Both the position numbers and the translations under genes were made by a program. From Blautia sp. An81 (GTDB taxonomy: Bacteria > Bacillota > Clostridia > Lachnospirales > Lachnospiraceae), in the NCBI RefSeq assembly GCF_002161285.1, contig NZ_NFHH01000026.1:1-54256 (forward strand): DNA of 54,256 nt, written 5' to 3'. Below are positions 1 through 54,256 of the stretch, in pieces. Position 1 is the stretch's first letter, and each line of letters starts with the position of its first letter. The notes below the pieces were generated by a model. The model saw only the letters and a program-made list of their open reading frames with translations, made no database searches and had not been told where the DNA came from.

Positions 1-309
1 GTATACGGAGGCAAGGGAGTAGTCCTTACTGCCAATGCACAGAAACAGGCACAGCAGCTTGAAAAACAGGGATTTGGCAACTGCCCGATCTGTGTAGCAA
101 AGACTCAGTACAGCTTAACGGATGACCAGACAAAACTGGGAGCGCCTACAGACTTTGAAGTAACTGTCAGAAATCTGAAGATTTCCGCAGGAGCAGGCTT
201 TGTAGTTGCCCTGACTGGTGAGATCATGACTATGCCTGGTCTGCCGAAGGTACCGGCTGCAGAGCGTATTGATGTAGATGAGACAGGTAAGATTTCCGGT
301 CTGTTCTGA
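1..309 (+). CDS. fhs: Formate--tetrahydrofolate ligase, C-terminal part (5' end outside window)
   Basis: The frame is open from base 1 to a TGA at 307-309 and encodes the last 102 residues of formyltetrahydrofolate synthetase. The C-terminal wording is that of the family: a KTQYSLTDD stretch, then PTDFEV, then a [11 protein letters not shown] segment close to the end. The enzyme ligates formate to tetrahydrofolate with ATP hydrolysis in the cytoplasm. It is the entry step of the methyl branch of the Wood-Ljungdahl pathway and of formate assimilation. fchA and folD follow on the same strand, which supports the assignment and an operon. The start and catalytic N-terminal part cannot be seen. 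Confidence 0.93.
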
Positions 310-349
310 TTTCGACTGAAACCTTTCAGGAGTTTACAGATAGCAGTAT

Positions 350-380
350 CCGCCGGGCGGAGAGCTTTTCCGCCTGGTGG
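350..380 (+). other. Stable intercistronic hairpin between fhs and fchA
   Basis: CCGCCGGGCGGA (350-361) pairs over 12 positions with TCCGCCTGGTGG (369-380), allowing two G-U pairs, around a 7-nt loop. No T-run follows, so it does not look like an intrinsic terminator. An mRNA processing or stability element in the fhs-fchA-folD transcript is an inference. Confidence 0.5.
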
Positions 381-413
381 AAATTACTTTCAGATTTTAG
401 GAGGATATAAGAA

Positions 414-1043
414 ATGGGATTTTCAACTGTACCATGTAATGAGTTCGTAGAGGTTTTAGCTTCTAAAGCACCTGTACCTGGCGGCGGCGGTGCCTCTGCT
501 CTGGTAGGGGCAGTAGGTATCGCCCTGGGAAATATGGTGGGAAGCCTGACTGTAGGAAAGAAAAAATATGCAGACGTGGAAGATGAGATGTGGGAGTTAA
601 AGAAAAAATGTGATGAACTCCAGAAAGATTTTCTTCGTCTTATTGAGAGAGATGCAGAAGTGTTTGAACCTCTATCCAAAGCATACGGTATGCCCAGAGA
701 GACAGAGGAAGAAAAAGCCGAAAAAGCCCGGGTAATGGAGATCGTATTAAAAGATGCCTGCTCTGTACCTATGGAAATCATGGAAAAATGCTGTGAAGCT
801 ATTGAAGTAATCGTAGAGTTTGCTGCAAAGGGATCTAAACTGGCAATCAGCGATGCCGGCGTAGGCGCTGCTTTCTGTAAAGCTGCACTAAAGGGTGCAA
901 GTCTGAATGTTTATATTAATACAAAATCAATGGCCGACAGAGAGTATGCAGAAGAATTAAACAAAAAAGCAGACGCTATGCTTGAAAAGTATACAAAAAT
1001 CGCAGATGAAACCTTTGACAGTGTTTTATCCAGATTAAAATAA
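414..1043 (+). CDS. fchA: Methenyltetrahydrofolate cyclohydrolase (FchA, cyclodeaminase/cyclohydrolase family)
   Basis: This 209-residue protein belongs to the FTCD-type cyclodeaminase/cyclohydrolase family, whose usual length is about 200-215. The N-terminus has the typical CNEFVEVLASKAPVPGGG motif followed by a glycine/alanine-rich helix; the rest is helical. It interconverts 10-formyl- and 5,10-methenyl-tetrahydrofolate in the cytoplasm. The start is set by AGGAGG about 9 nt upstream. Its place between fhs and folD is the standard acetogen arrangement, and it probably supplies the cyclohydrolase step where FolD mainly provides dehydrogenase activity (family knowledge, not shown here). Confidence 0.92.
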   Translation: MGFSTVPCNEFVEVLASKAPVPGGGGASALVGAVGIALGNMVGSLTVGKKKYADVEDEMWELKKKCDELQKDFLRLIERDAEVFEPLSKAYGMPRETEEEKAEKARVMEIVLKDACSVPMEIMEKCCEAIEVIVEFAAKGSKLAISDAGVGAAFCKAALKGASLNVYINTKSMADREYAEELNKKADAMLEKYTKIADETFDSVLSRLK

Positions 1044-1091
1044 TGTAAATTAGTCTATGACTGGTAGAAAATGCAGGAGGAATTTAGAAAG

Positions 1092-1943
1092 ATGGCAAAG
1101 AGATTACTTGGAAAAGAAGTAACGGCTGCACTGAATGAAAGAATTAAAGCAGATGTTGCAGCATTGGAGGAAAAGGGTGTAAAACCTACCCTTGGAATTA
1201 TCCGTGTAGGCGAGAATGAAAGTGATATTTCTTATGAGAGAGGCGCCACAAAACGCTGTGAGACACTGGGCGTTGCATGTGAGAAGGTGCTGCTTCCCGC
1301 AGATGTATCCCAGGAGGATCTGCTGGCAGAAATCGAGAAGATGAATAAGAATGACAATATCCATGGGGTACTGCTGTTCCGTCCTCTTCCAAAACATTTA
1401 GATCAGGCGGTTATTGAGAATGCCTTGGATCCTGCAAAGGACGTAGACTGTATGACCGATGGTTCTATGACAGGTGTATTTACAGGTAAAGAAGTGGGAT
1501 TCCCTCCATGTACACCTCAGGCATGTATGGAGATTCTGGACCACTATGGCATTGACTGTACAGGAAAAAGAGCCGTTGTTATCGGCAGAAGCCTGGTAGT
1601 AGGAAAGCCGGCGGCTATGATGCTGATCAAGAAAAATGCAACTGTTACCGTGTGCCATACAAGAACCGTAGACATGCCTTCTGTTGTAAAAGAAGCAGAC
1701 ATTGTTATTGTAGCAGCAGGACGTGCAGGCGTAGTAGATGATACATATCTGAGAGAAGGACAGGTTGTCATTGATGTAGGTATCAATGTAAATGCTGAAG
1801 GCAAGCTTTGCGGAGATGTAGACTTTGAGAAAGCAGAGCCTATTGTAGAAGCAATCACACCAGTTCCAGGAGGAGTTGGAAGCGTAACTACTTCTGTACT
1901 GGTTGGTCATGTAGTAGAAGCTGCAAAGAGAAAATATTTATAA
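1092..1943 (+). CDS. folD: Bifunctional methylene-THF dehydrogenase/methenyl-THF cyclohydrolase (FolD)
   Basis: A 283-residue FolD with the expected two-domain layout. The N-terminal catalytic part contains the Y(E)RGATKRC-like lysine region and the HGVLLFRPLPKH segment. The C-terminal Rossmann part has AVVIGRSLVVGKPAAMML and the closing ITPVPGGVGSVTTSVL. It interconverts methylene-, methenyl- and 10-formyl-tetrahydrofolate. A longer reading starts at 1071, but the strong AGGAGG at 1075-1080 lies inside it and points to the ATG at 1092. It is the last gene of the fhs-fchA-folD group and is followed directly by an intrinsic terminator. Confidence 0.94.
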   Translation: MAKRLLGKEVTAALNERIKADVAALEEKGVKPTLGIIRVGENESDISYERGATKRCETLGVACEKVLLPADVSQEDLLAEIEKMNKNDNIHGVLLFRPLPKHLDQAVIENALDPAKDVDCMTDGSMTGVFTGKEVGFPPCTPQACMEILDHYGIDCTGKRAVVIGRSLVVGKPAAMMLIKKNATVTVCHTRTVDMPSVVKEADIVIVAAGRAGVVDDTYLREGQVVIDVGINVNAEGKLCGDVDFEKAEPIVEAITPVPGGVGSVTTSVLVGHVVEAAKRKYL

Positions 1944-1956
1944 GATTGGTTAAGTT

Positions 1957-2002
1957 AAGACTTCGCCGGAATCCTGTCAGATTTCCGGCGGGGTCTTTTT
2001 TC
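1957..2002 (+). terminator. Intrinsic terminator of the fhs-fchA-folD operon
   Basis: A GC-rich stem with arms AGAC..CGCCGGAAT and ATTTCCGGCG..GTCT around a short loop ends in a run of Ts (about 1995-2001). It begins 14 nt after the folD stop. Confidence 0.88.
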
Positions 2003-2053
2003 TATAGGGAAAGTCCTCCGGACTGTCCTATAGAAAAAACAGCCCTCCGGGCG
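2002..2053 (-). terminator. Probable terminator of the minus-strand DUF4130 gene, with an adjacent palindrome
   Basis: On the minus strand GCCC-GGA-GGGC followed by TG and six Ts (2035-2053) forms a short terminator about 20 nt after the DUF4130 stop. Beside it, CTATAGG..AGTCC/GGACT..CCTATAG (2002-2033) forms a longer hairpin. The two operons converge here, so the block may insulate both. Confidence 0.5.
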
Positions 2054-2072
2054 TGGGAATAGTCTAGAGAAA

Positions 2073-2828
2073 TCATATAGAAAATTCTGTCATATTCTTC
2101 CTGTACCAGAGAGGCAGAAAGTTTCTTTGGCAGCGCTCATTTGTCCTTGCCTCGATACTTACGGAATGAAAGAAGGCTTTCCATAGGGAAGAGTAGCTGT
2201 CTTCCTTTTGGGCCGCTTCCATATGGGCCAGTTCCTGAGGTGTAACGGAAGTAAGAAAGTAATCTTTATCTTTGGGATGAACAACTGCTAAAAGCCGTTT
2301 CTTGTCTGTAATCAGCCAGTTCTCCGAGGGCATCCGGTCAGCGAAGTGGGAGGCTACCAGGGTAAGGATATTGCACTTAGGTTCGATGAGGGAAAAGAGG
2401 GCCTGGTCATTAAGCCTGGAAAAACGGATAAACTCCCGGAACTGATGGCTTTCATTGGATACTTTTCGGTCCAGCTCAAAAAGTGCAGATACATAGGGAT
2501 TGCTTAACATACGGGTTACCTGGGAGCCCCAGGCAAACCCCAGGACGAGAAAACGGTAAATAATATCCAGCTTGTCAGGGTTCCAGTGCATAGCGGCCCG
2601 ATAAATATTCTGGTAAGCATTTGGAGAGATTTTTGTGCGGACAGAGCGGATGACCTTCTGGCATTTTTCCAGGTTCGGGTCAATATGACGGTATTGGCAG
2701 AAAAGCTCCGGCTCATCTACCGGCTCAGTCATCAGCCGTATATTGGAGTGACCCAGCCGTGCGGCCCAGGCGTCATAGATACAGGTCATCATGGATTCAA
2801 AATCATCATGGCAGGTGAAAACAACCAT
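2073..2828 (-). CDS. DUF4130 / TIGR03915-type probable DNA metabolism protein
   Basis: A 251-residue protein starting MVVFTCHDDFESMM, with the features of the family annotated as 'probable DNA metabolism protein' (TIGR03915, DUF4130). These include an early acidic CIYDAW helix and a conserved RLNDQALF..IEPKCNIL region, and the end is rich in aromatic and basic residues (WYRKNM). The biochemical function is unknown. Family members are almost always encoded next to the partner radical SAM protein, as here 70 nt upstream on the same strand. A strong AGGAGG precedes the ATG. Co-transcription from the LexA-flanked promoter at 4477-4505 suggests a role in the DNA-damage response. Confidence 0.82.
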   Translation of the reverse strand: MVVFTCHDDFESMMTCIYDAWAARLGHSNIRLMTEPVDEPELFCQYRHIDPNLEKCQKVIRSVRTKISPNAYQNIYRAAMHWNPDKLDIIYRFLVLGFAWGSQVTRMLSNPYVSALFELDRKVSNESHQFREFIRFSRLNDQALFSLIEPKCNILTLVASHFADRMPSENWLITDKKRLLAVVHPKDKDYFLTSVTPQELAHMEAAQKEDSYSSLWKAFFHSVSIEARTNERCQRNFLPLWYRKNMTEFSI

Positions 2829-2898
2829 TTAATAATACCTCCTGGGATATGTGATGAAAGACTGCGATACGGGATTGAGAAGAATCATCTCTGTTAGG

Positions 2899-4425
2899 TC
2901 ATAATTGTCCGAGGATAGTTTTCCGGTTATCTTCCACAGTAGGGGGGATTTCCAGAAAATTGTCGTCAAAGAGAGAAAGCTGCCGGTAGGTCTGGGGATG
3001 CTCCAGATTCCAGAGGGCTTTCTCTTCACTTCCCGTAAGCTGTCTGGTAATAAAATTTTCTTCTATGGGAGTGCGGTAACGCATTTTCCCGTGACAGGTA
3101 ATAAAATATTGGGCCCGCTTTAGTACCACGCCCATGGTTTTCAGGGATGAAAAGTCCAGTCTGCCGAAACGCCTTGCCTGAAGGATCCTCCAGGCAGATT
3201 TATTTCCAATACCGGGAACTTTCAGAAGATCCTGGTAAGAGGCCGTTGAAACTTCAATAGGAAACAGTTCCAGATGCCGGAGGGCCCAGTCGCATTTCGG
3301 GTCCAGAAAGATATTAAAATTAGGGCGGGAAGGACTGAGAAGGTCCTCTGCCTGAAAACCATAGTATCGGAGAAGCCAGTCCGCCTGATACAGACGGTGT
3401 TCTCTGAGAAGAGGCGGGGCTGTATCCAAGGAAGGCAGGTCTCTGTCCTCGTTCAGAGGAATGTAAGCGGAGAAAAAGACCCGCTTCAGATCATAGCGCT
3501 GATACATAGCCTGGGTAACTTTTAAAAGCTGATAGTCATTTTCCTGAGTAGCGCCTATGATCATCTGGGTGCTCTGCCCGGCAGGCGCAAAAGGCCTGGG
3601 ACTTTTTTGAGAGGATAAATCTCTTTTGCCAGGCGAACCTTCCAAAAGCTGAGAGCCGCTTTCCTGGAGAAGAGAAGGGCTGGTGCTATCTGGCAGAACT
3701 TTTTTCTGAGAGTCTAGTCTCTTTGCAGAAGAGGAAAAAATGCTTCCTGCGAGATACTGATTGCCAAAATGCCGTTCCATAGAGATAGATTTTCCAATGG
3801 ACAGGCGATAGTCCGTAATCTGCTGCTGAATCTGACTCATGGGACGGAGAATCGCCTCGTGGCTTTTGCCTGGAGCAAGAAGGCGGAGGCTTTCTTTTGT
3901 GGGCAGTTCCATGTTGACGCTCATTCGATCTGCCAGATAACCAATCTCCTGTATGATTTCAGGAGCGGCGCCGGGGACGGCTTTGGCATGGATATAGCCT
4001 CTGAAATGATATTGATTTCGGAGAAGGAAAAGAGTACGATACATCAGTTCCATGGTATAGGTAGGACTCTTTATAACTCCGGAGCTTAAAAAAAGGCCTT
4101 CAATATAATTTCGCTTATAAAACTCGATAGTAATGGTACAGAGTTCCTCCGGTGTAAAAGAGGTTCGGATTCTTTCATTGGAACGGCGGTTGAGGCAGTA
4201 TTTGCAGTCATAAATACAGTGGTTGGAGAGAAGTACCTTTAAGAGGGAAATACAGCGACCATCTGCGGCAAAGCTGTGACAGATACCGCAGGCTCTGGAA
4301 TTTCCCAGACTTCCCTTTTCTCCTTTCCGGTCAACGCCGCTGGAGGTGCAGGCTACATCGTATTTGGCAGCATCTGAGAGAATCTTTAATTTTTCTTCTA
4401 AGTCGGGTTCTTTTTTTATTTCCAT
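2899..4425 (-). CDS. Putative DNA modification/repair radical SAM protein (TIGR03916 type)
   Basis: A 508-residue radical SAM enzyme. The cluster motif CIYDCKYC gives C70, C74 and C77 for the [4Fe-4S] centre. Further cysteines upstream (CGICHSF..GRC, about 46-58) may bind a second cluster. The core has the GVIKSPTYTMELM and FAPAGQSTQMIIGA segments of this family. The C-terminal third contains a helix-hairpin-helix-like LLKVPGIGNKSAWRI, consistent with DNA contact. A low-complexity, Ser/Lys/Gln-rich insert of about 60 residues (about 218-276) makes it longer than the roughly 420 residues usual for the family. The ATG at 4425 has GGGGAG 6 nt upstream; a TTG two codons earlier is less likely. 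The substrate is unknown. Confidence 0.85.
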   Translation of the reverse strand: MEIKKEPDLEEKLKILSDAAKYDVACTSSGVDRKGEKGSLGNSRACGICHSFAADGRCISLLKVLLSNHCIYDCKYCLNRRSNERIRTSFTPEELCTITIEFYKRNYIEGLFLSSGVIKSPTYTMELMYRTLFLLRNQYHFRGYIHAKAVPGAAPEIIQEIGYLADRMSVNMELPTKESLRLLAPGKSHEAILRPMSQIQQQITDYRLSIGKSISMERHFGNQYLAGSIFSSSAKRLDSQKKVLPDSTSPSLLQESGSQLLEGSPGKRDLSSQKSPRPFAPAGQSTQMIIGATQENDYQLLKVTQAMYQRYDLKRVFFSAYIPLNEDRDLPSLDTAPPLLREHRLYQADWLLRYYGFQAEDLLSPSRPNFNIFLDPKCDWALRHLELFPIEVSTASYQDLLKVPGIGNKSAWRILQARRFGRLDFSSLKTMGVVLKRAQYFITCHGKMRYRTPIEENFITRQLTGSEEKALWNLEHPQTYRQLSLFDDNFLEIPPTVEDNRKTILGQL

Positions 4426-4456
4426 GATCAACTCCCCAGTAATTCTTAATAGTAAA

Positions 4457-4470
4457 CGAACAAATGTTCT
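4457..4470. promoter_or_regulatory. LexA (SOS) box 1
   Basis: CGAACAAATGTTCT matches the Gram-positive LexA/DinR consensus GAAC-N4-GTTC exactly in both half sites. It lies just downstream of the -10 of the radical SAM promoter, over the expected transcription start. Confidence 0.85.
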
Positions 4471-4476
4471 GATTCT

Positions 4477-4505
4477 ATTATATGCCTGAGTTTAAATTCT
4501 GTCAA
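4477..4505 (-). promoter_or_regulatory. Sigma-A promoter of the radical SAM/DUF4130 operon
   Basis: On the minus strand, consensus TTGACA (4500-4505) and TATAAT (4477-4482) are separated by exactly 17 bp. One LexA box abuts the -35 and a second lies just downstream of the -10, so LexA should fully occlude this strong promoter in undamaged cells. Confidence 0.88.
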
Positions 4506-4518
4506 GAACAAATGTTCG
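4505..4518. promoter_or_regulatory. LexA (SOS) box 2
   Basis: AGAACAAATGTTCG again carries GAAC-N4-GTTC and overlaps the -35 edge of the minus-strand promoter. Its centre is 48 bp from that of box 1. The central four bases (AAAT) are identical in both boxes. Confidence 0.85.
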
Positions 4519-4572
4519 AAAACGGCTCTAAATTTGACGGAGAGGCAGTACCTGAAACTATGAAAATCCATG

Positions 4573-4601
4573 GCATTTTTCGAGGATGGGACACATATAT
4601 A
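4573..4601 (+). promoter_or_regulatory. Possible sigma-E promoter of spoIVA
   Basis: GCATTTT and CATATATA separated by 14 bp resemble the SigE elements GHATATT and CATACAHT known for mother-cell genes. The match is partial. It rests partly on spoIVA being a SigE-dependent gene in Bacillus. Confidence 0.4.
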
Positions 4602-4703
4602 TTATTAATATGATGTCGGAGTGCAGAAACCCTGGAAGGGACTCTCTGAGAAGAAAGCAGGGGTTTTGCTGCGACAGGGCAGTAGAATTAAGGAGGCAGG
4701 TTC

Positions 4704-6173
4704 ATGGATGCATATCATATCTATCAGGATATCCAGGCCCGTACAAACGGGGAAATTTACATAGGCGTAGTAGGACCGGTCCGTACAGGAAAGTCCACGT
4801 TCATAAGACGGTTTATGGAGCTGGCAGTCCTTCCCAATATGGAGGAAAATCAAAAAAAGGAAGTGAGAGACCAGCTTCCTTTAAGCGGTTCCGGAAAAAT
4901 GATCACCACAGTAGAACCAAAATTCATTCCAAAAGAGGCTGCGGCAATATCTTTAGGAGAGGATTTGGAAGCGAAAATACGCCTTATAGACTGTGTGGGC
5001 TTTATGGTCCGAGATGCAGCAGGAAACATGGAAGAGGGAAAAGAACGGATGGTGAAAACCCCCTGGTTCAGCTATGAGATTCCCTTTCATCAGGCGGCGG
5101 AGACAGGAACCAGAAAAGTTATTGAAGAACACTCCAGTATTGGTCTTGTGATCACCTGTGACGGTTCTTTCGGGGAGATCCCCAGGGAAAATTACATAGA
5201 AGGGGAAGAAAAGACGGTTCAGGAGCTGAAAAAGACGGGAAAGCCTTTTTTGATCCTGGTAAATTCCCAGAAGCCTTATAAAGAAGAGACTCAGAATCTA
5301 GTCCAGGAACTGAAGAAAAAATATCAGGCTGGAGTTATGAGTGTAAACTGTGAGCAGCTTAGGAAAGAGGATATTACCAGAATCCTGGAGAAAATTTTAT
5401 ATGAATTTCCCATTGTTCAGATGGAGTTTTATGTGCCGAAATGGGTAGAAATGCTTCCTCCGGACCATTATCTGAAGGAAAATCTCTTAAACGGGATCCG
5501 GGACCTGATGGGCAAGATGAGGTACGTGAAAGATGCAGACAGAGAGCATCTTCCTTTCTCTTCAGAATATGTAAAAAATATGACTCCGGAGAAAATTTCC
5601 CTATCCAATGGCAGGGTACAGGTCCGAGTGGATATGGATGAAAAATGGTATTATGAAATCTTAAGTGAAATGACGGGAGTATCTATTTCCGACGAATATG
5701 AGTTGATTCATACGATGCAGGAAATGGCCAAGATGAAGAAAGAATATGTGAAAGTTCAAGACGCCATTTCGGCAGTGCGGGGAAAAGGATACGGAGTCGT
5801 AACTCCTGACAAGGAAGAGATCAAGCTGGAGGAACCAGTGGTGATCAAACAGGGCAGCAAATATGGGGTGAAAATTAAGTCAGTAAGTCCCTCCATCCAT
5901 ATGATACGGGCAAATATTGAAACGGAGATTGCCCCAATTGTAGGAAGTGAAGAACAGGCAAAAGATTTGATCGAATATATTAAGACCTGTGATGAACGGA
6001 AAGAAAGTGTATGGCAGACAAATATATTCGGCAAATCTATCGGCCAGCTGGTAGAAGACGGTATACATACCAAGCTGGTACAGATCGGAGATGAAAGCCA
6101 GATTAAACTGCAGGATACCATGCAGAAAATCGTCAATGACAGCAAAGGCGGACTGGTTTGCATTATCATATAA
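4704..6173 (+). CDS. spoIVA: Stage IV sporulation protein A (SpoIVA)
   Basis: At 489 residues it is almost the same length as Bacillus subtilis SpoIVA (492). The N-terminal GTPase-like domain has the Walker A GPVRTGKST (24-32) and an LPNM stretch; a PKFIPKEA segment and the LIDCVGFMV Walker B follow. The protein ends GGLVCIII, a hydrophobic tail typical of the family. SpoIVA is an ATPase that polymerises on the outer forespore membrane as the base layer of the spore coat, and is needed for cortex assembly. A good AAGGAGG precedes the ATG. It is transcribed alone, with its own terminator, and shows that the organism belongs to a spore-forming lineage. Confidence 0.95.
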   Translation: MDAYHIYQDIQARTNGEIYIGVVGPVRTGKSTFIRRFMELAVLPNMEENQKKEVRDQLPLSGSGKMITTVEPKFIPKEAAAISLGEDLEAKIRLIDCVGFMVRDAAGNMEEGKERMVKTPWFSYEIPFHQAAETGTRKVIEEHSSIGLVITCDGSFGEIPRENYIEGEEKTVQELKKTGKPFLILVNSQKPYKEETQNLVQELKKKYQAGVMSVNCEQLRKEDITRILEKILYEFPIVQMEFYVPKWVEMLPPDHYLKENLLNGIRDLMGKMRYVKDADREHLPFSSEYVKNMTPEKISLSNGRVQVRVDMDEKWYYEILSEMTGVSISDEYELIHTMQEMAKMKKEYVKVQDAISAVRGKGYGVVTPDKEEIKLEEPVVIKQGSKYGVKIKSVSPSIHMIRANIETEIAPIVGSEEQAKDLIEYIKTCDERKESVWQTNIFGKSIGQLVEDGIHTKLVQIGDESQIKLQDTMQKIVNDSKGGLVCIII

Positions 6174-6186
6174 AGGGATACAGAGG

Positions 6187-6223
6187 CAGACGTGCGGAAG
6201 TTTTTCTGTACGTCTGTTTTTTC
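6187..6223 (+). terminator. Intrinsic terminator after spoIVA
   Basis: CAGACGTGCGGAA pairs with TTCTGTACGTCTG, including wobble pairs, followed immediately by six Ts. Confidence 0.8.
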
Positions 6224-6308
6224 CTGTGCTAAACTGACTACAGCGGGCCTGATATAAAAATTTGCCCGGTATGGAGAAAAAGGGAATATCGGCGAGAGAG
6301 GTAATGTT

Positions 6309-6920
6309 ATGGAAAAGAAAGAATCGAATTACGAAAAGGTATATGCCCAGTTTCAGGACTGGTTTGTAAAATGTCCCCAGGAGGATATTATTAAGAAGAT
6401 AGGGGGAGAGTTTGATGAGAAGAATCTATCTCTCTCTTTTTTCGGTGAAAGATGCAGGATCTCCAGAGGGACAGGAGAGATTACTGGAGAAGGAGAACGG
6501 GAGATCCCGGTTACAGAGAGACTGACCATTATGCACCATCTGCGGTATTGTAAAGGTTTCGCAGAAGAAGGCAGCAAAATGGTACCCTTCCGGGAAATCC
6601 GGGAAGCGGCGGTGTTTGAAAAGGCCTATGAAAGATCTGCTCTGGAGCCTCTGAAAAAGCATTTTGCAGGCCGTTCCCAGGAGCTTTTAAAAGCAGGACT
6701 GGAATTGGGCGGCATCCGGGAAAAATACGGAGACGTAAGCCTTACGCTCCATGCATTTCCAAAGATCAGGCTTACTTATATTTTCTGGGACGGAGACGAG
6801 GAGTTTCCCCCTTCCGCTAACATTTTATTCCAGGATACCATAGCCCAGTGGACTCACCCGGAAAGTGTGCCTACTCTGGCCCAGATCGGTACAGAGAGAC
6901 TGATACATGTACTTGTCTGA
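6309..6920 (+). CDS. DUF3786 domain protein
   Basis: A 203-residue protein of the DUF3786 family, recognised from the N-terminal SNYEKVYAQF...CPQEDIIKKIGGEF block, the FFGERCRISRGTGEI strand pair and the C-terminal IFWDGDEEFPPSANILF segment. No enzymatic function is established. Family members are frequent in anaerobes with corrinoid or Wood-Ljungdahl metabolism (from memory). It stands alone between two terminators. A decayed paralogue, clearly related in its first 100 residues and at its C-terminus, lies at 40962-41452. The start ATG follows a GAGAGG sequence. Confidence 0.75.
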   Translation: MEKKESNYEKVYAQFQDWFVKCPQEDIIKKIGGEFDEKNLSLSFFGERCRISRGTGEITGEGEREIPVTERLTIMHHLRYCKGFAEEGSKMVPFREIREAAVFEKAYERSALEPLKKHFAGRSQELLKAGLELGGIREKYGDVSLTLHAFPKIRLTYIFWDGDEEFPPSANILFQDTIAQWTHPESVPTLAQIGTERLIHVLV

Positions 6921-6976
6921 ATTGATATCAATAAGAGGAGCAGATTCCTGATTTGCGTTTTTAGTACTAAAAAGAA

Positions 6977-7025
6977 AAAAAGTGCCACAATCTTTGAAAA
7001 CACTGGATTGTGGCACTTTTATATT
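6977..7025. terminator. Strong, probably bidirectional intrinsic terminator
   Basis: AAAAGTGCCACAATC and GATTGTGGCACTTTT form a perfect 15-bp stem around a 13-nt loop, with an A-run before and a T-run after. It separates the DUF3786 gene from the catabolic cluster. Confidence 0.9.
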
Positions 7026-7057
7026 TTAACAAATGATGCTAAATAATAGAATGAAAG

Positions 7058-7072
7058 TTGACAAATAGTCAA
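7058..7072. promoter_or_regulatory. Candidate operator 1 (TTGA-N7-TCAA)
   Basis: TTGACAAATAGTCAA is a dyad with 5-bp arms, located 97 nt upstream of the first gene of the catabolic cluster. It shares the TTGA-N7-TCAA layout with 7080-7094 and with the core of the palindrome at 12782-12804. Confidence 0.6.
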
Positions 7073-7079
7073 TATAATA

Positions 7080-7108
7080 TTGAATTTTTATCAACTAAAA
7101 AGTATAAT
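7080..7108 (+). promoter_or_regulatory. Promoter of the catabolic cluster with candidate operator 2
   Basis: TTGAAT (7080-7085) and TATAAT (7103-7108) are 17 bp apart. The dyad TTGAATTTTTATCAA (7080-7094) covers the -35. Its centre is 22 bp, about two helical turns, from operator 1, so the two sites lie on the same DNA face. Confidence 0.65.
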
Positions 7109-7168
7109 AATTAAAAATTGTTGCTAAAATGCCCATAAAAATCTTAACGAATGAATAAAGGAGGAGAA

Positions 7169-7405
7169 ATGAGACCTAAATTAAAGATTGTGATCAGACC
7201 ATTCTGGAAGAAGGACACGATTTCCTTTATTGATTATGAACTCAGCAGTCCGGATATAAAAGTATCTACCGGTGTGCCTATGCTCTGTCGGTTTGATGAA
7301 GGTTTCGGCGGTCTTTGTCCCTTCCCGGATATGGAATATCTAAGGATCGAGGACGAAAAGGGTTTTCTTGAATGTGAAGAGAAGGAAATGTGGACAAGTC
7401 CATGA
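7169..7405 (+). CDS. Small protein, probable N-terminal piece of a split M61-like peptidase
   Basis: A 78-residue ORF without a recognisable domain of its own. It looks like a beta-rich N-terminal portion (KLKIVIRPFWKKDTISFIDYE, then DMEYLRIEDEKGFLE). The start is the ATG at 7169 behind AAAGGAGG; an upstream ATG at 7151 would place the ribosome site inside the gene. Its TGA overlaps the ATG of the next gene (ATGA at 7402-7405), the usual sign of translational coupling. M61/M1-type peptidases normally have an N-terminal beta domain in the same chain. This is either a natural two-subunit form or the remains of a longer fused gene. I do not recognise a close family. Confidence 0.55.
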   Translation: MRPKLKIVIRPFWKKDTISFIDYELSSPDIKVSTGVPMLCRFDEGFGGLCPFPDMEYLRIEDEKGFLECEEKEMWTSP

Positions 7406-8265
7406 AAATCACAGAGCTTGGGATTTCTTTATTTACCGTCGGCAAGATCCGTGCGGTGGAAAATGAGTCTTTCGGAGTATATTATCTGTCGGAACCGGAA
7501 TTTGAGATCCGTCCTATTGCGGAGAAACTGTTTCCAATCTTTCAGTATGAGAAGGAATACTTTAACGATCCGGATGCACAATTTAAAGTTTTTCTGAGGA
7601 GAGATCCCTTTGTGATCAGCAATGGGGGATCGGCCTGCAGATATGCTTTTATCTCCGGCTACAGTGCATTTGGCGGCTTTGATCCGGACAAATGGTTCAA
7701 TGTACTGATCCATGAGATGACCCATACCTGGCCATATATGGACGACAATAATGTGGGAGAGGGAACCTGGTTTTTGGAAGAAGCCACAGAATATTACTGT
7801 ACCTGGCTTCCCTATATTGGAGGATTTCTTGATGATGAATTTACGGTCAAGTGCTTAAATGAAAAGATTGGGAGAAGATATTATCAGAATCCCTTCAGGG
7901 AGACGCCGAATATGGAAATACCGAAGATCCAATGGAAAGAGAGGCTCGCACAGGAGTGCCCTTATGGAAGAGGGTTCCTGTATCTGGCGAACACAGAGGC
8001 GCAGCTTCGACGGGCCGGGAAAGGAAGTATTGATGACATTGTAAAACAATTTGGCTGGGATCGGCCCATGCATCCTGCGGATTGGAAGGCCTTTCTTCAG
8101 GAACGCCTCGGCCGGGAGGCAGTTGTTCAGTTTGAAGAGATGACTGCAGGAAAGTTCCTTGAGCCGGATCCGGATATTTTTGAAAACAGATTTCAAGTTG
8201 TGAAGGATGAAATTGAACTCAACGGCCAAAAGGTAACATCTTATCATTTTGAAACAAAAAGATAA
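7402..8265 (+). CDS. M61/M1-like gluzincin metallopeptidase, catalytic part
   Basis: The 287-residue protein carries a zinc-protease signature: HEMTH at 104-108 followed by WFLEEATEYY, placing the third ligand at E126, 17 residues after the second histidine. The same spacing and aromatic context (HExxHxW...W..E..TEYY) occur in M61 glycyl-aminopeptidase-like enzymes. No signal peptide or membrane segment is seen, so it probably acts on peptides in the cytoplasm. The start chosen is the ATG overlapping the previous stop; a GTG at 7390 is an alternative. It lacks the usual large N-terminal domain, part of which may be the preceding small ORF. It leads the operon with a transporter and amino-acid enzymes. 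Confidence 0.72.
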   Translation: MKITELGISLFTVGKIRAVENESFGVYYLSEPEFEIRPIAEKLFPIFQYEKEYFNDPDAQFKVFLRRDPFVISNGGSACRYAFISGYSAFGGFDPDKWFNVLIHEMTHTWPYMDDNNVGEGTWFLEEATEYYCTWLPYIGGFLDDEFTVKCLNEKIGRRYYQNPFRETPNMEIPKIQWKERLAQECPYGRGFLYLANTEAQLRRAGKGSIDDIVKQFGWDRPMHPADWKAFLQERLGREAVVQFEEMTAGKFLEPDPDIFENRFQVVKDEIELNGQKVTSYHFETKR

Positions 8266-8281
8266 AAGGAGAGTGATTCAG

Positions 8282-9682
8282 ATGACAAATAAGAGACTTC
8301 CTCTAAAAGTAAAAATTGCCCTTGGCGTAGCAAGCTGGGCCAATAATCTGCTGGTACTTCTGAATACTTATTTTCTGCTGTATTTTTATACAGATGTGGT
8401 GGGCATATCTGGAGGGACTGCCGGGATCATTATGTTGATCGCCCGGGTATGGGATGCTGTAAATGATCCGATGATGGGGATTATTGTAGATAAGACCAGA
8501 TCGAAAGAAGGAAAGTGCCGCTTCTGGCTGAAATATTTTTCGGTCCCGACCGCTGTAGTTCTGTTTTTGAGCTACTTCTGTCCGGCAGTATCCACTCCCG
8601 GTAAGATTGCTTGGGTTGCAGTCACCTATATCCTTCAGGGTATGGCTTCCACTGTCCTGTCTGTCTCAACCAATGCACTGACGGCCCGTGTGACAGACGA
8701 TCCGGATGAACGGGTGCTGATCCAACAGATTTCCTCCCTGGGAGATTTGGCGCTGTCACTGACGATCCCGTCTGTGACATTACCGCTTGCAACATTTTTT
8801 GCAGGAGAAAGTCATAACATGATCACAGGATTTGCAGGCGTGGTAGCGATTTACTCTGTGATTTACGGAGTGCTCAGGCTGATATCCTGGAAGGGCACGG
8901 AAGGGTATGATGTGGACAGCAGTGAGGATGAGAAACATATAGGGGAAAACCATTCTGGTCAGAGTATTTTAGAACTGATCAGGCAGACATTCCGTAATCA
9001 CTATGCCCTCCTGGCTTCTGCGTCCTACATATTTTATCTTCTGATCTCTGCGATCATGGGAAGTACGACAGTGTATTATTTTAAATATAATCTCCAGAAT
9101 ACCAATCTGCTCAGTGTATATTCTGTGGCTGTTATGGTAGGGAGCGTGATTGGTATTCTGACTATGAAACCTATGCACAAATTATTGGGAAACGCCCGAT
9201 CCTGTGCATTCTGCGGAGCTGCCTGCGTGGTGGGATGCATCATCCGATGGGTCACCATGGATCAGAACTTTTTGATTTTTGTGGTTTCCATGATCATTCT
9301 GGGCTTCGGGAGCGGCATGGTGGGCTCTTATTCGGTACAGTGCATCCTGGATTCCTGTACTTATGCAAAGCTTAAAGATGGAGCAAACAATCAGGGAACG
9401 ACTATGGCTGTATTTACCTTTTCCCAGAAGCTGGGACAGGCTCTTGGAGGTGTTGTGGCAGGATGGATGCTGGAACTGGTTCCTTATGTGGCGAATGCAC
9501 AGATCCAGGAGCAGTCTGTGTTAGATCTGTTTTTTGCAGAAAATATCATTCTTCCGATGATTCTTGCAGGCTGTCTTACTATTAGCTTTCTATTGGTATC
9601 ACGGTATGATAAGAGACTGAGAGAACTGGTCAGAAACAGAAAGGCGGAAGAGCAGGGAATACGTTCCTGCCAAAAGGTATGA
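8282..9682 (+). CDS. GPH-family (MelB-like) cation symporter
   Basis: A 466-residue polytopic membrane protein of the glycoside-pentoside-hexuronide:cation symporter family within the major facilitator superfamily. The N-terminus has the family pattern: KIALGVASWANNLL, then FYTDVVGIS, then ARVWDAVNDPMMGIIVDKTRS, the conserved cytoplasmic loop after helix 2. About twelve hydrophobic segments follow. Although named for sugars, GPH-like carriers also occur with other solutes. The neighbours here are all peptide or amino-acid enzymes, so a peptide or amino-acid conjugate is the likelier substrate (inference). The ATG at 8282 is preceded by AGGAGAG; an upstream ATG at 8249 lies inside the previous gene. 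Confidence 0.82.
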   Translation: MTNKRLPLKVKIALGVASWANNLLVLLNTYFLLYFYTDVVGISGGTAGIIMLIARVWDAVNDPMMGIIVDKTRSKEGKCRFWLKYFSVPTAVVLFLSYFCPAVSTPGKIAWVAVTYILQGMASTVLSVSTNALTARVTDDPDERVLIQQISSLGDLALSLTIPSVTLPLATFFAGESHNMITGFAGVVAIYSVIYGVLRLISWKGTEGYDVDSSEDEKHIGENHSGQSILELIRQTFRNHYALLASASYIFYLLISAIMGSTTVYYFKYNLQNTNLLSVYSVAVMVGSVIGILTMKPMHKLLGNARSCAFCGAACVVGCIIRWVTMDQNFLIFVVSMIILGFGSGMVGSYSVQCILDSCTYAKLKDGANNQGTTMAVFTFSQKLGQALGGVVAGWMLELVPYVANAQIQEQSVLDLFFAENIILPMILAGCLTISFLLVSRYDKRLRELVRNRKAEEQGIRSCQKV

Positions 9683-10872
9683 TAGTGGAGAGTGCAAAAA
9701 GGGATCATATCGGAAACATGAAAGGCATTGCAGAGAGAGAGATGTCTTCCGGAAAGATTGAACTTGTGGAAGGCAATGAGCTGGTCTATTTAAGCGGAGC
9801 AGAGATGGATCTAAAAACCGCTCCTGTGATTCGAAAGAGCCTTTCTGATTTTGCAGAGAATGGATTGTACGGGTATACTGTTCAAGACCAAAGATATAAT
9901 GAAGCGGTCCGCCGCTGGATGGCCAAAACCCGATCTCTGAAACTCAGCGGCGAGGAAATCGTAGTCACTACAGGAACTATTTCTGCAGTTAATACGGCAA
10001 TAAAGGCATTTACTGCCCCGGGAGACGGGATCGTCCTTCAGTCGCCATCCTATTACAGATTCGACCGGGCTATCCGCAATCAGGGAAGGAATGTTGTATA
10101 CAATCCAATGATCTGTGAAAACGGAAACTACAGGATCGACTTTGATCATCTTGCAAAGTGCTGTTCGGTTCCGGAAAACAGGATGCTTCTGATCTGTAGT
10201 CCCCATAACCCGACAGGTCGGATATTTACCAGAAAAGAACTGGAGATAATGACGGATCTTGCTCAAAAAAATAATATGATCATTTTTTGTGATGAGATTT
10301 TCGGAGAGATGATAATGGACGGATATACCTTTCATTCTCTGCTCACAGTTTCAAAGAAAGGAATCATCGTATCAACTTCTCTGGGGAAATGCTTTAACTT
10401 TACCGGCGTAAATCAGGCAAATCTGCTGATCTGCGATCAGGCTGTAAGAGCAGAGTTTAAAGTACAGCAGAAAAAAGACCATATAGGAAGCATTGACCCG
10501 TTTTTCTATAATGCGCTTTGTGCGGCCTACACAGAGGCGGGATACAGATGGATCCGGGAGGTATGTTCACTGGTAAAAAGAAACGAAGAACTGATCCGGA
10601 GATTCTGCGCCGCCAAAATGCCTTTGATCAGACCGGTGCCCCTTCAGGGAGGCTTTATCTTATGGATGGATATGAGAGGACTAGGCTTTGATGAGGAGGA
10701 ACTGCAGCAATTTATGGAGCGGCAGGCGAATGTAATCGGGGATCCGGGAAATGAATACGGAAGCTGCGGAAGAGGATTTTACCGTCTGCAGATCGCAGCC
10801 CAGGAAAAGACAATAAGACAGATGCTCGAACAGATGAAAAAAGCGTATGAGAGAGGAGGATTCGGAAAATGA
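9679..10872 (+). CDS. PLP-dependent aminotransferase / C-S beta-lyase-like (class I/II, MalY-PatB type)
   Basis: The 397-residue fold-type I PLP enzyme shows NPTG at 177-180, the cofactor aspartate in CDEIF (D205) and the Schiff-base lysine in TSLGKCFNFTG (K237). The YTVQDQRYNEAVRRWM segment and the K-C-F-N-F-x-G context resemble MalY/PatB cystathionine beta-lyases more than classical aspartate aminotransferases. Either transamination or beta-elimination of a cysteine conjugate is possible. The start overlaps the transporter stop (ATGA) and its stop overlaps the next start (ATGA), so translation is tightly coupled in the operon. Confidence 0.8.
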   Translation: MIVESAKRDHIGNMKGIAEREMSSGKIELVEGNELVYLSGAEMDLKTAPVIRKSLSDFAENGLYGYTVQDQRYNEAVRRWMAKTRSLKLSGEEIVVTTGTISAVNTAIKAFTAPGDGIVLQSPSYYRFDRAIRNQGRNVVYNPMICENGNYRIDFDHLAKCCSVPENRMLLICSPHNPTGRIFTRKELEIMTDLAQKNNMIIFCDEIFGEMIMDGYTFHSLLTVSKKGIIVSTSLGKCFNFTGVNQANLLICDQAVRAEFKVQQKKDHIGSIDPFFYNALCAAYTEAGYRWIREVCSLVKRNEELIRRFCAAKMPLIRPVPLQGGFILWMDMRGLGFDEEELQQFMERQANVIGDPGNEYGSCGRGFYRLQIAAQEKTIRQMLEQMKKAYERGGFGK

Positions 10873-12080
10873 TATTGAACCATGTGAGGCTGATCCGTGA
10901 ACTGTCCTCTGGGATAAGCACGGAATCCGGGTTTGTAAGAGTTGAAAAAGACATGATCACAGAAGTATCAGACAGACCTTATCCTTTAGCGGATGAAACT
11001 GCAGTTAATACGAACATAGGAAATACAGAAGATATTGATATGGTTGACTGTAAAGGGAAGACACTGATTCCCGGTTTGATCGACTTGCATACACATATTA
11101 CTGTGCTGAATCAAGTGGGATTTAACTGTCTGCATTCCGATATGGAGCTTTTGACAACGGCAGCAGAGCATGCAGCACATTATCTGGATATGGGCTTTAC
11201 AACGATACGTGATTGCGGGAGCATTCACCGGGTTGCAAATGAGGTGAAGCATATGGCACAGATTGGATTGATCGAAGCACCTGACCTGATCACCTGCGGG
11301 AGAGCAGTCATGCCCACAGAGGGAAGCGAAGACCATATCATGGCACAGCATGTCCACTTCGCAGATACAGTAGATGAAGTGAGAAAGGCGGCAAGACAGG
11401 AAATCGCAGAGGGAGCGGATTTTTTGAAAGTATTTACCTCCGGAGCGGCAGCAGTTGCCACCAGTGTCCCTGAGCAGAGTATTATGTTTCCAGAAGAAAT
11501 CCGGGCAGCGGTGGAGACTGCAGAAAGAAAAGGACGTTATGTGGCAGCTCACTGCCATGGAGACAATGCAGTCCGAAACAGTATCCTTGCCGGAGTAAGG
11601 ACAATAGAACACGCTACTTTGATTTCAGATGAGACGCTGGAGCTTGCGGCCGTACAGGGGGCGTATCTGATTCCTACACTGGCTGTTATGCATATCTCTG
11701 ACGGCCCCAGAAAGGATTATTGGGAAAAGCGATTGGGACCGATGTTCCGACACTGTACGGAAAAAATGGCAAAAGCATATGAGATGGGTCTGTATCTTGG
11801 ATTCGGTACAGATTGTGCTGCCGGAGACTTTTGCTATGATAACGGGATTGAGTTTAGATTCCGTAGGGAGAACTGCGGGATGAAGGACTTGGATATTCTG
11901 CTTCAGTGCACAAGAAATAACGCAGTGATCGCAGGGATTGAAGACAGAGTCGGAATGATCCGAAAAGGAATGTCAGCGGATCTGATCCTGGTAGACGGAA
12001 AACCGGATCTGGATATCCGCTGTATGTATCACAGACCAAAACTTGTAATGAAGAGAGGAAAAATCGTCCGAAGAATGTAA
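10869..12080 (+). CDS. Metal-dependent amidohydrolase (imidazolonepropionase/Xaa-Pro dipeptidase-like)
   Basis: The 403-residue enzyme of the amidohydrolase superfamily has all metal ligands in order: HTH in LIDLHTHI (H74, H76), the bridging lysine in DFLKVFTSGA (K187), H228/H230 in AAHCHGD, H248 in TIEHAT and the catalytic D315 in GFGTDC. This layout is that of the subgroup that hydrolyses Xaa-Pro and other C-terminal dipeptides or N-acyl amino acids; the exact substrate cannot be read from the sequence. It is the last gene of the first half of the cluster, coupled to the aminotransferase by ATGA. The convergent regulator gene ends 15 nt downstream. Confidence 0.82.
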   Translation: MILNHVRLIRELSSGISTESGFVRVEKDMITEVSDRPYPLADETAVNTNIGNTEDIDMVDCKGKTLIPGLIDLHTHITVLNQVGFNCLHSDMELLTTAAEHAAHYLDMGFTTIRDCGSIHRVANEVKHMAQIGLIEAPDLITCGRAVMPTEGSEDHIMAQHVHFADTVDEVRKAARQEIAEGADFLKVFTSGAAAVATSVPEQSIMFPEEIRAAVETAERKGRYVAAHCHGDNAVRNSILAGVRTIEHATLISDETLELAAVQGAYLIPTLAVMHISDGPRKDYWEKRLGPMFRHCTEKMAKAYEMGLYLGFGTDCAAGDFCYDNGIEFRFRRENCGMKDLDILLQCTRNNAVIAGIEDRVGMIRKGMSADLILVDGKPDLDIRCMYHRPKLVMKRGKIVRRM

Positions 12081-12095
12081 ATAAGGAACCGGATG

Positions 12096-12740
12096 TCAGG
12101 CATCGGCATCCAGTTCTTTGAGATACTTGTAGATTGTGTACTTAGAGACATTTAGCTGCTTTGCTACATAGCCGACGCTTTTTTGCAGGCGGAAGTAGTC
12201 CTGTTCTTTCAGGAGAGCTACCAGGGAAAAACGCTCTTGTTTTTTCATGGCAGATATGGGAACCCCAATTCGGGACAACGCCTGGTGGAAGAGTTGTACC
12301 AGCAGGTCAGCGTCAGATCTTTCATTCCCTGACATGGTAGAAAAGAGATCACCGCTGTCAGAGGTAACTGAACTGAGAAAGTGTTCCATCTGCGTCATCA
12401 GGGTAATCTCGTAATTGATCCCCAGTGCGAGGACATAATCTTCTCCGGTGAGAAAAAAAGTGGAGGATTTTACAGTACGGCCATTTTTTAAATGAACAAG
12501 CTGATTGATAATATCATGGGTGCCGATTTTCCGGATCTGGCTTGTATCGACAAGAGAGGAATCCAGGATACCATTGTGGGAGCCGGGGCTTCGACCGCTG
12601 ACATTTCCATTGTAAATTGCCACGTTTGTCATCATGCCGTCTGAAAAATCGTGTATGATAGTTTCACAGCTTTCGCCGAAGATGAGTGCAATGCCGTGAG
12701 CCAAGCGGTCAAGAAAGAAAAATGCCTCTGATTTTGTCAT
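12096..12740 (-). CDS. YheO/DauR-type transcriptional regulator (PAS-like domain plus HTH)
   Basis: A 214-residue regulator. The N-terminal YheO-like PAS domain (about 8-120) has the hallmarks ETIIHDFS and NGNVSGRSPGS. The C-terminal helix-turn-helix (about 190-212) contains VGYVAKQLNVSKYTIYKYLKEL. The start is the ATG at 12740 behind TGAGGTAA; a longer reading to 12824 runs through the promoter and operator. DauR of this family controls D-arginine use in Pseudomonas, so these proteins often sense amino-acid-like ligands. It is divergent from the M20 gene. Its own promoter (TTGATA at 12795-12800, TAAAAT at 12772-12777, 17 bp apart) is covered by the palindrome at 12782-12804, which suggests autoregulation. 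Confidence 0.85.
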   Translation of the reverse strand: MTKSEAFFFLDRLAHGIALIFGESCETIIHDFSDGMMTNVAIYNGNVSGRSPGSHNGILDSSLVDTSQIRKIGTHDIINQLVHLKNGRTVKSSTFFLTGEDYVLALGINYEITLMTQMEHFLSSVTSDSGDLFSTMSGNERSDADLLVQLFHQALSRIGVPISAMKKQERFSLVALLKEQDYFRLQKSVGYVAKQLNVSKYTIYKYLKELDADA

Positions 12741-12771
12741 AACAATTACCTCACTTACTATGTTTACTATG

Positions 12772-12800
12772 ATTTTAACATCAGGTTGATAATTTATCAA
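12772..12800 (-). promoter_or_regulatory. Promoter of the YheO-type regulator
   Basis: On the minus strand, TTGATA (12795-12800) and TAAAAT (12772-12777) are separated by 17 bp. The -35 is embedded in the right half of the palindrome. Confidence 0.65.
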
Positions 12801-12804
12801 CCTG
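12782..12804. promoter_or_regulatory. Perfect 23-bp palindromic operator in the divergent control region
   Basis: Arms CAGGTTGATAA and TTATCAACCTG flank a single central T with no mismatch. The core TTGATAATTTATCAA has the same TTGA-N7-TCAA form as the two dyads at 7058-7094. It lies between the divergent regulator and M20 genes, 18 nt before the M20 start. Confidence 0.8.
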
Positions 12805-12822
12805 CAGGAAAGGAGAAGAAGC

Positions 12823-14010
12823 ATGCAGGATTATAAAAAATTGATTGAAAAATATGAAAAGGATCTGATAAGAAATCGACGTTATCTGCATCAGCATCCC
12901 GAACTCGGGTTTGATCTGGATCATACAGTGCAGTATGTGAAGGAAGAATTGACTGCTATGGGATGTAAGCCGATAGATATTGGAGACCATGGGGGGGCAG
13001 CGGTAATCGGGAAAAAAGAGGGCAGATGCATTCTGCTTCGATCCGATATGGATGCCCTGCCAATGAAGGAAGAGAGCGGATTGCCTTTTTCGTGTACTTA
13101 TGACAGTGCAGCGCATACCTGCGGGCACGATACACATACGGCTATGCTTCTTACCGCAGCCCGGATTTTTAAAGAAATTGAGGATGAACTTCCTGGAAAG
13201 GTAAAACTTTTGTTCCAACCTGCAGAAGAAATAGGTTACGGGTGTCGTAACATGGTTGAAAATGGGATCCTTGAAAACCCGAAGGTTGATGCGGCATTTG
13301 GTGCACATATTATGTCATGTTTTCCAAAAGAGACGGTTCTCTATGGCACGGGAAGTCTCTCTACAGGGGCAGACCTGTTTACGATCACCGTACATGGGAA
13401 AGGAGGGCATGGATCTGTCCCACATACGACCATTGATCCGATCAATATTGCATGTCATATTGTTTTGAACCTTCAGACAGTAAATAGCCGTGAGATAGAT
13501 GCTCAGGAGATGGCCGTACTGGACTTTGGATCCATCAATGCTGGATCTGCAGGCAATGCAATACCTGAGACAGCAGTGCTGAAGGGGAATATCCGCACAT
13601 TCAACAATGATGTGCGCAGACAGATTAAGAAGAGGGTTTCAGAGATTACGGAACAGACTGCCGCAATGTTCGGCGGAAGCGCCCAGATAGAATATTCCCT
13701 TGAAATGGGGGCTGTGGTTACGGATACCATGGTCACAGCACTGTGCGGAAATGAGATCAAAAAGCATATGGATGCGGCGAAAGTAAATGACCATATCCTG
13801 AAACTTCCGTTCAGTGAAGACTTCTCCTATATCAGCGACCTGGTTCCGTCCACCTTTTTCCTGATTGGCGCTTGCCCGGAAAACAGCGAGGTGCTGACGC
13901 AGCATAATCCCAGGATTATTTTTGATGAGGAATCTATGAAAACAGGCGTACTTGTCTATGTGGCAGGAGCCATGGGATACTTAAAGGAAGGCGGTAAAGA
14001 AAAGATATGA
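12823..14010 (+). CDS. M20-family N-acyl-amino-acid amidohydrolase
   Basis: The 395-residue M20D-type hydrolase has family motifs in order: HQHPELGFD near residue 24, LLRSDMDALPM (about 71-81), HTCGHDTHTAMLL with C100 and H102 as metal ligands, FQPAEEIGYG (E135/E136) and a later FGAHI. It is expected to remove an acyl group from an N-acyl amino acid or to hydrolyse a small amide, with a dinuclear metal centre, in the cytoplasm. The ATG follows AAAGGAG and lies 18 nt after the operator palindrome. Its stop overlaps the next start (ATGA). Deacylation, followed by the lyase or aminotransferase made in the other half of the cluster, is a plausible order of events. Confidence 0.86.
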   Translation: MQDYKKLIEKYEKDLIRNRRYLHQHPELGFDLDHTVQYVKEELTAMGCKPIDIGDHGGAAVIGKKEGRCILLRSDMDALPMKEESGLPFSCTYDSAAHTCGHDTHTAMLLTAARIFKEIEDELPGKVKLLFQPAEEIGYGCRNMVENGILENPKVDAAFGAHIMSCFPKETVLYGTGSLSTGADLFTITVHGKGGHGSVPHTTIDPINIACHIVLNLQTVNSREIDAQEMAVLDFGSINAGSAGNAIPETAVLKGNIRTFNNDVRRQIKKRVSEITEQTAAMFGGSAQIEYSLEMGAVVTDTMVTALCGNEIKKHMDAAKVNDHILKLPFSEDFSYISDLVPSTFFLIGACPENSEVLTQHNPRIIFDEESMKTGVLVYVAGAMGYLKEGGKEKI

Positions 14011-14948
14011 AGATCATAGAGGAAGAACAGGTAAGGAAGCTGCTTACACCGGAGAAATGCATGGATGTCATGCAAAAAACTCTTATGGATCTGGAATTAG
14101 GAAAGTGTGTAATGCCTCAGAGACTGATCTGCAGGATGCCCAATACCGCAGCTCTTGGTTTTATGCCGGCATATACAGGGGACTATTTCGGAGCAAAAGC
14201 AATCACAGCCTATGAACCGAATATGGGAACAGGCTATCCTTCTCATATTGGATATGTGATGCTCTTTGAGAGCAGACACTGCACAGTCTGCGGCATGATC
14301 GAGGCGGGGAGTATCACAGAAATCCGTACAGGATGTGTTTCTGCTGTAGCCACAGATCTGCTGGCAGAGAAAAACGCTCACAAAATGGCAGTGATCGGAG
14401 CGGGAGCTCAGGCAAGAAGCCATCTTGCAGCCATCCGTTTGGTAAGAAAGATCACAGAGGTCACCGTATACGACAAAAATCCCGCAGCTTCAGAACTATA
14501 TGCCGAGGAAATGAAAAAAAAATACGGGATTTCCGTTAAAACCTGCGGGAGTGTTGAAAGTGCTGTTGCCGATGCGGATATTATCTGTACGGTATGTCCT
14601 GCAAAGGAAGCTTATCTTACCAAAGATATGGTGAAGCTAGGTGTTCATATTAATGCAGTCGGTACATTTTCTCCGACTACAAGAGAAGTGGCATCCGACT
14701 TGATCGGGGCAGCAAGGCTCTATTCGGATCATACACCTTCATGCAGAAAGGAGAGCGGGGAATATCTTATTCCTCTGAAGGAAGGTATTATTACGGAATC
14801 CCATATTATCGGTTCTGTAGGCGAATTGCTTTTAGGCAAAGTACCAGGACGTCAAAGCAAAAATGATATTACTGTTTTTGATGCACTGGGTCTTGCAGTT
14901 GAAGATATTTCCAGTGCGGAGTTGGTTTATCTGGAATCGAAGAAATAA
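14007..14948 (+). CDS. Ornithine cyclodeaminase / mu-crystallin family NAD(P)-dependent enzyme
   Basis: The 313-residue protein has the family's Rossmann motif MAVIGAGAQARSHL (GAGAQA at 131-136), the catalytic-region lysine in FGAKAIT (K64) and the EIRTG arginine (R107). Members include ornithine cyclodeaminase, alanine dehydrogenase, ketimine reductases and delta1-pyrroline-2-carboxylate reductases, so the reaction cannot be fixed from sequence. Pairing with M20 and an aminotransferase-like enzyme suggests an amino-acid or cyclic-imine intermediate. It is coupled to the M20 gene by ATGA and followed by a strong terminator, closing the accessory cluster. Confidence 0.82.
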   Translation: MKIIEEEQVRKLLTPEKCMDVMQKTLMDLELGKCVMPQRLICRMPNTAALGFMPAYTGDYFGAKAITAYEPNMGTGYPSHIGYVMLFESRHCTVCGMIEAGSITEIRTGCVSAVATDLLAEKNAHKMAVIGAGAQARSHLAAIRLVRKITEVTVYDKNPAASELYAEEMKKKYGISVKTCGSVESAVADADIICTVCPAKEAYLTKDMVKLGVHINAVGTFSPTTREVASDLIGAARLYSDHTPSCRKESGEYLIPLKEGIITESHIIGSVGELLLGKVPGRQSKNDITVFDALGLAVEDISSAELVYLESKK

Positions 14949-14960
14949 ATAACATTAGGG

Positions 14961-15007
14961 GCTGCCGTATCCATGGTCAGAAAATCATAGATGCGGCAGC
15001 TTTTTTT
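14961..15007 (+). terminator. Intrinsic terminator of the M20/cyclodeaminase operon
   Basis: GCTGCCGTATC pairs with GATGCGGCAGC and is followed by seven Ts. Confidence 0.88.
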
Positions 15008-15064
15008 GCTATTTTAACCAGCTCTTTAAATATTTTATAGTGCTTTGCAGACTTCTGGTTTACG

Positions 15065-15093
15065 TTGACTTTTTGCACAGAAAATTATATAAT
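15065..15093 (+). promoter_or_regulatory. Sigma-A promoter of the cobalamin operon
   Basis: TTGACT (15065-15070) and consensus TATAAT (15088-15093) are 17 bp apart, placing the transcript start just before the riboswitch. Confidence 0.8.
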
Positions 15094-15119
15094 AAACAAA
15101 GTCATTCTTGAAAAAATAA

Positions 15120-15314
15120 GCTGGAAATCTTTATGGAAGCAGGTGGAATTCCTGTGCAAGTCCGTTACTGTGAAAGCCAGATACATAAGATTTTCAGAAG
15201 GTGTGGAGGTTTTATCTGCGGCAACCGGATACTTCCATGATATCGTGTGAGGTAAAGAGCTGATACAGCTCTGTGATACACTAGGTCCGTTGCCAGTTGG
15301 CAACGGATTTTTCT
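15120..15314 (+). ncRNA. Cobalamin riboswitch (compact type) with terminator expression platform
   Basis: The core has a GGAAGCAGGTGGAATTCC block, then GCAAGTCC..ACTGTGA, the B12-box/L5 region of cobalamin aptamers. It is closed by a P1-like helix pairing AATCTTTATG (15126-15135) with CATAAGATT (15184-15192). The long peripheral arms of the large AdoCbl type are missing, so it resembles the smaller class-II/variant aptamers. A downstream hairpin (about 15205-15235) exposes CGGCAACC, the expected L13 kissing loop. The terminator stem TCCGTTGCCA/TGGCAACGGA (15286-15307) with a T-rich tail then precedes cbiD. GGCAAC at 15220-15225 is complementary to GTTGCC at 15289-15294 in the terminator, offering a simple antiterminator switch. 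Confidence 0.85.
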
Positions 15315-15355
15315 TTGCACAAATTTCGTTTTATTTGAGAAAACAGAGGCAGGAT

Positions 15356-16525
15356 ATGGAGCATAAAACAGGATTAGAAGGCTATTACAGTATAAAAAAT
15401 AATAAGAAAATGAGGTATGGCTACACCACCGGTTCCTGCGCTGCCGCTGCGGCAAAAGGAGCAGTGGAGATCCTTCTGGAGAACAAAAAGGTGGAGCAGG
15501 TGGAGCTGATGACGCCGAAAGGGATCCTCCTGAATCTGGAGCTTCTCCACATCAGTCAGGGAAAGGACTGGGTCTCCTGTGCCGTGAAAAAGGACGGGGG
15601 AGATGATCCTGACGCCACAGACGGACTGGAGATTTTTGTAAAAGCAGAAAAGACCAGAGATTCCGGGATCCGGCTGGAAGGAGGAGAAGGAGTAGGACGA
15701 GTGACGAAAAAAGGCCTGGAGCAGCCTGTGGGAAGTCCGGCCATTAACAAAGTCCCACGGTCAATGATTCTAAAGGAAACCGAAGAAATCTGTTCCAGAG
15801 CAGATTATGAAGGAGGTCTTCTTCTTACCGTCAGTGTTCCCGGAGGGGACCAGGTGGGAGCCAGGACCTTTAATCCCAGGCTGGGGATCCGGGGAGGGAT
15901 TTCCATTCTTGGCACCTCGGGGATTGTAGAGCCTATGAGTGAAAGTGCCCTGATCAAAAGCATTGAGATCGAAATGCGTCAGAAGGTGGAAAACGGAGGA
16001 GAATATCTTCTGATCACCCCGGGAAACTACGGAGCGGCATATTTAAAGGAGCATATGGACCTGCCTTTTGAGGAAAGCATGAAGTGCAGCAATTACATAG
16101 GGGAGACACTGGATATGGCTCTGGATATGGAGGTGAAAGGAATCCTTTTTGTCTCTCATATCGGCAAGTTCGTAAAAGTGGCCGGGGGGATCATGAACAC
16201 CCATTCCAGATGTGCAGACAGCCGGGCGGAGCTGCTGGCTGCAAACGCCATACGGGCAGGAATTTCTCTGGAAGGAGCCAGAGAAATCCTGGATACCATT
16301 ACCACAGACGAGGCTCTGGCTGTGATCCGGAGAGAAAATCTTCTGGAGCCGGTCATGGAGGAGCTGACAAAAAGAATCTTATATTACATGAACCACAGAA
16401 CTTATGACCGAATGCTCCTGGGAGCCGTGATATTCTCTAACGAATACGGCTATCTGGGGCAGACAGAAAATACAGAGGAATTGATCCGGCTTTTGCAAAA
16501 ACAATATAAAAAGCCGTCAGTATAA
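15356..16525 (+). CDS. cbiD: Cobalt-precorrin-5B C1-methyltransferase CbiD
   Basis: The 389-residue CbiD is recognised from the N-terminal MRYGYTTGSCAAAAAKGA motif and the central ISILGTSGIVEPMSE. It methylates C1 of cobalt-precorrin-5B using S-adenosylmethionine in the anaerobic ring-contraction sequence. A longer frame reaches back to 15290, inside the riboswitch terminator. The ATG at 15356 with upstream GAGGCAGGA is the sensible start. It is the first gene of the riboswitch-controlled operon, which then runs without a clear break to 32299. Confidence 0.93.
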   Translation: MEHKTGLEGYYSIKNNKKMRYGYTTGSCAAAAAKGAVEILLENKKVEQVELMTPKGILLNLELLHISQGKDWVSCAVKKDGGDDPDATDGLEIFVKAEKTRDSGIRLEGGEGVGRVTKKGLEQPVGSPAINKVPRSMILKETEEICSRADYEGGLLLTVSVPGGDQVGARTFNPRLGIRGGISILGTSGIVEPMSESALIKSIEIEMRQKVENGGEYLLITPGNYGAAYLKEHMDLPFEESMKCSNYIGETLDMALDMEVKGILFVSHIGKFVKVAGGIMNTHSRCADSRAELLAANAIRAGISLEGAREILDTITTDEALAVIRRENLLEPVMEELTKRILYYMNHRTYDRMLLGAVIFSNEYGYLGQTENTEELIRLLQKQYKKPSV

Positions 16526-16551
16526 AGAAATGTAAAACAAAGGAGACAGAC

Positions 16552-17244
16552 ATGCAAGGAAAATTATATGGAGTAGGAGTGGGACCGGGAGACCCGGAAC
16601 TCCTTACCTTAAAGGCTCTGAGACTGATAAAGGAGAATGAGGTTATCGCTGTGCCGGGGAAAGAGATTCAGGCCAGTGTGGCTTATCAGATCGTGAAGGG
16701 GGCTTATGAGGAACTGGATGAAAAAACACTGATTCCTGTGGCTATGCCTATGACCAAGGACCCTCAGGTGCTGAAAGCCAATCATGACAAGGCGGCGGAT
16801 CAGGTGGAGTCTTATCTCAAAGAAGGGAAAAATGTGGTTTTCCTCACTTTGGGAGATACCACTGTGTATTCCACATATCTCTATGTCCATAAAAGGATCC
16901 TGGAGAGAGGATATGAGGCGGAGATCGTCAGCGGCATCACCTCTTTCTGCGCAGTGGCAGCCAGGCTGAATATGGGACTGGTGGAGGCGGATCAGCCTCT
17001 CCATGTGATACCGGCTACCTATAAAGCTCAGGAAATGGATGAGATCCTGGAACTTCCCGGGACAAAGGTCCTGATGAAGACAGGAAAGAAAATGAAACAG
17101 GTAAAAGAGAGTATAGAAAAAAGCGGTCAGAAAGCAGTGATGATCGAAAACTGCGGTATGCCTTCAGAAAAAATATACCGGTCGGCGGAAGAAATCCCGG
17201 AAGATTCCGGGTACTATTCCCTGATCATTGTAAAAGAAAACTAA
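16552..17244 (+). CDS. cbiL: Cobalt-precorrin-2 C20-methyltransferase CbiL
   Basis: A 230-residue tetrapyrrole methylase with the canonical N-terminal GVGVGPGDPELLTLKA and the SAM-binding region FLTLGDTTVYSTYLYV (about 98-115), then VSGITSFCAVAA. CbiL/CobI adds the C20 methyl group to cobalt-factor II/precorrin-2. The downstream order and the NMGLVEADQPLHVIPA segment fit this subfamily rather than CbiF or CbiH. It starts 26 nt after cbiD behind AAAGGAGA. Confidence 0.92.
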   Translation: MQGKLYGVGVGPGDPELLTLKALRLIKENEVIAVPGKEIQASVAYQIVKGAYEELDEKTLIPVAMPMTKDPQVLKANHDKAADQVESYLKEGKNVVFLTLGDTTVYSTYLYVHKRILERGYEAEIVSGITSFCAVAARLNMGLVEADQPLHVIPATYKAQEMDEILELPGTKVLMKTGKKMKQVKESIEKSGQKAVMIENCGMPSEKIYRSAEEIPEDSGYYSLIIVKEN

Positions 17245-17265
17245 CAGAAGAAAGAGGAAAACATC

Positions 17266-18030
17266 ATGGTACATTTTGTGGGAGCAGGAAGCGGAGCGGC
17301 AGATCTGATTACCCTTCGCGGAAAGAAATTTTTAGAGGAAGCAGATGTGATCATCTATGCAGGGTCTCTGGTAAATCCCCAGCTTTTGGAGTATGCCAGA
17401 GAGGACTGTAAGATCTTCAACAGTGCAAAGATGACCTTGGAAGAGGTTCTGGAGGTGATCTTCCAGGCAGAAGAAGAGGGGGAAACAACAGTCCGTCTTC
17501 ATACTGGAGATCCCTGTCTTTACGGCGCTATCCGGGAGCAGATGGATGTGCTGGACGAGAAGGGGATTTCCTATGACTATTGTCCGGGAGTGAGTTCTTT
17601 TTCCGGTGCAGCAGCGGCTTTGAACCTGGAATATACCCTTCCAAATGTTTCCCAGAGCGTGATCATTACCCGAATGGCAGGAAGGACTCCAGTGCCGGAA
17701 AAGGAAAGTATTGAGTCTTTTGCGGCTCACCAGGCAACCATGGTAGTGTTTTTAAGTACAGGCATGCTGGAGGAGCTCTCCAGACGTCTCATCGAAGGAG
17801 GCTATAAACCAGATACACCGGCGGCAATCGTCTATAAGGCTACCTGGGAGGATGAAAAGAAGTTTGTATGTACAGTGGCTACTCTGGCCCAGACAGCAAA
17901 AGAAAACAATATTACCAAAACAGCTTTGATGATCATTGGGGATGTGGTTTCCCACAATTCCTATGACCGTTCCCTGCTGTATCATCCGGAATTTACTACA
18001 GAATTCAGAAAAGGTACAGGACCTCAGTGA
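17266..18030 (+). CDS. cbiF: Cobalt-precorrin-4 C11-methyltransferase CbiF
   Basis: A 254-residue tetrapyrrole methylase beginning VHFVGAGSGAADLITLRG, the CbiF/CobM form of the glycine-rich loop. IIYAGSLVNPQLLEYA, the methylase core RLHTGDPCLYGAIREQMD and the PGVSSFSGAAAAL segment follow. It methylates C11 of cobalt-precorrin-4. The gene sits 21 nt after cbiL and just before cbiG, the usual order in anaerobic operons. Confidence 0.93.
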   Translation: MVHFVGAGSGAADLITLRGKKFLEEADVIIYAGSLVNPQLLEYAREDCKIFNSAKMTLEEVLEVIFQAEEEGETTVRLHTGDPCLYGAIREQMDVLDEKGISYDYCPGVSSFSGAAAALNLEYTLPNVSQSVIITRMAGRTPVPEKESIESFAAHQATMVVFLSTGMLEELSRRLIEGGYKPDTPAAIVYKATWEDEKKFVCTVATLAQTAKENNITKTALMIIGDVVSHNSYDRSLLYHPEFTTEFRKGTGPQ

Positions 18031-18059
18031 TAAGAGGAAGAAGATAAGAGGTGAAGGAA

Positions 18060-19175
18060 ATGAAAATAGCGATCATAAGCTTCAGCCGGGCAGGCTATCG
18101 TCTCAGCGAGATGCTTTATTGGGTATTGAAGGAGCGGAATTATGAAGTCAGTTCCTATGCAAAAAGCAAGTATACCAAAAAAGTTCTGGACGAATCCCAG
18201 CTGGATGAAGATTCCAGAGATTTCCGAAATGTAAAGGATTTTGCAAAGCCTGTAGACGAGTCCATCAGAGAGTGGACCAAGCAGAGATTTGCAGACTGTG
18301 ACGCCATAATTTTTATCGGCGCCTGCGGTATTGCGGTGCGTAGCATTGCTCCTTTTGTAAAAAGCAAAAAAGTAGACCCGGCAGTAGTGGTAGTAGATGA
18401 ACAGGGAAAATTTGTCATTTCTCTTCTGTCCGGACATATCGGAGGGGCCAATGAGCTGACTCAGGAAGTGGCGGAAATCGTCCATGGGCAGCCAGTGGTG
18501 ACTACGGCTACTGACCTGAACAATAAATTTGCAGTGGATGTTTTTGCAAAGAAAAACAGTTGTTTTATTTCTGATATGACTCTGGCAAAAGAGGTTTCAG
18601 CAGCTCTTCTGGCAGGAAAAGAAGTTGGCTTTGCCAGCGATTTTCCATGGCTTGGGGAGATTCCGGAGGAACTGAAGCTTCTGGAAGAGGGAAAAGAAAA
18701 ACCAGAGCTGGGAATCTATGTGACCAACGGCTATATGGAGCATCCTTTCGTACACACGTTGTACCTGATCCCCAGGGTGATCACTACAGGAGTAGGATGT
18801 AAAAAAGAAACTCCGAAAGAAATCGTGGAAAAAGTAATCCGGAGAGCCTGCGATGAGCTGCTGATCCCTTCCGTAGCCATGGAACAGGTAGCCAGCATTG
18901 ACCTGAAAAAAGACGAGGAAGGGATTCTGGAATACTGCCAGGAAAGAAACCTGCCCTTTGTCACATACAGCAGGGAAGAACTGGAGGAAGTAGAGGGAAC
19001 CTATGCTTCTTCTTCCTTTGTAAAGGACGTTACAGGAGTCGATAACGTGTGTGAAAGAGCTGCTCTTCTGGGAAGCAGCAAAGAGGGAAAAGGACGGCTG
19101 ATACTTAGAAAATTTGCCCAGGACGGTGTGACCGTAGCTCTGGCTATGAAGAAATGGAGTGTGAACTTTGAATAA
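18060..19175 (+). CDS. cbiG: Cobalt-precorrin-5A hydrolase CbiG
   Basis: The 371-residue CbiG opens the delta-lactone of cobalt-precorrin-5A with loss of the C20 fragment as acetaldehyde. The N-terminal domain has IAIISFSRAGYRLSE, then FIGACGIAVRSIAPF and LSGHIGGANELT, the most conserved CbiG signature. The C-terminal domain shows TTGVGCKKETP and the closing VTGVDNVCERAAL. The ATG at 18060 with the AAGAGGTGAAGG region upstream is preferred over a GTG at 18051. It overlaps cbiH by 8 nt. Confidence 0.93.
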   Translation: MKIAIISFSRAGYRLSEMLYWVLKERNYEVSSYAKSKYTKKVLDESQLDEDSRDFRNVKDFAKPVDESIREWTKQRFADCDAIIFIGACGIAVRSIAPFVKSKKVDPAVVVVDEQGKFVISLLSGHIGGANELTQEVAEIVHGQPVVTTATDLNNKFAVDVFAKKNSCFISDMTLAKEVSAALLAGKEVGFASDFPWLGEIPEELKLLEEGKEKPELGIYVTNGYMEHPFVHTLYLIPRVITTGVGCKKETPKEIVEKVIRRACDELLIPSVAMEQVASIDLKKDEEGILEYCQERNLPFVTYSREELEEVEGTYASSSFVKDVTGVDNVCERAALLGSSKEGKGRLILRKFAQDGVTVALAMKKWSVNFE

Positions 19176-19899
19176 ATTATATGTAGTTGGAATCGGGCCG
19201 GGAGCCTATGAGAAGATGACTATTGAGGCGGCCCAGGCTCTGAAAAACAGCGATGTGATCATTGGATATACAGTGTACGTGGATCTGGTAAGAGACCATT
19301 TTCCAGGCAAAGAATTTATGACCACACCTATGAAAAAAGAGGTGGAGCGCTGTGAAATGGCCTTTGAGGAGGCTGTAAAAGGAAAGACTGTTTCCATGAT
19401 CTGCAGCGGCGATGCAGGGGTTTACGGCATGGCCGGCCTGATGTATGAGGTGGGGGTAAAATATCCTCAGGTAGAGCTGGAGATCATTCCAGGCGTAACT
19501 GCGGCCACAGGAGGCGCCGCAGTGCTGGGAGCGCCTTTGATTCATGATTTCTGCCTGATCAGTCTCAGTGATCTGCTGACCCCCTGGGAGAAGATCGAGA
19601 CCAGACTGTTAGAAGCTTCTAAAGCAGATTTTGTCATTTGTCTTTATAATCCTTCCAGTAAGAAACGCCACGATTATCTGGAAAAAGCCTGCAATCTGAT
19701 GATGGAATATAAGTCTCCGGATACAGTCTGCGGCATTGTGGGGAATATCGGAAGAGAGGGAGAAGCCATGAAGGTCCTTTCTCTGGAAGAGTTAAAGAAT
19801 ACAAAGGTGGATATGTTTACCACGGTTTTCGTGGGAAATTCTCAGACGAAAAATGTGGGAGGAAAAATGGTAACTCCCAGAGGGTATAAGAATGTGTAA
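19168..19899 (+). CDS. cbiH: Cobalt-precorrin-3B C17-methyltransferase CbiH
   Basis: The 243-residue methylase starts NKLYVVGIGPGAYEKMTIEA and has YTVYVDLVRDHFPGKEF, ICSGDAGVYGMAGLMYEV and FVICLYNPSSKKR, all typical of CbiH/CobJ. The enzyme methylates C17 and promotes ring contraction. The start appears to be a TTG at 19168 that overlaps the end of cbiG, with GGAG about 9 nt upstream; no ATG exists before the conserved glycine loop. It also overlaps the following fusion gene by 8 nt. Confidence 0.92.
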   Translation: MNKLYVVGIGPGAYEKMTIEAAQALKNSDVIIGYTVYVDLVRDHFPGKEFMTTPMKKEVERCEMAFEEAVKGKTVSMICSGDAGVYGMAGLMYEVGVKYPQVELEIIPGVTAATGGAAVLGAPLIHDFCLISLSDLLTPWEKIETRLLEASKADFVICLYNPSSKKRHDYLEKACNLMMEYKSPDTVCGIVGNIGREGEAMKVLSLEELKNTKVDMFTTVFVGNSQTKNVGGKMVTPRGYKNV

Positions 19900-21874
19900 A
19901 GTGATTGTTTTTGCCGGCACTACAGAGGGCAGAGAAATCGCAGAATTTCTGAATCGTCACAATTTGCCAGGCTATGTCTGTGTGGCTACGGAGTATGGGG
20001 AGAAACTTCTGCCGGAGAGCGGAGTGCTGGAGATATCCCACCAGCGCTTAGATGTGGAAGAGATGAAAGCCCTTTTCCAGCAGAAAAAACCGGATATGGT
20101 GTTGGACGCTACTCACCCCTATGCGGCCCAGGTCACAGAAAACATAAAAAAGGCCTGTGAGGAAACTGGCAGGGAATATATCCGTATTCTCCGGGAAAAT
20201 CAGAAGACAGAAGAGGACAGCGACTGGATTTTTGCAGACAGCGTAGAGGAGGCTGTAGAGCTCCTTTCTCATAGGGAAGGGAACATTCTGGCTACCACAG
20301 GAAGTAAAGAGGCTACCAAGTATACCAGGCTTCCAGACTATCAGGAAAGGGTGTTTTTGAGAGTCCTGTCTCTGCCAAAGGTAGCCCTTCAGTGCGGAGA
20401 ACTGGGGTTTCAGGGAAAAAACCTGATCTGTATGCAGGGACCTTTTTCCAGGGAACTGAACGCTGCCATGATCCGTCAGCTGGACTGTAAATATCTGGTA
20501 ACAAAGATGTCAGGAGATGCAGGCGGATTTCAGGATAAGATCGACGCAGCCAGGGAATGCGGCTGTATCCCGGTAGTCATTGGAAGACCTCTTAAGGAAG
20601 AGGGGATTTCTGTAGGACAGTGCCGGCAGATTCTGTGCAGGAGATACGGTCTGAAAGCCCAGGGAGAGATTGCTCTGGTAGGAATCGGCATGGGCAGCAG
20701 GGAAGGACTTACCGTGGAAGCCCAAGAGGCAATCCGCGGAGCTCAGCTCCTTATCGGCGCCAGAAGGATGACCGACTCCTGCAAAAATCCCGGGCAGGAC
20801 TGTTTTATCGAATATGACAGCCAAAAGATTGCCGCATACATAGAAGAACATCCGGAATATGACAGAATTGCGGTTTTACTTTCCGGAGACGTAGGCTTTT
20901 ACAGTGGGGCCAGAAAGCTCCTTGAGGCTCTTAAGGGGAAAAATGTCCGGATCATCTGCGGCATTTCTTCCGTGGTATATTTTATGAGCCGTATCGGAAA
21001 GTCCTGGGATGATGCCCTGATTACCAGCGCCCACGGAAGAGCGGCGAATCTGGTCTCTCTGATCCGCCATAACCGAAAGGTTTTTGCAATCCTGGGAACC
21101 AGGGACGGCATTTCTGATCTGGCCAGAAAACTTCTTGAATATGATATGAAAAATGTAACCCTGTACACAGGAGAATGTCTTTCTTACCCTGAGGAAAAAA
21201 TTCAAAAGGGCAAGCCAGAGGACTTTACGAACTATGAAGGAGATCCTTTAAGTGTGGTCTGTGCAGAAAATGAGGAATGTCAGGAGCTTTTGTCAGTTCA
21301 CGGAATTTCGGATGGGGAATTCATCCGTAATAAGGTGCCGATGACAAAAGAAGAGGTCCGTACAGTCTCCCTTGCAAAGCTGAGACTTCGCCCAGATTCC
21401 GTCTGCTATGACGTAGGGGCAGGAACCGGTTCCGTATCTGTAGAGATGGCTCTGCGGACTCCATGCGGAAAAGTCTTTGCCATTGAGAAAAAAGAACCGG
21501 CAGTGGAGCTTTTAAAGAAAAACAAAAAGAAGTTTGCTGCAGATAATCTCAGGGTGATCCAGGGAACAGCGCCGGAGGCACTAGAGGACCTTCCGGCACC
21601 TGACCAGGCTTTTATCGGCGGCTCTTCTGGAAATTTGAAGGAAATCCTGGAACTGCTCCTGGAGAAAAATCCCCAGGTGAGGATCGTGATCAACTGCATT
21701 GCACTGGAAACTGTGGCGGAAAGTCTCCGCTGCATAAAAGAACTTCCGGTGACAGACACAGAAATTGTCCAGCTCAGTGTGAGCAAGTCCAGGGAAATCG
21801 GCTCTTATCACATGATGATGGGGGAAAATCCCATATATATTATATCCTGTACAGGACGAGGAAGGGGGAACTGA
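19892..21874 (+). CDS. cbiJET: CbiJ-CbiE-CbiT fusion (cobalt-precorrin-6A reductase / precorrin-7 C5- and C15-methyltransferase)
   Basis: One uninterrupted 660-residue frame carries three enzymes. Residues 1 to about 250 are CbiJ (VIVFAGTTEGREIAEFL, LDATHPYAAQV, TKMSGDAGGFQDKI), which reduces cobalt-precorrin-6A. From about 258 a CbiE methylase begins (EIALVGIGMGSREGLTVEA, then LLSGDVGFYSGARKL), which methylates C5. From about 480 a CbiT domain follows with the SAM loop CYDVGAGTGSVSVEMA near residue 508, responsible for C15 methylation and decarboxylation. CbiE-CbiT fusions (CobL type) are well known; adding CbiJ in front is less common. The three consecutive steps would be held in one polypeptide. 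Confidence 0.92.
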   Translation: MCKVIVFAGTTEGREIAEFLNRHNLPGYVCVATEYGEKLLPESGVLEISHQRLDVEEMKALFQQKKPDMVLDATHPYAAQVTENIKKACEETGREYIRILRENQKTEEDSDWIFADSVEEAVELLSHREGNILATTGSKEATKYTRLPDYQERVFLRVLSLPKVALQCGELGFQGKNLICMQGPFSRELNAAMIRQLDCKYLVTKMSGDAGGFQDKIDAARECGCIPVVIGRPLKEEGISVGQCRQILCRRYGLKAQGEIALVGIGMGSREGLTVEAQEAIRGAQLLIGARRMTDSCKNPGQDCFIEYDSQKIAAYIEEHPEYDRIAVLLSGDVGFYSGARKLLEALKGKNVRIICGISSVVYFMSRIGKSWDDALITSAHGRAANLVSLIRHNRKVFAILGTRDGISDLARKLLEYDMKNVTLYTGECLSYPEEKIQKGKPEDFTNYEGDPLSVVCAENEECQELLSVHGISDGEFIRNKVPMTKEEVRTVSLAKLRLRPDSVCYDVGAGTGSVSVEMALRTPCGKVFAIEKKEPAVELLKKNKKKFAADNLRVIQGTAPEALEDLPAPDQAFIGGSSGNLKEILELLLEKNPQVRIVINCIALETVAESLRCIKELPVTDTEIVQLSVSKSREIGSYHMMMGENPIYIISCTGRGRGN

Positions 21875-21894
21875 CCATAAAGACACCACGTTTT

Positions 21895-23256
21895 TTGCTG
21901 ACAGCAGGAGCCAGCGGCAGCGGTAAAACCCTTCTTACCTGCGGGATCCTTCAGGCTTTGAAAAACAGGGGCTTAAATCCGGCCTCCTTTAAGTGCGGAC
22001 CGGATTATATTGACCCCATGTTTCACACAAAGGTTATCGGAACAAAGTCCAGAAACCTGGATACGTTTTTCACTGGAGAAGATACCCTGAGGTATCTTCT
22101 GGAAAAAAACAGCCGGGACTGTGACATTGCGGTGATGGAAGGGGTCATGGGATATTATGACGGCGTAGGCGGGACCACTTTCCGGGCCAGCGCCTATGAT
22201 CTGGCAAGGATTACCAAGACTCCTGCAGTGCTCATCGTAAACAGCAAAGGCATGAGCCTTTCCATTCTGGCATATATCAAAGGATTCTGTGAGTATAAAA
22301 AAGACAGCGGGATCCAGGGGGTAATTTTAAATCAGATGTCTCCCATGCTGTATCCCAGGATGAAAAAGCAGATAGAAGAAGAGCTGGGGCTGAAGGTCTA
22401 CGGATATGTCCCAAAGGTGGAGGAATGTACTATTGAAAGCCGGCATTTAGGCCTGGTGCTGCCAGGAGAGATACAGGATCTGAAGGAAAAGCTGAACCGG
22501 CTGGCAAAAGTTTTGGAGGAGTCTCTGGACCTGGAGGGACTTCTGAAGCTGGCGGATACAGCACCGGCCCTGGAAGCTGCAAAGCCAGCCCTTCCTGAAA
22601 TCTGTGAGAAGCCGTCTGTTCGGATCGGCCTGGCAAGAGACGAGGCTTTTTGCTTTATTTATGAGGACAACTTAGAACTGCTGCGTGAGCTTGGAGCTGA
22701 ACTGACAGAGTTTTCTCCTATACATGACCAGGAACTGCCAGAGAATCTGGACGGCCTTCTTCTGTATGGCGGGTATCCGGAGCTTTACGCAGGGGAACTT
22801 GAAAAAAATGTAAATATGCGCAGCCAGATAAAGGATGCGTTGGAAAATGGTCTTCCGGTCCTGGCGGAGTGCGGGGGTTTTATGTATCTCCACCAGACCT
22901 TTCAGGATATGGAGGGAAAAGACCGGAAAGGAGTAGGGATCATAGAGGGCAAAGCCTATAAGACACCCAGACTTTCCAGATTCGGCTATCTGACTCTGGA
23001 GAAAAAAGAGGGAAAGGTTTTCGGACAGGACACAGGCCCCTGCCCGGCTCATGAATTCCATTATTTTGACTCTACAAGCTGCGGGGAGGATTTCCACGGA
23101 CAAAAACCGGAAAGCAGCAGGGGATGGGATTGTATCCATTGTACAGATTCCATGATCGCCGGATTTCCACATTTCTATTACTGGGGAAATCCCAGATTTG
23201 CGGCAGCTTATGTAGATAGATGCAGAAACTATGCACGAGAGAGAAGGAGGCAGTAA
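21895..23256 (+). CDS. cbiA: Cobyrinate a,c-diamide synthase CbiA
   Basis: A glutamine-dependent amidotransferase of about 455 residues that amidates the a and c side chains. The P-loop GASGSGKT is at the very N-terminus, ILNQMSPMLYPRMK follows, and the class-I-like amidotransferase half has the nucleophile region LAECGGFMYL and HEFHYFD. The start is uncertain. The first standard codon is TTG at 21895, which would cut the first beta strand and lacks a ribosome site. In-frame codons upstream include ATA at 21877 and a CTG at 21871 that overlaps the preceding TGA, just after AGGAAGGGGG. The true start is probably among these. Confidence 0.88.
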   Translation: MLTAGASGSGKTLLTCGILQALKNRGLNPASFKCGPDYIDPMFHTKVIGTKSRNLDTFFTGEDTLRYLLEKNSRDCDIAVMEGVMGYYDGVGGTTFRASAYDLARITKTPAVLIVNSKGMSLSILAYIKGFCEYKKDSGIQGVILNQMSPMLYPRMKKQIEEELGLKVYGYVPKVEECTIESRHLGLVLPGEIQDLKEKLNRLAKVLEESLDLEGLLKLADTAPALEAAKPALPEICEKPSVRIGLARDEAFCFIYEDNLELLRELGAELTEFSPIHDQELPENLDGLLLYGGYPELYAGELEKNVNMRSQIKDALENGLPVLAECGGFMYLHQTFQDMEGKDRKGVGIIEGKAYKTPRLSRFGYLTLEKKEGKVFGQDTGPCPAHEFHYFDSTSCGEDFHGQKPESSRGWDCIHCTDSMIAGFPHFYYWGNPRFAAAYVDRCRNYARERRRQ

Positions 23257-23258
23257 TT

Positions 23259-24308
23259 ATGAATTTACAGGAAGCAGTCAATGGAATCCAGCCTTTAGAT
23301 GAAAAGGCTATGGAACAGGCAAGAGAGCATTGGGACAGTATCGCCCATCCTCTCCACAGTCTTGGAAAGCTGGAGGATATGGTGGTACAGATTGCAGGAA
23401 TCACCGGAGATCCCAGAGTACATACAGAAAAAAGGGTTCTGGTTCCCATGTGTGCAGATAACGGAGTTGTAGAGGAAGGGGTCACCCAGACCGGCCAGGA
23501 AATCACAGCTCTGGTAGCAGAAAGCTTCCTTCAGACAAAGGCGGCCTCCAGTATTATGTGCAGAACCGTAAACTGCGATATTTTCCCAGTTGATGTGGGA
23601 GTGGCCACAGAGGTCAGCATTCTCAACAGGAAAATTGCCTACGGCACAAAAAATATGGCCAAGGAACCGGCTATGACCAGAGAACAGGCTATCCAGGCTG
23701 TGGAGACAGGTATTGAAGTGGCCTGTATGATGAAAGAAAAAGGCTACCAGATCATGGCTACCGGAGAGATGGGAATTGGAAATACCACTACCAGCAGTGC
23801 CATTGCTTCTGTACTCCTGGACCTTCCGGTAGAGAAGATGACAGGCAGAGGAGCCGGGCTTTCCACAGAAGGGTTTAACCGGAAGATACAGGTGATCAAA
23901 GAGGCTATTGCCCTTCATAAACCAGATAAAGAAGACCCTATAGATGTTCTGGCAAAAGTGGGAGGCTTTGATATCGGTGGGATCGCAGGGCTGTTCCTGG
24001 GAGGAGCTGCCTGTCATATGCCTGTGGTCATTGACGGAGTAATCTCTGCCACAGGAGCAGTTCTGGCGGCTGCTTTATGCCCCCAGGCAAAAGATTACAT
24101 GCTGGCTTCTCATGTATCCAAAGAGCCGGCAGGAGAACTGATCTTAAAAGCCCTGGGAAAAGAAGCGCCTCTTCACTGCGACATGTGCCTGGGAGAAGGA
24201 ACTGGAGCCTTAAATCTCTTCCCTCTTCTGGATACCGGCCTGGCCGTTTATCACGGCATGAGCGATTTCGGAAACTTCGGCATGGAAGCATACCAGCACC
24301 TGGAATGA
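23259..24308 (+). CDS. cobT: Nicotinate-nucleotide--dimethylbenzimidazole phosphoribosyltransferase CobT
   Basis: A 349-residue CobT with PLHSLGKLEDMVVQIA, VLVPMCADNGVVEEGVTQTG, MGIGNTTTSSAI and the closing LGEGTGALNLFPLLD, which holds the catalytic glutamate. It transfers phosphoribose from nicotinate mononucleotide to the lower-ligand base, giving alpha-ribazole phosphate. The ATG at 23259 has GGAGG 9 nt upstream; a longer reading to 23220 overlaps cbiA. No benzimidazole biosynthesis gene (bluB, bza) is visible here, so the base may be scavenged or made elsewhere. Confidence 0.94.
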   Translation: MNLQEAVNGIQPLDEKAMEQAREHWDSIAHPLHSLGKLEDMVVQIAGITGDPRVHTEKRVLVPMCADNGVVEEGVTQTGQEITALVAESFLQTKAASSIMCRTVNCDIFPVDVGVATEVSILNRKIAYGTKNMAKEPAMTREQAIQAVETGIEVACMMKEKGYQIMATGEMGIGNTTTSSAIASVLLDLPVEKMTGRGAGLSTEGFNRKIQVIKEAIALHKPDKEDPIDVLAKVGGFDIGGIAGLFLGGAACHMPVVIDGVISATGAVLAAALCPQAKDYMLASHVSKEPAGELILKALGKEAPLHCDMCLGEGTGALNLFPLLDTGLAVYHGMSDFGNFGMEAYQHLE

Positions 24309-24396
24309 GAATGGGGATCATGATTGCGGGAGTGCCTGGCACGTAGCAATCCGGGGCTTTTATAAAAACACCCAAAGTACACAGGAGGTTTAGGAT

Positions 24397-24936
24397 ATGG
24401 TTACACTGATAACCGGAGGCAGCGGCAGCGGGAAGTCTGCCTATGCGGAAAGCGTCATTACCGGATTCGGGGAACATGAGCGGATCTATATCGCCACGAT
24501 GTATCCCTTTGATGAAGAAAGCCATGAGCGTATCCGCCGTCATCGGAAAATGCGAGGGAAAAAAAACTTCCAGACGCTGGAATGTTATACAGGCTTAAAA
24601 AATCTCCAGGTTCCGCCAGGCTCCTGTGTACTGCTGGAATGTATGTCCAACCTGGTGGCAAATGAAATGTATCAGGAACAGGGAGCAGGAGAAAATACAG
24701 TGGAGGAAATCTTAAAAGGGGTCTCTTCTCTGGCAGAGCAGGCCGGAGAACTGGTGGTGGTGACCAATGAGATTTTTTCCGACGGAATCCAGTATTCACC
24801 AGAGACCAGACAGTATCAGGCCTATCTGGGGCAGATCAATCAGGAGATCGCCAGGATGGCGGTCAATGTAACAGAGGTGGTTTATGGAATCCCCCTGTGT
24901 CATAAAAACGAGAGAAAAGAAGGACAGAAAATATGA
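24397..24936 (+). CDS. cobU: Adenosylcobinamide kinase / adenosylcobinamide-phosphate guanylyltransferase CobU
   Basis: The 179-residue CobU has the P-loop LITGGSGSGKSAYAE at the N-terminus, the IRRHRKMRG motif that carries the guanylylated histidine, and the C-terminal VVTNEIFSDGIQYSPETRQYQAYLG block. It phosphorylates adenosylcobinamide and then attaches GMP. The ATG follows CAGGAGG. There is an 88-nt gap after cobT. The stop overlaps cobS (ATGA). A second, shorter CobU-like gene follows cobS. Confidence 0.93.
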   Translation: MVTLITGGSGSGKSAYAESVITGFGEHERIYIATMYPFDEESHERIRRHRKMRGKKNFQTLECYTGLKNLQVPPGSCVLLECMSNLVANEMYQEQGAGENTVEEILKGVSSLAEQAGELVVVTNEIFSDGIQYSPETRQYQAYLGQINQEIARMAVNVTEVVYGIPLCHKNERKEGQKI

Positions 24937-25706
24937 AAACATGGTGGAATAGTTTTAAAATCGCCTTTTCAATGTATTCCAAAGTTCCAATGCCGAAAAG
25001 CGACTGGACGAAAGAAAATATGCGGTACATCATGTGCTTTTTTCCCCTGATCGGAGTGATCATCGGAGGAGTCACCTGGATTTGGGGATACTGGGGGTCT
25101 CAGATTACACAGAGCCATACCTTTTATTCTATTGTGCTGGTGCTGATACCTGTGATCATCTCCGGAGGAATTCATCTGGATGGGCTTCTGGACACATCAG
25201 ACGCCCTTCACTCCTATCAGCCAAGAGAGAGAAAGCTGGAGATCCTTAAAGATTCCCATGCAGGAGCCTTTGCCATTATCACCGCAGTAATCTATTTTCT
25301 TTTTTATCTGGGAGTCTACAGCGAGATGACTTTGAAGGCTCTGCCGGTGGTATGTATTGGATTTATTTTGTCCAGGGCAATGGGAGGATTCTCCATTGCT
25401 GCTTTTCCTATGGCAAAAAATACGGGACTGGCTGCTACCTTTTCCGATGGGGCTCAGAAAACCTGTGTGAAGATTTTTTCACTGGTTTACGTAGTAATCT
25501 GTGCAGTTCTTATGCTGGCTTATGAGCCGGTGATCGGAGGCTGCGTTCTTCTAGGAGCGGCTCTGGAATATCTGTATTATTATAAAATGTCTCAGAAAGA
25601 ATTTGGCGGCATTACCGGAGATCTGGCAGGATTTCATATGCAGGTCTGTGAGCTGGTGATCGCTTTTGGCGCAGTGATAGGAGAGAAATTATGCGGTTGG
25701 TTATAG
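24933..25706 (+). CDS. cobS: Cobalamin synthase CobS (adenosylcobinamide-GDP ribazoletransferase)
   Basis: A 257-residue integral membrane protein with about six hydrophobic segments. Signature stretches are FFPLIGVIIGGV, GGIHLDGLLDTSDAL and KDSHAGAFAII; the aspartates in HLDGLLDTSD are the expected metal and substrate ligands. It joins adenosylcobinamide-GDP and alpha-ribazole (phosphate) to form the corrinoid, at the membrane. It is translationally coupled to cobU on one side and overlaps the short CobU paralogue by 16 nt on the other. Confidence 0.94.
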   Translation: MKTWWNSFKIAFSMYSKVPMPKSDWTKENMRYIMCFFPLIGVIIGGVTWIWGYWGSQITQSHTFYSIVLVLIPVIISGGIHLDGLLDTSDALHSYQPRERKLEILKDSHAGAFAIITAVIYFLFYLGVYSEMTLKALPVVCIGFILSRAMGGFSIAAFPMAKNTGLAATFSDGAQKTCVKIFSLVYVVICAVLMLAYEPVIGGCVLLGAALEYLYYYKMSQKEFGGITGDLAGFHMQVCELVIAFGAVIGEKLCGWL

Positions 25707-26077
25707 GCGGAGCCTTTCAAGGGAAAAAAGACTATGTAAAACAGACCTTCCACCTGGAAGACGCGGAGATGAAGGACGGGGCCACGGCTTCCTATGAGGA
25801 CATTTTTCACTGTCCCTGTCTCTATCATTTCCATGAATGGATCCGGAAAGGATTAGAGGAAAACTGGAATCTAGACAATCTGGAAGGAGAACTTCTGGAA
25901 AAAAATCCGGAGATCATCCTGGTATCCAATGAACTGGGATATGGGGTAGTTCCTATAGAAGCCTTTGACAGGAATTACCGGGAGACAACAGGGAGAGTAT
26001 GTACCAGGATCGCACAGAAAAGCAGCCAGGTGATCCGGATAGTCTGCGGAATTGGGACGGTGATCAAAGATGCTTAA
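25691..26077 (+). CDS. Short CobU-like protein, probably without guanylyltransferase activity
   Basis: A 128-residue paralogue of CobU. A P-loop-like VIGGAFQGKKDY stands at the N-terminus, and the C-terminal half VSNELGYGVVPIEAFDRNYRE with GRVCTRIAQ matches CobU's nucleoside-binding end. It is about 50 residues shorter than the 179-residue CobU at 24397. It lacks both the terminal serine of the P-loop and the RHRxxR motif holding the GMP-accepting histidine. Its overlaps with cobS and cobC place it firmly in the pathway. A kinase-only, regulatory or scaffold function is possible; none is shown. Confidence 0.75.
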   Translation: MRLVIGGAFQGKKDYVKQTFHLEDAEMKDGATASYEDIFHCPCLYHFHEWIRKGLEENWNLDNLEGELLEKNPEIILVSNELGYGVVPIEAFDRNYRETTGRVCTRIAQKSSQVIRIVCGIGTVIKDA

Positions 26078-26675
26078 GATTTATCTTATCCGTCATGGAA
26101 AGACCCAGGGCAATCTTTCCGGAAAATATATCGGTTCCAGAACAGATGAACCTCTCTGCGAAGAAGGAATCCGGGAACTGAAAGGGAAAACCTATCCCCA
26201 GGCTCAGATTCTTTTCGTAAGCCCTATGAAACGCTGTATCCAGACTGCAGAGCTTCTGTATCCCGGCCTGGAACAGAGAAAAATTCCTCTTTTGCAGGAA
26301 TGTGACTTCGGTGATTTTGAGAACAAAAACTATAAAGAGCTGTCGGGAAATCCGGACTATCAGGCCTGGATCGACAGCGGCGGCACCCTTCCCTTTCCGG
26401 GAGGAGAGGATTCTGAGGAATTTCGTTCCAGGTGCCGCAGAGGCTTTCTCCAGTGTGTGGAGACGGCCTTTTCCCTGGGAAGCCCTGAAACGGCTATTGT
26501 GGCTCATGGGGGTACGATCATGAGTATTTTAAGCGCTTATGGCCGGCCTTCCCGGGATTATTTTGACTGGCAGATAAAAAACGGAGAATATTATGCGCTG
26601 ACCTTGGAGGAGGAATCCTGGAAAAAGGACAGAAGTGTAGTCTTCGCTGAGAAAGGATTATGGACAGATGTTTAA
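26070..26675 (+). CDS. cobC: Alpha-ribazole phosphatase-like histidine phosphatase CobC
   Basis: The 201-residue protein belongs to the phosphoglycerate-mutase-like histidine phosphatases: IYLIRHGKTQGNL (catalytic H8), SPMKRCIQTAELL, the acid residue in ECDFGDFENK and the second histidine in VAHGGTIMSIL. Inside a cobalamin operon it is best read as CobC, which removes the 5'-phosphate from alpha-ribazole phosphate or cobalamin-5'-phosphate. It overlaps its neighbours by 8 nt on both sides. Confidence 0.85.
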   Translation: MLKIYLIRHGKTQGNLSGKYIGSRTDEPLCEEGIRELKGKTYPQAQILFVSPMKRCIQTAELLYPGLEQRKIPLLQECDFGDFENKNYKELSGNPDYQAWIDSGGTLPFPGGEDSEEFRSRCRRGFLQCVETAFSLGSPETAIVAHGGTIMSILSAYGRPSRDYFDWQIKNGEYYALTLEEESWKKDRSVVFAEKGLWTDV

Positions 26676-27648
26676 ATGGACACCACTGGCCCTGGTTCTG
26701 GGCTTTATCATAGATTTGTTTCTGGGAGATCCCCGTTGGCTGTACCACCCGGTACGGGTTATCGGTCTGGAGATTAGTTTTCTGGAAAAGAAGCTGAGAG
26801 GAATTTTTCCAAAAACACCAAAGGGAGAACGGCAGGCAGGGCTTCTCATGGTAATCCTTCTGTGTATCCTGGGCTTTGCAATCCCGGCGGGAATCCTTTT
26901 CCTGGCCTATAAGATCCATACAGTGCTGGGAATCCTTCTGGAAACCTTTATGTGCTACCAGATGCTGGCGGCCAGATCTCTGAAGGAGGAAAGCATGAAG
27001 GTATACCGGGAACTGAAAAAAGGAGATCTGGAAGGTTCCAGATATGCAGTTTCCATGATCGTGGGCAGGGACACCCAGAACCTTACCTTTGAAGGCGTGA
27101 CCAAGGCAGCGGTGGAAACCGTAGCAGAGAATACCTCAGACGGAGAAATTGCTCCCCTGTTTTATATGGCTTTGGGAGGGCCGCCTCTTCTCTATCTGTA
27201 TAAAACTGTGAATACCATGGATTCCATGGTGGGATATAAAAATGACAAGTATCTGAACTTTGGCAGATACGGAGCCAAACTGGATGATATAGTAAATTAC
27301 ATTCCCGCCAGGCTCTCAGCTCTGCTGCTGATCGGGGCAGCCTTTCTGGCAGGAATGGACGGGAAAAATGCCTGGAAGATTTTTAAAAGAGACAGGTATA
27401 ACCATGCAAGCCCTAATTCCGCCCAGACAGAGGCGGCTATGGCAGGAGCTCTGAATATACAGCTTGCAGGAAATGCATATTATTTCGGAAAGCTGTATGA
27501 GAAGCCTACTCTGGGAGATCCCAAAAGGCCTGTGGAGTTTGAAGACATTCCCCGGGCAAACCGGCTTTTATATATAAGCGCTTTATTAGGTACGGTGATC
27601 TTTGCAGGAATCCGGCTGGCAATAATGGGAATCTTTTCCCTGGTTTAG
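26668..27648 (+). CDS. cbiB: Adenosylcobinamide-phosphate synthase CbiB
   Basis: The 326-residue membrane protein has the N-terminal LVLGFIIDLFLGDPRWLYHPVRVIG signature, the central SMIVGRDTQNL and SDGEIAPLFYMALGGPP, and HASPNSAQTEAAMAGAL near the end, all characteristic of CbiB. It condenses (R)-1-amino-2-propanol or its phosphate with adenosylcobyric acid at the membrane. It overlaps cobC and is followed 10 nt later by cobD, which makes the aminopropanol phosphate, so the two functional partners are adjacent. Confidence 0.94.
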   Translation: MFKWTPLALVLGFIIDLFLGDPRWLYHPVRVIGLEISFLEKKLRGIFPKTPKGERQAGLLMVILLCILGFAIPAGILFLAYKIHTVLGILLETFMCYQMLAARSLKEESMKVYRELKKGDLEGSRYAVSMIVGRDTQNLTFEGVTKAAVETVAENTSDGEIAPLFYMALGGPPLLYLYKTVNTMDSMVGYKNDKYLNFGRYGAKLDDIVNYIPARLSALLLIGAAFLAGMDGKNAWKIFKRDRYNHASPNSAQTEAAMAGALNIQLAGNAYYFGKLYEKPTLGDPKRPVEFEDIPRANRLLYISALLGTVIFAGIRLAIMGIFSLV

Positions 27649-27658
27649 AGGTGAGACA

Positions 27659-28702
27659 ATGACAGAGATACACAAACACGGAGGAGACATTTACCGGCAT
27701 AAAAATGTTCTGGATTTTTCTTCTAACTGTAATCCTTACGGAACTCCCGATGGGGTAAAAAAAGCAGGTGCGGCGGCTATGGCCCAGGTCTGCCACTATC
27801 CGGATGTGGAGTGTGAAGAACTGCGCCGGGCCCTGGAAAAGGCAGAAGGAGTTCCTATGGAATCCATTATCTGCGGAAACGGAGCTGCGGATCTGATCTT
27901 TGGTCTGGTATTGGCAGTAAAACCCAGGAAAGCGCTCCTTCCTGCGCCCACTTTTGCAGAATATGAACAGGCTTTGAATGCCTGGGGATGCCAGACGGAA
28001 TACTGTTTTCTTTCAGAAGAGAAGGGGTTTTGCCCTGGAGAGGAGTTTTTAGATGCCATCCGGCAGGATATGGATATGGTGTTTTTCTGCAATCCAAACA
28101 ACCCTACCGGAGTGGCGGCAGAACCGGAGTATCTGAAAAGACTGGCAGAGCGATGCCGGCAGATGGGTGCCTTCCTGGTGCTGGACGAATGCTTTGAAGA
28201 CTTTCTGGAGGAGCCGGAGAAATACTCCATGAAAGGATATCTGAAAGCATATCCCCGGATGTTTCTGCTGAAGGCATTTACAAAGAAATACGCCATGGCG
28301 GGAATCCGGCTGGGCTATGGCTTCTGCGGAAGCTCTGAGACTTTGGAACAGATGAAAGCTGTCATGCAGCCCTGGAATGTTTCTGTAGTTGCCCAGGAAG
28401 CAGGGATCGCCGCTCTGAAAGAAGAGACATATGTGAAAGAGTCTATGGCAAAAATCCGAAAGGAGAGGGAAAAACTTCTGGAGGGTATGGGGAAACAGGG
28501 ATTTTTCACATTTGCCTCAGAGGCGAATTATATCTTTTTTAAAGGCCCTTGGAATCTTCAGGAAAAGTGCCTGGACAAAGGAATCTATATCCGGGACTGC
28601 AGCAATTACCGGGGACTGAAAAAAGGCTATTACCGGGTGGCTGTCCGGACAAAAGAGGAGAACCAGAAGCTTTTGGAAGTTCTGGACCAAATTATAAAAT
28701 AG
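27659..28702 (+). CDS. cobD: L-threonine-O-3-phosphate decarboxylase CobD
   Basis: A 347-residue PLP enzyme of the histidinol-phosphate aminotransferase type. The N-terminus [22 protein letters not shown] is that of CobD rather than HisC. NPNNPTG marks the cofactor pocket, VLDECFEDF carries the cofactor aspartate, and [18 protein letters not shown] holds the Schiff-base lysine. It decarboxylates threonine phosphate to 1-amino-2-propanol phosphate, the CbiB substrate. Its position between cbiB and cbiP supports the assignment. Confidence 0.92.
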
Positions 28703-28721
28703 ACAAAAAGAGGGAAGGATT

Positions 28722-30230
28722 ATGGCAAAAGCAATTATGATACAGGGGACTATGTCCAATGCAGGAAAAAGCCTGCTGGCGGCAGGTCTTTGCAGGATTT
28801 TTAAACAGGACGGATATAAGGTAGCCCCTTTTAAATCTCAGAATATGGCTCTGAATTCTTTTATTACCCAGGAGGGACTGGAAATGGGAAGAGCCCAGGT
28901 CATGCAGGCAGAGGCTGCAGGGATCAGTCCCTCCGTGCTGATGAATCCCATACTGCTGAAACCTACCAATGATGTGGGGAGCCAGGTGATCGTAAACGGA
29001 GAGGTCCTGGGGACTATGAGCGCCAGGGACTATTTTAAGTATAAAAAGCAGCTTGTGCCAAAAGTTATGGAAGCTTATGAAAAACTGGCTGAAGAATATG
29101 ATATCATTGTCATAGAAGGAGCGGGAAGTCCTGCAGAGATCAATCTGAAGGAAGAGGATATCGTCAATATGGGTATGGCCAAAATGGCAAAGGCGCCGGT
29201 GCTCCTGGTGGGAGATATTGACCGTGGAGGGGTTTTCGCCCAGCTGATGGGAACCATTATGCTTCTGGAACCGGAAGAGCAGAAGATGGTAAAGGGCATG
29301 ATCATTAACAAATTCCGTGGCGATAAGACCATACTGGATCCCGGCGTAGAAATGCTGGAAGAGAGGACCAATATTCCAGTTGTGGGAGTGGCCCCCTATA
29401 TGGAGCTGGAAGTAGAAGATGAGGACAGTCTGACAGAACGGTTCTCCGGAAACCAGGAAGTAGGCCTTATCGATATCGCCGTGATCCGGGTGCCAAGAAT
29501 CTCCAATTTTACAGATTTCAATGCTCTGGAGGTGATTCCGGGAGTTTCTCTCCGGTATGTGCGCCATGTCCAGGAGCTGAAAAATCCAGATATGATCATT
29601 CTTCCTGGAACCAAGAATACCATGGAAGACCTGCTGTGGATGCGGCAGAACGGCCTGGAGGCAGCTGTGCTGAAGAAAGCTGCTGAGGGAAAGATCATTT
29701 TCGGCGTATGCGGAGGTTACCAGATGCTGGGAGAGACTTTGTCAGACCCGGAGCACGTAGAGGCCGGAGGAGAGATCAAAGGCATGGGACTTCTGCCTAT
29801 GGATACCGTGTTCAGAGAAGGGAAGACCAGAACCCGTGTGGAAGGAACTTTTGGCCAGGTACAGGGACCTCTCCATACATTGACAGGAGTGAATCTGGAA
29901 GGCTATGAAATCCATATGGGAGAGACAAAGCTCCATGAGAACGTTGAGAGTTTTACCAGGATCACTGATACGGTAAAGAATGAAACTAAAGCAGACGGAG
30001 CCTTTTATAACAATGTATATGGCTCCTATGTACATGGTATCTTTGACAAGGAAGAAGTGGCCAAGAAAGTAGTAGAAGCCATAGGAGAAATTAAGGGACT
30101 GGATGTTTCTTCTATGACAGGAGTGGACTTCGCAAGTTTTAAAGAAACGCAGTATGACCTGCTGGCTCAGGGCCTCAGGGAACACTTAGATATGAAAAAG
30201 ATCTATCAGATCCTGGAAGAAGGAATCTGA
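28722..30230 (+). CDS. cbiP: Adenosylcobyric acid synthase CbiP (CobQ)
   Basis: A 502-residue glutamine-dependent amidotransferase. The N-terminal part has [19 protein letters not shown] (P-loop), [12 protein letters not shown] and [13 protein letters not shown]. The C-terminal amidotransferase half has [20 protein letters not shown] (catalytic cysteine) and YVHGIFD. It amidates the b, d, e and g side chains of adenosylcobyrinate diamide. Its substrate must first be adenosylated, but no adenosyltransferase gene is visible in the window. Confidence 0.95.
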
Positions 30231-30259
30231 CAGGAGCAGAAAAAACAGGAGATGGCAGT

Positions 30260-30910
30260 ATGAAAGTAGAACTGGAAAATGTAAAACCAAAAGAAATAGA
30301 GACCAGAAGCTTTGAGATCATTACCCAGGAGCTGGGGGATAAGAAGCTGATTCCGGGAACCGAGCTGATCGTAAAGCGCTGTATCCATACCAGCGCAGAT
30401 TTCGATTATGCAGATAATCTCTGCTTCTCAGAAGGGGCAGTGGAAAAAGCCATAGAAGCCATTAAAAAAGGGGCCTGTATCGTGACAGATACGCAGATGG
30501 CAAAAGCCGGGATCAATAAAAAGGCACTGCAGAAATATGGAGGAGAGGTTTACTGTTTTATGTCCGATGAAGATGTGGCCGCTGCTGCAAAAGAACAGGG
30601 ATGTACCAGAGCAACTGCCTGCATCGACAAAGCTGCGGCCCTTGGAAAGCCGGTAATCTTTGCTATCGGAAATGCCCCTACAGCTCTGGTGCGTCTTTAT
30701 GAGCTTATACAGGAGAAAAAAATTTCTCCATATTTGATCATAGGGGTTCCAGTAGGCTTTGTAAATGTGGTACAATCAAAAGAAATGATTATGGATACAG
30801 AGGTTCCCTATATTGTAGCCAGTGGAAGAAAGGGCGGAAGCAATATTGCCGCCTGTATCTGTAACGCATTGCTTTACATGATTGATAATGAGCGAGATTA
30901 CTGGAAGTAA
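30260..30910 (+). CDS. cbiC: Cobalt-precorrin-8 methylmutase CbiC
   Basis: The 216-residue CbiC/CobH carries the catalytic histidine in KRCIHTSADFDY (H43), then IVTDTQMAKAGI, FAIGNAPTALVRL and the closing PYIVASGRKGGSNIAA. It moves the C11 methyl group to C12, forming cobyrinate. It is the last recognisable pathway gene of the operon, 29 nt after cbiP, although its step falls before CbiA. Confidence 0.95.
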   Translation: MKVELENVKPKEIETRSFEIITQELGDKKLIPGTELIVKRCIHTSADFDYADNLCFSEGAVEKAIEAIKKGACIVTDTQMAKAGINKKALQKYGGEVYCFMSDEDVAAAAKEQGCTRATACIDKAAALGKPVIFAIGNAPTALVRLYELIQEKKISPYLIIGVPVGFVNVVQSKEMIMDTEVPYIVASGRKGGSNIAACICNALLYMIDNERDYWK

Positions 30911-30931
30911 AATTGCCGGGAAGGAATTTGT

Positions 30932-32299
30932 ATGAAGTGCGAAAGATGCGGAAAGGAACTTTCTGATATTGACTTATACTGCAGCAGATGCGGTAAGGCC
31001 GTTTTTCCAGAGTACATGGACGAGGAAGATATATGGGCCTATTATAAGTCAGATGAAGAGCTGGAACAAATCTTAAAGGCAGAGAAAGAACAGAATGGGG
31101 CTTCTCAGAAGAATGTTTCGGATGGAGAAACTTCGGAACCAGAAGAAAAAGAGAGAATTTCGGAACAGGAAGATTCTGAAGATGGGGTTTCTGAGATAAA
31201 GAGTGCTAAAGCAGAGGAATCTGAGTCCAAGGCTTTTGAACCAGAGGAGGCTGCGGCGAAGGATTCTGAGACAGAAAATATAGAGCAGGAAAATTCTGAA
31301 AGGGAAAATTCTGCCCTGAGTCCAGAGAATGGACTTTTAGAAGAAGATTTTCAGGCAGAAAACTCCGAAAGGGAGATTTCAGAAGAGGAGGCTTCCCAAG
31401 AGGAAGTTTCTGGGGAAGATTTTCCCTCAGAAGAACTTACGGAAGAAGCAGGCCTGGAAGAACAAAGCTTTGTTCAGGAAATAGAGAGTCCAGAAGATAA
31501 ACTGTCTTCCTCAGATGAAGGAGATCTGCCAGAGGAAACTCTGGAATCTCAAGAGACAACGGAGTTGGAATCAGAGTCTGACTTTGACGAGGAAGAGGAC
31601 GAAGATGAGGATGAAGAAGAGGCAGAAGAGAAAGAACCGCTGACGCCGGAGAAGAAGAGAGCCAGGCGATATACGGCTCTTCTGGCAGGTTTTTTTCTCC
31701 TTCTGTGTCTGGCAGCAGGTATCATTCTGGGAATCCGCAGAATGAATCATCTGGAGACATTGGAAAGAGAGTATACTCAGAAACTGGAAGATAGAACCGA
31801 AACAGAGCCTACGGCTGCTGATACTGGAAATATCCGTCTCCTTTCAGAAGAAGCAGATCTTTCCCAGTATACAAAGCTGCAGCCCGCATCTGCTCAGGCA
31901 GATTCCCAGAAACAGTCAGAGGAAGAAGACTATAGCGGAAGCCGTCTTATAGACGGAGATCCGGCAACTTCCTGGCAGGAAGGAGAAGAAGGCACCGGAG
32001 AGGGAAAAGGAGTTACCCTGACCCTGGACGGCAGTCATCAGATCCGTTATCTTGCTCTCTATCTTGGCAACTGGAAAAGTGACGAGCTGTGGAACTATAA
32101 TGCCCGTCCCCAGTCCCTGGCCGTTCAGGTGGGAGAGGGAGAAGAGGAAGTCCTGGAATTTCCAGATGAGAAAAAAGTCTTTTACCTGGCACTTCAGGAA
32201 CCGGTGGAGACTTCTGAGATAAAGATACGGATACAGTCTTCTTATGAAGGTGAGAGATGGGAGGACAACTGTATCTCAGAGATAGAAGTTTATGAATGA
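30932..32299 (+). CDS. Zinc-ribbon, acidic-linker membrane protein with C-terminal discoidin-like domain
   Basis: A 455-residue protein of unknown function. Residues 2-25 form a zinc ribbon (CERCGKEL and CSRCGKAV). About 50-245 is an extremely acidic, low-complexity region of irregular E-N-S-E / S-E-E repeats. A single membrane helix (about 250-272, TALLAGFFLLLCLAAGIILGI) follows a basic KKRARR stretch. The C-terminal 130 residues (SRLIDGDPATSWQEG, ALYLGNW, EIKIRIQSSY) resemble the NADase-type glycan-binding or F5/8 discoidin fold. The expected topology is a cytoplasmic ribbon and acidic arm with an extracytoplasmic ligand-binding head. It begins 21 nt after cbiC, so it is probably co-transcribed with the cobalamin genes. 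Confidence 0.75.
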   Translation: MKCERCGKELSDIDLYCSRCGKAVFPEYMDEEDIWAYYKSDEELEQILKAEKEQNGASQKNVSDGETSEPEEKERISEQEDSEDGVSEIKSAKAEESESKAFEPEEAAAKDSETENIEQENSERENSALSPENGLLEEDFQAENSEREISEEEASQEEVSGEDFPSEELTEEAGLEEQSFVQEIESPEDKLSSSDEGDLPEETLESQETTELESESDFDEEEDEDEDEEEAEEKEPLTPEKKRARRYTALLAGFFLLLCLAAGIILGIRRMNHLETLEREYTQKLEDRTETEPTAADTGNIRLLSEEADLSQYTKLQPASAQADSQKQSEEEDYSGSRLIDGDPATSWQEGEEGTGEGKGVTLTLDGSHQIRYLALYLGNWKSDELWNYNARPQSLAVQVGEGEEEVLEFPDEKKVFYLALQEPVETSEIKIRIQSSYEGERWEDNCISEIEVYE

Positions 32300-32325
32300 T
32301 GCCCATTTTAAGGAATTGCTGTATA

Positions 32326-32398
32326 AAGAGCTGTCGCATGAAACCTATGGAGAATATTTATACCTGTGTTTTTATGCGGCAGCTCTTGGTATTTTTCT
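32326..32398 (+). terminator. Terminator closing the cobalamin operon, sharing sequence with a dispersed repeat
   Basis: AAGAGCTGTCGCAT (32326-32339) pairs with ATGCGGCAGCTCTT (32374-32387), followed by GGTATTTTTC. Between the arms lies GAGAATATTTATAC, which together with GAGCTGTCGCAT is repeated at 54138-54173. Confidence 0.75.
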
Positions 32399-32400
32399 GT

Positions 32401-32650
32401 GAACGGTTATCATGGAAAATACTTGTATTATAACCGTAGCTTTTAGGTCTCTAGTACGGTTGTGATATAAGAAATTGGTTTTAAGCCGTAGTTTTATGGT
32501 CTACAGTACGGTTATATAAGAAAAACCAGGTGTGCAACCGTAATAAACTGGCTAAAGGAACGGTTGTATAAGAGAATCCAGATTATGAAACCGTAATTGT
32601 ATACGAAAAAGGACGGTTACATCATCGGAAATGTATTTTGGACCGTTTTT
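32401..32650. repeat. Tandem array of 52-53 bp units with paired inverted hexamers
   Basis: ACGGTT occurs at 32403, 32456, 32508, 32560 and 32613, spaced 53, 52, 52 and 53. Its inverse AACCGT (AGCCGT in the second unit, GACCGT in the last) occurs at 32432, 32484, 32536, 32589 and 32641, spaced 52, 52, 53 and 52. The rest of each unit is poorly conserved apart from a TATAAGA-like stretch after ACGGTT. No ORF runs through it. It fills the gap between the discoidin-like gene and the GNAT gene. Each AACCGT can pair with the next ACGGTT to give four hairpins with loops of about 16-18 nt. Confidence 0.8.
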
Positions 32651-32687
32651 CCGTTGAAAAATATAGTTTAGCCGAGAGGAGAAGGAA

Positions 32688-33470
32688 ATGACAAATCAGG
32701 AAATAATGAAGACTGCCATGGAGCAGTCTGGAGCAGATTTAAACTGTAAGGCAGAAGATTTTTTAAAAAAGGAACCGGTTGTGGTCAGCGGGGGTCTAGG
32801 ACCAGGAGCCAAGAAATATTATCAGGAGCCGGTTTCTGCCAATTTGGTATCATATGGAAATAATATTGTTGCTTCTGTGAAAGAAGAGTATCGGGAGCTT
32901 ATATGGGAGTATATCCATAGATTTACATTTTACCATTGTTTTGAGACCCCCAATATGCACTGGCTGGAGGACAGACTTAGAAAAGAAGGGCAGAGGGTCT
33001 GCTTTATGGCGGAATATTATCTGCCGGATGTGGAAAAGGTGAAGCCCCTTCCCTGCAGCTGCTCCCTGAAAATTTTACACAGAGAGGACTTTGAGGAGCT
33101 TTACAGACCAGAATGGAGCAATGCTCTGTGCAGGGAAAGGAAACACCTGGATGTCCTTGGAGTAGGGGCATATGACGGCAAAAAGCTGGTTGGACTGGCA
33201 GGGTGCTCTGCTGACTGCGACAAAATGTGGCAGATTGGTGTAGACGTACTGCAAGAGTACCGCAGGGCAGGAATCGCCTCTGCACTGACCAGCAGACTGG
33301 CTGTTGAGATACTGGAGCGGGGCAAGGTGCCTTTTTACTGCTCTGCCTGGTCTAATATCCGCTCTGTGAGAAACGGGATAAAAAGCGGATTTATTCCTGC
33401 CTGGGTGGAGATGACAGTGAAACCGGCCAAGATCGTTCAGGATATGAACGAAATTACTCTGCTGTCTTAA
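32688..33470 (+). CDS. GNAT family N-acetyltransferase
   Basis: The 260-residue protein has an N-terminal region of about 130 residues unlike standard GNAT and a C-terminal acetyl-CoA-binding core. The core is VGVDVLQEYRRAGIASALTSRLAVEIL, in which the R-x-x-G-I/A motif is clear, then PFYCSAWSNIRSVRNGIKSGF. The substrate is unknown. A GGAGAAGG ribosome site lies 5 nt before the ATG. It is the first gene downstream of the 52-bp repeat array, which could act in its leader or promoter. Confidence 0.78.
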   Translation: MTNQEIMKTAMEQSGADLNCKAEDFLKKEPVVVSGGLGPGAKKYYQEPVSANLVSYGNNIVASVKEEYRELIWEYIHRFTFYHCFETPNMHWLEDRLRKEGQRVCFMAEYYLPDVEKVKPLPCSCSLKILHREDFEELYRPEWSNALCRERKHLDVLGVGAYDGKKLVGLAGCSADCDKMWQIGVDVLQEYRRAGIASALTSRLAVEILERGKVPFYCSAWSNIRSVRNGIKSGFIPAWVEMTVKPAKIVQDMNEITLLS

Positions 33471-33527
33471 TGCGTTCCACAACAGACTGGCTGAAAACAG
33501 TTTGTCACATCCTTTATACCAGGATAT

Positions 33528-33947
33528 TTAAAACTTAAATAAATTCAGCCCGATTTCTTCATTGTAAGCCCTGTCCACAGTTCCCTCAATGAGAGTTATG
33601 ACCATTTCACAGGTGGCGCTGACCATAGCCTGGTTCAGATGACCACCGAAGACTTCTCCCTTATCATTTCCTGCGCTCATATGTAAATGGCAGTAAAATT
33701 CACCGTCCATAGTGTTGATAGTTCCGGTAAGAGATACGATTTCGAAACTGCCGCTGAAATGATTGGAATAATATTTTTTCTCGTCAGTTTTAAAAACTCC
33801 TACAGTAAAATCATTGATGGCGCCCAAAGCCTGGATGCTTGCCAGCTTTATATTTTCTTTCAGAGCGATTTCTTTTACCTGTTCCAGGATTTCTTCTCCT
33901 TTATCGATTCTTGCGATCAAAGTGTTTCCAAATTTTCTGTATTCCAT
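33528..33947 (-). CDS. PPC (DUF296) domain DNA-binding-like protein
   Basis: A 139-residue single-domain PPC protein: ASIQALGAINDFTVGVF, FEIVSLTGTI, then HLHMSAGNDKGEVFGGHL, whose histidines form the trimer's metal site in bacterial homologues. In plants the domain accompanies AT-hook proteins; the bacterial role is not established. The ATG at 33947 is preceded by GGGAGG. The minus-strand promoter TTGACA (34003-34008) and TATGAT (33979-33984), 18 bp apart, fits this gene. Confidence 0.85.
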   Translation of the reverse strand: MEYRKFGNTLIARIDKGEEILEQVKEIALKENIKLASIQALGAINDFTVGVFKTDEKKYYSNHFSGSFEIVSLTGTINTMDGEFYCHLHMSAGNDKGEVFGGHLNQAMVSATCEMVITLIEGTVDRAYNEEIGLNLFKF

Positions 33948-33978
33948 AATATAAGTACCTCCCAGATTTATATAGTTA

Positions 33979-34008
33979 ATCATACAGTCTGAGGAAAACG
34001 ATTGTCAA
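33979..34008 (-). promoter_or_regulatory. Sigma-A promoter of the PPC-domain gene
   Basis: On the minus strand, TTGACA and TATGAT have an 18-bp spacer, about 32 nt before the start codon. Confidence 0.65.
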
Positions 34009-34117
34009 GAACTGGATTTCATAGGAAAGAAAGTCCGTATATTTTATGACTTTTATGACAGATTGTGATATGATTTATGAAAATACACTGAGGGTACAGT
34101 ATGTAGAGGGAAATATT

Positions 34118-34720
34118 ATGAACAGATGTAAATGGTGTCTTTGTAATGAGAAAATGATGCGTTACCATGATGAAGAATGGGGCGTCCCTCTGTGGGACGA
34201 TCAAAAACAGTTCGAATTTCTGATGATGGAAGTCATGCAGTGCGGTCTGAACTGGAATATGATGATTCAGAAGCGGGAGATTTTCCGACAGTGTTTTGAG
34301 GAGTTTGACTTTGACAAGGTGGCGGAGTATGGAGAGGAGGATATTGAAAGGATTCTGAATACCGAAGGCATGATCCACTCAAGAAGAAAAATTGAAGCAG
34401 TGATACACAATGCCAGGTGTTTCCAGGAAATCCGTAAAGAATGGGGTTCTTTCAGCAAATATATCTGGAGTTTTACCAAAGGAAAAACTTATCTCTATAC
34501 CGGACATCAGAAAGGAGAGATTCCAGCAAGAAACGGCCTGTCTGACAGAGTCAGCAGTGATCTGAAAAAGCGGGGCATGAAATATATGGGGTCTGTTACG
34601 GTATATTCTCATTTACAGGCCTGCGGGATTATTAATGATCACCTGGATACCTGCTTTCGGTTTCCAGAGCTGATGGAACTGTCAGACGCAGTCAAAAAAA
34701 GAAGAGAGAAAGAGCAGTAA
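34118..34720 (+). CDS. tag: DNA-3-methyladenine glycosylase I (Tag)
   Basis: The 200-residue glycosylase starts MNRCKWCLCNEKMMRYHDEEWGVP, the Tag signature with zinc cysteines and the YHDxEWG motif. QFEFLMMEVMQCGLNW holds the catalytic-pocket glutamate, and the C-terminal HLQACGIINDHLDTCF completes the zinc site. It removes 3-methyladenine from alkylated DNA as the first step of base excision repair. The ATG at 34118 (AGAGGGAAA upstream) is preferred over frames beginning at 34046. Confidence 0.93.
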   Translation: MNRCKWCLCNEKMMRYHDEEWGVPLWDDQKQFEFLMMEVMQCGLNWNMMIQKREIFRQCFEEFDFDKVAEYGEEDIERILNTEGMIHSRRKIEAVIHNARCFQEIRKEWGSFSKYIWSFTKGKTYLYTGHQKGEIPARNGLSDRVSSDLKKRGMKYMGSVTVYSHLQACGIINDHLDTCFRFPELMELSDAVKKRREKEQ

Positions 34721-34779
34721 AGGAAATCTAGGCTCTTACTCAGAGAGTAGAAACGAAAAAGCAGGAAGAGGTGGCAGAG

Positions 34780-35238
34780 ATGGAAATACGAGACATGGAA
34801 AGTAAAGACTACCCGGAAATTGACAGGCTTATGAAGGAACTTCATGAGCTTCATGTAAAAGGCAGGCCGGACCTGTATACAGAGCTGGAACACCCCTATT
34901 CCAGAGAAGAATTTGAAAAGATTGTAAGCAATCCGGGAATTATTGCCATACTTGCTGAAGAAAAAAGTGTGGTAATCGGTCTTTGTATAGGAACTCTACG
35001 GAAGAAAAGCGGTATGGTGGAGATGAAGACCATGTATATAGAGGACCTGATTGTAGACAGAAATTTTCGGGGAAAAGGGATTGCCTCACAGCTTTATGAA
35101 GAAATGGAAGAGAGAGGCAGAAATACCGGGGCAAAACGGCTGGACCTTATGGTATGGGAATTTAACAGCGACGCCAAAAGATTCTATGAGAAACAGGGAA
35201 TGAGGCCTCAGAGATACATTTATGAAAAGGAATTGTAG
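34780..35238 (+). CDS. GNAT family N-acetyltransferase
   Basis: The 152-residue single-domain GNAT has MEIRDMESKDYPEIDRLMKEL at the N-terminus, the strand-4/P-loop region IEDLIVDRNFRGKGIASQLYEEM, and the LMVWEFNSDAKRFYEKQGM motif C-terminally. The substrate is unknown. A GTG at 34771 is possible, but the ATG at 34780 is better spaced from AGGAAGAGG. Beyond its TAG stop the same frame continues open for 90 codons into a membrane-protein-like sequence (see next entry). Confidence 0.85.
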   Translation: MEIRDMESKDYPEIDRLMKELHELHVKGRPDLYTELEHPYSREEFEKIVSNPGIIAILAEEKSVVIGLCIGTLRKKSGMVEMKTMYIEDLIVDRNFRGKGIASQLYEEMEERGRNTGAKRLDLMVWEFNSDAKRFYEKQGMRPQRYIYEKEL

Positions 35239-35244
35239 CAGCGT

Positions 35245-35511
35245 ATAAAAAAAGAACTTCAGAAAGACAAAAGACATGTCAGGTACTTTCTCCTGGGAAT
35301 CGGGATTGGTATTCTGGTTCTGTTTATTGGTGCGATAACAGGAAGAGAAGGGGCAGAAGTCGGAGGGCTTTTTCTTACCGGGATTACGATCCTTGTTTTT
35401 CCTCTTACAACTCCGGAAACTGTAAAATGGCTGGGATATAAACGGGCAAAAGTTGTTGGGAGGATATTGGGAATTCTTGTGGCAGCAGCAGGAGGATTAT
35501 TTCTGATATGA
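35245..35511 (+). pseudogene. Small three-helix membrane protein ORF without a standard start codon
   Basis: The frame directly following the GNAT stop is open for 90 codons (35239-35508) and ends TGA at 35509-35511. It encodes about 88 residues with three hydrophobic stretches (YFLLGIGIGILVLFIGAI, GGLFLTGITILVFPL, VVGRILGILVAAAGG), so it looks like real protein. No ATG, GTG or TTG occurs early enough. ATA at 35245, ahead of AAAAAAGAACTT, is the likely former start, with AGGA about 14 nt upstream. Either the start mutated or a rare ATA start is used. I do not recognise the family. Confidence 0.5.
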
Positions 35512-35533
35512 TGGACTATTTTCAGAAAAACTC

Positions 35534-35564
35534 TTGACTTAGAGTTGACTTCAAGAGCTATGAT
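35534..35564 (+). promoter_or_regulatory. MerR-family type promoter with overlong spacer and central dyad
   Basis: TTGACT (35534-35539) and TATGAT (35559-35564) are 19 bp apart. The spacer holds the dyad CTTAGAGT-TG-ACTTCAAG (35538-35555). This matches the architecture of MerR-activated promoters, especially the NmlR/AdhR type with CTT..AGT/ACT..AAG arms. No MerR gene is in the window. Confidence 0.6.
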
Positions 35565-35649
35565 ACAAATAAATGATCATTCAGATTATACCGAAAGCTT
35601 TCCGGTATATTATGCTGAACCATCAAATACAAGAAAGAGAGGGAAAAAT

Positions 35650-36540
35650 ATGAAGGCAAAGGTTTACTTTACTAGAGAAATTACCCCTGAAAAGGTTGTA
35701 GAGATGTATCAGGCCCTTGGAGTGGAGCTGCCAGGAAAAGTGGCTGTGAAGGTCCATTCTGGAGAAAAGGGAAATCAAAATTTCCTCCGTCCGGAGTTTT
35801 GGCGGCCTATGGTTGAGAAAGTTCAGGGAACGATTGTGGAGTGCAACACTGCTTATGGTGACGCCAGCGGAGGTGTACGGGACCATACAGAGTCTCATCT
35901 GAAACTTTTGTAAGAGCACGGCTGGAATAAATACTTTGATGTAGATCTTATGGATGCCCAGGGACCGGATGTGATCTGGCCCATTCCAAATGGCAAAGTT
36001 CTCAAAGAAAACCACCTGGGTAAAAATATTATGAATTATGATTCTATGCTGGTCCTGGCCCATTTTAAAGGACACCCTATGGGCGGCTACGGCGGAGCTC
36101 TTAAACAGCTTTCTATTGGCTGCGCTTCAAGAGCCGGAAAGGCTCTGATCCATTCTGCCGGCAAGACCAATGACCGTTATGAGACATGGAAACAGCATGC
36201 CAGCAGCGTTGAATTTCCAGAGGCCATGGCTGACGCAGCGGCCAGTGTAGTGGAGCATTTTAAAGGCAGGACTGCTTTTATCAATGTAATGAAAAACCTT
36301 TCTGTGGACTGTGACTGCTGTGCAGTAGAGGAGGATCCCTGTATGAAAGATATCGGTATTCTGGCCTCCACAGATCCGGTTGCCATTGACCAGGCTTGTA
36401 TGGATCTGGTAATTCATTCCGATGATCCCGGCAGGGACCACTTTATGGAACGTGTGAACAGCCGCAACGGAATCCATACCATTGAAGCTGCTGAGGATCT
36501 GGGAATCGGAACCAGGGAATATGAACTTATAGAACTTTAA
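35650..36540 (+). pseudogene. DUF362 (Fe-S) family protein interrupted by an in-frame ochre stop
   Basis: The first part (35650-35913) gives MKAKVYFTREITPEK... and GKVAVKVHSGEKGNQNFLRP, the DUF362 N-terminus, and stops at TAA (35911-35913) after SHLKLL. The same frame then continues without a break as EHGWNKYFDVDLMDAQGPD and on through HFKGHPMGGYGGALKQLSIG and DCCAVEEDPCMKDIG to 36540. One substitution restores a 296-residue protein. Only a stop at that codon separates the parts; the C-terminal part has a later in-frame ATG at 35950 but no good ribosome site. A functional split is unlikely but not excluded. Confidence 0.8.
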
Positions 36541-36622
36541 AAACAGGATTCACCTGTCATTTTTATAAGAAGCCGTCCCTGATGCTTGATGGTCGTAAAA
36601 CAGTGATATGTGAATTTTTTGG

Positions 36623-36662
36623 AACAGGCATGATCTCGGTCATGCCTGTTTCGCTTCTTTTT
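36623..36662 (+). terminator. Intrinsic terminator after the DUF362 region
   Basis: AACAGGCATGA and TCATGCCTGTT form a perfect 11-bp stem around six bases, followed by a T-rich tail. A weaker hairpin (ACAGG/CCTGT, 36543-36557) with CATTTTT sits just after the stop codon. Confidence 0.85.
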
Positions 36663-36742
36663 AAATTTTTATCTCGTTTTTTCATAGTAAATCTGGTATA
36701 CTCTTGCCTGTGCGATATCAGTTTGAAAAACAGGAGGAATTT

Positions 36743-38053
36743 ATGAAAATCATAGAAGTAAAAAACAGGACATCAGAGTTGATAAGCTGTCTTCTGGATG
36801 TATGGGAAGGATCTGTGAGAGCCACCCATCTGTTTCTGTCAGACAGAGAAATCAGGAATATCAAAGAATACGTTCCCCAGGCATTAAAGGGTGTTGGACA
36901 TCTGGTGATCGCAGAGGATGAAGCAGGATGTCCGAAAGCTTTTATGGGAATTGAGGACGGTTCCCTGGAAATGCTGTTTGTTGCACCAGAGGAGAGGGGA
37001 AAAGGACTGGGAAAACGTCTGCTCCGATATGGGATTGAAAACTATGCCGTTGAACGGCTGGCTGTTAATGAACAGAACCCCCAGGCAAAAGGATTCTATG
37101 AACATATGGGTTTTCGTGTTTATAAAAGGACAGAACTGGATGAACAGGGAAATCCTTATCCGCTTTTATATATGAGCCGTACTGAGAAATCCTTGGAGAC
37201 TATGAAAACCATACGTTTGCTTTATCCGGATCATGTCAGCGGGGGATTAGAGGCCTATTATTTTGGCGCACATCTTCTTACCCACATATTGCCTCAAAAT
37301 GAACGGCAGCCTCTTGTGAAGGTCGACATTGCCCCGCCGGATCATAAAGAAAAAGAGGTTGAAGAAGGGATTTACGCCAGAGAAAAAGTACTTGCCGGGA
37401 TTGAAGACGCTGCAAAGAAAATCGAGGGGGAGAAACCGGACAGGATCATTACCATAGGGGGAAATTGTATGGTTTCCCTTGCTCCATTTGATTATCTTCA
37501 CGGAAAATATAAAGATACCGGTATCATATGGATCGACGCCCATCCGGATGTTTCCTCAGCAGAGGACGGATATCCCAACGCCCATGCAATGGTGCTGCGG
37601 ACACTTCTGGGATATGGACCGGAAGTTCTTTCGGAAAGAATGCGGCATGGAAGTTTTGAACCGTCTCAGGTTCTATATATTGGGCTGCAGCCCCTCCATG
37701 ATTATCAGGAGCGGTTTCTGAATGATATTGGAGTGGATTATAAGGTGCAGGAAGAGACTTTTGTGCCGGATCATGAAATTTTGGAGTTTGTAAAAAAGTT
37801 TGAACACATTCTGGTGCATTTGGATGTTGATGTGCTGGATGAGCATTTCTTCCACTCCACCTACTTTGCTGATCCGGAATTAACGGGAGACGGCTCCGGC
37901 GGCGGAAAGATGACTATAGAAAAGCTGACAGAGGTGTTAGGTCTCATTACAAAAAATGCAGATGTTGCCGGTTTCACCATTGCGGAATATCTTCCCTTTG
38001 ATGAGTATAAGCTGCATAAGATGTTTTCGGGAATATCTCTGTTCATAGAATAA
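36743..38053 (+). CDS. GNAT acetyltransferase fused to an arginase/agmatinase-family (ureohydrolase) domain
   Basis: A 436-residue two-domain protein. Residues 1 to about 148 are GNAT (LEMLFVAPEERGKGLGKRLL; AVNEQNPQAKGFYEHMGF). From M154 a ureohydrolase fold follows, with metal motifs WIDAHPDVSS (D265, H267, D269) and HLDVDVLD (D361, D363). The first metal motif, normally GGDHS, reads GGNCMVS, so C242 replaces the usual histidine ligand. The ATG at 36743 sits behind AGGAGG. An MFS transporter gene follows after 26 nt and may be co-transcribed. Hydrolysis of a guanidino or amide bond plus acetylation of a product is suggested; the substrate is unknown. Confidence 0.82.
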   Translation: MKIIEVKNRTSELISCLLDVWEGSVRATHLFLSDREIRNIKEYVPQALKGVGHLVIAEDEAGCPKAFMGIEDGSLEMLFVAPEERGKGLGKRLLRYGIENYAVERLAVNEQNPQAKGFYEHMGFRVYKRTELDEQGNPYPLLYMSRTEKSLETMKTIRLLYPDHVSGGLEAYYFGAHLLTHILPQNERQPLVKVDIAPPDHKEKEVEEGIYAREKVLAGIEDAAKKIEGEKPDRIITIGGNCMVSLAPFDYLHGKYKDTGIIWIDAHPDVSSAEDGYPNAHAMVLRTLLGYGPEVLSERMRHGSFEPSQVLYIGLQPLHDYQERFLNDIGVDYKVQEETFVPDHEILEFVKKFEHILVHLDVDVLDEHFFHSTYFADPELTGDGSGGGKMTIEKLTEVLGLITKNADVAGFTIAEYLPFDEYKLHKMFSGISLFIE

Positions 38054-38079
38054 CAGCTACATAAAAGGAGAATCATAAG

Positions 38080-39276
38080 ATGACACACTTATTACTTGCG
38101 ATCATATATCTTGCTTTTATCAGTCTCGGCCTTCCGGACGGTCTCCTTGGCTCCGCATGGCCTACAATGTATACGGAATTTCATGTTCCTGTTTCCTATG
38201 CCGGGATCATTTCCATAATCATTTCCCTGGGGACTATCGTATCCAGTCTCCAGAGTGACCGTCTGACAAAGAAGCTGGGAACGGGGAAAGTGACGGCGAT
38301 TAGCGTAGCTATGACAGCCGCTGCTCTTCTAGGCTTTTCTTTCTCCAGTTCCTTCTGGATGCTCTGCCTGTGGTCGATTCCCTATGGGCTTGGGGCAGGG
38401 AGTGTAGACGCTGCTCTGAATAACTATGTTGCTCTCCACTATGAGAGCCACCACATGAGCTGGCTTCACTGTATGTGGGGTGTGGGCGCTACGGTGGGAC
38501 CATATATCATGGGATTTGCCCTGTCCGGAGGCAGGACATGGAATTTCGGCTACCTTTGCGTGGGGATCCTCCAGATTCTTCTGACCGCCGTTCTTATTTT
38601 CAGCCTGCCTTTATGGAAAAAACGGGGCAGCAGAAGTTTTTCCGAAAAAGAAGAGGGAACAATAGACAGAGAAAAAGAGGCAGAGATACAGGAATCCGCC
38701 CTTTCTCTGGCGCAGATCATAAAGATTCCAGGAGCAAAGGAAGTTATGCTCTGTTTCTTCTGTTACTGCGCCATTGAACAGACAGCAGGGCTGTGGGCCA
38801 GCAGCTATCTCCATTTATTTAAAGGGATACCTGCGGAAACAGCTGCACGTTTTGCCGGAATGTTTTTTATCGGCATTACTGCAGGCCGTGCAGTCAGCGG
38901 CTTTATTACTATGAAGCTCAATGATGTGCAGATGATCCGTCTGGGACAGGTAATTATTTTCGCAGGTATTCTTGTTATGCTTCTTCCCGGGCCGAATGTG
39001 ACAGCTCTTGCCGGGCTGATCCTTATCGGACTGGGCTGTGCCCCGGTATATCCCTGTATTATCCACTCTACGCCGGAGCATTTCGGGGCGGATCGGTCAC
39101 AGGCCATCATTGGCGTACAGATGGCTAGCGCCTATGTGGGCACCTGCCTTATGCCGCCTCTGTTCGGGCTGATCGCCAATCATATCAGTATTACGCTCTT
39201 TCCAGTGTATATGATGGCGCTGCTTGTGCTTATGGCTGTCATGCATGAGCTGCTTACAAAAAAGACAGCTCATTAG
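38080..39276 (+). CDS. Major facilitator superfamily transporter
   Basis: The 398-residue protein has about twelve membrane segments. The start LAIIYLAFISLGLPDGLLGSAWP and the loop LQSDRLTKKLGTGKVTAIS between helices 2 and 3 are of MFS type, as are WLHCMWGVGATVGPYI in helix 5 and the AGRAVSGF stretch in the second half. The FucP/YfkF-like start suggests uptake or export of a small polar solute, but no substrate can be assigned. It lies 26 nt behind the GNAT-ureohydrolase gene and probably shares its transcript. Its stop overlaps the end of the convergent DUF2115-like gene by 4 nt. Confidence 0.85.
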   Translation: MTHLLLAIIYLAFISLGLPDGLLGSAWPTMYTEFHVPVSYAGIISIIISLGTIVSSLQSDRLTKKLGTGKVTAISVAMTAAALLGFSFSSSFWMLCLWSIPYGLGAGSVDAALNNYVALHYESHHMSWLHCMWGVGATVGPYIMGFALSGGRTWNFGYLCVGILQILLTAVLIFSLPLWKKRGSRSFSEKEEGTIDREKEAEIQESALSLAQIIKIPGAKEVMLCFFCYCAIEQTAGLWASSYLHLFKGIPAETAARFAGMFFIGITAGRAVSGFITMKLNDVQMIRLGQVIIFAGILVMLLPGPNVTALAGLILIGLGCAPVYPCIIHSTPEHFGADRSQAIIGVQMASAYVGTCLMPPLFGLIANHISITLFPVYMMALLVLMAVMHELLTKKTAH

Positions 39277-39701
39277 AGGATACGTTTTTTCATATTTTCA
39301 CAGACACAGAAAGAGCAGACAGTATCCTTCTCCATATTTTTTACAGGACAGTAATAACTGGTTTTGCCGTTTGTTACTGTCTTTTTATAATGGACAAGTT
39401 TCTGAGGGTGCATAGGCTCCTCTCGAATGAAGGAAAGATACAGGCAGGAGAGAAGGATCCATTTCCAGGTGGAAGGATCGTCCGGCAGATATCTGGACAG
39501 ATAGCTGTCAAGGATCCCTTTCAGGGCCTGTATTTCAGAGAGGGGCAGGCTGGTATCTCCGGCTTCTGTGTGCTCCATTATTTCCAGGATAGTGCGGCGG
39601 TTATAGGGACTGATATGGGAGAGTCTGTCTTCCAGGAGAAGGGTGTATTCTGATGGAGATATGGCTTTTTTCAACTGGGTCAATAGAGAATTTTTAGTCA
39701 T
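39273..39701 (-). CDS. DUF2115 (UPF0305)-like cysteine-motif protein
   Basis: A 142-residue protein whose C-terminus SYYCPVKNMEKDTVCSFCVC resembles the YYCPV...CxFC metal-binding end of the UPF0305/DUF2115 family, known mainly from methanogens. The N-terminal part is helical. It is shorter than the roughly 170-190 residues I recall for the family. The function is unknown. A ribosome site AGGAGAAAGG precedes the ATG, 18 nt after the DUF1638 stop. It is the last gene of the TetR-controlled minus-strand operon. Confidence 0.6.
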   Translation of the reverse strand: MTKNSLLTQLKKAISPSEYTLLLEDRLSHISPYNRRTILEIMEHTEAGDTSLPLSEIQALKGILDSYLSRYLPDDPSTWKWILLSCLYLSFIREEPMHPQKLVHYKKTVTNGKTSYYCPVKNMEKDTVCSFCVCENMKKRIL

Positions 39702-39719
39702 AATCTTTTTCCTTTCTCC

Positions 39720-40382
39720 TTAAAGATTAAAGAATTTTTCCTGTGTGATGGTTGTGTTTGGCGGTACTACAAAGAACTGGCTGTCCCATTGGCCGGATAC
39801 CAGTTTTTCCAGGAGCAGATTGCTGCCGGGGACGAAATCCAGCTCTGCGTGGATCCGCACGGCATCTTCCTGGGCTTGTTCCACATAGTCCAGGTCGTAG
39901 CAGTCATAGAGACCGTTGTCAATAATATCCAGGTGATAGTAGTGTTCAAAATACATATCAAAAACAATATCTGCCATTTCTCTGTCATAGGTTTCCAGCA
40001 GATTTTCATAGATAGCCCGTATGGAGAAACCATTGTCCCCTTCGCCGAACAGATACATATGTCCGGGTTCCTTAAGATCCGGTGAGTAGCGTTCTCGGGT
40101 AACCAAAGCCAGAGCCACGCAGTCGGCGGCTCTGGGAATGACCAGAGTCCGGGCACAGGATACATTCTGCCAGGAACCGCCGCAGAATCCCATGGCGGCC
40201 AGAACCGTGTCCACATCAGAAGGAAGACCGGCCAGGGTCTTCAGGATATGCTCCCGCATCCGGGAAGGCTCTGCATGATATTTCCGGTCAAGTTCCACAA
40301 CAGGATAGCTGGTGCCGCAGCTTTCCTGGGCTTTCTGTACATATTCCAATAACGTGGTGCAGGAGAGAATAACGGTACTCAT
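39720..40382 (-). CDS. DUF1638 family protein
   Basis: A 220-residue protein with the DUF1638 pattern: VILSCTTLLEYVQKAQ at the start, MGFCGGSWQNV (glycine-rich segment with cysteine), and VIPRAADCVALAL with the conserved Arg/Asp/Cys. In other anaerobes the family often accompanies corrinoid methyltransferase genes (from memory). No activity is proven. The start overlaps the TetR stop (ATGA), so the two are translationally coupled. Confidence 0.75.
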   Translation of the reverse strand: MSTVILSCTTLLEYVQKAQESCGTSYPVVELDRKYHAEPSRMREHILKTLAGLPSDVDTVLAAMGFCGGSWQNVSCARTLVIPRAADCVALALVTRERYSPDLKEPGHMYLFGEGDNGFSIRAIYENLLETYDREMADIVFDMYFEHYYHLDIIDNGLYDCYDLDYVEQAQEDAVRIHAELDFVPGSNLLLEKLVSGQWDSQFFVVPPNTTITQEKFFNL

Positions 40383-40975
40383 AGGCACTCCTTTCCGATC
40401 TTATGAAATACGCAGTATTCCCGGTATATTTCGATCATAGTTTTTTTCGCTTCTGTCAAGTAAGAAGTGTTTCCGCTGATCCTTCCAAGGAGGATGGCTC
40501 CCTGATACAGGGATAGAAACCGGCTGGAAAGCGTTTCTGCATGAGACGGTTCCAGGCCGGAGAAAAGCAGCACCCTGCAGAAAAGATCCCGGAATTTTTC
40601 TATCCCTTCCCCATATTTCTTTGCGATTTCCGGCTTGTAAAAGGCAGTCTCCATTCCCATGACGGCAAAAGGACAGCCCAGGAAATCGGTATCTTCTGAG
40701 GAACTAAGTAAAAATCCGAAGGTGCCGTCAACAAAAGTCTCCCAGGTCTTCCCTACGGAAATATTTTCTAACTGATCCAGCAAAATCCGCTGATAATAGG
40801 AGATCACTTCTACAGCCAGATCATCTTTGCTCTTAAAATAAAAATAAAAAGAGCCTTTTGGAAGCCCTGCCTGGGCAAGGATCTCGCTGATCCCTGTAGC
40901 GGCGTATCCGTTCTTCCAGAACAGCCTGGCGGCGCAGGCGATGAGTCTCTGCCTGGATTCTTCACCTTTTTTCAT
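40379..40975 (-). CDS. TetR/AcrR family transcriptional regulator
   Basis: The 198-residue regulator has an N-terminal helix-turn-helix domain RQRLIACAARLFWKNGY..TGISEILAQAGLPKGSFYFYFKSKDDL, the standard TetR layout at residues 8-54, and a helical ligand domain after that. It is the second gene of an operon driven by the promoter around 41481-41510, which contains a TetR-type operator, so it probably represses its own transcription. The ATG follows AGGAGG located in the end of the preceding decayed DUF3786 gene. Confidence 0.9.
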   Translation of the reverse strand: MKKGEESRQRLIACAARLFWKNGYAATGISEILAQAGLPKGSFYFYFKSKDDLAVEVISYYQRILLDQLENISVGKTWETFVDGTFGFLLSSSEDTDFLGCPFAVMGMETAFYKPEIAKKYGEGIEKFRDLFCRVLLFSGLEPSHAETLSSRFLSLYQGAILLGRISGNTSYLTEAKKTMIEIYREYCVFHKIGKECL

Positions 40976-41452
40976 GGGATACTTCCTCCTTCAGCCGTTC
41001 AAAGAGATGGGAGAGGGCGAACATAAGGGTCTCATAGTGCATATAGTCCGGCGTGTTTTTGTCCGCCAGGATCTGCAGATAAAAAAATCCGCTGTATTCT
41101 GGAAAAATCCGCTGCCAAGATTTAAAGTCCCGGTTTTGACCGTGGTAAAGGTGTTGATGTTTACAAATTCATGGGACAGATGACAGGTATCCTTTGCATT
41201 GCAGAGGACGTCATAAATGGTCATGGCTTCGTTATATCCGGCTTCCTGTACGCTGCAAAATGAATCCTCCGACCACTGAACCTCTCCTGTAGAGCGATTG
41301 ATCCGGTATTTGCGGCCGAAAAACCACACATACAGGTAATCCTTGTCAGCCTCCAGAGAAAACTTTTCAATCATTTTTTCCTGGGGATACTGGAGAAATA
41401 CTTTTGACATAGACCTTTTCATTTTTTCATAATTTGATGTTACCGTTTCCAT
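40962..41452 (-). pseudogene. Decayed DUF3786 paralogue with internal deletion and frameshift
   Basis: The frame starting at 41452 (behind GGAGG) gives SNYEKMKRSMSKVFLQYPQEKMIEKF and WFFGRKYRINRSTGEVQW, clearly related to the DUF3786 protein at 6309-6920, and reads on to NTADFF. There it stays open but turns into unrelated sequence ending at 40991. In another frame the expected family C-terminus appears (LQILADKNTPDYMHYETL...FERLKEE), ending at 40962 and overlapping the TetR start as coupled genes do. About 60 residues between the halves are missing. Two copies of AAAAATCCGCTG (41083 and 41103) mark the junction. Confidence 0.7.
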
Positions 41453-41480
41453 AAAATCCTCCCTGGTAAAGTTGTTACTC

Positions 41481-41510
41481 TAACAATAGACCAATCGGTC
41501 TAAAAAATCA
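41481..41510 (-). promoter_or_regulatory. Promoter of the TetR operon with TetR-type operator in the spacer
   Basis: On the minus strand TTGATT and TATTGT are 17 bp apart. The spacer contains the perfect dyad TAGACC-N4-GGTCTA (41487-41502). This resembles AcrR/QacR-class operators (AGACC-N4-GGTCT) and suggests autorepression. Confidence 0.75.
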
Positions 41511-41512
41511 AG

Positions 41513-41560
41513 TAAAAAAAGCCCGGAGATTTTTCACAGGATTGTGAGATCTCCAGGCTC
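41513..41560 (-). terminator. Intrinsic terminator of the cobalt-transport operon
   Basis: On the minus strand AGCCTGGAGAT..TCAC pairs with GTGA..ATCTCCGGGCT and ends in a run of seven Ts, about 40 nt after the cbiO-cbiK stop. Confidence 0.85.
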
Positions 41561-41597
41561 TTGCCTTTTATCGTTCTTTAAAGATTTCGGAGGCCTG

Positions 41598-43262
41598 CTA
41601 CATTTCTGCTGCAACTCTTAAATGTTCTACCAGAAGACTGCGGACTCCAGTATATTCACCAAGTCCCTTTATCACTGGCTCCACTTCAAAACCAGCGGCT
41701 TTAAACTGGCTGTACCAGGAATCCGGATCGTCTCCGGCCATATCGTTCTTGGCATGGTCTCCGGCTACGATCATAAAGGGAGCCAGAACCACCTTGGAAG
41801 GATTATATTCTTTTACCATTCGCATCAGGCTTTCCATGGAAGGATAAGCCTCTACCGTGCCAAGGAAAATATTTTTGTAGCCTTTGTCTTTAAAGGTGTA
41901 ATCCAGGGCAGCGTAAATAGAGTTGGCATAATGGGTGGTACCGTGGCCCATAAGTACCAGCACCTGATCCTGGGCAAGGTCAGAAAATTCATCGGCAATT
42001 GCCTGGATCACTGCAAGATTGTCTTCTGCGCTGGTGAGGAGAGGATCCCCGAAGGTGATGGAGTGAAAATCATCACGGTAAGCCAGGGCGTCTTCTTTCA
42101 TCAGATCATTTTCAATACCATTTATAACATGGGTAGGCTGTATCAGAACGTCGGTAATCCCGTCTTTTTTCATCTGTTCCATAGCTTCCAGGACGGTAAA
42201 TACATGAACATTATCCCGGTTTTTCAGCTTTTTGATGATCATTTTGCTGGTCCATGCCCGGTAGAGCATGTAGTCGGGAAAGGCTTCCTGCATATCTCTC
42301 TCAATGGCGTCAATGGTCACTTTTCTGGTATCGTTGTGGCTGGTGCCGAAGCTTACTGCCAGAATGGCTTTCTTTGTTTCTGCTGTCACTGGTTTCTTTC
42401 CTCCGTAATGTGGGTTTAATTTTATTTCTTCTATATATTGTTCCAGGGTTTTTAAATTCCTGGGGATTTCCAGAGAGGCTTTCAGGAACCCTTTTCTGCA
42501 CAGACTTTCAAAAAGCTCCAATACTGCAGGGGGCTCCAGGTTAGTCTGGGCAAGAACCCGTTTATTGGAAAAGACCTGGGCGGGAGACCCGTGGAGCAGG
42601 ACTTTTCCTTCATGGAAAAGGATGACTTCATCTGCCCACTCATAGGCGTAATCAACATCGTGGGTAGCCATGAGAACGGTGATCCCCGCCTCTGTCATCT
42701 GATCTACAATGTGGTTTACCATCTGGGTATGCTTTGGATCCAGGGCCGCTGCCGGCTCGTCCAGGATAATGATATCCGGGTGCATGACCAGGATATCTGC
42801 AATGGAAACCTGCTTCTTCTGACCTCCGCTTAAGGCATGGGTAGGTTTATGGCGGAAAGGGGTGATCTCCAGATAATCAATGACTTTCTCCACCTCTTTT
42901 TTGGCCTCTTCCGGGGCAACCCCCAGATTCAGGATGCCGAAGGAGATTTCCTGGTAAACACTGGCAGAGAAAAGCTGGTTATCCGGGTCCTGAAAGACGA
43001 TACCCACTTTGCTCCTCAGATCCAGAAGACTTTTTTTGTCATAGGCGTATTTCTTTCCTTTAAAAAACAGATGTCCTTTCTGAGGCTTTAGAATTCCTGT
43101 ACAGCAGAGGAAAAAAGTGGATTTTCCGCTGCCGTTGGCTCCCATAACGGCTATCTTTTGCCCCTTTTTTATTTCCAGAGACAGTCCATTGAGAGAATGG
43201 CTGTTGTCGTCATCATAAGAATAATAAAGGTTCTCGGCTTTTAAGATAATATCTTGATTCAT
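41598..43262 (-). CDS. cbiO-cbiK: CbiO-CbiK fusion: cobalt ECF transporter ATPase joined to anaerobic cobaltochelatase
   Basis: A single 554-residue frame. Residues 1 to about 275 are a CbiO-type ABC ATPase: Walker A MGANGSGKST (about 40-49), VFQDPDNQLF Q-loop, signature ALSGGQKKQ (about 143-151), Walker B IIILDEP, switch histidine in ATHDVD (H201). From about 297 (KKAILAVSFGTSHNDT) a CbiK/anaerobic cobaltochelatase domain runs to the end, with the metal-handling histidines in MGHGTTHYANS (H440) and IVAGDHAKND (H503). Import energy supply and insertion of Co2+ into sirohydrochlorin are thus covalently joined. The start at 43262 overlaps the cbiQ stop (ATGA), with GGAGGAG upstream. Confidence 0.92.
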   Translation of the reverse strand: MNQDIILKAENLYYSYDDDNSHSLNGLSLEIKKGQKIAVMGANGSGKSTFFLCCTGILKPQKGHLFFKGKKYAYDKKSLLDLRSKVGIVFQDPDNQLFSASVYQEISFGILNLGVAPEEAKKEVEKVIDYLEITPFRHKPTHALSGGQKKQVSIADILVMHPDIIILDEPAAALDPKHTQMVNHIVDQMTEAGITVLMATHDVDYAYEWADEVILFHEGKVLLHGSPAQVFSNKRVLAQTNLEPPAVLELFESLCRKGFLKASLEIPRNLKTLEQYIEEIKLNPHYGGKKPVTAETKKAILAVSFGTSHNDTRKVTIDAIERDMQEAFPDYMLYRAWTSKMIIKKLKNRDNVHVFTVLEAMEQMKKDGITDVLIQPTHVINGIENDLMKEDALAYRDDFHSITFGDPLLTSAEDNLAVIQAIADEFSDLAQDQVLVLMGHGTTHYANSIYAALDYTFKDKGYKNIFLGTVEAYPSMESLMRMVKEYNPSKVVLAPFMIVAGDHAKNDMAGDDPDSWYSQFKAAGFEVEPVIKGLGEYTGVRSLLVEHLRVAAEM

Positions 43263-44035
43263 GAGAAAAATCTCCTCCATAAGGCAAAAATGAAAAGTGC
43301 AGTATCAAAGACTGCGATAGCGGCAATGATTTTTTTTCTGGGAGGCTGATTCTCTGACAGCACCCGAATTCTGCCATCGTAACACCGGGCTTCCATAGCG
43401 TCATAAAGTTTATTGGAGCGGGAGATAGCCCGCATCATAAGTACAGAGCCCAGCAGCCCAAAAGACTTTAAAGAAGTCCTGTAATCTTTATTTCCAAGAC
43501 GGCAGTTCTGGGATGTGGTAATAGCAGAAGCTGTGTTCAGGAGAATAAAAATAAAACGATAGATCAGCAGCATCAGCTCAATAAGAAGACCAGGGCAGTG
43601 GAGTTTTCCCAGTACTTCCAGGATATCCGGCATAGGTGTGGTAAAGGATAGAAAATACAAGCAGGATACGGCTCCCAAGGCCGTCAGGATCAACTGTACT
43701 GCGTAGAAAAAAGAATCGGTACTTGCCGTCACATACCAACTGCCGATTGAAATCGCAAAAAGGTCCAAAGGGGCTTTTCTAATGTTAAACATAATTGCTA
43801 TTGTGCTCAGGAATAAAAAAGCCAGTGGTACAGTGAGAAAACCCAGATAACGGGAAACAGGGACTCCGCCTTTCCATACGGCAAGAATCCCTGTCACAGC
43901 TAAAACAATACATGCCACTGCAATGGAACGACTCATTACACAAATGCAAAGTGTAATCACTGCAAAGGCAAATTTTTCACCGGCATTTTCATAGCGAAGC
44001 TTTGAATTATAACAGAGCTTGTCTATGGTAATCAC
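43259..44035 (-). CDS. cbiQ: Cobalt ECF transporter T component CbiQ
   Basis: The 258-residue membrane protein has four to six hydrophobic segments. The C-terminal cytoplasmic part contains GLLGSVLMMRAISRSNKLYDAMEARCYDGR, the coupling-helix pattern (A-R-G/S motifs) through which CbiQ contacts the ATPase. The start is a GTG at 44035 with GGAAGGAG upstream. It lies between cbiN and the cbiO-cbiK fusion, as expected for a cbiMNQO transporter. Confidence 0.9.
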   Translation of the reverse strand: MITIDKLCYNSKLRYENAGEKFAFAVITLCICVMSRSIAVACIVLAVTGILAVWKGGVPVSRYLGFLTVPLAFLFLSTIAIMFNIRKAPLDLFAISIGSWYVTASTDSFFYAVQLILTALGAVSCLYFLSFTTPMPDILEVLGKLHCPGLLIELMLLIYRFIFILLNTASAITTSQNCRLGNKDYRTSLKSFGLLGSVLMMRAISRSNKLYDAMEARCYDGRIRVLSENQPPRKKIIAAIAVFDTALFIFALWRRFFS

Positions 44036-44050
44036 GGGAAACTCCTTCCT

Positions 44051-44356
44051 TTATTGTTCTTCATGTTTCATCCATTTTCTTCGTTCCACGAACCTGCCCA
44101 TGATAAAGGCAATGATTCCCACGCCGATACCGGTCTGGATACAAAAGAAAAGGCTTTCAACCTCTCCTGGCAGTTCTCCGCCAATGAGCCTTTCCAGAAT
44201 AGGAGTGGCCCAGGGCTCATAGGAAGAATCCACCTCTTCTACTACCTGGCTGCCTGCATCATCGGAGCCTCCGAATTCAGCATCTTTTAAAGCGAAGAGA
44301 GGAACCAGAGCGATTAAAAAAATTAAGAGGATTCCCAGAAACACTTTCTTTTTCAT
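44051..44356 (-). CDS. cbiN: Cobalt transport protein CbiN
   Basis: The 101-residue protein has one membrane helix at each end (VFLGILLIFLIALVPLFAL and IQTGIGVGIIAFIMGRF). The loop between them holds the conserved FGGSDDAGSQ, V-E-E and YEPWATP segments of CbiN. It assists CbiM in Co2+ loading in the group I ECF transporter. It is tightly packed between cbiM and cbiQ. Confidence 0.92.
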   Translation of the reverse strand: MKKKVFLGILLIFLIALVPLFALKDAEFGGSDDAGSQVVEEVDSSYEPWATPILERLIGGELPGEVESLFFCIQTGIGVGIIAFIMGRFVERRKWMKHEEQ

Positions 44357-44359
44357 GGC

Positions 44360-45106
44360 TTATTTTCCCTCCTTTATAAATCCGATAGTACGAAGCTCTG
44401 GCTTTGCATAGGTTTCCAGTCCCATGACGATGAGGACTGTGATGATTCCTTCAATGATGGCCAGAGGCACCTGGGTAGGAGCAAAAACCACAAGAAATTT
44501 CACCAAAGCGCCGCCTATGCTAGTATCTGCATGGTGAGCAAGAGCCATCTGCAAAGCGGTGATGCAGTATGTGAATAAGTCGCCTAAAGCGGCGGCCAGA
44601 AAAACACTGGCCCGCTTGTTCATCCCACTTTTGTTACAAAGTTTATATATCCCATAGGAAAGGAAAGGTCCTGCTATGGCCATGGAAAAGGTATTGGCCC
44701 CAATAGTGGTAAGGCCGCCGTGAGCCAGCAGAATGGCCTGGAACAAAAGAACGATCAGTCCCAGCACAGAAACAGCAGAGGGACCGAACAAAATGGCACC
44801 CAGTCCAGTTCCTGTCATATGAGAACAGCTTCCTGTTACGGAAGGGATCTTCAGTGATGAGATCACAAAGATAAAGGCGCCGGACATGGCCAGCAGTGTG
44901 ATCAGATTTCGGTGGTCATTTAAAGTTTTCTTTATGGACATGAAACCTGCGATCAAAAATGGCAGGCACAGAACACCCCAGGCAATGCAAAAACCTCCGG
45001 GCAGATATCCCTCCATAATGTGCATAGCGCTGACATTGGGGACAATACCGAAAGTAAGGGCAAAAGCCCCTGCCAGAGCCAGAATACGTTTTTCCTGTTT
45101 ACTCAT
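44360..45106 (-). CDS. cbiM: Cobalt ECF transporter S component CbiM
   Basis: The 248-residue protein has an N-terminal signal-like helix (ILALAGAFALTFGIVPNVSA) followed by MHIMEGYLPGGFCIAWG. The mature N-terminal Met-His and the next His-containing segment form the Co2+ site in CbiM. SCSHMTGTGLGAILFGP and LAHGGLTTIGANTFSMAIAGP are further family signatures. It is the first gene of the riboswitch-controlled cobalt operon; AGGAGAAG precedes the ATG. Confidence 0.95.
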   Translation of the reverse strand: MSKQEKRILALAGAFALTFGIVPNVSAMHIMEGYLPGGFCIAWGVLCLPFLIAGFMSIKKTLNDHRNLITLLAMSGAFIFVISSLKIPSVTGSCSHMTGTGLGAILFGPSAVSVLGLIVLLFQAILLAHGGLTTIGANTFSMAIAGPFLSYGIYKLCNKSGMNKRASVFLAAALGDLFTYCITALQMALAHHADTSIGGALVKFLVVFAPTQVPLAIIEGIITVLIVMGLETYAKPELRTIGFIKEGK

Positions 45107-45194
45107 TTTCTTCTCCTTTCTGATAGTAAAATGTGATTTTCCCGCTGCAGTATATTTTTGCGGGACTTTTTTATTGGGAACAAAGCTCCCTGTA

Positions 45195-45525
45195 CAATAA
45201 AAAAACCTGAGGGATGATTCCCACAGGCTACCAGAAGAACAAGAGGTATAGCAAATAGAATTGAACTGCTATGAGCCAACCTGTTCTTACACGAGGCCAT
45301 CGTTCGTAACCTGTGTAAATTTCGTGCACAAGGCAGGTCTTCTGACTTAGGCATCCTCACCGTATTTCAGCCTTCCCAGGTAATTCCCAGTGACGCAGGT
45401 CTTACAAAAACCTTACAAGAAATACGGCTCCTCCTTTACAGCGGCGTGACCGTGTGAGCTTTTCACTCAGCTTTCCTATTCTCCCGCATTTTATGCAGGC
45501 ACCTTTGTACATTCAATTCTGGATT
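45195..45525 (-). ncRNA. Canonical (AdoCbl-type) cobalamin riboswitch with terminator, upstream of cbiM
   Basis: Read on the minus strand, the conserved blocks appear in order: AGGTGCC, GGGAGAATAGGAA, GGTCACGCCGCTGTAA, GTCACTGGG, GGGAAGGC, and AAGTCAGAAGACCTGCC (about 45505 down to 45330). This is the large aptamer with full peripheral arms. A terminator-like stem CCTGTGGGA/TCCCTCAGG with seven Ts (about 45198-45231) follows. Ligand binding should stop cobalt-transport expression when corrinoid is sufficient. Confidence 0.93.
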
Positions 45526-45526
45526 T

Positions 45527-45554
45527 ATTGTAGCATATACAGGATTTTTGTCAA
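45527..45554 (-). promoter_or_regulatory. Promoter of the cbiM riboswitch transcript
   Basis: On the minus strand TTGACA (45549-45554) and TACAAT (45527-45532) have a 16-bp spacer. The transcript start falls just upstream of the aptamer. Confidence 0.75.
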
Positions 45555-45567
45555 TAGGAATCAATCA

Positions 45568-45596
45568 TTGCACGGGAAAGAATTCTATGCTAAGAT
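45568..45596 (+). promoter_or_regulatory. Promoter of the hem operon
   Basis: TTGCAC (45568-45573) and TAAGAT (45591-45596) are 17 bp apart, 70 nt before hemA. No riboswitch is visible between it and the hemA start. Confidence 0.55.
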
Positions 45597-45666
45597 GAGA
45601 AAAGATTGAGTGGAGATAAGACCGTTCATAATTCATAAGAGAAAGAAAATAGGGGAGAGTAAAGAC

Positions 45667-46896
45667 ATGAGTATTTCCATGATTGGAATCGACTACAAAA
45701 AGGCATCAGTAGATGTTCGGGCCCAGTTTTCATTTACGAAAAAAAATACAGTTGCAGCCCTGGAAAATCTGAAAAAAGAGCCGGGAATCCTGGGCTGTAT
45801 TATTCTGTCTACCTGTAACCGTATGGAGATTTGGGCCAGTACTGGGGAAGACTGGAAAGGTTCTCTCTATGAATTTTTATGCAGAGAAAAAGAGAAGGAT
45901 CCGGATGAATTCCGGCAGTATTTTGTTTCCAGAAAAGAAGAGGAGGCCGTAGAGCATTTGTTCTATCTTACCAGTGGCCTGAAATCCCAGATTCTTGCAG
46001 AGGACCAGATCATTACCCAGGTGAAAGATGCCCTAGCCCTTTCCAGAGAAGCTTACTGTACAGATAATGTTCTGGAGGTTTTATTCCGCATGGCGGTTAC
46101 TGCTGCAAAGAAAGTAAAAACCCAGGTAAGCTTTTCCAGAGCCAACAGCTCTGTAATCCACCAGGCTATAGAACGTCTGGAAAATCAGGGATTTTCCATC
46201 CAGGGAAAAACCTGTATGGTTATTGGAAACGGCGAAATGGGGAAGGTAACTGCTCTGGCTCTTAAGGAAGCAGGAGCAGATGTAACGGTCACAGTGCGGC
46301 AGTACCGCAGCGGAATTGTGACAATCCCTCAGGGCTGCGACAGGATCAATTATGGAGAGCGTCTGGAGTTTCTTCCAAAATGTGATCTGGCAGTCAGCGC
46401 TACAGCAAGTCCTAATTATACGCTGACTATGGAGCAGATTGAAAATGCAGAAATTCCCGGACATATTGTTCTTATCGACTTGGCAGTGCCAAGAGACATA
46501 GAGCCTTCGGCAGGGACCCTTAGTAATGTGACTTTGTACGATATTGACAGTTTCAAGATTGATGCGGTATCTCCCAAGCTCCAGGCCAGCCTTGACCAGG
46601 CAGGGAAGATCCTTCAGGAGCAGCAGGAGGAGTTTTACAGCTGGTACAATGGCAGAGATCTGATCCCAAGGATTCAGGAGATCAAGGCAGATGCAGTAGA
46701 AGATCTGAATCTCCGTATCATGAAGATATTAAGGAAGACTCCCATGGAAGAGAAAGACCGGGAAAATCTTTTAAATGCCATTGACACAGCTGCCGGGAAA
46801 GTGGTCAACAAGATGATGTTCGGCCTGAAGGATTTTATGAAAGAAGAAGAGTTTATAAATTGTGTGGAAGGGTTGGAGAAGCTATATGAAGAGTAA
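45667..46896 (+). CDS. hemA: Glutamyl-tRNA reductase HemA
   Basis: A 409-residue reductase with MIGIDYKKASVDVRAQFSF at the N-terminus and the catalytic cysteine in LSTCNRMEIWA (C50). EDQIITQVKDAL follows, then the NADPH site TCMVIGNGEMGKVTALALKEAG. It reduces glutamyl-tRNA to glutamate-1-semialdehyde, the first committed step of the C5 route to tetrapyrroles. The ATG at 45667 (GGGGAGAG upstream) is preferred over a frame reaching back to 45610. It is the first gene of hemA-sirC-hemC-cobA/hemD-hemB-hemL. Confidence 0.94.
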   Translation: MSISMIGIDYKKASVDVRAQFSFTKKNTVAALENLKKEPGILGCIILSTCNRMEIWASTGEDWKGSLYEFLCREKEKDPDEFRQYFVSRKEEEAVEHLFYLTSGLKSQILAEDQIITQVKDALALSREAYCTDNVLEVLFRMAVTAAKKVKTQVSFSRANSSVIHQAIERLENQGFSIQGKTCMVIGNGEMGKVTALALKEAGADVTVTVRQYRSGIVTIPQGCDRINYGERLEFLPKCDLAVSATASPNYTLTMEQIENAEIPGHIVLIDLAVPRDIEPSAGTLSNVTLYDIDSFKIDAVSPKLQASLDQAGKILQEQQEEFYSWYNGRDLIPRIQEIKADAVEDLNLRIMKILRKTPMEEKDRENLLNAIDTAAGKVVNKMMFGLKDFMKEEEFINCVEGLEKLYEE

Positions 46897-47395
46897 AGAG
46901 AAAAAAATGTTTCCCCTCTTTGTGGACCTGACCCAAAAAAAGGTTCTGGTAGTAGGGGCAGGGAAAATTGCCTCCCGGAGAGTAAAAACCCTTTTGCCCT
47001 TTGCAGGAGAAGTGGTGGTAGAAGCCCCTGAGGCTTCTGAAGAGATCCTCAGTCTGGCCCGTCAGGGTGAGATCCTTTACAAAGAAAAGACCTATTCCAG
47101 AGAGGACCTTTATGATGCAGATCTGGTCATTGCGGCCACAGACAACAAAGAAGTAAATGAAGATATTTACAGTGCCTGCAAATGTCTGGGAATTCAGGTA
47201 AATGTAGCCAGCGACCAGAATAAATGCGACTTTCATTTTCCAGGAATCCTGGAATACGAGGGTGTAGTCATAGGATTCAACGGAAGCGGAAAAGACCACA
47301 GGAAAGTGAGAGAGGTCCGGGAAAAAACCCAGAAGGTATTGCTGGGAGACAACATGGAGGTACAAGATGAAGAAAGTCATAATCGGCAGCCGTGA
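46886..47395 (+). CDS. sirC: Precorrin-2 dehydrogenase (SirC/Met8 N-terminal type)
   Basis: The 169-residue protein has MFPLFVDLTQKKVLVVGAGKIASRRVKTL (NAD-binding loop), LVIAATDNKEVNEDI and FHFPGILEYEGVVIGFNGSG, as in CysG-B, Met8 and SirC. It oxidises precorrin-2 to sirohydrochlorin. The length matches a dehydrogenase-only protein without a metal-chelatase extension; the CbiK domain of the divergent operon supplies the chelatase. The start at 46886 overlaps hemA by 11 nt, and the stop overlaps hemC by 29 nt. Confidence 0.88.
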   Translation: MKSKEKKMFPLFVDLTQKKVLVVGAGKIASRRVKTLLPFAGEVVVEAPEASEEILSLARQGEILYKEKTYSREDLYDADLVIAATDNKEVNEDIYSACKCLGIQVNVASDQNKCDFHFPGILEYEGVVIGFNGSGKDHRKVREVREKTQKVLLGDNMEVQDEESHNRQP

Positions 47396-48263
47396 AAGCC
47401 GGCTGGCAGTGATCCAGAGTGAAATGGTAAAAAAATATATAGAAGAACACTCTCCGGAGATCCAGGCAGAGATCCTGACTATGAAAACAACAGGGGACAT
47501 TATCCTGGACAGGACACTGGATAAAATCGGAGGAAAAGGGCTTTTTGTGAAAGAACTGGATAAGGCTCTTATGGAAAAGAGAAGTGACCTCTCTGTGCAC
47601 AGCCTGAAGGATATGCCTATGGAAATACCGGAGGAGCTGCCTTTGGTGGCCTATTCCAAAAGAGAAGATCCCCGGGATGTGCTGGTCCTTCCAAAAGGAC
47701 AGGAAACCATGGACAAGAGGAAGCCTATAGGCTGTTCCAGCCTCCGGAGGATCCTTCAGCTAAAGGAGCTTTTTCCGGATATGGAATTTAAGAGCGTACG
47801 TGGAAATGTCCTGACCCGGCTGAAAAAGCTGGACAGCGGAGAATACAGTGCCCTGGTCCTGGCAGCAGCAGGACTGAAAAGGCTGGGACTGGAAAACAGG
47901 ATCAGCCGTTATTTTACTGTGGAAGAAATCATACCCGCTGCTGGCCAGGGAATCCTGGCAGTCCAGGGAAGGGCCGGAGAGGATTATTCTTACCTGGCAG
48001 ATTTCCAGGATCCGGAGGCTGCTGCTGCAGCCAGAGCAGAGCGGGCCTTTGTCCGCTATCTGGACGGTGGCTGTTCTTCTCCCGTAGCGGCTCACGGACA
48101 GGTTCTGGGAGAGGAATTATTCCTCATGGGATTGTACTATGAGGAAGAAACAGGAAAATACATAAGAGGCAGCGAAAAAGGCAGAATTTCCTCGGCAGAG
48201 GAACTGGGGATTTCCCTTGCCCGCAGGCTGCAGGAAACATGCAGGAAAGAAAATCAGCAGTAA
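47367..48263 (+). CDS. hemC: Porphobilinogen deaminase HemC (hydroxymethylbilane synthase)
   Basis: A 298-residue HemC: IIGSRESRLAVIQSEMVKK, KIGGKGLFVKELDKALM, SVHSLKDMPME, GCSSLRRILQLKELF, RGNVLTRLKKL, and the cofactor cysteine in YLDGGCSSPVAAHG. It polymerises four porphobilinogens to hydroxymethylbilane. GGAGG stands 6 nt before the ATG inside the end of sirC. Confidence 0.95.
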   Translation: MKKVIIGSRESRLAVIQSEMVKKYIEEHSPEIQAEILTMKTTGDIILDRTLDKIGGKGLFVKELDKALMEKRSDLSVHSLKDMPMEIPEELPLVAYSKREDPRDVLVLPKGQETMDKRKPIGCSSLRRILQLKELFPDMEFKSVRGNVLTRLKKLDSGEYSALVLAAAGLKRLGLENRISRYFTVEEIIPAAGQGILAVQGRAGEDYSYLADFQDPEAAAAARAERAFVRYLDGGCSSPVAAHGQVLGEELFLMGLYYEEETGKYIRGSEKGRISSAEELGISLARRLQETCRKENQQ

Positions 48264-48277
48264 AGGAGCAGATAGAT

Positions 48278-49789
48278 ATGAGTACAGGAAAGGTCTGGCT
48301 GGTAGGCGCCGGCCCGGGAGATCCGGGCCTGTTTACCGTAAAAGGCAGAGAAATCTTACAGAACGCAGAGGTGGTAGTCTATGACAGCCTGGTTGGACAG
48401 GGAGTCTTATCCCAGATTCCAAAAGAGGCAAAAGCCATCAATGTGGGAAAACGGGCTTCTCATCACACTATGCCCCAGGAGAAGATCAATCAGGTCCTGG
48501 TAGAAGAGGCAAAGAAAGGCTGCCGTGTGGTGCGTCTGAAGGGAGGGGATCCTTTCCTTTTTGGAAGAGGAGGAGAGGAGCTGGAGCTTCTGACAAAGGA
48601 GCAGATTCCCTATGAGGTGGTGCCGGGAGTAACTTCCCCTATTGCAGTGCCTGCCTATAACGGCATCCCTGTGACTCACCGGGACTATACTTCTTCCCTT
48701 CATATTATCACCGGTCATAAACGCCAGGGAGAAGCCTACGATATTGATTTTAAGGCACTGGTGGACACCAAAGGCACCCTCGTTTTTCTCATGGGAGTTA
48801 CAGCCCTTCCGGATATCTGCGCCTCTCTTCTGGAGGCAGGAATGGATCCACAGATGCCTGCGGCAGTTCTCCAGAAAGGAACGACTGCAGGGCAGAAAAG
48901 GATTGTTTCCACAGTGGCGGAACTGCCGGAAGAAGTAAAGCGGCAGGGAGTGGAAACTCCGGCGATCATTGTGGTAGGAAAGGTCTGCGCTCTGGCAGAG
49001 GAATTTGCCTGGTATGAAAAGCTTCCGCTGGCCGGTTATAAAGTATTGGTGACCAGACCAAAAGATCTGATCTCCACCATGTCTGCCAAGCTTCGGACAC
49101 TGGGTGCGGAAGTTCTGGAACTGCCTGCTATACGGACAGAGCCCCTGGAAAACCAGAGAGAACTGCATCAGGCCTTTAAAGAGCTGGATACTTATGACTG
49201 GGCTGCATTTACCAGTCCTACAGGAGTGAAGGTCTTCTTTGAAGAACTGCTGAAGACCGGAACAGATATCAGAAAGCTGGGAGGAATCCGAATTGCCGCT
49301 ATCGGCAAAGGCACTGAGAAAGCTTTGAAAGAGAGAGGCCTGATCCCGGATCTGATTCCGGAAATCTATGACGGAGCTTCCCTTGGAAAAGCCCTGCGAG
49401 ATGCCTGCTGCGGGGAAGAGCGGATTTTGATCCCTCGCGCTAAGATTGGAAATCATGAAATCCTGGAGGAGCTGGAAAAGAAACCGGGCCTTCGGATCTC
49501 AGATATCGCCACTTATGATACTTTTTATGAAAATCAGGAAATCATAGATGAGAAAAAAGAATTTGAACAGGGTGGGATAGACTGTGCGGTATTCACCAGC
49601 GCCTCTACAGTAAGAGGATTTGCAGCGGCCTGCCCGGATCTGGATTATACAAAGGTCACAGCGGCCTGTATTGGAAAACAGACAAAAGCAGCGGCAGACT
49701 CCTATGGAATGAAGACCTATATGGCCGAAAAAGCTACCATAGACAGTGTGCTGGAGCTGGTAATAAGATTAAAGGAAAAGGAGTGTTGA
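48278..49789 (+). CDS. cobA-hemD: Fused uroporphyrinogen-III C-methyltransferase / uroporphyrinogen-III synthase (CobA-HemD)
   Basis: A 503-residue protein. Residues 1 to about 245 are SUMT: KVWLVGAGPGDPGLFTVKG, VRLKGGDPFLFGRGGEE and PVTHRDYTSSLHIITGHK. The remainder (from about 250) is HemD, beginning VLVTRPKDLISTMSAKL, with WAAFTSPTGVKVFFE and the late FTSASTVRGFA. The enzyme closes the macrocycle and then methylates C2 and C7 to give precorrin-2. The ATG at 48278 has AAAGGAG upstream, and the longer frame from 48239 overlaps hemC. Confidence 0.94.
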   Translation: MSTGKVWLVGAGPGDPGLFTVKGREILQNAEVVVYDSLVGQGVLSQIPKEAKAINVGKRASHHTMPQEKINQVLVEEAKKGCRVVRLKGGDPFLFGRGGEELELLTKEQIPYEVVPGVTSPIAVPAYNGIPVTHRDYTSSLHIITGHKRQGEAYDIDFKALVDTKGTLVFLMGVTALPDICASLLEAGMDPQMPAAVLQKGTTAGQKRIVSTVAELPEEVKRQGVETPAIIVVGKVCALAEEFAWYEKLPLAGYKVLVTRPKDLISTMSAKLRTLGAEVLELPAIRTEPLENQRELHQAFKELDTYDWAAFTSPTGVKVFFEELLKTGTDIRKLGGIRIAAIGKGTEKALKERGLIPDLIPEIYDGASLGKALRDACCGEERILIPRAKIGNHEILEELEKKPGLRISDIATYDTFYENQEIIDEKKEFEQGGIDCAVFTSASTVRGFAAACPDLDYTKVTAACIGKQTKAAADSYGMKTYMAEKATIDSVLELVIRLKEKEC

Positions 49790-49792
49790 CAA

Positions 49793-50779
49793 ATGGACAT
49801 GGGGATCAGACCCAGAAGACTCAGAGGGGGAGAAAGTTTAAGAAAGATGGTAAGAGAGACCAGAATGGATAAAAGCTCTCTGATCTACCCCATCTTTGTA
49901 AGAGAGGGAGAGAATCTGAAAGAAGAAATCGCTACTATGCCTGGACAGTACCGGTACAGCCTGGACCGGCTTCCGGAAAAACTGGAGGAATTAAAAAAAG
50001 CAGGAGTAGATAAGGTAATGTTTTTCGGTATTCCTGACCACAAAGACGAGGTCGGAAGCCAGGCATATGCAGAGGATGGAATTGTTCAGAAGGCTCTTCG
50101 GAAAGCGAGAGAAGAATTTCAGGATGAGCTATATCTGATCACCGATGTATGTATGTGTGAGTATACTTCCCATGGACACTGCGGCATCCTCTGTGGACAC
50201 GAAGTGGACAATGACAAAACCCTGGAATATCTGGCCCAGACAGCTCTTTCTCATGCAGAGGCTGGAGCGGATATGGTAGCGCCCTCTGATATGATGGACG
50301 GAAGAGTCCGGGCTATCCGCACCATCCTGGATAAGAACGGCTACCGGGATATTCCCATTATGTCTTATGCAGTGAAATATGCCTCTGCCTTTTACGGACC
50401 TTTCCGTGATGCAGCAGGTTCTGCCCCGGCTTTCGGCGACAGAAAGAGCTATCAGATGGACTTCCATAACCGAAGAGAAGCTATTAAAGAAGCTCTTCTG
50501 GATGTAGAAGAGGGAGCGGATATTATCATGGTAAAACCGGCAATGAATTATCTGGACATTATCCGGGAGGTAAAAGACCAGATCCATCTTCCGGTGGCAT
50601 CTTATTCCGTCAGCGGAGAGTACGCTATGGTCAAGGCAGGAGCAAAGCTGGGATACATAGAGGAGGACCGGATCATCTGTGAGATGGCAGTCAGCGCTTT
50701 CAGAGCAGGAACAGATATTTATTTAACTTATTTTGCAGAAGAAATCGCAAAATTCTTAGACGAAGGGAGAATCGGATAA
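49793..50779 (+). CDS. hemB: Delta-aminolevulinic acid dehydratase HemB (porphobilinogen synthase)
   Basis: A 328-residue HemB with RPRRLRGGESLRKMVRET near the start and the cysteine-rich zinc motif DVCMCEYTSHGHCGILC. The two active-site lysines lie in SYAVKYASAFYGPFR and IIMVKPAMNYLD. It condenses two 5-aminolevulinates to porphobilinogen. The three-cysteine motif points to a zinc-dependent rather than magnesium-only enzyme. It sits 3 nt after cobA-hemD and overlaps hemL by one base (TAATG). Confidence 0.96.
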   Translation: MDMGIRPRRLRGGESLRKMVRETRMDKSSLIYPIFVREGENLKEEIATMPGQYRYSLDRLPEKLEELKKAGVDKVMFFGIPDHKDEVGSQAYAEDGIVQKALRKAREEFQDELYLITDVCMCEYTSHGHCGILCGHEVDNDKTLEYLAQTALSHAEAGADMVAPSDMMDGRVRAIRTILDKNGYRDIPIMSYAVKYASAFYGPFRDAAGSAPAFGDRKSYQMDFHNRREAIKEALLDVEEGADIIMVKPAMNYLDIIREVKDQIHLPVASYSVSGEYAMVKAGAKLGYIEEDRIICEMAVSAFRAGTDIYLTYFAEEIAKFLDEGRIG

Positions 50780-52050
50780 TGACAAGATCAGAAGAGCTGT
50801 TTCAGAGAGCAGTGAAAAGAATCCCGGGAGGAGTAAACAGCCCGGTACGAGCCTTTGGTTCTGTAGATGAGGCTCCCAGATTTATCCAGGGAGCTGTGGG
50901 AAGCAAGATTTTTGATGTGGACGGAAACGCTTATACAGATTATATCGGTTCCTGGGGTCCTATGATCCTGGGGCATAATGATGAGCGGATAAAAGAAGCG
51001 GTGATCCGTGCCAGCGAGAACGGATTAAGTTTTGGCTGCGCTACAGAGCGGGAAGTAGAGATGGCAGAGTTTATCTGCCAGCGGATCCCTCATGTGGAAA
51101 TGATCCGTATGGTGAATTCCGGTACAGAAGCAGTTATGAGCGCTATCCGCACGGCCAGAGGCTATACCGGCAAGAATAAGATTATTAAGTTCGCCGGCTG
51201 CTACCATGGTCATACGGACGCCATGCTGGTAAGTGCAGGAAGCGGCGTGATGACCAGCGGCGTACCGGACAGTGCCGGTGTGCCAAAAGGCTGTACCCAG
51301 GATACCATGATCGCAGTGTATAATGATCTTGACAGCGTAGAAAAATTAATGGCAGAAAGCCAGGATCAGGTGGCAGCAGTGATCGTAGAGCCGGTGGCCG
51401 CCAATATGGGTGTGGTTCCTCCTGAAGACGGTTTTCTTCAGGGTCTGAGAGATCTGTGTGACAAGCATAAAGCCCTGCTGATCTTTGATGAGGTGATTAC
51501 CGGTTTCCGCTTAAGATTCGGGGGAGCGGCAGAATACTACGGAGTGACGCCTGACATGGTTACTTATGGAAAGATCATCGGCGCAGGCATGCCTGTGGGA
51601 GCCTACGGCGGAAGAAAAGAGATCATGGAAATGGTGGCCCCCAGCGGTCCGGTCTATCAGGCAGGTACTTTAAGCGGCAATCCTATCGCCATGGCAGCAG
51701 GTCTGGCTCAGCTGAAAATCCTCTGGGAGGACCAGGATATTTATAAACGTCTTTTCCAGAAAGGAGAAATCCTCTTTGAGGGAATCCGGAAGATTTTTGT
51801 GGAGAAGGAAATCGGATACCAGGTAAATGCTGTAGCTTCTCTTGGCAGTATTTTCTTTACAGAAACTCCTGTTAGGGATTACCAGTCAGCCAAGACTTCT
51901 GACACGGCGGCTTTCTCAAAATATTTTGAATATATGCTGGAGCATGGAGTTCATCTGGCGCCCTCTCAGTTTGAAGCTATTTTCCTTTCTGACGCTCATA
52001 CAGAGGAAGATATCCATCAATTTTTAGAGCTTATAAACAATTATTTTTAG
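50779..52050 (+). CDS. hemL: Glutamate-1-semialdehyde 2,1-aminomutase HemL
   Basis: The 423-residue PLP enzyme shows RIPGGVNSPVRAFGSV, MVNSGTEAVMSAIRTARGYTG, FAGCYHGHTD, LIFDEVITGFR (cofactor aspartate) and the Schiff-base lysine in TYGKIIGAGMPVGAYGG. It converts glutamate-1-semialdehyde to 5-aminolevulinate. It completes the set from Glu-tRNA to precorrin-2/sirohydrochlorin; no hemE or later heme gene follows. It is the last pathway gene of the operon. Confidence 0.96.
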   Translation: MTRSEELFQRAVKRIPGGVNSPVRAFGSVDEAPRFIQGAVGSKIFDVDGNAYTDYIGSWGPMILGHNDERIKEAVIRASENGLSFGCATEREVEMAEFICQRIPHVEMIRMVNSGTEAVMSAIRTARGYTGKNKIIKFAGCYHGHTDAMLVSAGSGVMTSGVPDSAGVPKGCTQDTMIAVYNDLDSVEKLMAESQDQVAAVIVEPVAANMGVVPPEDGFLQGLRDLCDKHKALLIFDEVITGFRLRFGGAAEYYGVTPDMVTYGKIIGAGMPVGAYGGRKEIMEMVAPSGPVYQAGTLSGNPIAMAAGLAQLKILWEDQDIYKRLFQKGEILFEGIRKIFVEKEIGYQVNAVASLGSIFFTETPVRDYQSAKTSDTAAFSKYFEYMLEHGVHLAPSQFEAIFLSDAHTEEDIHQFLELINNYF

Positions 52051-52057
52051 GTGAACT

Positions 52058-53755
52058 ATGTATAATGATACCGTAATCGGGCTGGTAGTGATTCTTCTGT
52101 TTCTGGCAGGGGCTGGAGTCCTGAATTATTATGAAAAGGGTAAGAGGCGAAAGCTTTTTCTGGAAAGGATGATGGCTTCCTGGGGCAAGATCCCCCAGCG
52201 GGAATACAGTTATGATGAACTGGAACATATATCCCAGTTTTTCCGTAAAAGAGAAAAAGAAGGCTTTTATGTTGACGATATTACCTGGAATGACCTGGAT
52301 ATGGACCGGATTTTTGCTCTGATAAACCAGAGCATTTCCCCCATTGGAGATGAATACCTCTATGAGATTCTGAGAAAGCCGGTTTTTGAGGAAGAGGAAT
52401 TGAAAGAGAGGCAGAGGCTTCTGGAATTTTTCTCAGAGAAAGAAATGGAGCGGCACAAGGTACAGGCTCTTCTTGCCGGAATCCGGAAACCGGGAAATGT
52501 AAGCGTTTATGAGGCTGTCAGTGTAACGAAAGAGGTAGAGATCCAGGGAAAAGGATTCCAGATAGTTATGTGCGGCGCCTTTTTCCTTTCCCTATTGTTT
52601 TTTGCAGCCATGCCTTCGCCGGGAATCTTTTGCTTCCTGGGAATCTGCATTCTGAATATTATCACGTATTTTATGCGAAAGCAGGATATTGATCTGTATC
52701 TTACCAGCTTCCGCTGTGTGATCCAGCTTCTGGAGGCACAGAAAAATCTGGAAAAACTGAAGATCCCGGAGCTTGCTTCATATATGGAAGAAGGAAAAAG
52801 ATGCCGGAAAGAACTGCGGACCTTTCAGAAAGGATCCTTTCTGGTCCTGGAGCAGAGCAGTACAGGAGGAGGGATGGAAGGGCTGATCATGGACTATATC
52901 CGTATGCTTACGCACATTGACCTGATTAAGTTTTCTACCATGATGAAGGCCATGCAGGAACATCAGGAAGAAATTTTGGGTCTGATGAAGATTTTCGGAT
53001 ATCTGGATGGCATGATCTCCATTGCGTCTTTCAGAGTAAGTCTGCCTTACTACAGCATACCGGAACTTGAAATGGCAGGCAAAGCTTATCTAAAGGTGGA
53101 AAACCTGTACCATCCGCTGCTTTCTCATCCTGTGGCCAACAGCATAGAGGCAGAGAACGGGATTTTGGTAACTGGCTCCAACGCCTCGGGAAAATCCACT
53201 TTTCTGAAGAATATAGCGGTAAATACCATTTTGGCTCAGACTATCTATACTGTTACAGCTTCTGAATACCAGGCGCCTTATTTTAAAGTTATGACTTCCA
53301 TGGCTCTTCGGGATGATCTGGAAAGGGGAGAGAGCTATTTTATCGTGGAAATACGTTCCCTGAAAAGGATTTTAGATGAGACAGAAAAAGAAGGCTGTCT
53401 TTTATGTATCATTGATGAAGTCTTAAGAGGGACAAACACGATTGAAAGGATTGGTGCATCTTCCAGGATACTGGCGGGTCTGGACAGGGAGCATGTGCTG
53501 CCCTTTGCAGCTACCCATGATATTGAGCTGTCTTATATTCTGGAGGACCTGTACGAAAACTATCATTTTGAGGAAGAAGTAAAGGAACATGAGGTAGTCT
53601 TTAATTATCTGCTGAAGAAAGGCAGAGTGACCACCAGAAATGCCATACGCCTTTTGGAAATGACGGGATATCCGGAAAACCTGTCAGAAGAGGCAAAAAA
53701 AGCAGTGGCAGATTTTGAAGAGACAGGAATCTGGGAGAAAGTACAAAAATTCTGA
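52058..53755 (+). CDS. Membrane-anchored MutS-like ATPase
   Basis: A 565-residue protein with the MutS ATPase domain at its C-terminus: Walker A LVTGSNASGKSTFLKNI (near residue 372-380), ALRDDLERGESYF, Walker B/signature CIIDEVLRGTNTIER (D453/E454) and the switch histidine in FAATHDIELS. The N-terminal mismatch-recognition and connector domains of MutS1 are absent. Instead there is one helix at the start (about 5-22) and two in the middle (about 168-205), giving a membrane-bound lever-domain-like architecture. The function is unproven. It starts 7 nt after hemL behind AGGTGA, so it may be read through from the hem operon. Confidence 0.85.
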   Translation: MYNDTVIGLVVILLFLAGAGVLNYYEKGKRRKLFLERMMASWGKIPQREYSYDELEHISQFFRKREKEGFYVDDITWNDLDMDRIFALINQSISPIGDEYLYEILRKPVFEEEELKERQRLLEFFSEKEMERHKVQALLAGIRKPGNVSVYEAVSVTKEVEIQGKGFQIVMCGAFFLSLLFFAAMPSPGIFCFLGICILNIITYFMRKQDIDLYLTSFRCVIQLLEAQKNLEKLKIPELASYMEEGKRCRKELRTFQKGSFLVLEQSSTGGGMEGLIMDYIRMLTHIDLIKFSTMMKAMQEHQEEILGLMKIFGYLDGMISIASFRVSLPYYSIPELEMAGKAYLKVENLYHPLLSHPVANSIEAENGILVTGSNASGKSTFLKNIAVNTILAQTIYTVTASEYQAPYFKVMTSMALRDDLERGESYFIVEIRSLKRILDETEKEGCLLCIIDEVLRGTNTIERIGASSRILAGLDREHVLPFAATHDIELSYILEDLYENYHFEEEVKEHEVVFNYLLKKGRVTTRNAIRLLEMTGYPENLSEEAKKAVADFEETGIWEKVQKF

Positions 53756-53857
53756 GACATGCTGTAAATATAGAAGAGAAAAGGCAGGAATCCACCGGAA
53801 ACTGTCAGACTGTTTTCCTTGACGGAGAGGCCGGATGTTGTCATAATAGAAGATGTC

Positions 53858-53887
53858 AAAAGACAATGCTGTCTTTTCTTTTTACTT
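53858..53887 (+). terminator. Intrinsic terminator after the MutS-like gene
   Basis: AAAAGACA and TGTCTTTT form a perfect 8-bp stem with loop ATGC, followed by a long T-rich tract. Confidence 0.85.
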
Positions 53888-54160
53888 TTTGTTTTTATTT
53901 CTTCAATCAGCGTGTCTGCTGGAAACTCAAAGACTAAATCATCATTCGCTGTGAGAAAACAGAAGATGGGAGTGATAAAAGAAAAAAGAACCCGTTCTAA
54001 ATCTGCACAGGCAGACATTTCTCGTTTATCGCAGCAGTGCATAAACGTCTGATTTATGACCATGGAAAGCACAGTCTTCGAGTTTACCATTGGGTTGGAG
54101 CTGCGGATACGCAGCTCCATTTGCACAATATGGGGGAGCTGTCGCATTAATCGAAATCGA
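53888..54160. other. Non-coding region without a convincing gene
   Basis: No plus-strand gene is seen. A minus-strand frame (54174 down to 53605) is open, but it runs across the terminator into the MutS-like gene and begins inside the palindromic repeat; it is doubtful. A perfect hairpin GGAGCTGCG-GATA-CGCAGCTCC stands at 54097-54118 without a T-run. GAGCTGTCGCAT (54137-54148) recurs in the terminator at 32326-32398. Confidence 0.5.
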
Positions 54161-54255
54161 GAATATTTATACATCTTATTGCTCAGTCTGTGCCGCTTTG
54201 AGCCTATGGTCTCAAAGCTATGCTCGACAAATTCGCATAAAATGTATAAATATTC
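54161..54255. repeat. Long palindromic repeat element (about 95 bp)
   Basis: GAATATTTATACAT (54161-54174) and ATGTATAAATATTC (54242-54255) are perfect inverted arms. The pairing continues, after one mismatch, with TTAT/ATAA. An inner stem GCTTTGAG/CTCAAAGC (54195-54218) tops the structure. The outer arm sequence GAGAATATTTATAC also occurs at 32351-32364, pointing to a dispersed family. The window ends one base later, so the full extent is unknown. Confidence 0.7.
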
Positions 54256-54256
54256 A

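Follow-up and report, generated by a model that had tools for sequence, protein, structure and literature searches.

What is the short, evenly spaced array that lies between two genes of Blautia sp. An81, in which the hexamers ACGGTT and AACCGT alternate while the sequence between them varies, and what holds its spacing? The locus was analysed in a window of 54,256 nucleotides (contig NZ_NFHH01000026.1, positions 1 to 54,256), and position numbers below refer to this window. The first-pass annotation had described five inverted-hexamer units with a period of 52-53 bp, and this description was borne out by the site positions (units ACGGTT-N22/23-AACCGT) and by shuffling. Left (ACGGTT) sites start at 32403, 32456, 32508, 32560 and 32613 (steps of 53, 52, 52 and 53 bp) and right (AACCGT-class) sites at 32432, 32484, 32536, 32589 and 32641 (steps of 52, 52, 53 and 52 bp), with units separated by 18 bp and two of the right sites off by one base (AGCCGT at 32484 in unit 2, a G-U variant, and GACCGT at 32641). 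The pattern ACGGTTR-N18-30-AACCGT was matched 5 times in the window over both strands, a number reached by none of 100 dinucleotide shuffles (mean 0.01). The array was not reported by Tandem Repeats Finder, because the sequence between the sites has diverged.

The array had been placed before a GNAT gene and after a cobalamin operon; the GNAT gene does lie downstream, whereas the genes at 28722-30910, presumably cobalamin genes by their sequence, are not adjacent but one gene further upstream (Table 1). In the intervening gene an acidic low-complexity stretch with GAA/GAG-type short tandem repeats (31586-31636) sits between the zinc ribbon and the discoid domain. The terminator-like hairpin that follows this gene was not listed by a terminator scan with a loop limit of 8, and the promoter/terminator scan returned a promoter-like match ending at 32667, ahead of the GNAT gene. 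At this place the array is most likely a passenger, with a terminator on one side and the promoter of the next gene on the other.

Table 1. Features at the array locus (positions in the window) and groups of loci referred to in the text.
Feature	Position	Strand	Basis or loci
Upstream gene, zinc ribbon and NADase-type discoid domain	30932..32299	+	
Terminator-like long hairpin with T-rich tail, between upstream gene and array	32325..32399	+	sequence and stem in fold
Whole array, five inverted-hexamer units at 52-53 bp	32403..32646	.	
Unit 1, ACGGTT-N23-AACCGT	32403..32437	.	
Unit 2, right site AGCCGT	32456..32489	.	
Unit 3, ACGGTT-N22-AACCGT	32508..32541	.	
Unit 4, ACGGTT-N23-AACCGT	32560..32594	.	
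Unit 5, right site GACCGT	32613..32646	.	
Downstream gene, GNAT acetyltransferase	32688..33470	+	
Gene beside ACGGTT array, uninterrupted			L016, L057, L060, L071, L079, L108, L115, L151
Gene beside ACGGTT array, broken			L068, L135
Second paralog or broken copy with other-motif upstream array			L248, L294, L295, L296, L300, L304
Dispersed element of ~640 bp			L049, L050, L056, L063, L065, L077, L083, L096, L106, L110, L112, L119, L122, L132, L139, L145, L148, L154, L155

The array is not unique. When the strain's own genome (4.3 Mb, 82 contigs) was searched for ACGGTT-N20-32-AACCGT, 38 forward matches were obtained, against 4 for the reversed control, at 15 places; 13 of these, the array of the window included, are arrays with 2-6 recognisable units, and the other two (L009 and L013) are single units. 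The earlier proposal of conserved hexamers and spacing around a drifting interior was also supported. With the register taken from the right cores alone (30 intervals), the left hexamer retained a mean of 5.77 of its 6 bases, against 2.38 at control offsets, and with the register taken from the left cores alone (41 intervals) the right hexamer retained 5.56 of 6 (control 2.40), the best of four offsets being used for site and control alike and the arrays having been found by exact matches to the same hexamers. Unit interiors compared across different arrays of this genome were on average 38% identical. Eleven of the 13 lie clear of every called frame of at least 70 aa, the exceptions being L005 (a frame of 83 aa) and L008 (270 aa). 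Gene context was scored over 132 loci from this and named genomes, in which 109 arrays were placed among mechanically called frames, some of them spurious. With 28 arrays at locus edges and 23 of the 109 overlapping a called frame of at least 90 aa left unclassed, the 58 arrays with both flanks called lay in 20 convergent, 33 same-direction and 5 divergent gaps, compared with 49, 147 and 60 of 256 other gaps. An unrelated dispersed repeat of 135 nt was also seen at two of the loci, in inverted orientation and with 87% identity (L011:2640-2770 and L014:4378-4511).

A chain of RNA hairpins in a transcript had been offered as one explanation of such a layout, and it gained no support here; we regard it as scarcely credible. 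The array stretch, folded as RNA together with the terminator-like hairpin that precedes it, does beat shuffles (z -5.65). In arrays flanked by same-direction genes, transitions inside the hexamers kept the wobble pair 28 times and broke it 17 times, a weak tilt towards RNA that is not decisive. Against this, a search of Rfam with positions 28000-36000 gave two chance-level matches, neither at the array, and Watson-Crick symmetry next to the hexamers was above expectation whereas G-U pairs were not clearly so. Pair symmetry was about equal for both possible hairpins and so favours neither. Among the most frequent single changes are T5 to A (33) and A2 to T (32), either of which disrupts pairing if there is no matching change in the partner site, and the whole-turn quantization of periods described below has no reason in RNA. 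A CRISPR array, which it resembles in its regularity and in the variable sequence between kept elements, was rejected, as only short repeats were found and the flanking genes are not cas; unlike in CRISPR, only 6-bp inverted sites are kept and the interior is often common to several units.

The gene linked to these arrays came from a reading that was itself abandoned: a composite element, considered for loci with two arrays (L108, L138 and L076), was dropped, and the trail led to the gene beside the array of L108 (Mediterraneibacter). Its product is a protein of ~264 aa, and a homologous, uninterrupted gene for a PD-(D/E)XK-like protein lies in the Blautia genome itself at L016, with an array just upstream. 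Neither Pfam (under E 0.05) nor NCBIfam gave a match for the L108 protein; in PADLOC the C-terminal part of both proteins matches the candidate defence protein PDC-S68 (E 4e-25). They share this C-terminal PD-(D/E)XK domain match with PDC-S68 and with AAA ATPase and RecQ fusions, and differ from all of these in being free-standing, with an N-terminal part of their own and an upstream array. In an alignment of 84 rows S158, K159, E161, Y177, E178, D192, F193, E207, H208, G210, Y217 and E244 are invariant or nearly so; the PD-(D/E)XK-type acidic positions E161, D192 and E207, together with H208, are kept in all or nearly all rows. We take these four to correspond to the catalytic residues of the superfamily, and conservation of the acidic and histidine residues suggests that catalysis has been kept. 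As to a restriction-endonuclease-like fold, the structure model reached pLDDT 76 and pTM 0.49 (other four models 46-53), and a Foldseek search with this modest model gave a best E of 0.0093 and none at 0.001. The weak top rows were nucleases or complexes with one (Bax1, DrdV, R2, MunI), followed by prefoldin and others, with Vsr at rank 43. Solved structures searched by sequence returned chance-level protoglobin matches only.

Homologs of the nuclease-like gene were found in at least 100 of 299 genomes sampled across the family, with up to eight per genome among the matches listed. Across the class, 45 of 391 genomes had a homolog, some of them matching in the C-terminal domain only. A plasmid search gave four records, confined to the C-terminal part, a phage search gave one record with 31% identity, and a search of viral contigs for a relative of the nuclease found none. 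The two-unit pattern of the ACGGTT array was present in 3 of the 299 family genomes (0 of 299 for the reversed control) and in 9 of 20 genomes of the genus, while a scan of named genome contigs gave at least 117 stretches, mostly from Lachnospiraceae among the matches listed, with many MAGs from chicken gut (Blautia, Eisenbergiella, Mediterraneibacter, Pullilachnospira and others). In unrelated bacteria, Actinobacillus and Spirulina for example, there were single pattern matches that form no array, and viral contigs gave two single matches. Draft-genome contigs often begin or end within arrays (for example at L071, L098 and L246), so short-read assemblies probably undercount them.

Presence of gene and array was correlated within the genus: 8 of 20 genomes have both the array and a nuclease paralog, 10 have neither and 2 have one only (G314, with array matches and no gene, and G308, with a gene fragment and no array). 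At the level of single loci, the gene adjoins the ACGGTT array in 10 of 132 cases (Table 1). An uninterrupted copy more than 90% identical to the gene of the Blautia genome was found, within the genus, in G304 only; G028 and G307 have the closest copy in pieces, G316 has part of it, and only a more distant paralog, with 64-69% identity, is seen in G300, G313 and G315. Several genomes without an intact closest gene still keep 18-35 array matches, and an intact closest nuclease is therefore not needed for arrays to persist. The array in the window is best read as an orphan, one of the dispersed copies of a phased repeat that is linked to a nuclease; the genome-wide family and its linked gene lay outside the window and were thus invisible to the first-pass annotation.

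The more distant paralog has an upstream array of another motif, about CTACRGC...GCCKGTAG by eye, and the broken gene copy of the Blautia genome (L304) has an upstream array with yet another. Across the family, 80 nuclease regions were picked by hand among the matches listed, by completeness and flank and before arrays were inspected, the first 20 favouring closer homologs; L337 was dropped for having no gene match, leaving 79 loci, some with a short upstream stretch at contig ends (for example L257 and L264). With a score that leaves out homopolymer words, inverted-site arrays scoring at least 5 were found upstream of 24 of 40 homologs, compared with 2 of 40 downstream, where the sequence seen averaged 478 bp, and 3 of 817 control windows. 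At a score of at least 8 the counts were 17 of 40 upstream and 0 of 817 controls. A first array score (19 of 40 beyond all 60 shuffles) was set aside, as it was confused by homopolymer words. Over the whole set, a tandem array precedes 59 of the 79 homologous genes, mostly in other genera, and 20 of 79 have no clear upstream period.

The upstream sites, where they are clear, differ between homologs (CCGACT, TACGTA, GGTCAC, ACAGCG, GACGTA, GATGAC and others). Dispersal was matched to the nuclease for two hexamers besides ACGGTT, by searching 19 genomes: CCGACT arrays occurred in G221 and G200 only and TACGTA arrays in G297, G026 and G041 only, with 0 matches for the reversed controls of both searches, and in every genome with scattered CCGACT or TACGTA arrays the matching site stands upstream of the resident nuclease gene. 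The nuclease array of G007 carries TACGTA at other spacings and gave no match to the spaced TACGTA pattern.

The period of the array had been read as placing all sites on the same face of the DNA, and this idea is supported and proves more general, since periods lie at whole helical turns across versions of the array with other hexamers. With the lag limited to 40-98 bp, since without this limit some top lags were double periods (~106), the tandem periods upstream of the 59 genes fell at 49-54 (28 genes), 61-64 (16), 68-75 (13) and 84-85 bp (2). A second set, which takes in genes from four other families of the class, had a period in 16 of 19 cases, at 52-54, 61-65, 68, 73 and 83-84 bp. These periods cluster at 5, 6, 7 and 8 helical turns, with a phase concentration at ~10.5 bp of R 0.79 for the 59 periods, and a few lie off the ladder (49, 68, 70 and 71). 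Among proteins with less than 45% identity R was 0.71, and 26 of 30 periods lay no more than 2 bp from a whole turn, where periods uniform from 49 to 85 would give 43%; none of 20,000 uniform draws was as strong. In the second set 13 of 14 periods were near a whole turn (p 0.0001). This count excludes L366 (period 53) and L371 (off the ladder with period 68), two loci whose genes are already in the first set and are counted there. Lags in control windows with repeated 7-mers (43 of 710) were scattered.

The period class is partly inherited, since it changes at least 32 times on the nuclease tree, below the 42.8 changes of shuffled labels, and the 59 periods are not independent, because the classes are clustered on the tree. 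The tree has 84 rows (76 loci and 8 ACGGTT-family proteins assigned label 53, with three loci omitted for a length below 200 aa or a stop) and the quantization test 65 (57 loci with a period and the same 8 proteins). By well-supported branches the five-turn label changes at least 8 times, in a tree whose bootstrap had not settled. Near neighbours on it differ by one step (73 vs 62 and 74 vs 84, for example), with exceptions at L287 (85) and L329 (49). Gaps were measured from start to start in 35 arrays whose inverted 6-mer is clear: one is constant at 27-35 bp, and the other is stepped, 19-26 bp with five turns, 32-36 with six, 36-45 with seven and 53 with eight. The ACGGTT family itself has gaps between units of 22-23 or 32-33 bp, the latter mostly from one repeated Eisenbergiella layout. 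Periods at 5, 6, 7 and 8 turns across diverged versions are a rare natural record of selection on the face of DNA.

Whole-turn spacing is typical of cooperative binding, and together with the position of arrays upstream rather than downstream of the nuclease gene it would fit operator arrays, whose sites regulate the nuclease gene and whose copies regulate other genes or act as decoys, being spread by ordinary recombination and not mobilised by the nuclease. We hold this to be unlikely, as scattered ACGGTT arrays are mostly not at promoters (5 of 58 in divergent gaps, against 60 of 256 other gaps), and as the array of L012 fills a new place in one species, being present in the Blautia genome with an empty site in 7 of 7 relatives examined. 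Same-face phasing and a position at gene ends could likewise point to a host function in chromosome structure or transcription, in which gene-end arrays terminate transcripts or are bound by a protein of the nucleoid or of DNA topology, the nuclease being one of their users; BIME-2 repeats of enterobacteria are reported to bind gyrase (PMC2817692). This we judge very improbable, since the sites differ between genomes together with the nuclease and half of the genus genomes have neither array nor gene.

At the site orthologous to that of the window, G304, G028, G307, G315 and G300 have an array of different length and unit types, partly decayed in G315; in G313 there is a single decayed unit, and in G316 ~6 kb of other genes, with no array seen in the parts inspected. 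This stretch of G316 (L217, G316:C170:13850-20800) includes genes that we take to encode a LysR-like regulator and a transporter. In several relatives (L211, L212, L213, L214 and L215) the orthologous array is preceded by other long intergenic sequence in which words like GCCGGCAA and TGCTTGCACGAGC are repeated, and the units of G304 and G028 read ACGGTAGAAAAT and resemble a hybrid of two array types. The array of the window, that of L012 and that of L010 (reversed) are 70-74% alike across 161-209 nt, with end units in the same order and a likeness that runs some tens of bases past them; unit 5 and ~18 nt beyond it recur in the L012 array and, reversed, in L010. These shared ordered end units and flanks indicate that array stretches have been copied between places.

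Unit number at shared sites differs by whole units and in register (3/7 at L016, 5/3 at L010 and 5/3/2 at L014). The first-pass annotation had weighed a recent slippage product without conserved spacing as the case against its reading; unit number is indeed not conserved, being gained and lost in register, and spacing is nonetheless conserved. In-register change between near species and the near-identical tandems seen in some arrays are what a neutral minisatellite grown by slippage, with no function, would also give. Such an origin is highly improbable for arrays that keep their hexamers while their interiors fall so far in identity, that are linked to one gene family and that have whole-turn periods. 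Growth by units in register is also what homologous recombination alone would do.

A mobile element of the MITE type may account for part of the copies. In Eisenbergiella-type genomes one fixed array layout recurs at many places within a dispersed element of ~640 bp (Table 1), which like MITE-type elements has terminal inverted repeats; among 19 aligned copies the left end, GTTACTTTT, is exact in 6 and close to this in others, and the inverse of this sequence stands at the right end. Judged by eye, the copy at L148 has an 8-bp flanking duplication and those at L083, L110 and L112 have no clear one. The MITE reading gained no support in the window's genus, where the ends of this element, searched with at most 1 mismatch, are absent from all 20 genomes; for the arrays of this genus no target-site duplication or exact border was found. 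This element is a secondary vehicle and not what defines the array.

We consider it likely that the array family is a nuclease-linked repeat, bound on one DNA face and probably spread by its cognate nuclease. The gene of a free-standing PD-(D/E)XK-like protein has an array just upstream, copies of the array sit at other, mostly intergenic places of the same genome, and different nuclease lineages have different sites. Pairing, dispersal and phasing can be read from the sequences themselves, and binding, cutting and mobilisation are inferred. The nuclease would bind the hexamers, probably with one dimer for each inverted pair of sites ~30 bp apart, and neighbouring dimers would stand on the same DNA face across a linker of ~22, 33, 43 or 53 bp; on this model, a dimer on a ~30-bp pair and linkers of whole turns would explain why one gap is constant, the other is stepped and the interior is free. 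If arrays are nicked or cut, repair from another array could add units in register, and host repair of nicked or cut arrays may seed copies at new places, as proposed for RAYT with REP/BIME. The nuclease gene may in addition be regulated by the array that precedes it.

RAYT with REP/BIME is the nearest described system. According to PMC2817692, REP/BIME extragenic repeats have alternating orientation and regular spacing and are scattered and tied to one DNA-processing enzyme gene, and the presence of the RAYT gene and of REP repeats is correlated, with repeats beside the gene. The arrays described here are likewise regularly spaced extragenic repeats in alternating orientation, scattered and tied to one gene with correlated presence. 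Membership of that system was rejected, as the enzyme, the site and the one-sided placement differ. The linked gene is PD-(D/E)XK-like and not an IS200/IS605-like Y1 tyrosine transposase, and whereas the RAYT gene is flanked on both sides by inverted repeats, the arrays here lie upstream (24/40) and seldom downstream (2/40). Unlike the REP, a 20-40 bp palindrome with a GTAG or CGTC type end according to PMC3733652, the site is a 6-8 bp inverted core with a free interior, symmetry in the units being restricted to the hexamer and about two bases either side, and unlike in REP/BIME the array periods are quantized at helical turns. The first-pass annotation knew of no described element of this form, and in the open-access PMC literature none turned up, nor anything joining such a nuclease gene to such arrays; a search for the two hexamer strings found unrelated papers only.

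A broader reading, to which we would give an even chance, is that these genes and arrays form an undescribed single-gene selfish system in Clostridia, in which a nuclease writes, expands and reads phased arrays of its own short site, its specificity having diversified into lineage-specific codes and its spacing jumping by one DNA turn, an independent reinvention of the REP/RAYT way of life with another enzyme. The many nuclease-site pairs are a ready data set on how a nuclease family changes its sequence specificity. If the reading is true, it would account for repeats whose two-unit matches number up to ~70 in some genomes, and common gut bacteria would provide a second case, unrelated to the first, in which an enzyme is paired with dispersed intergenic repeats.
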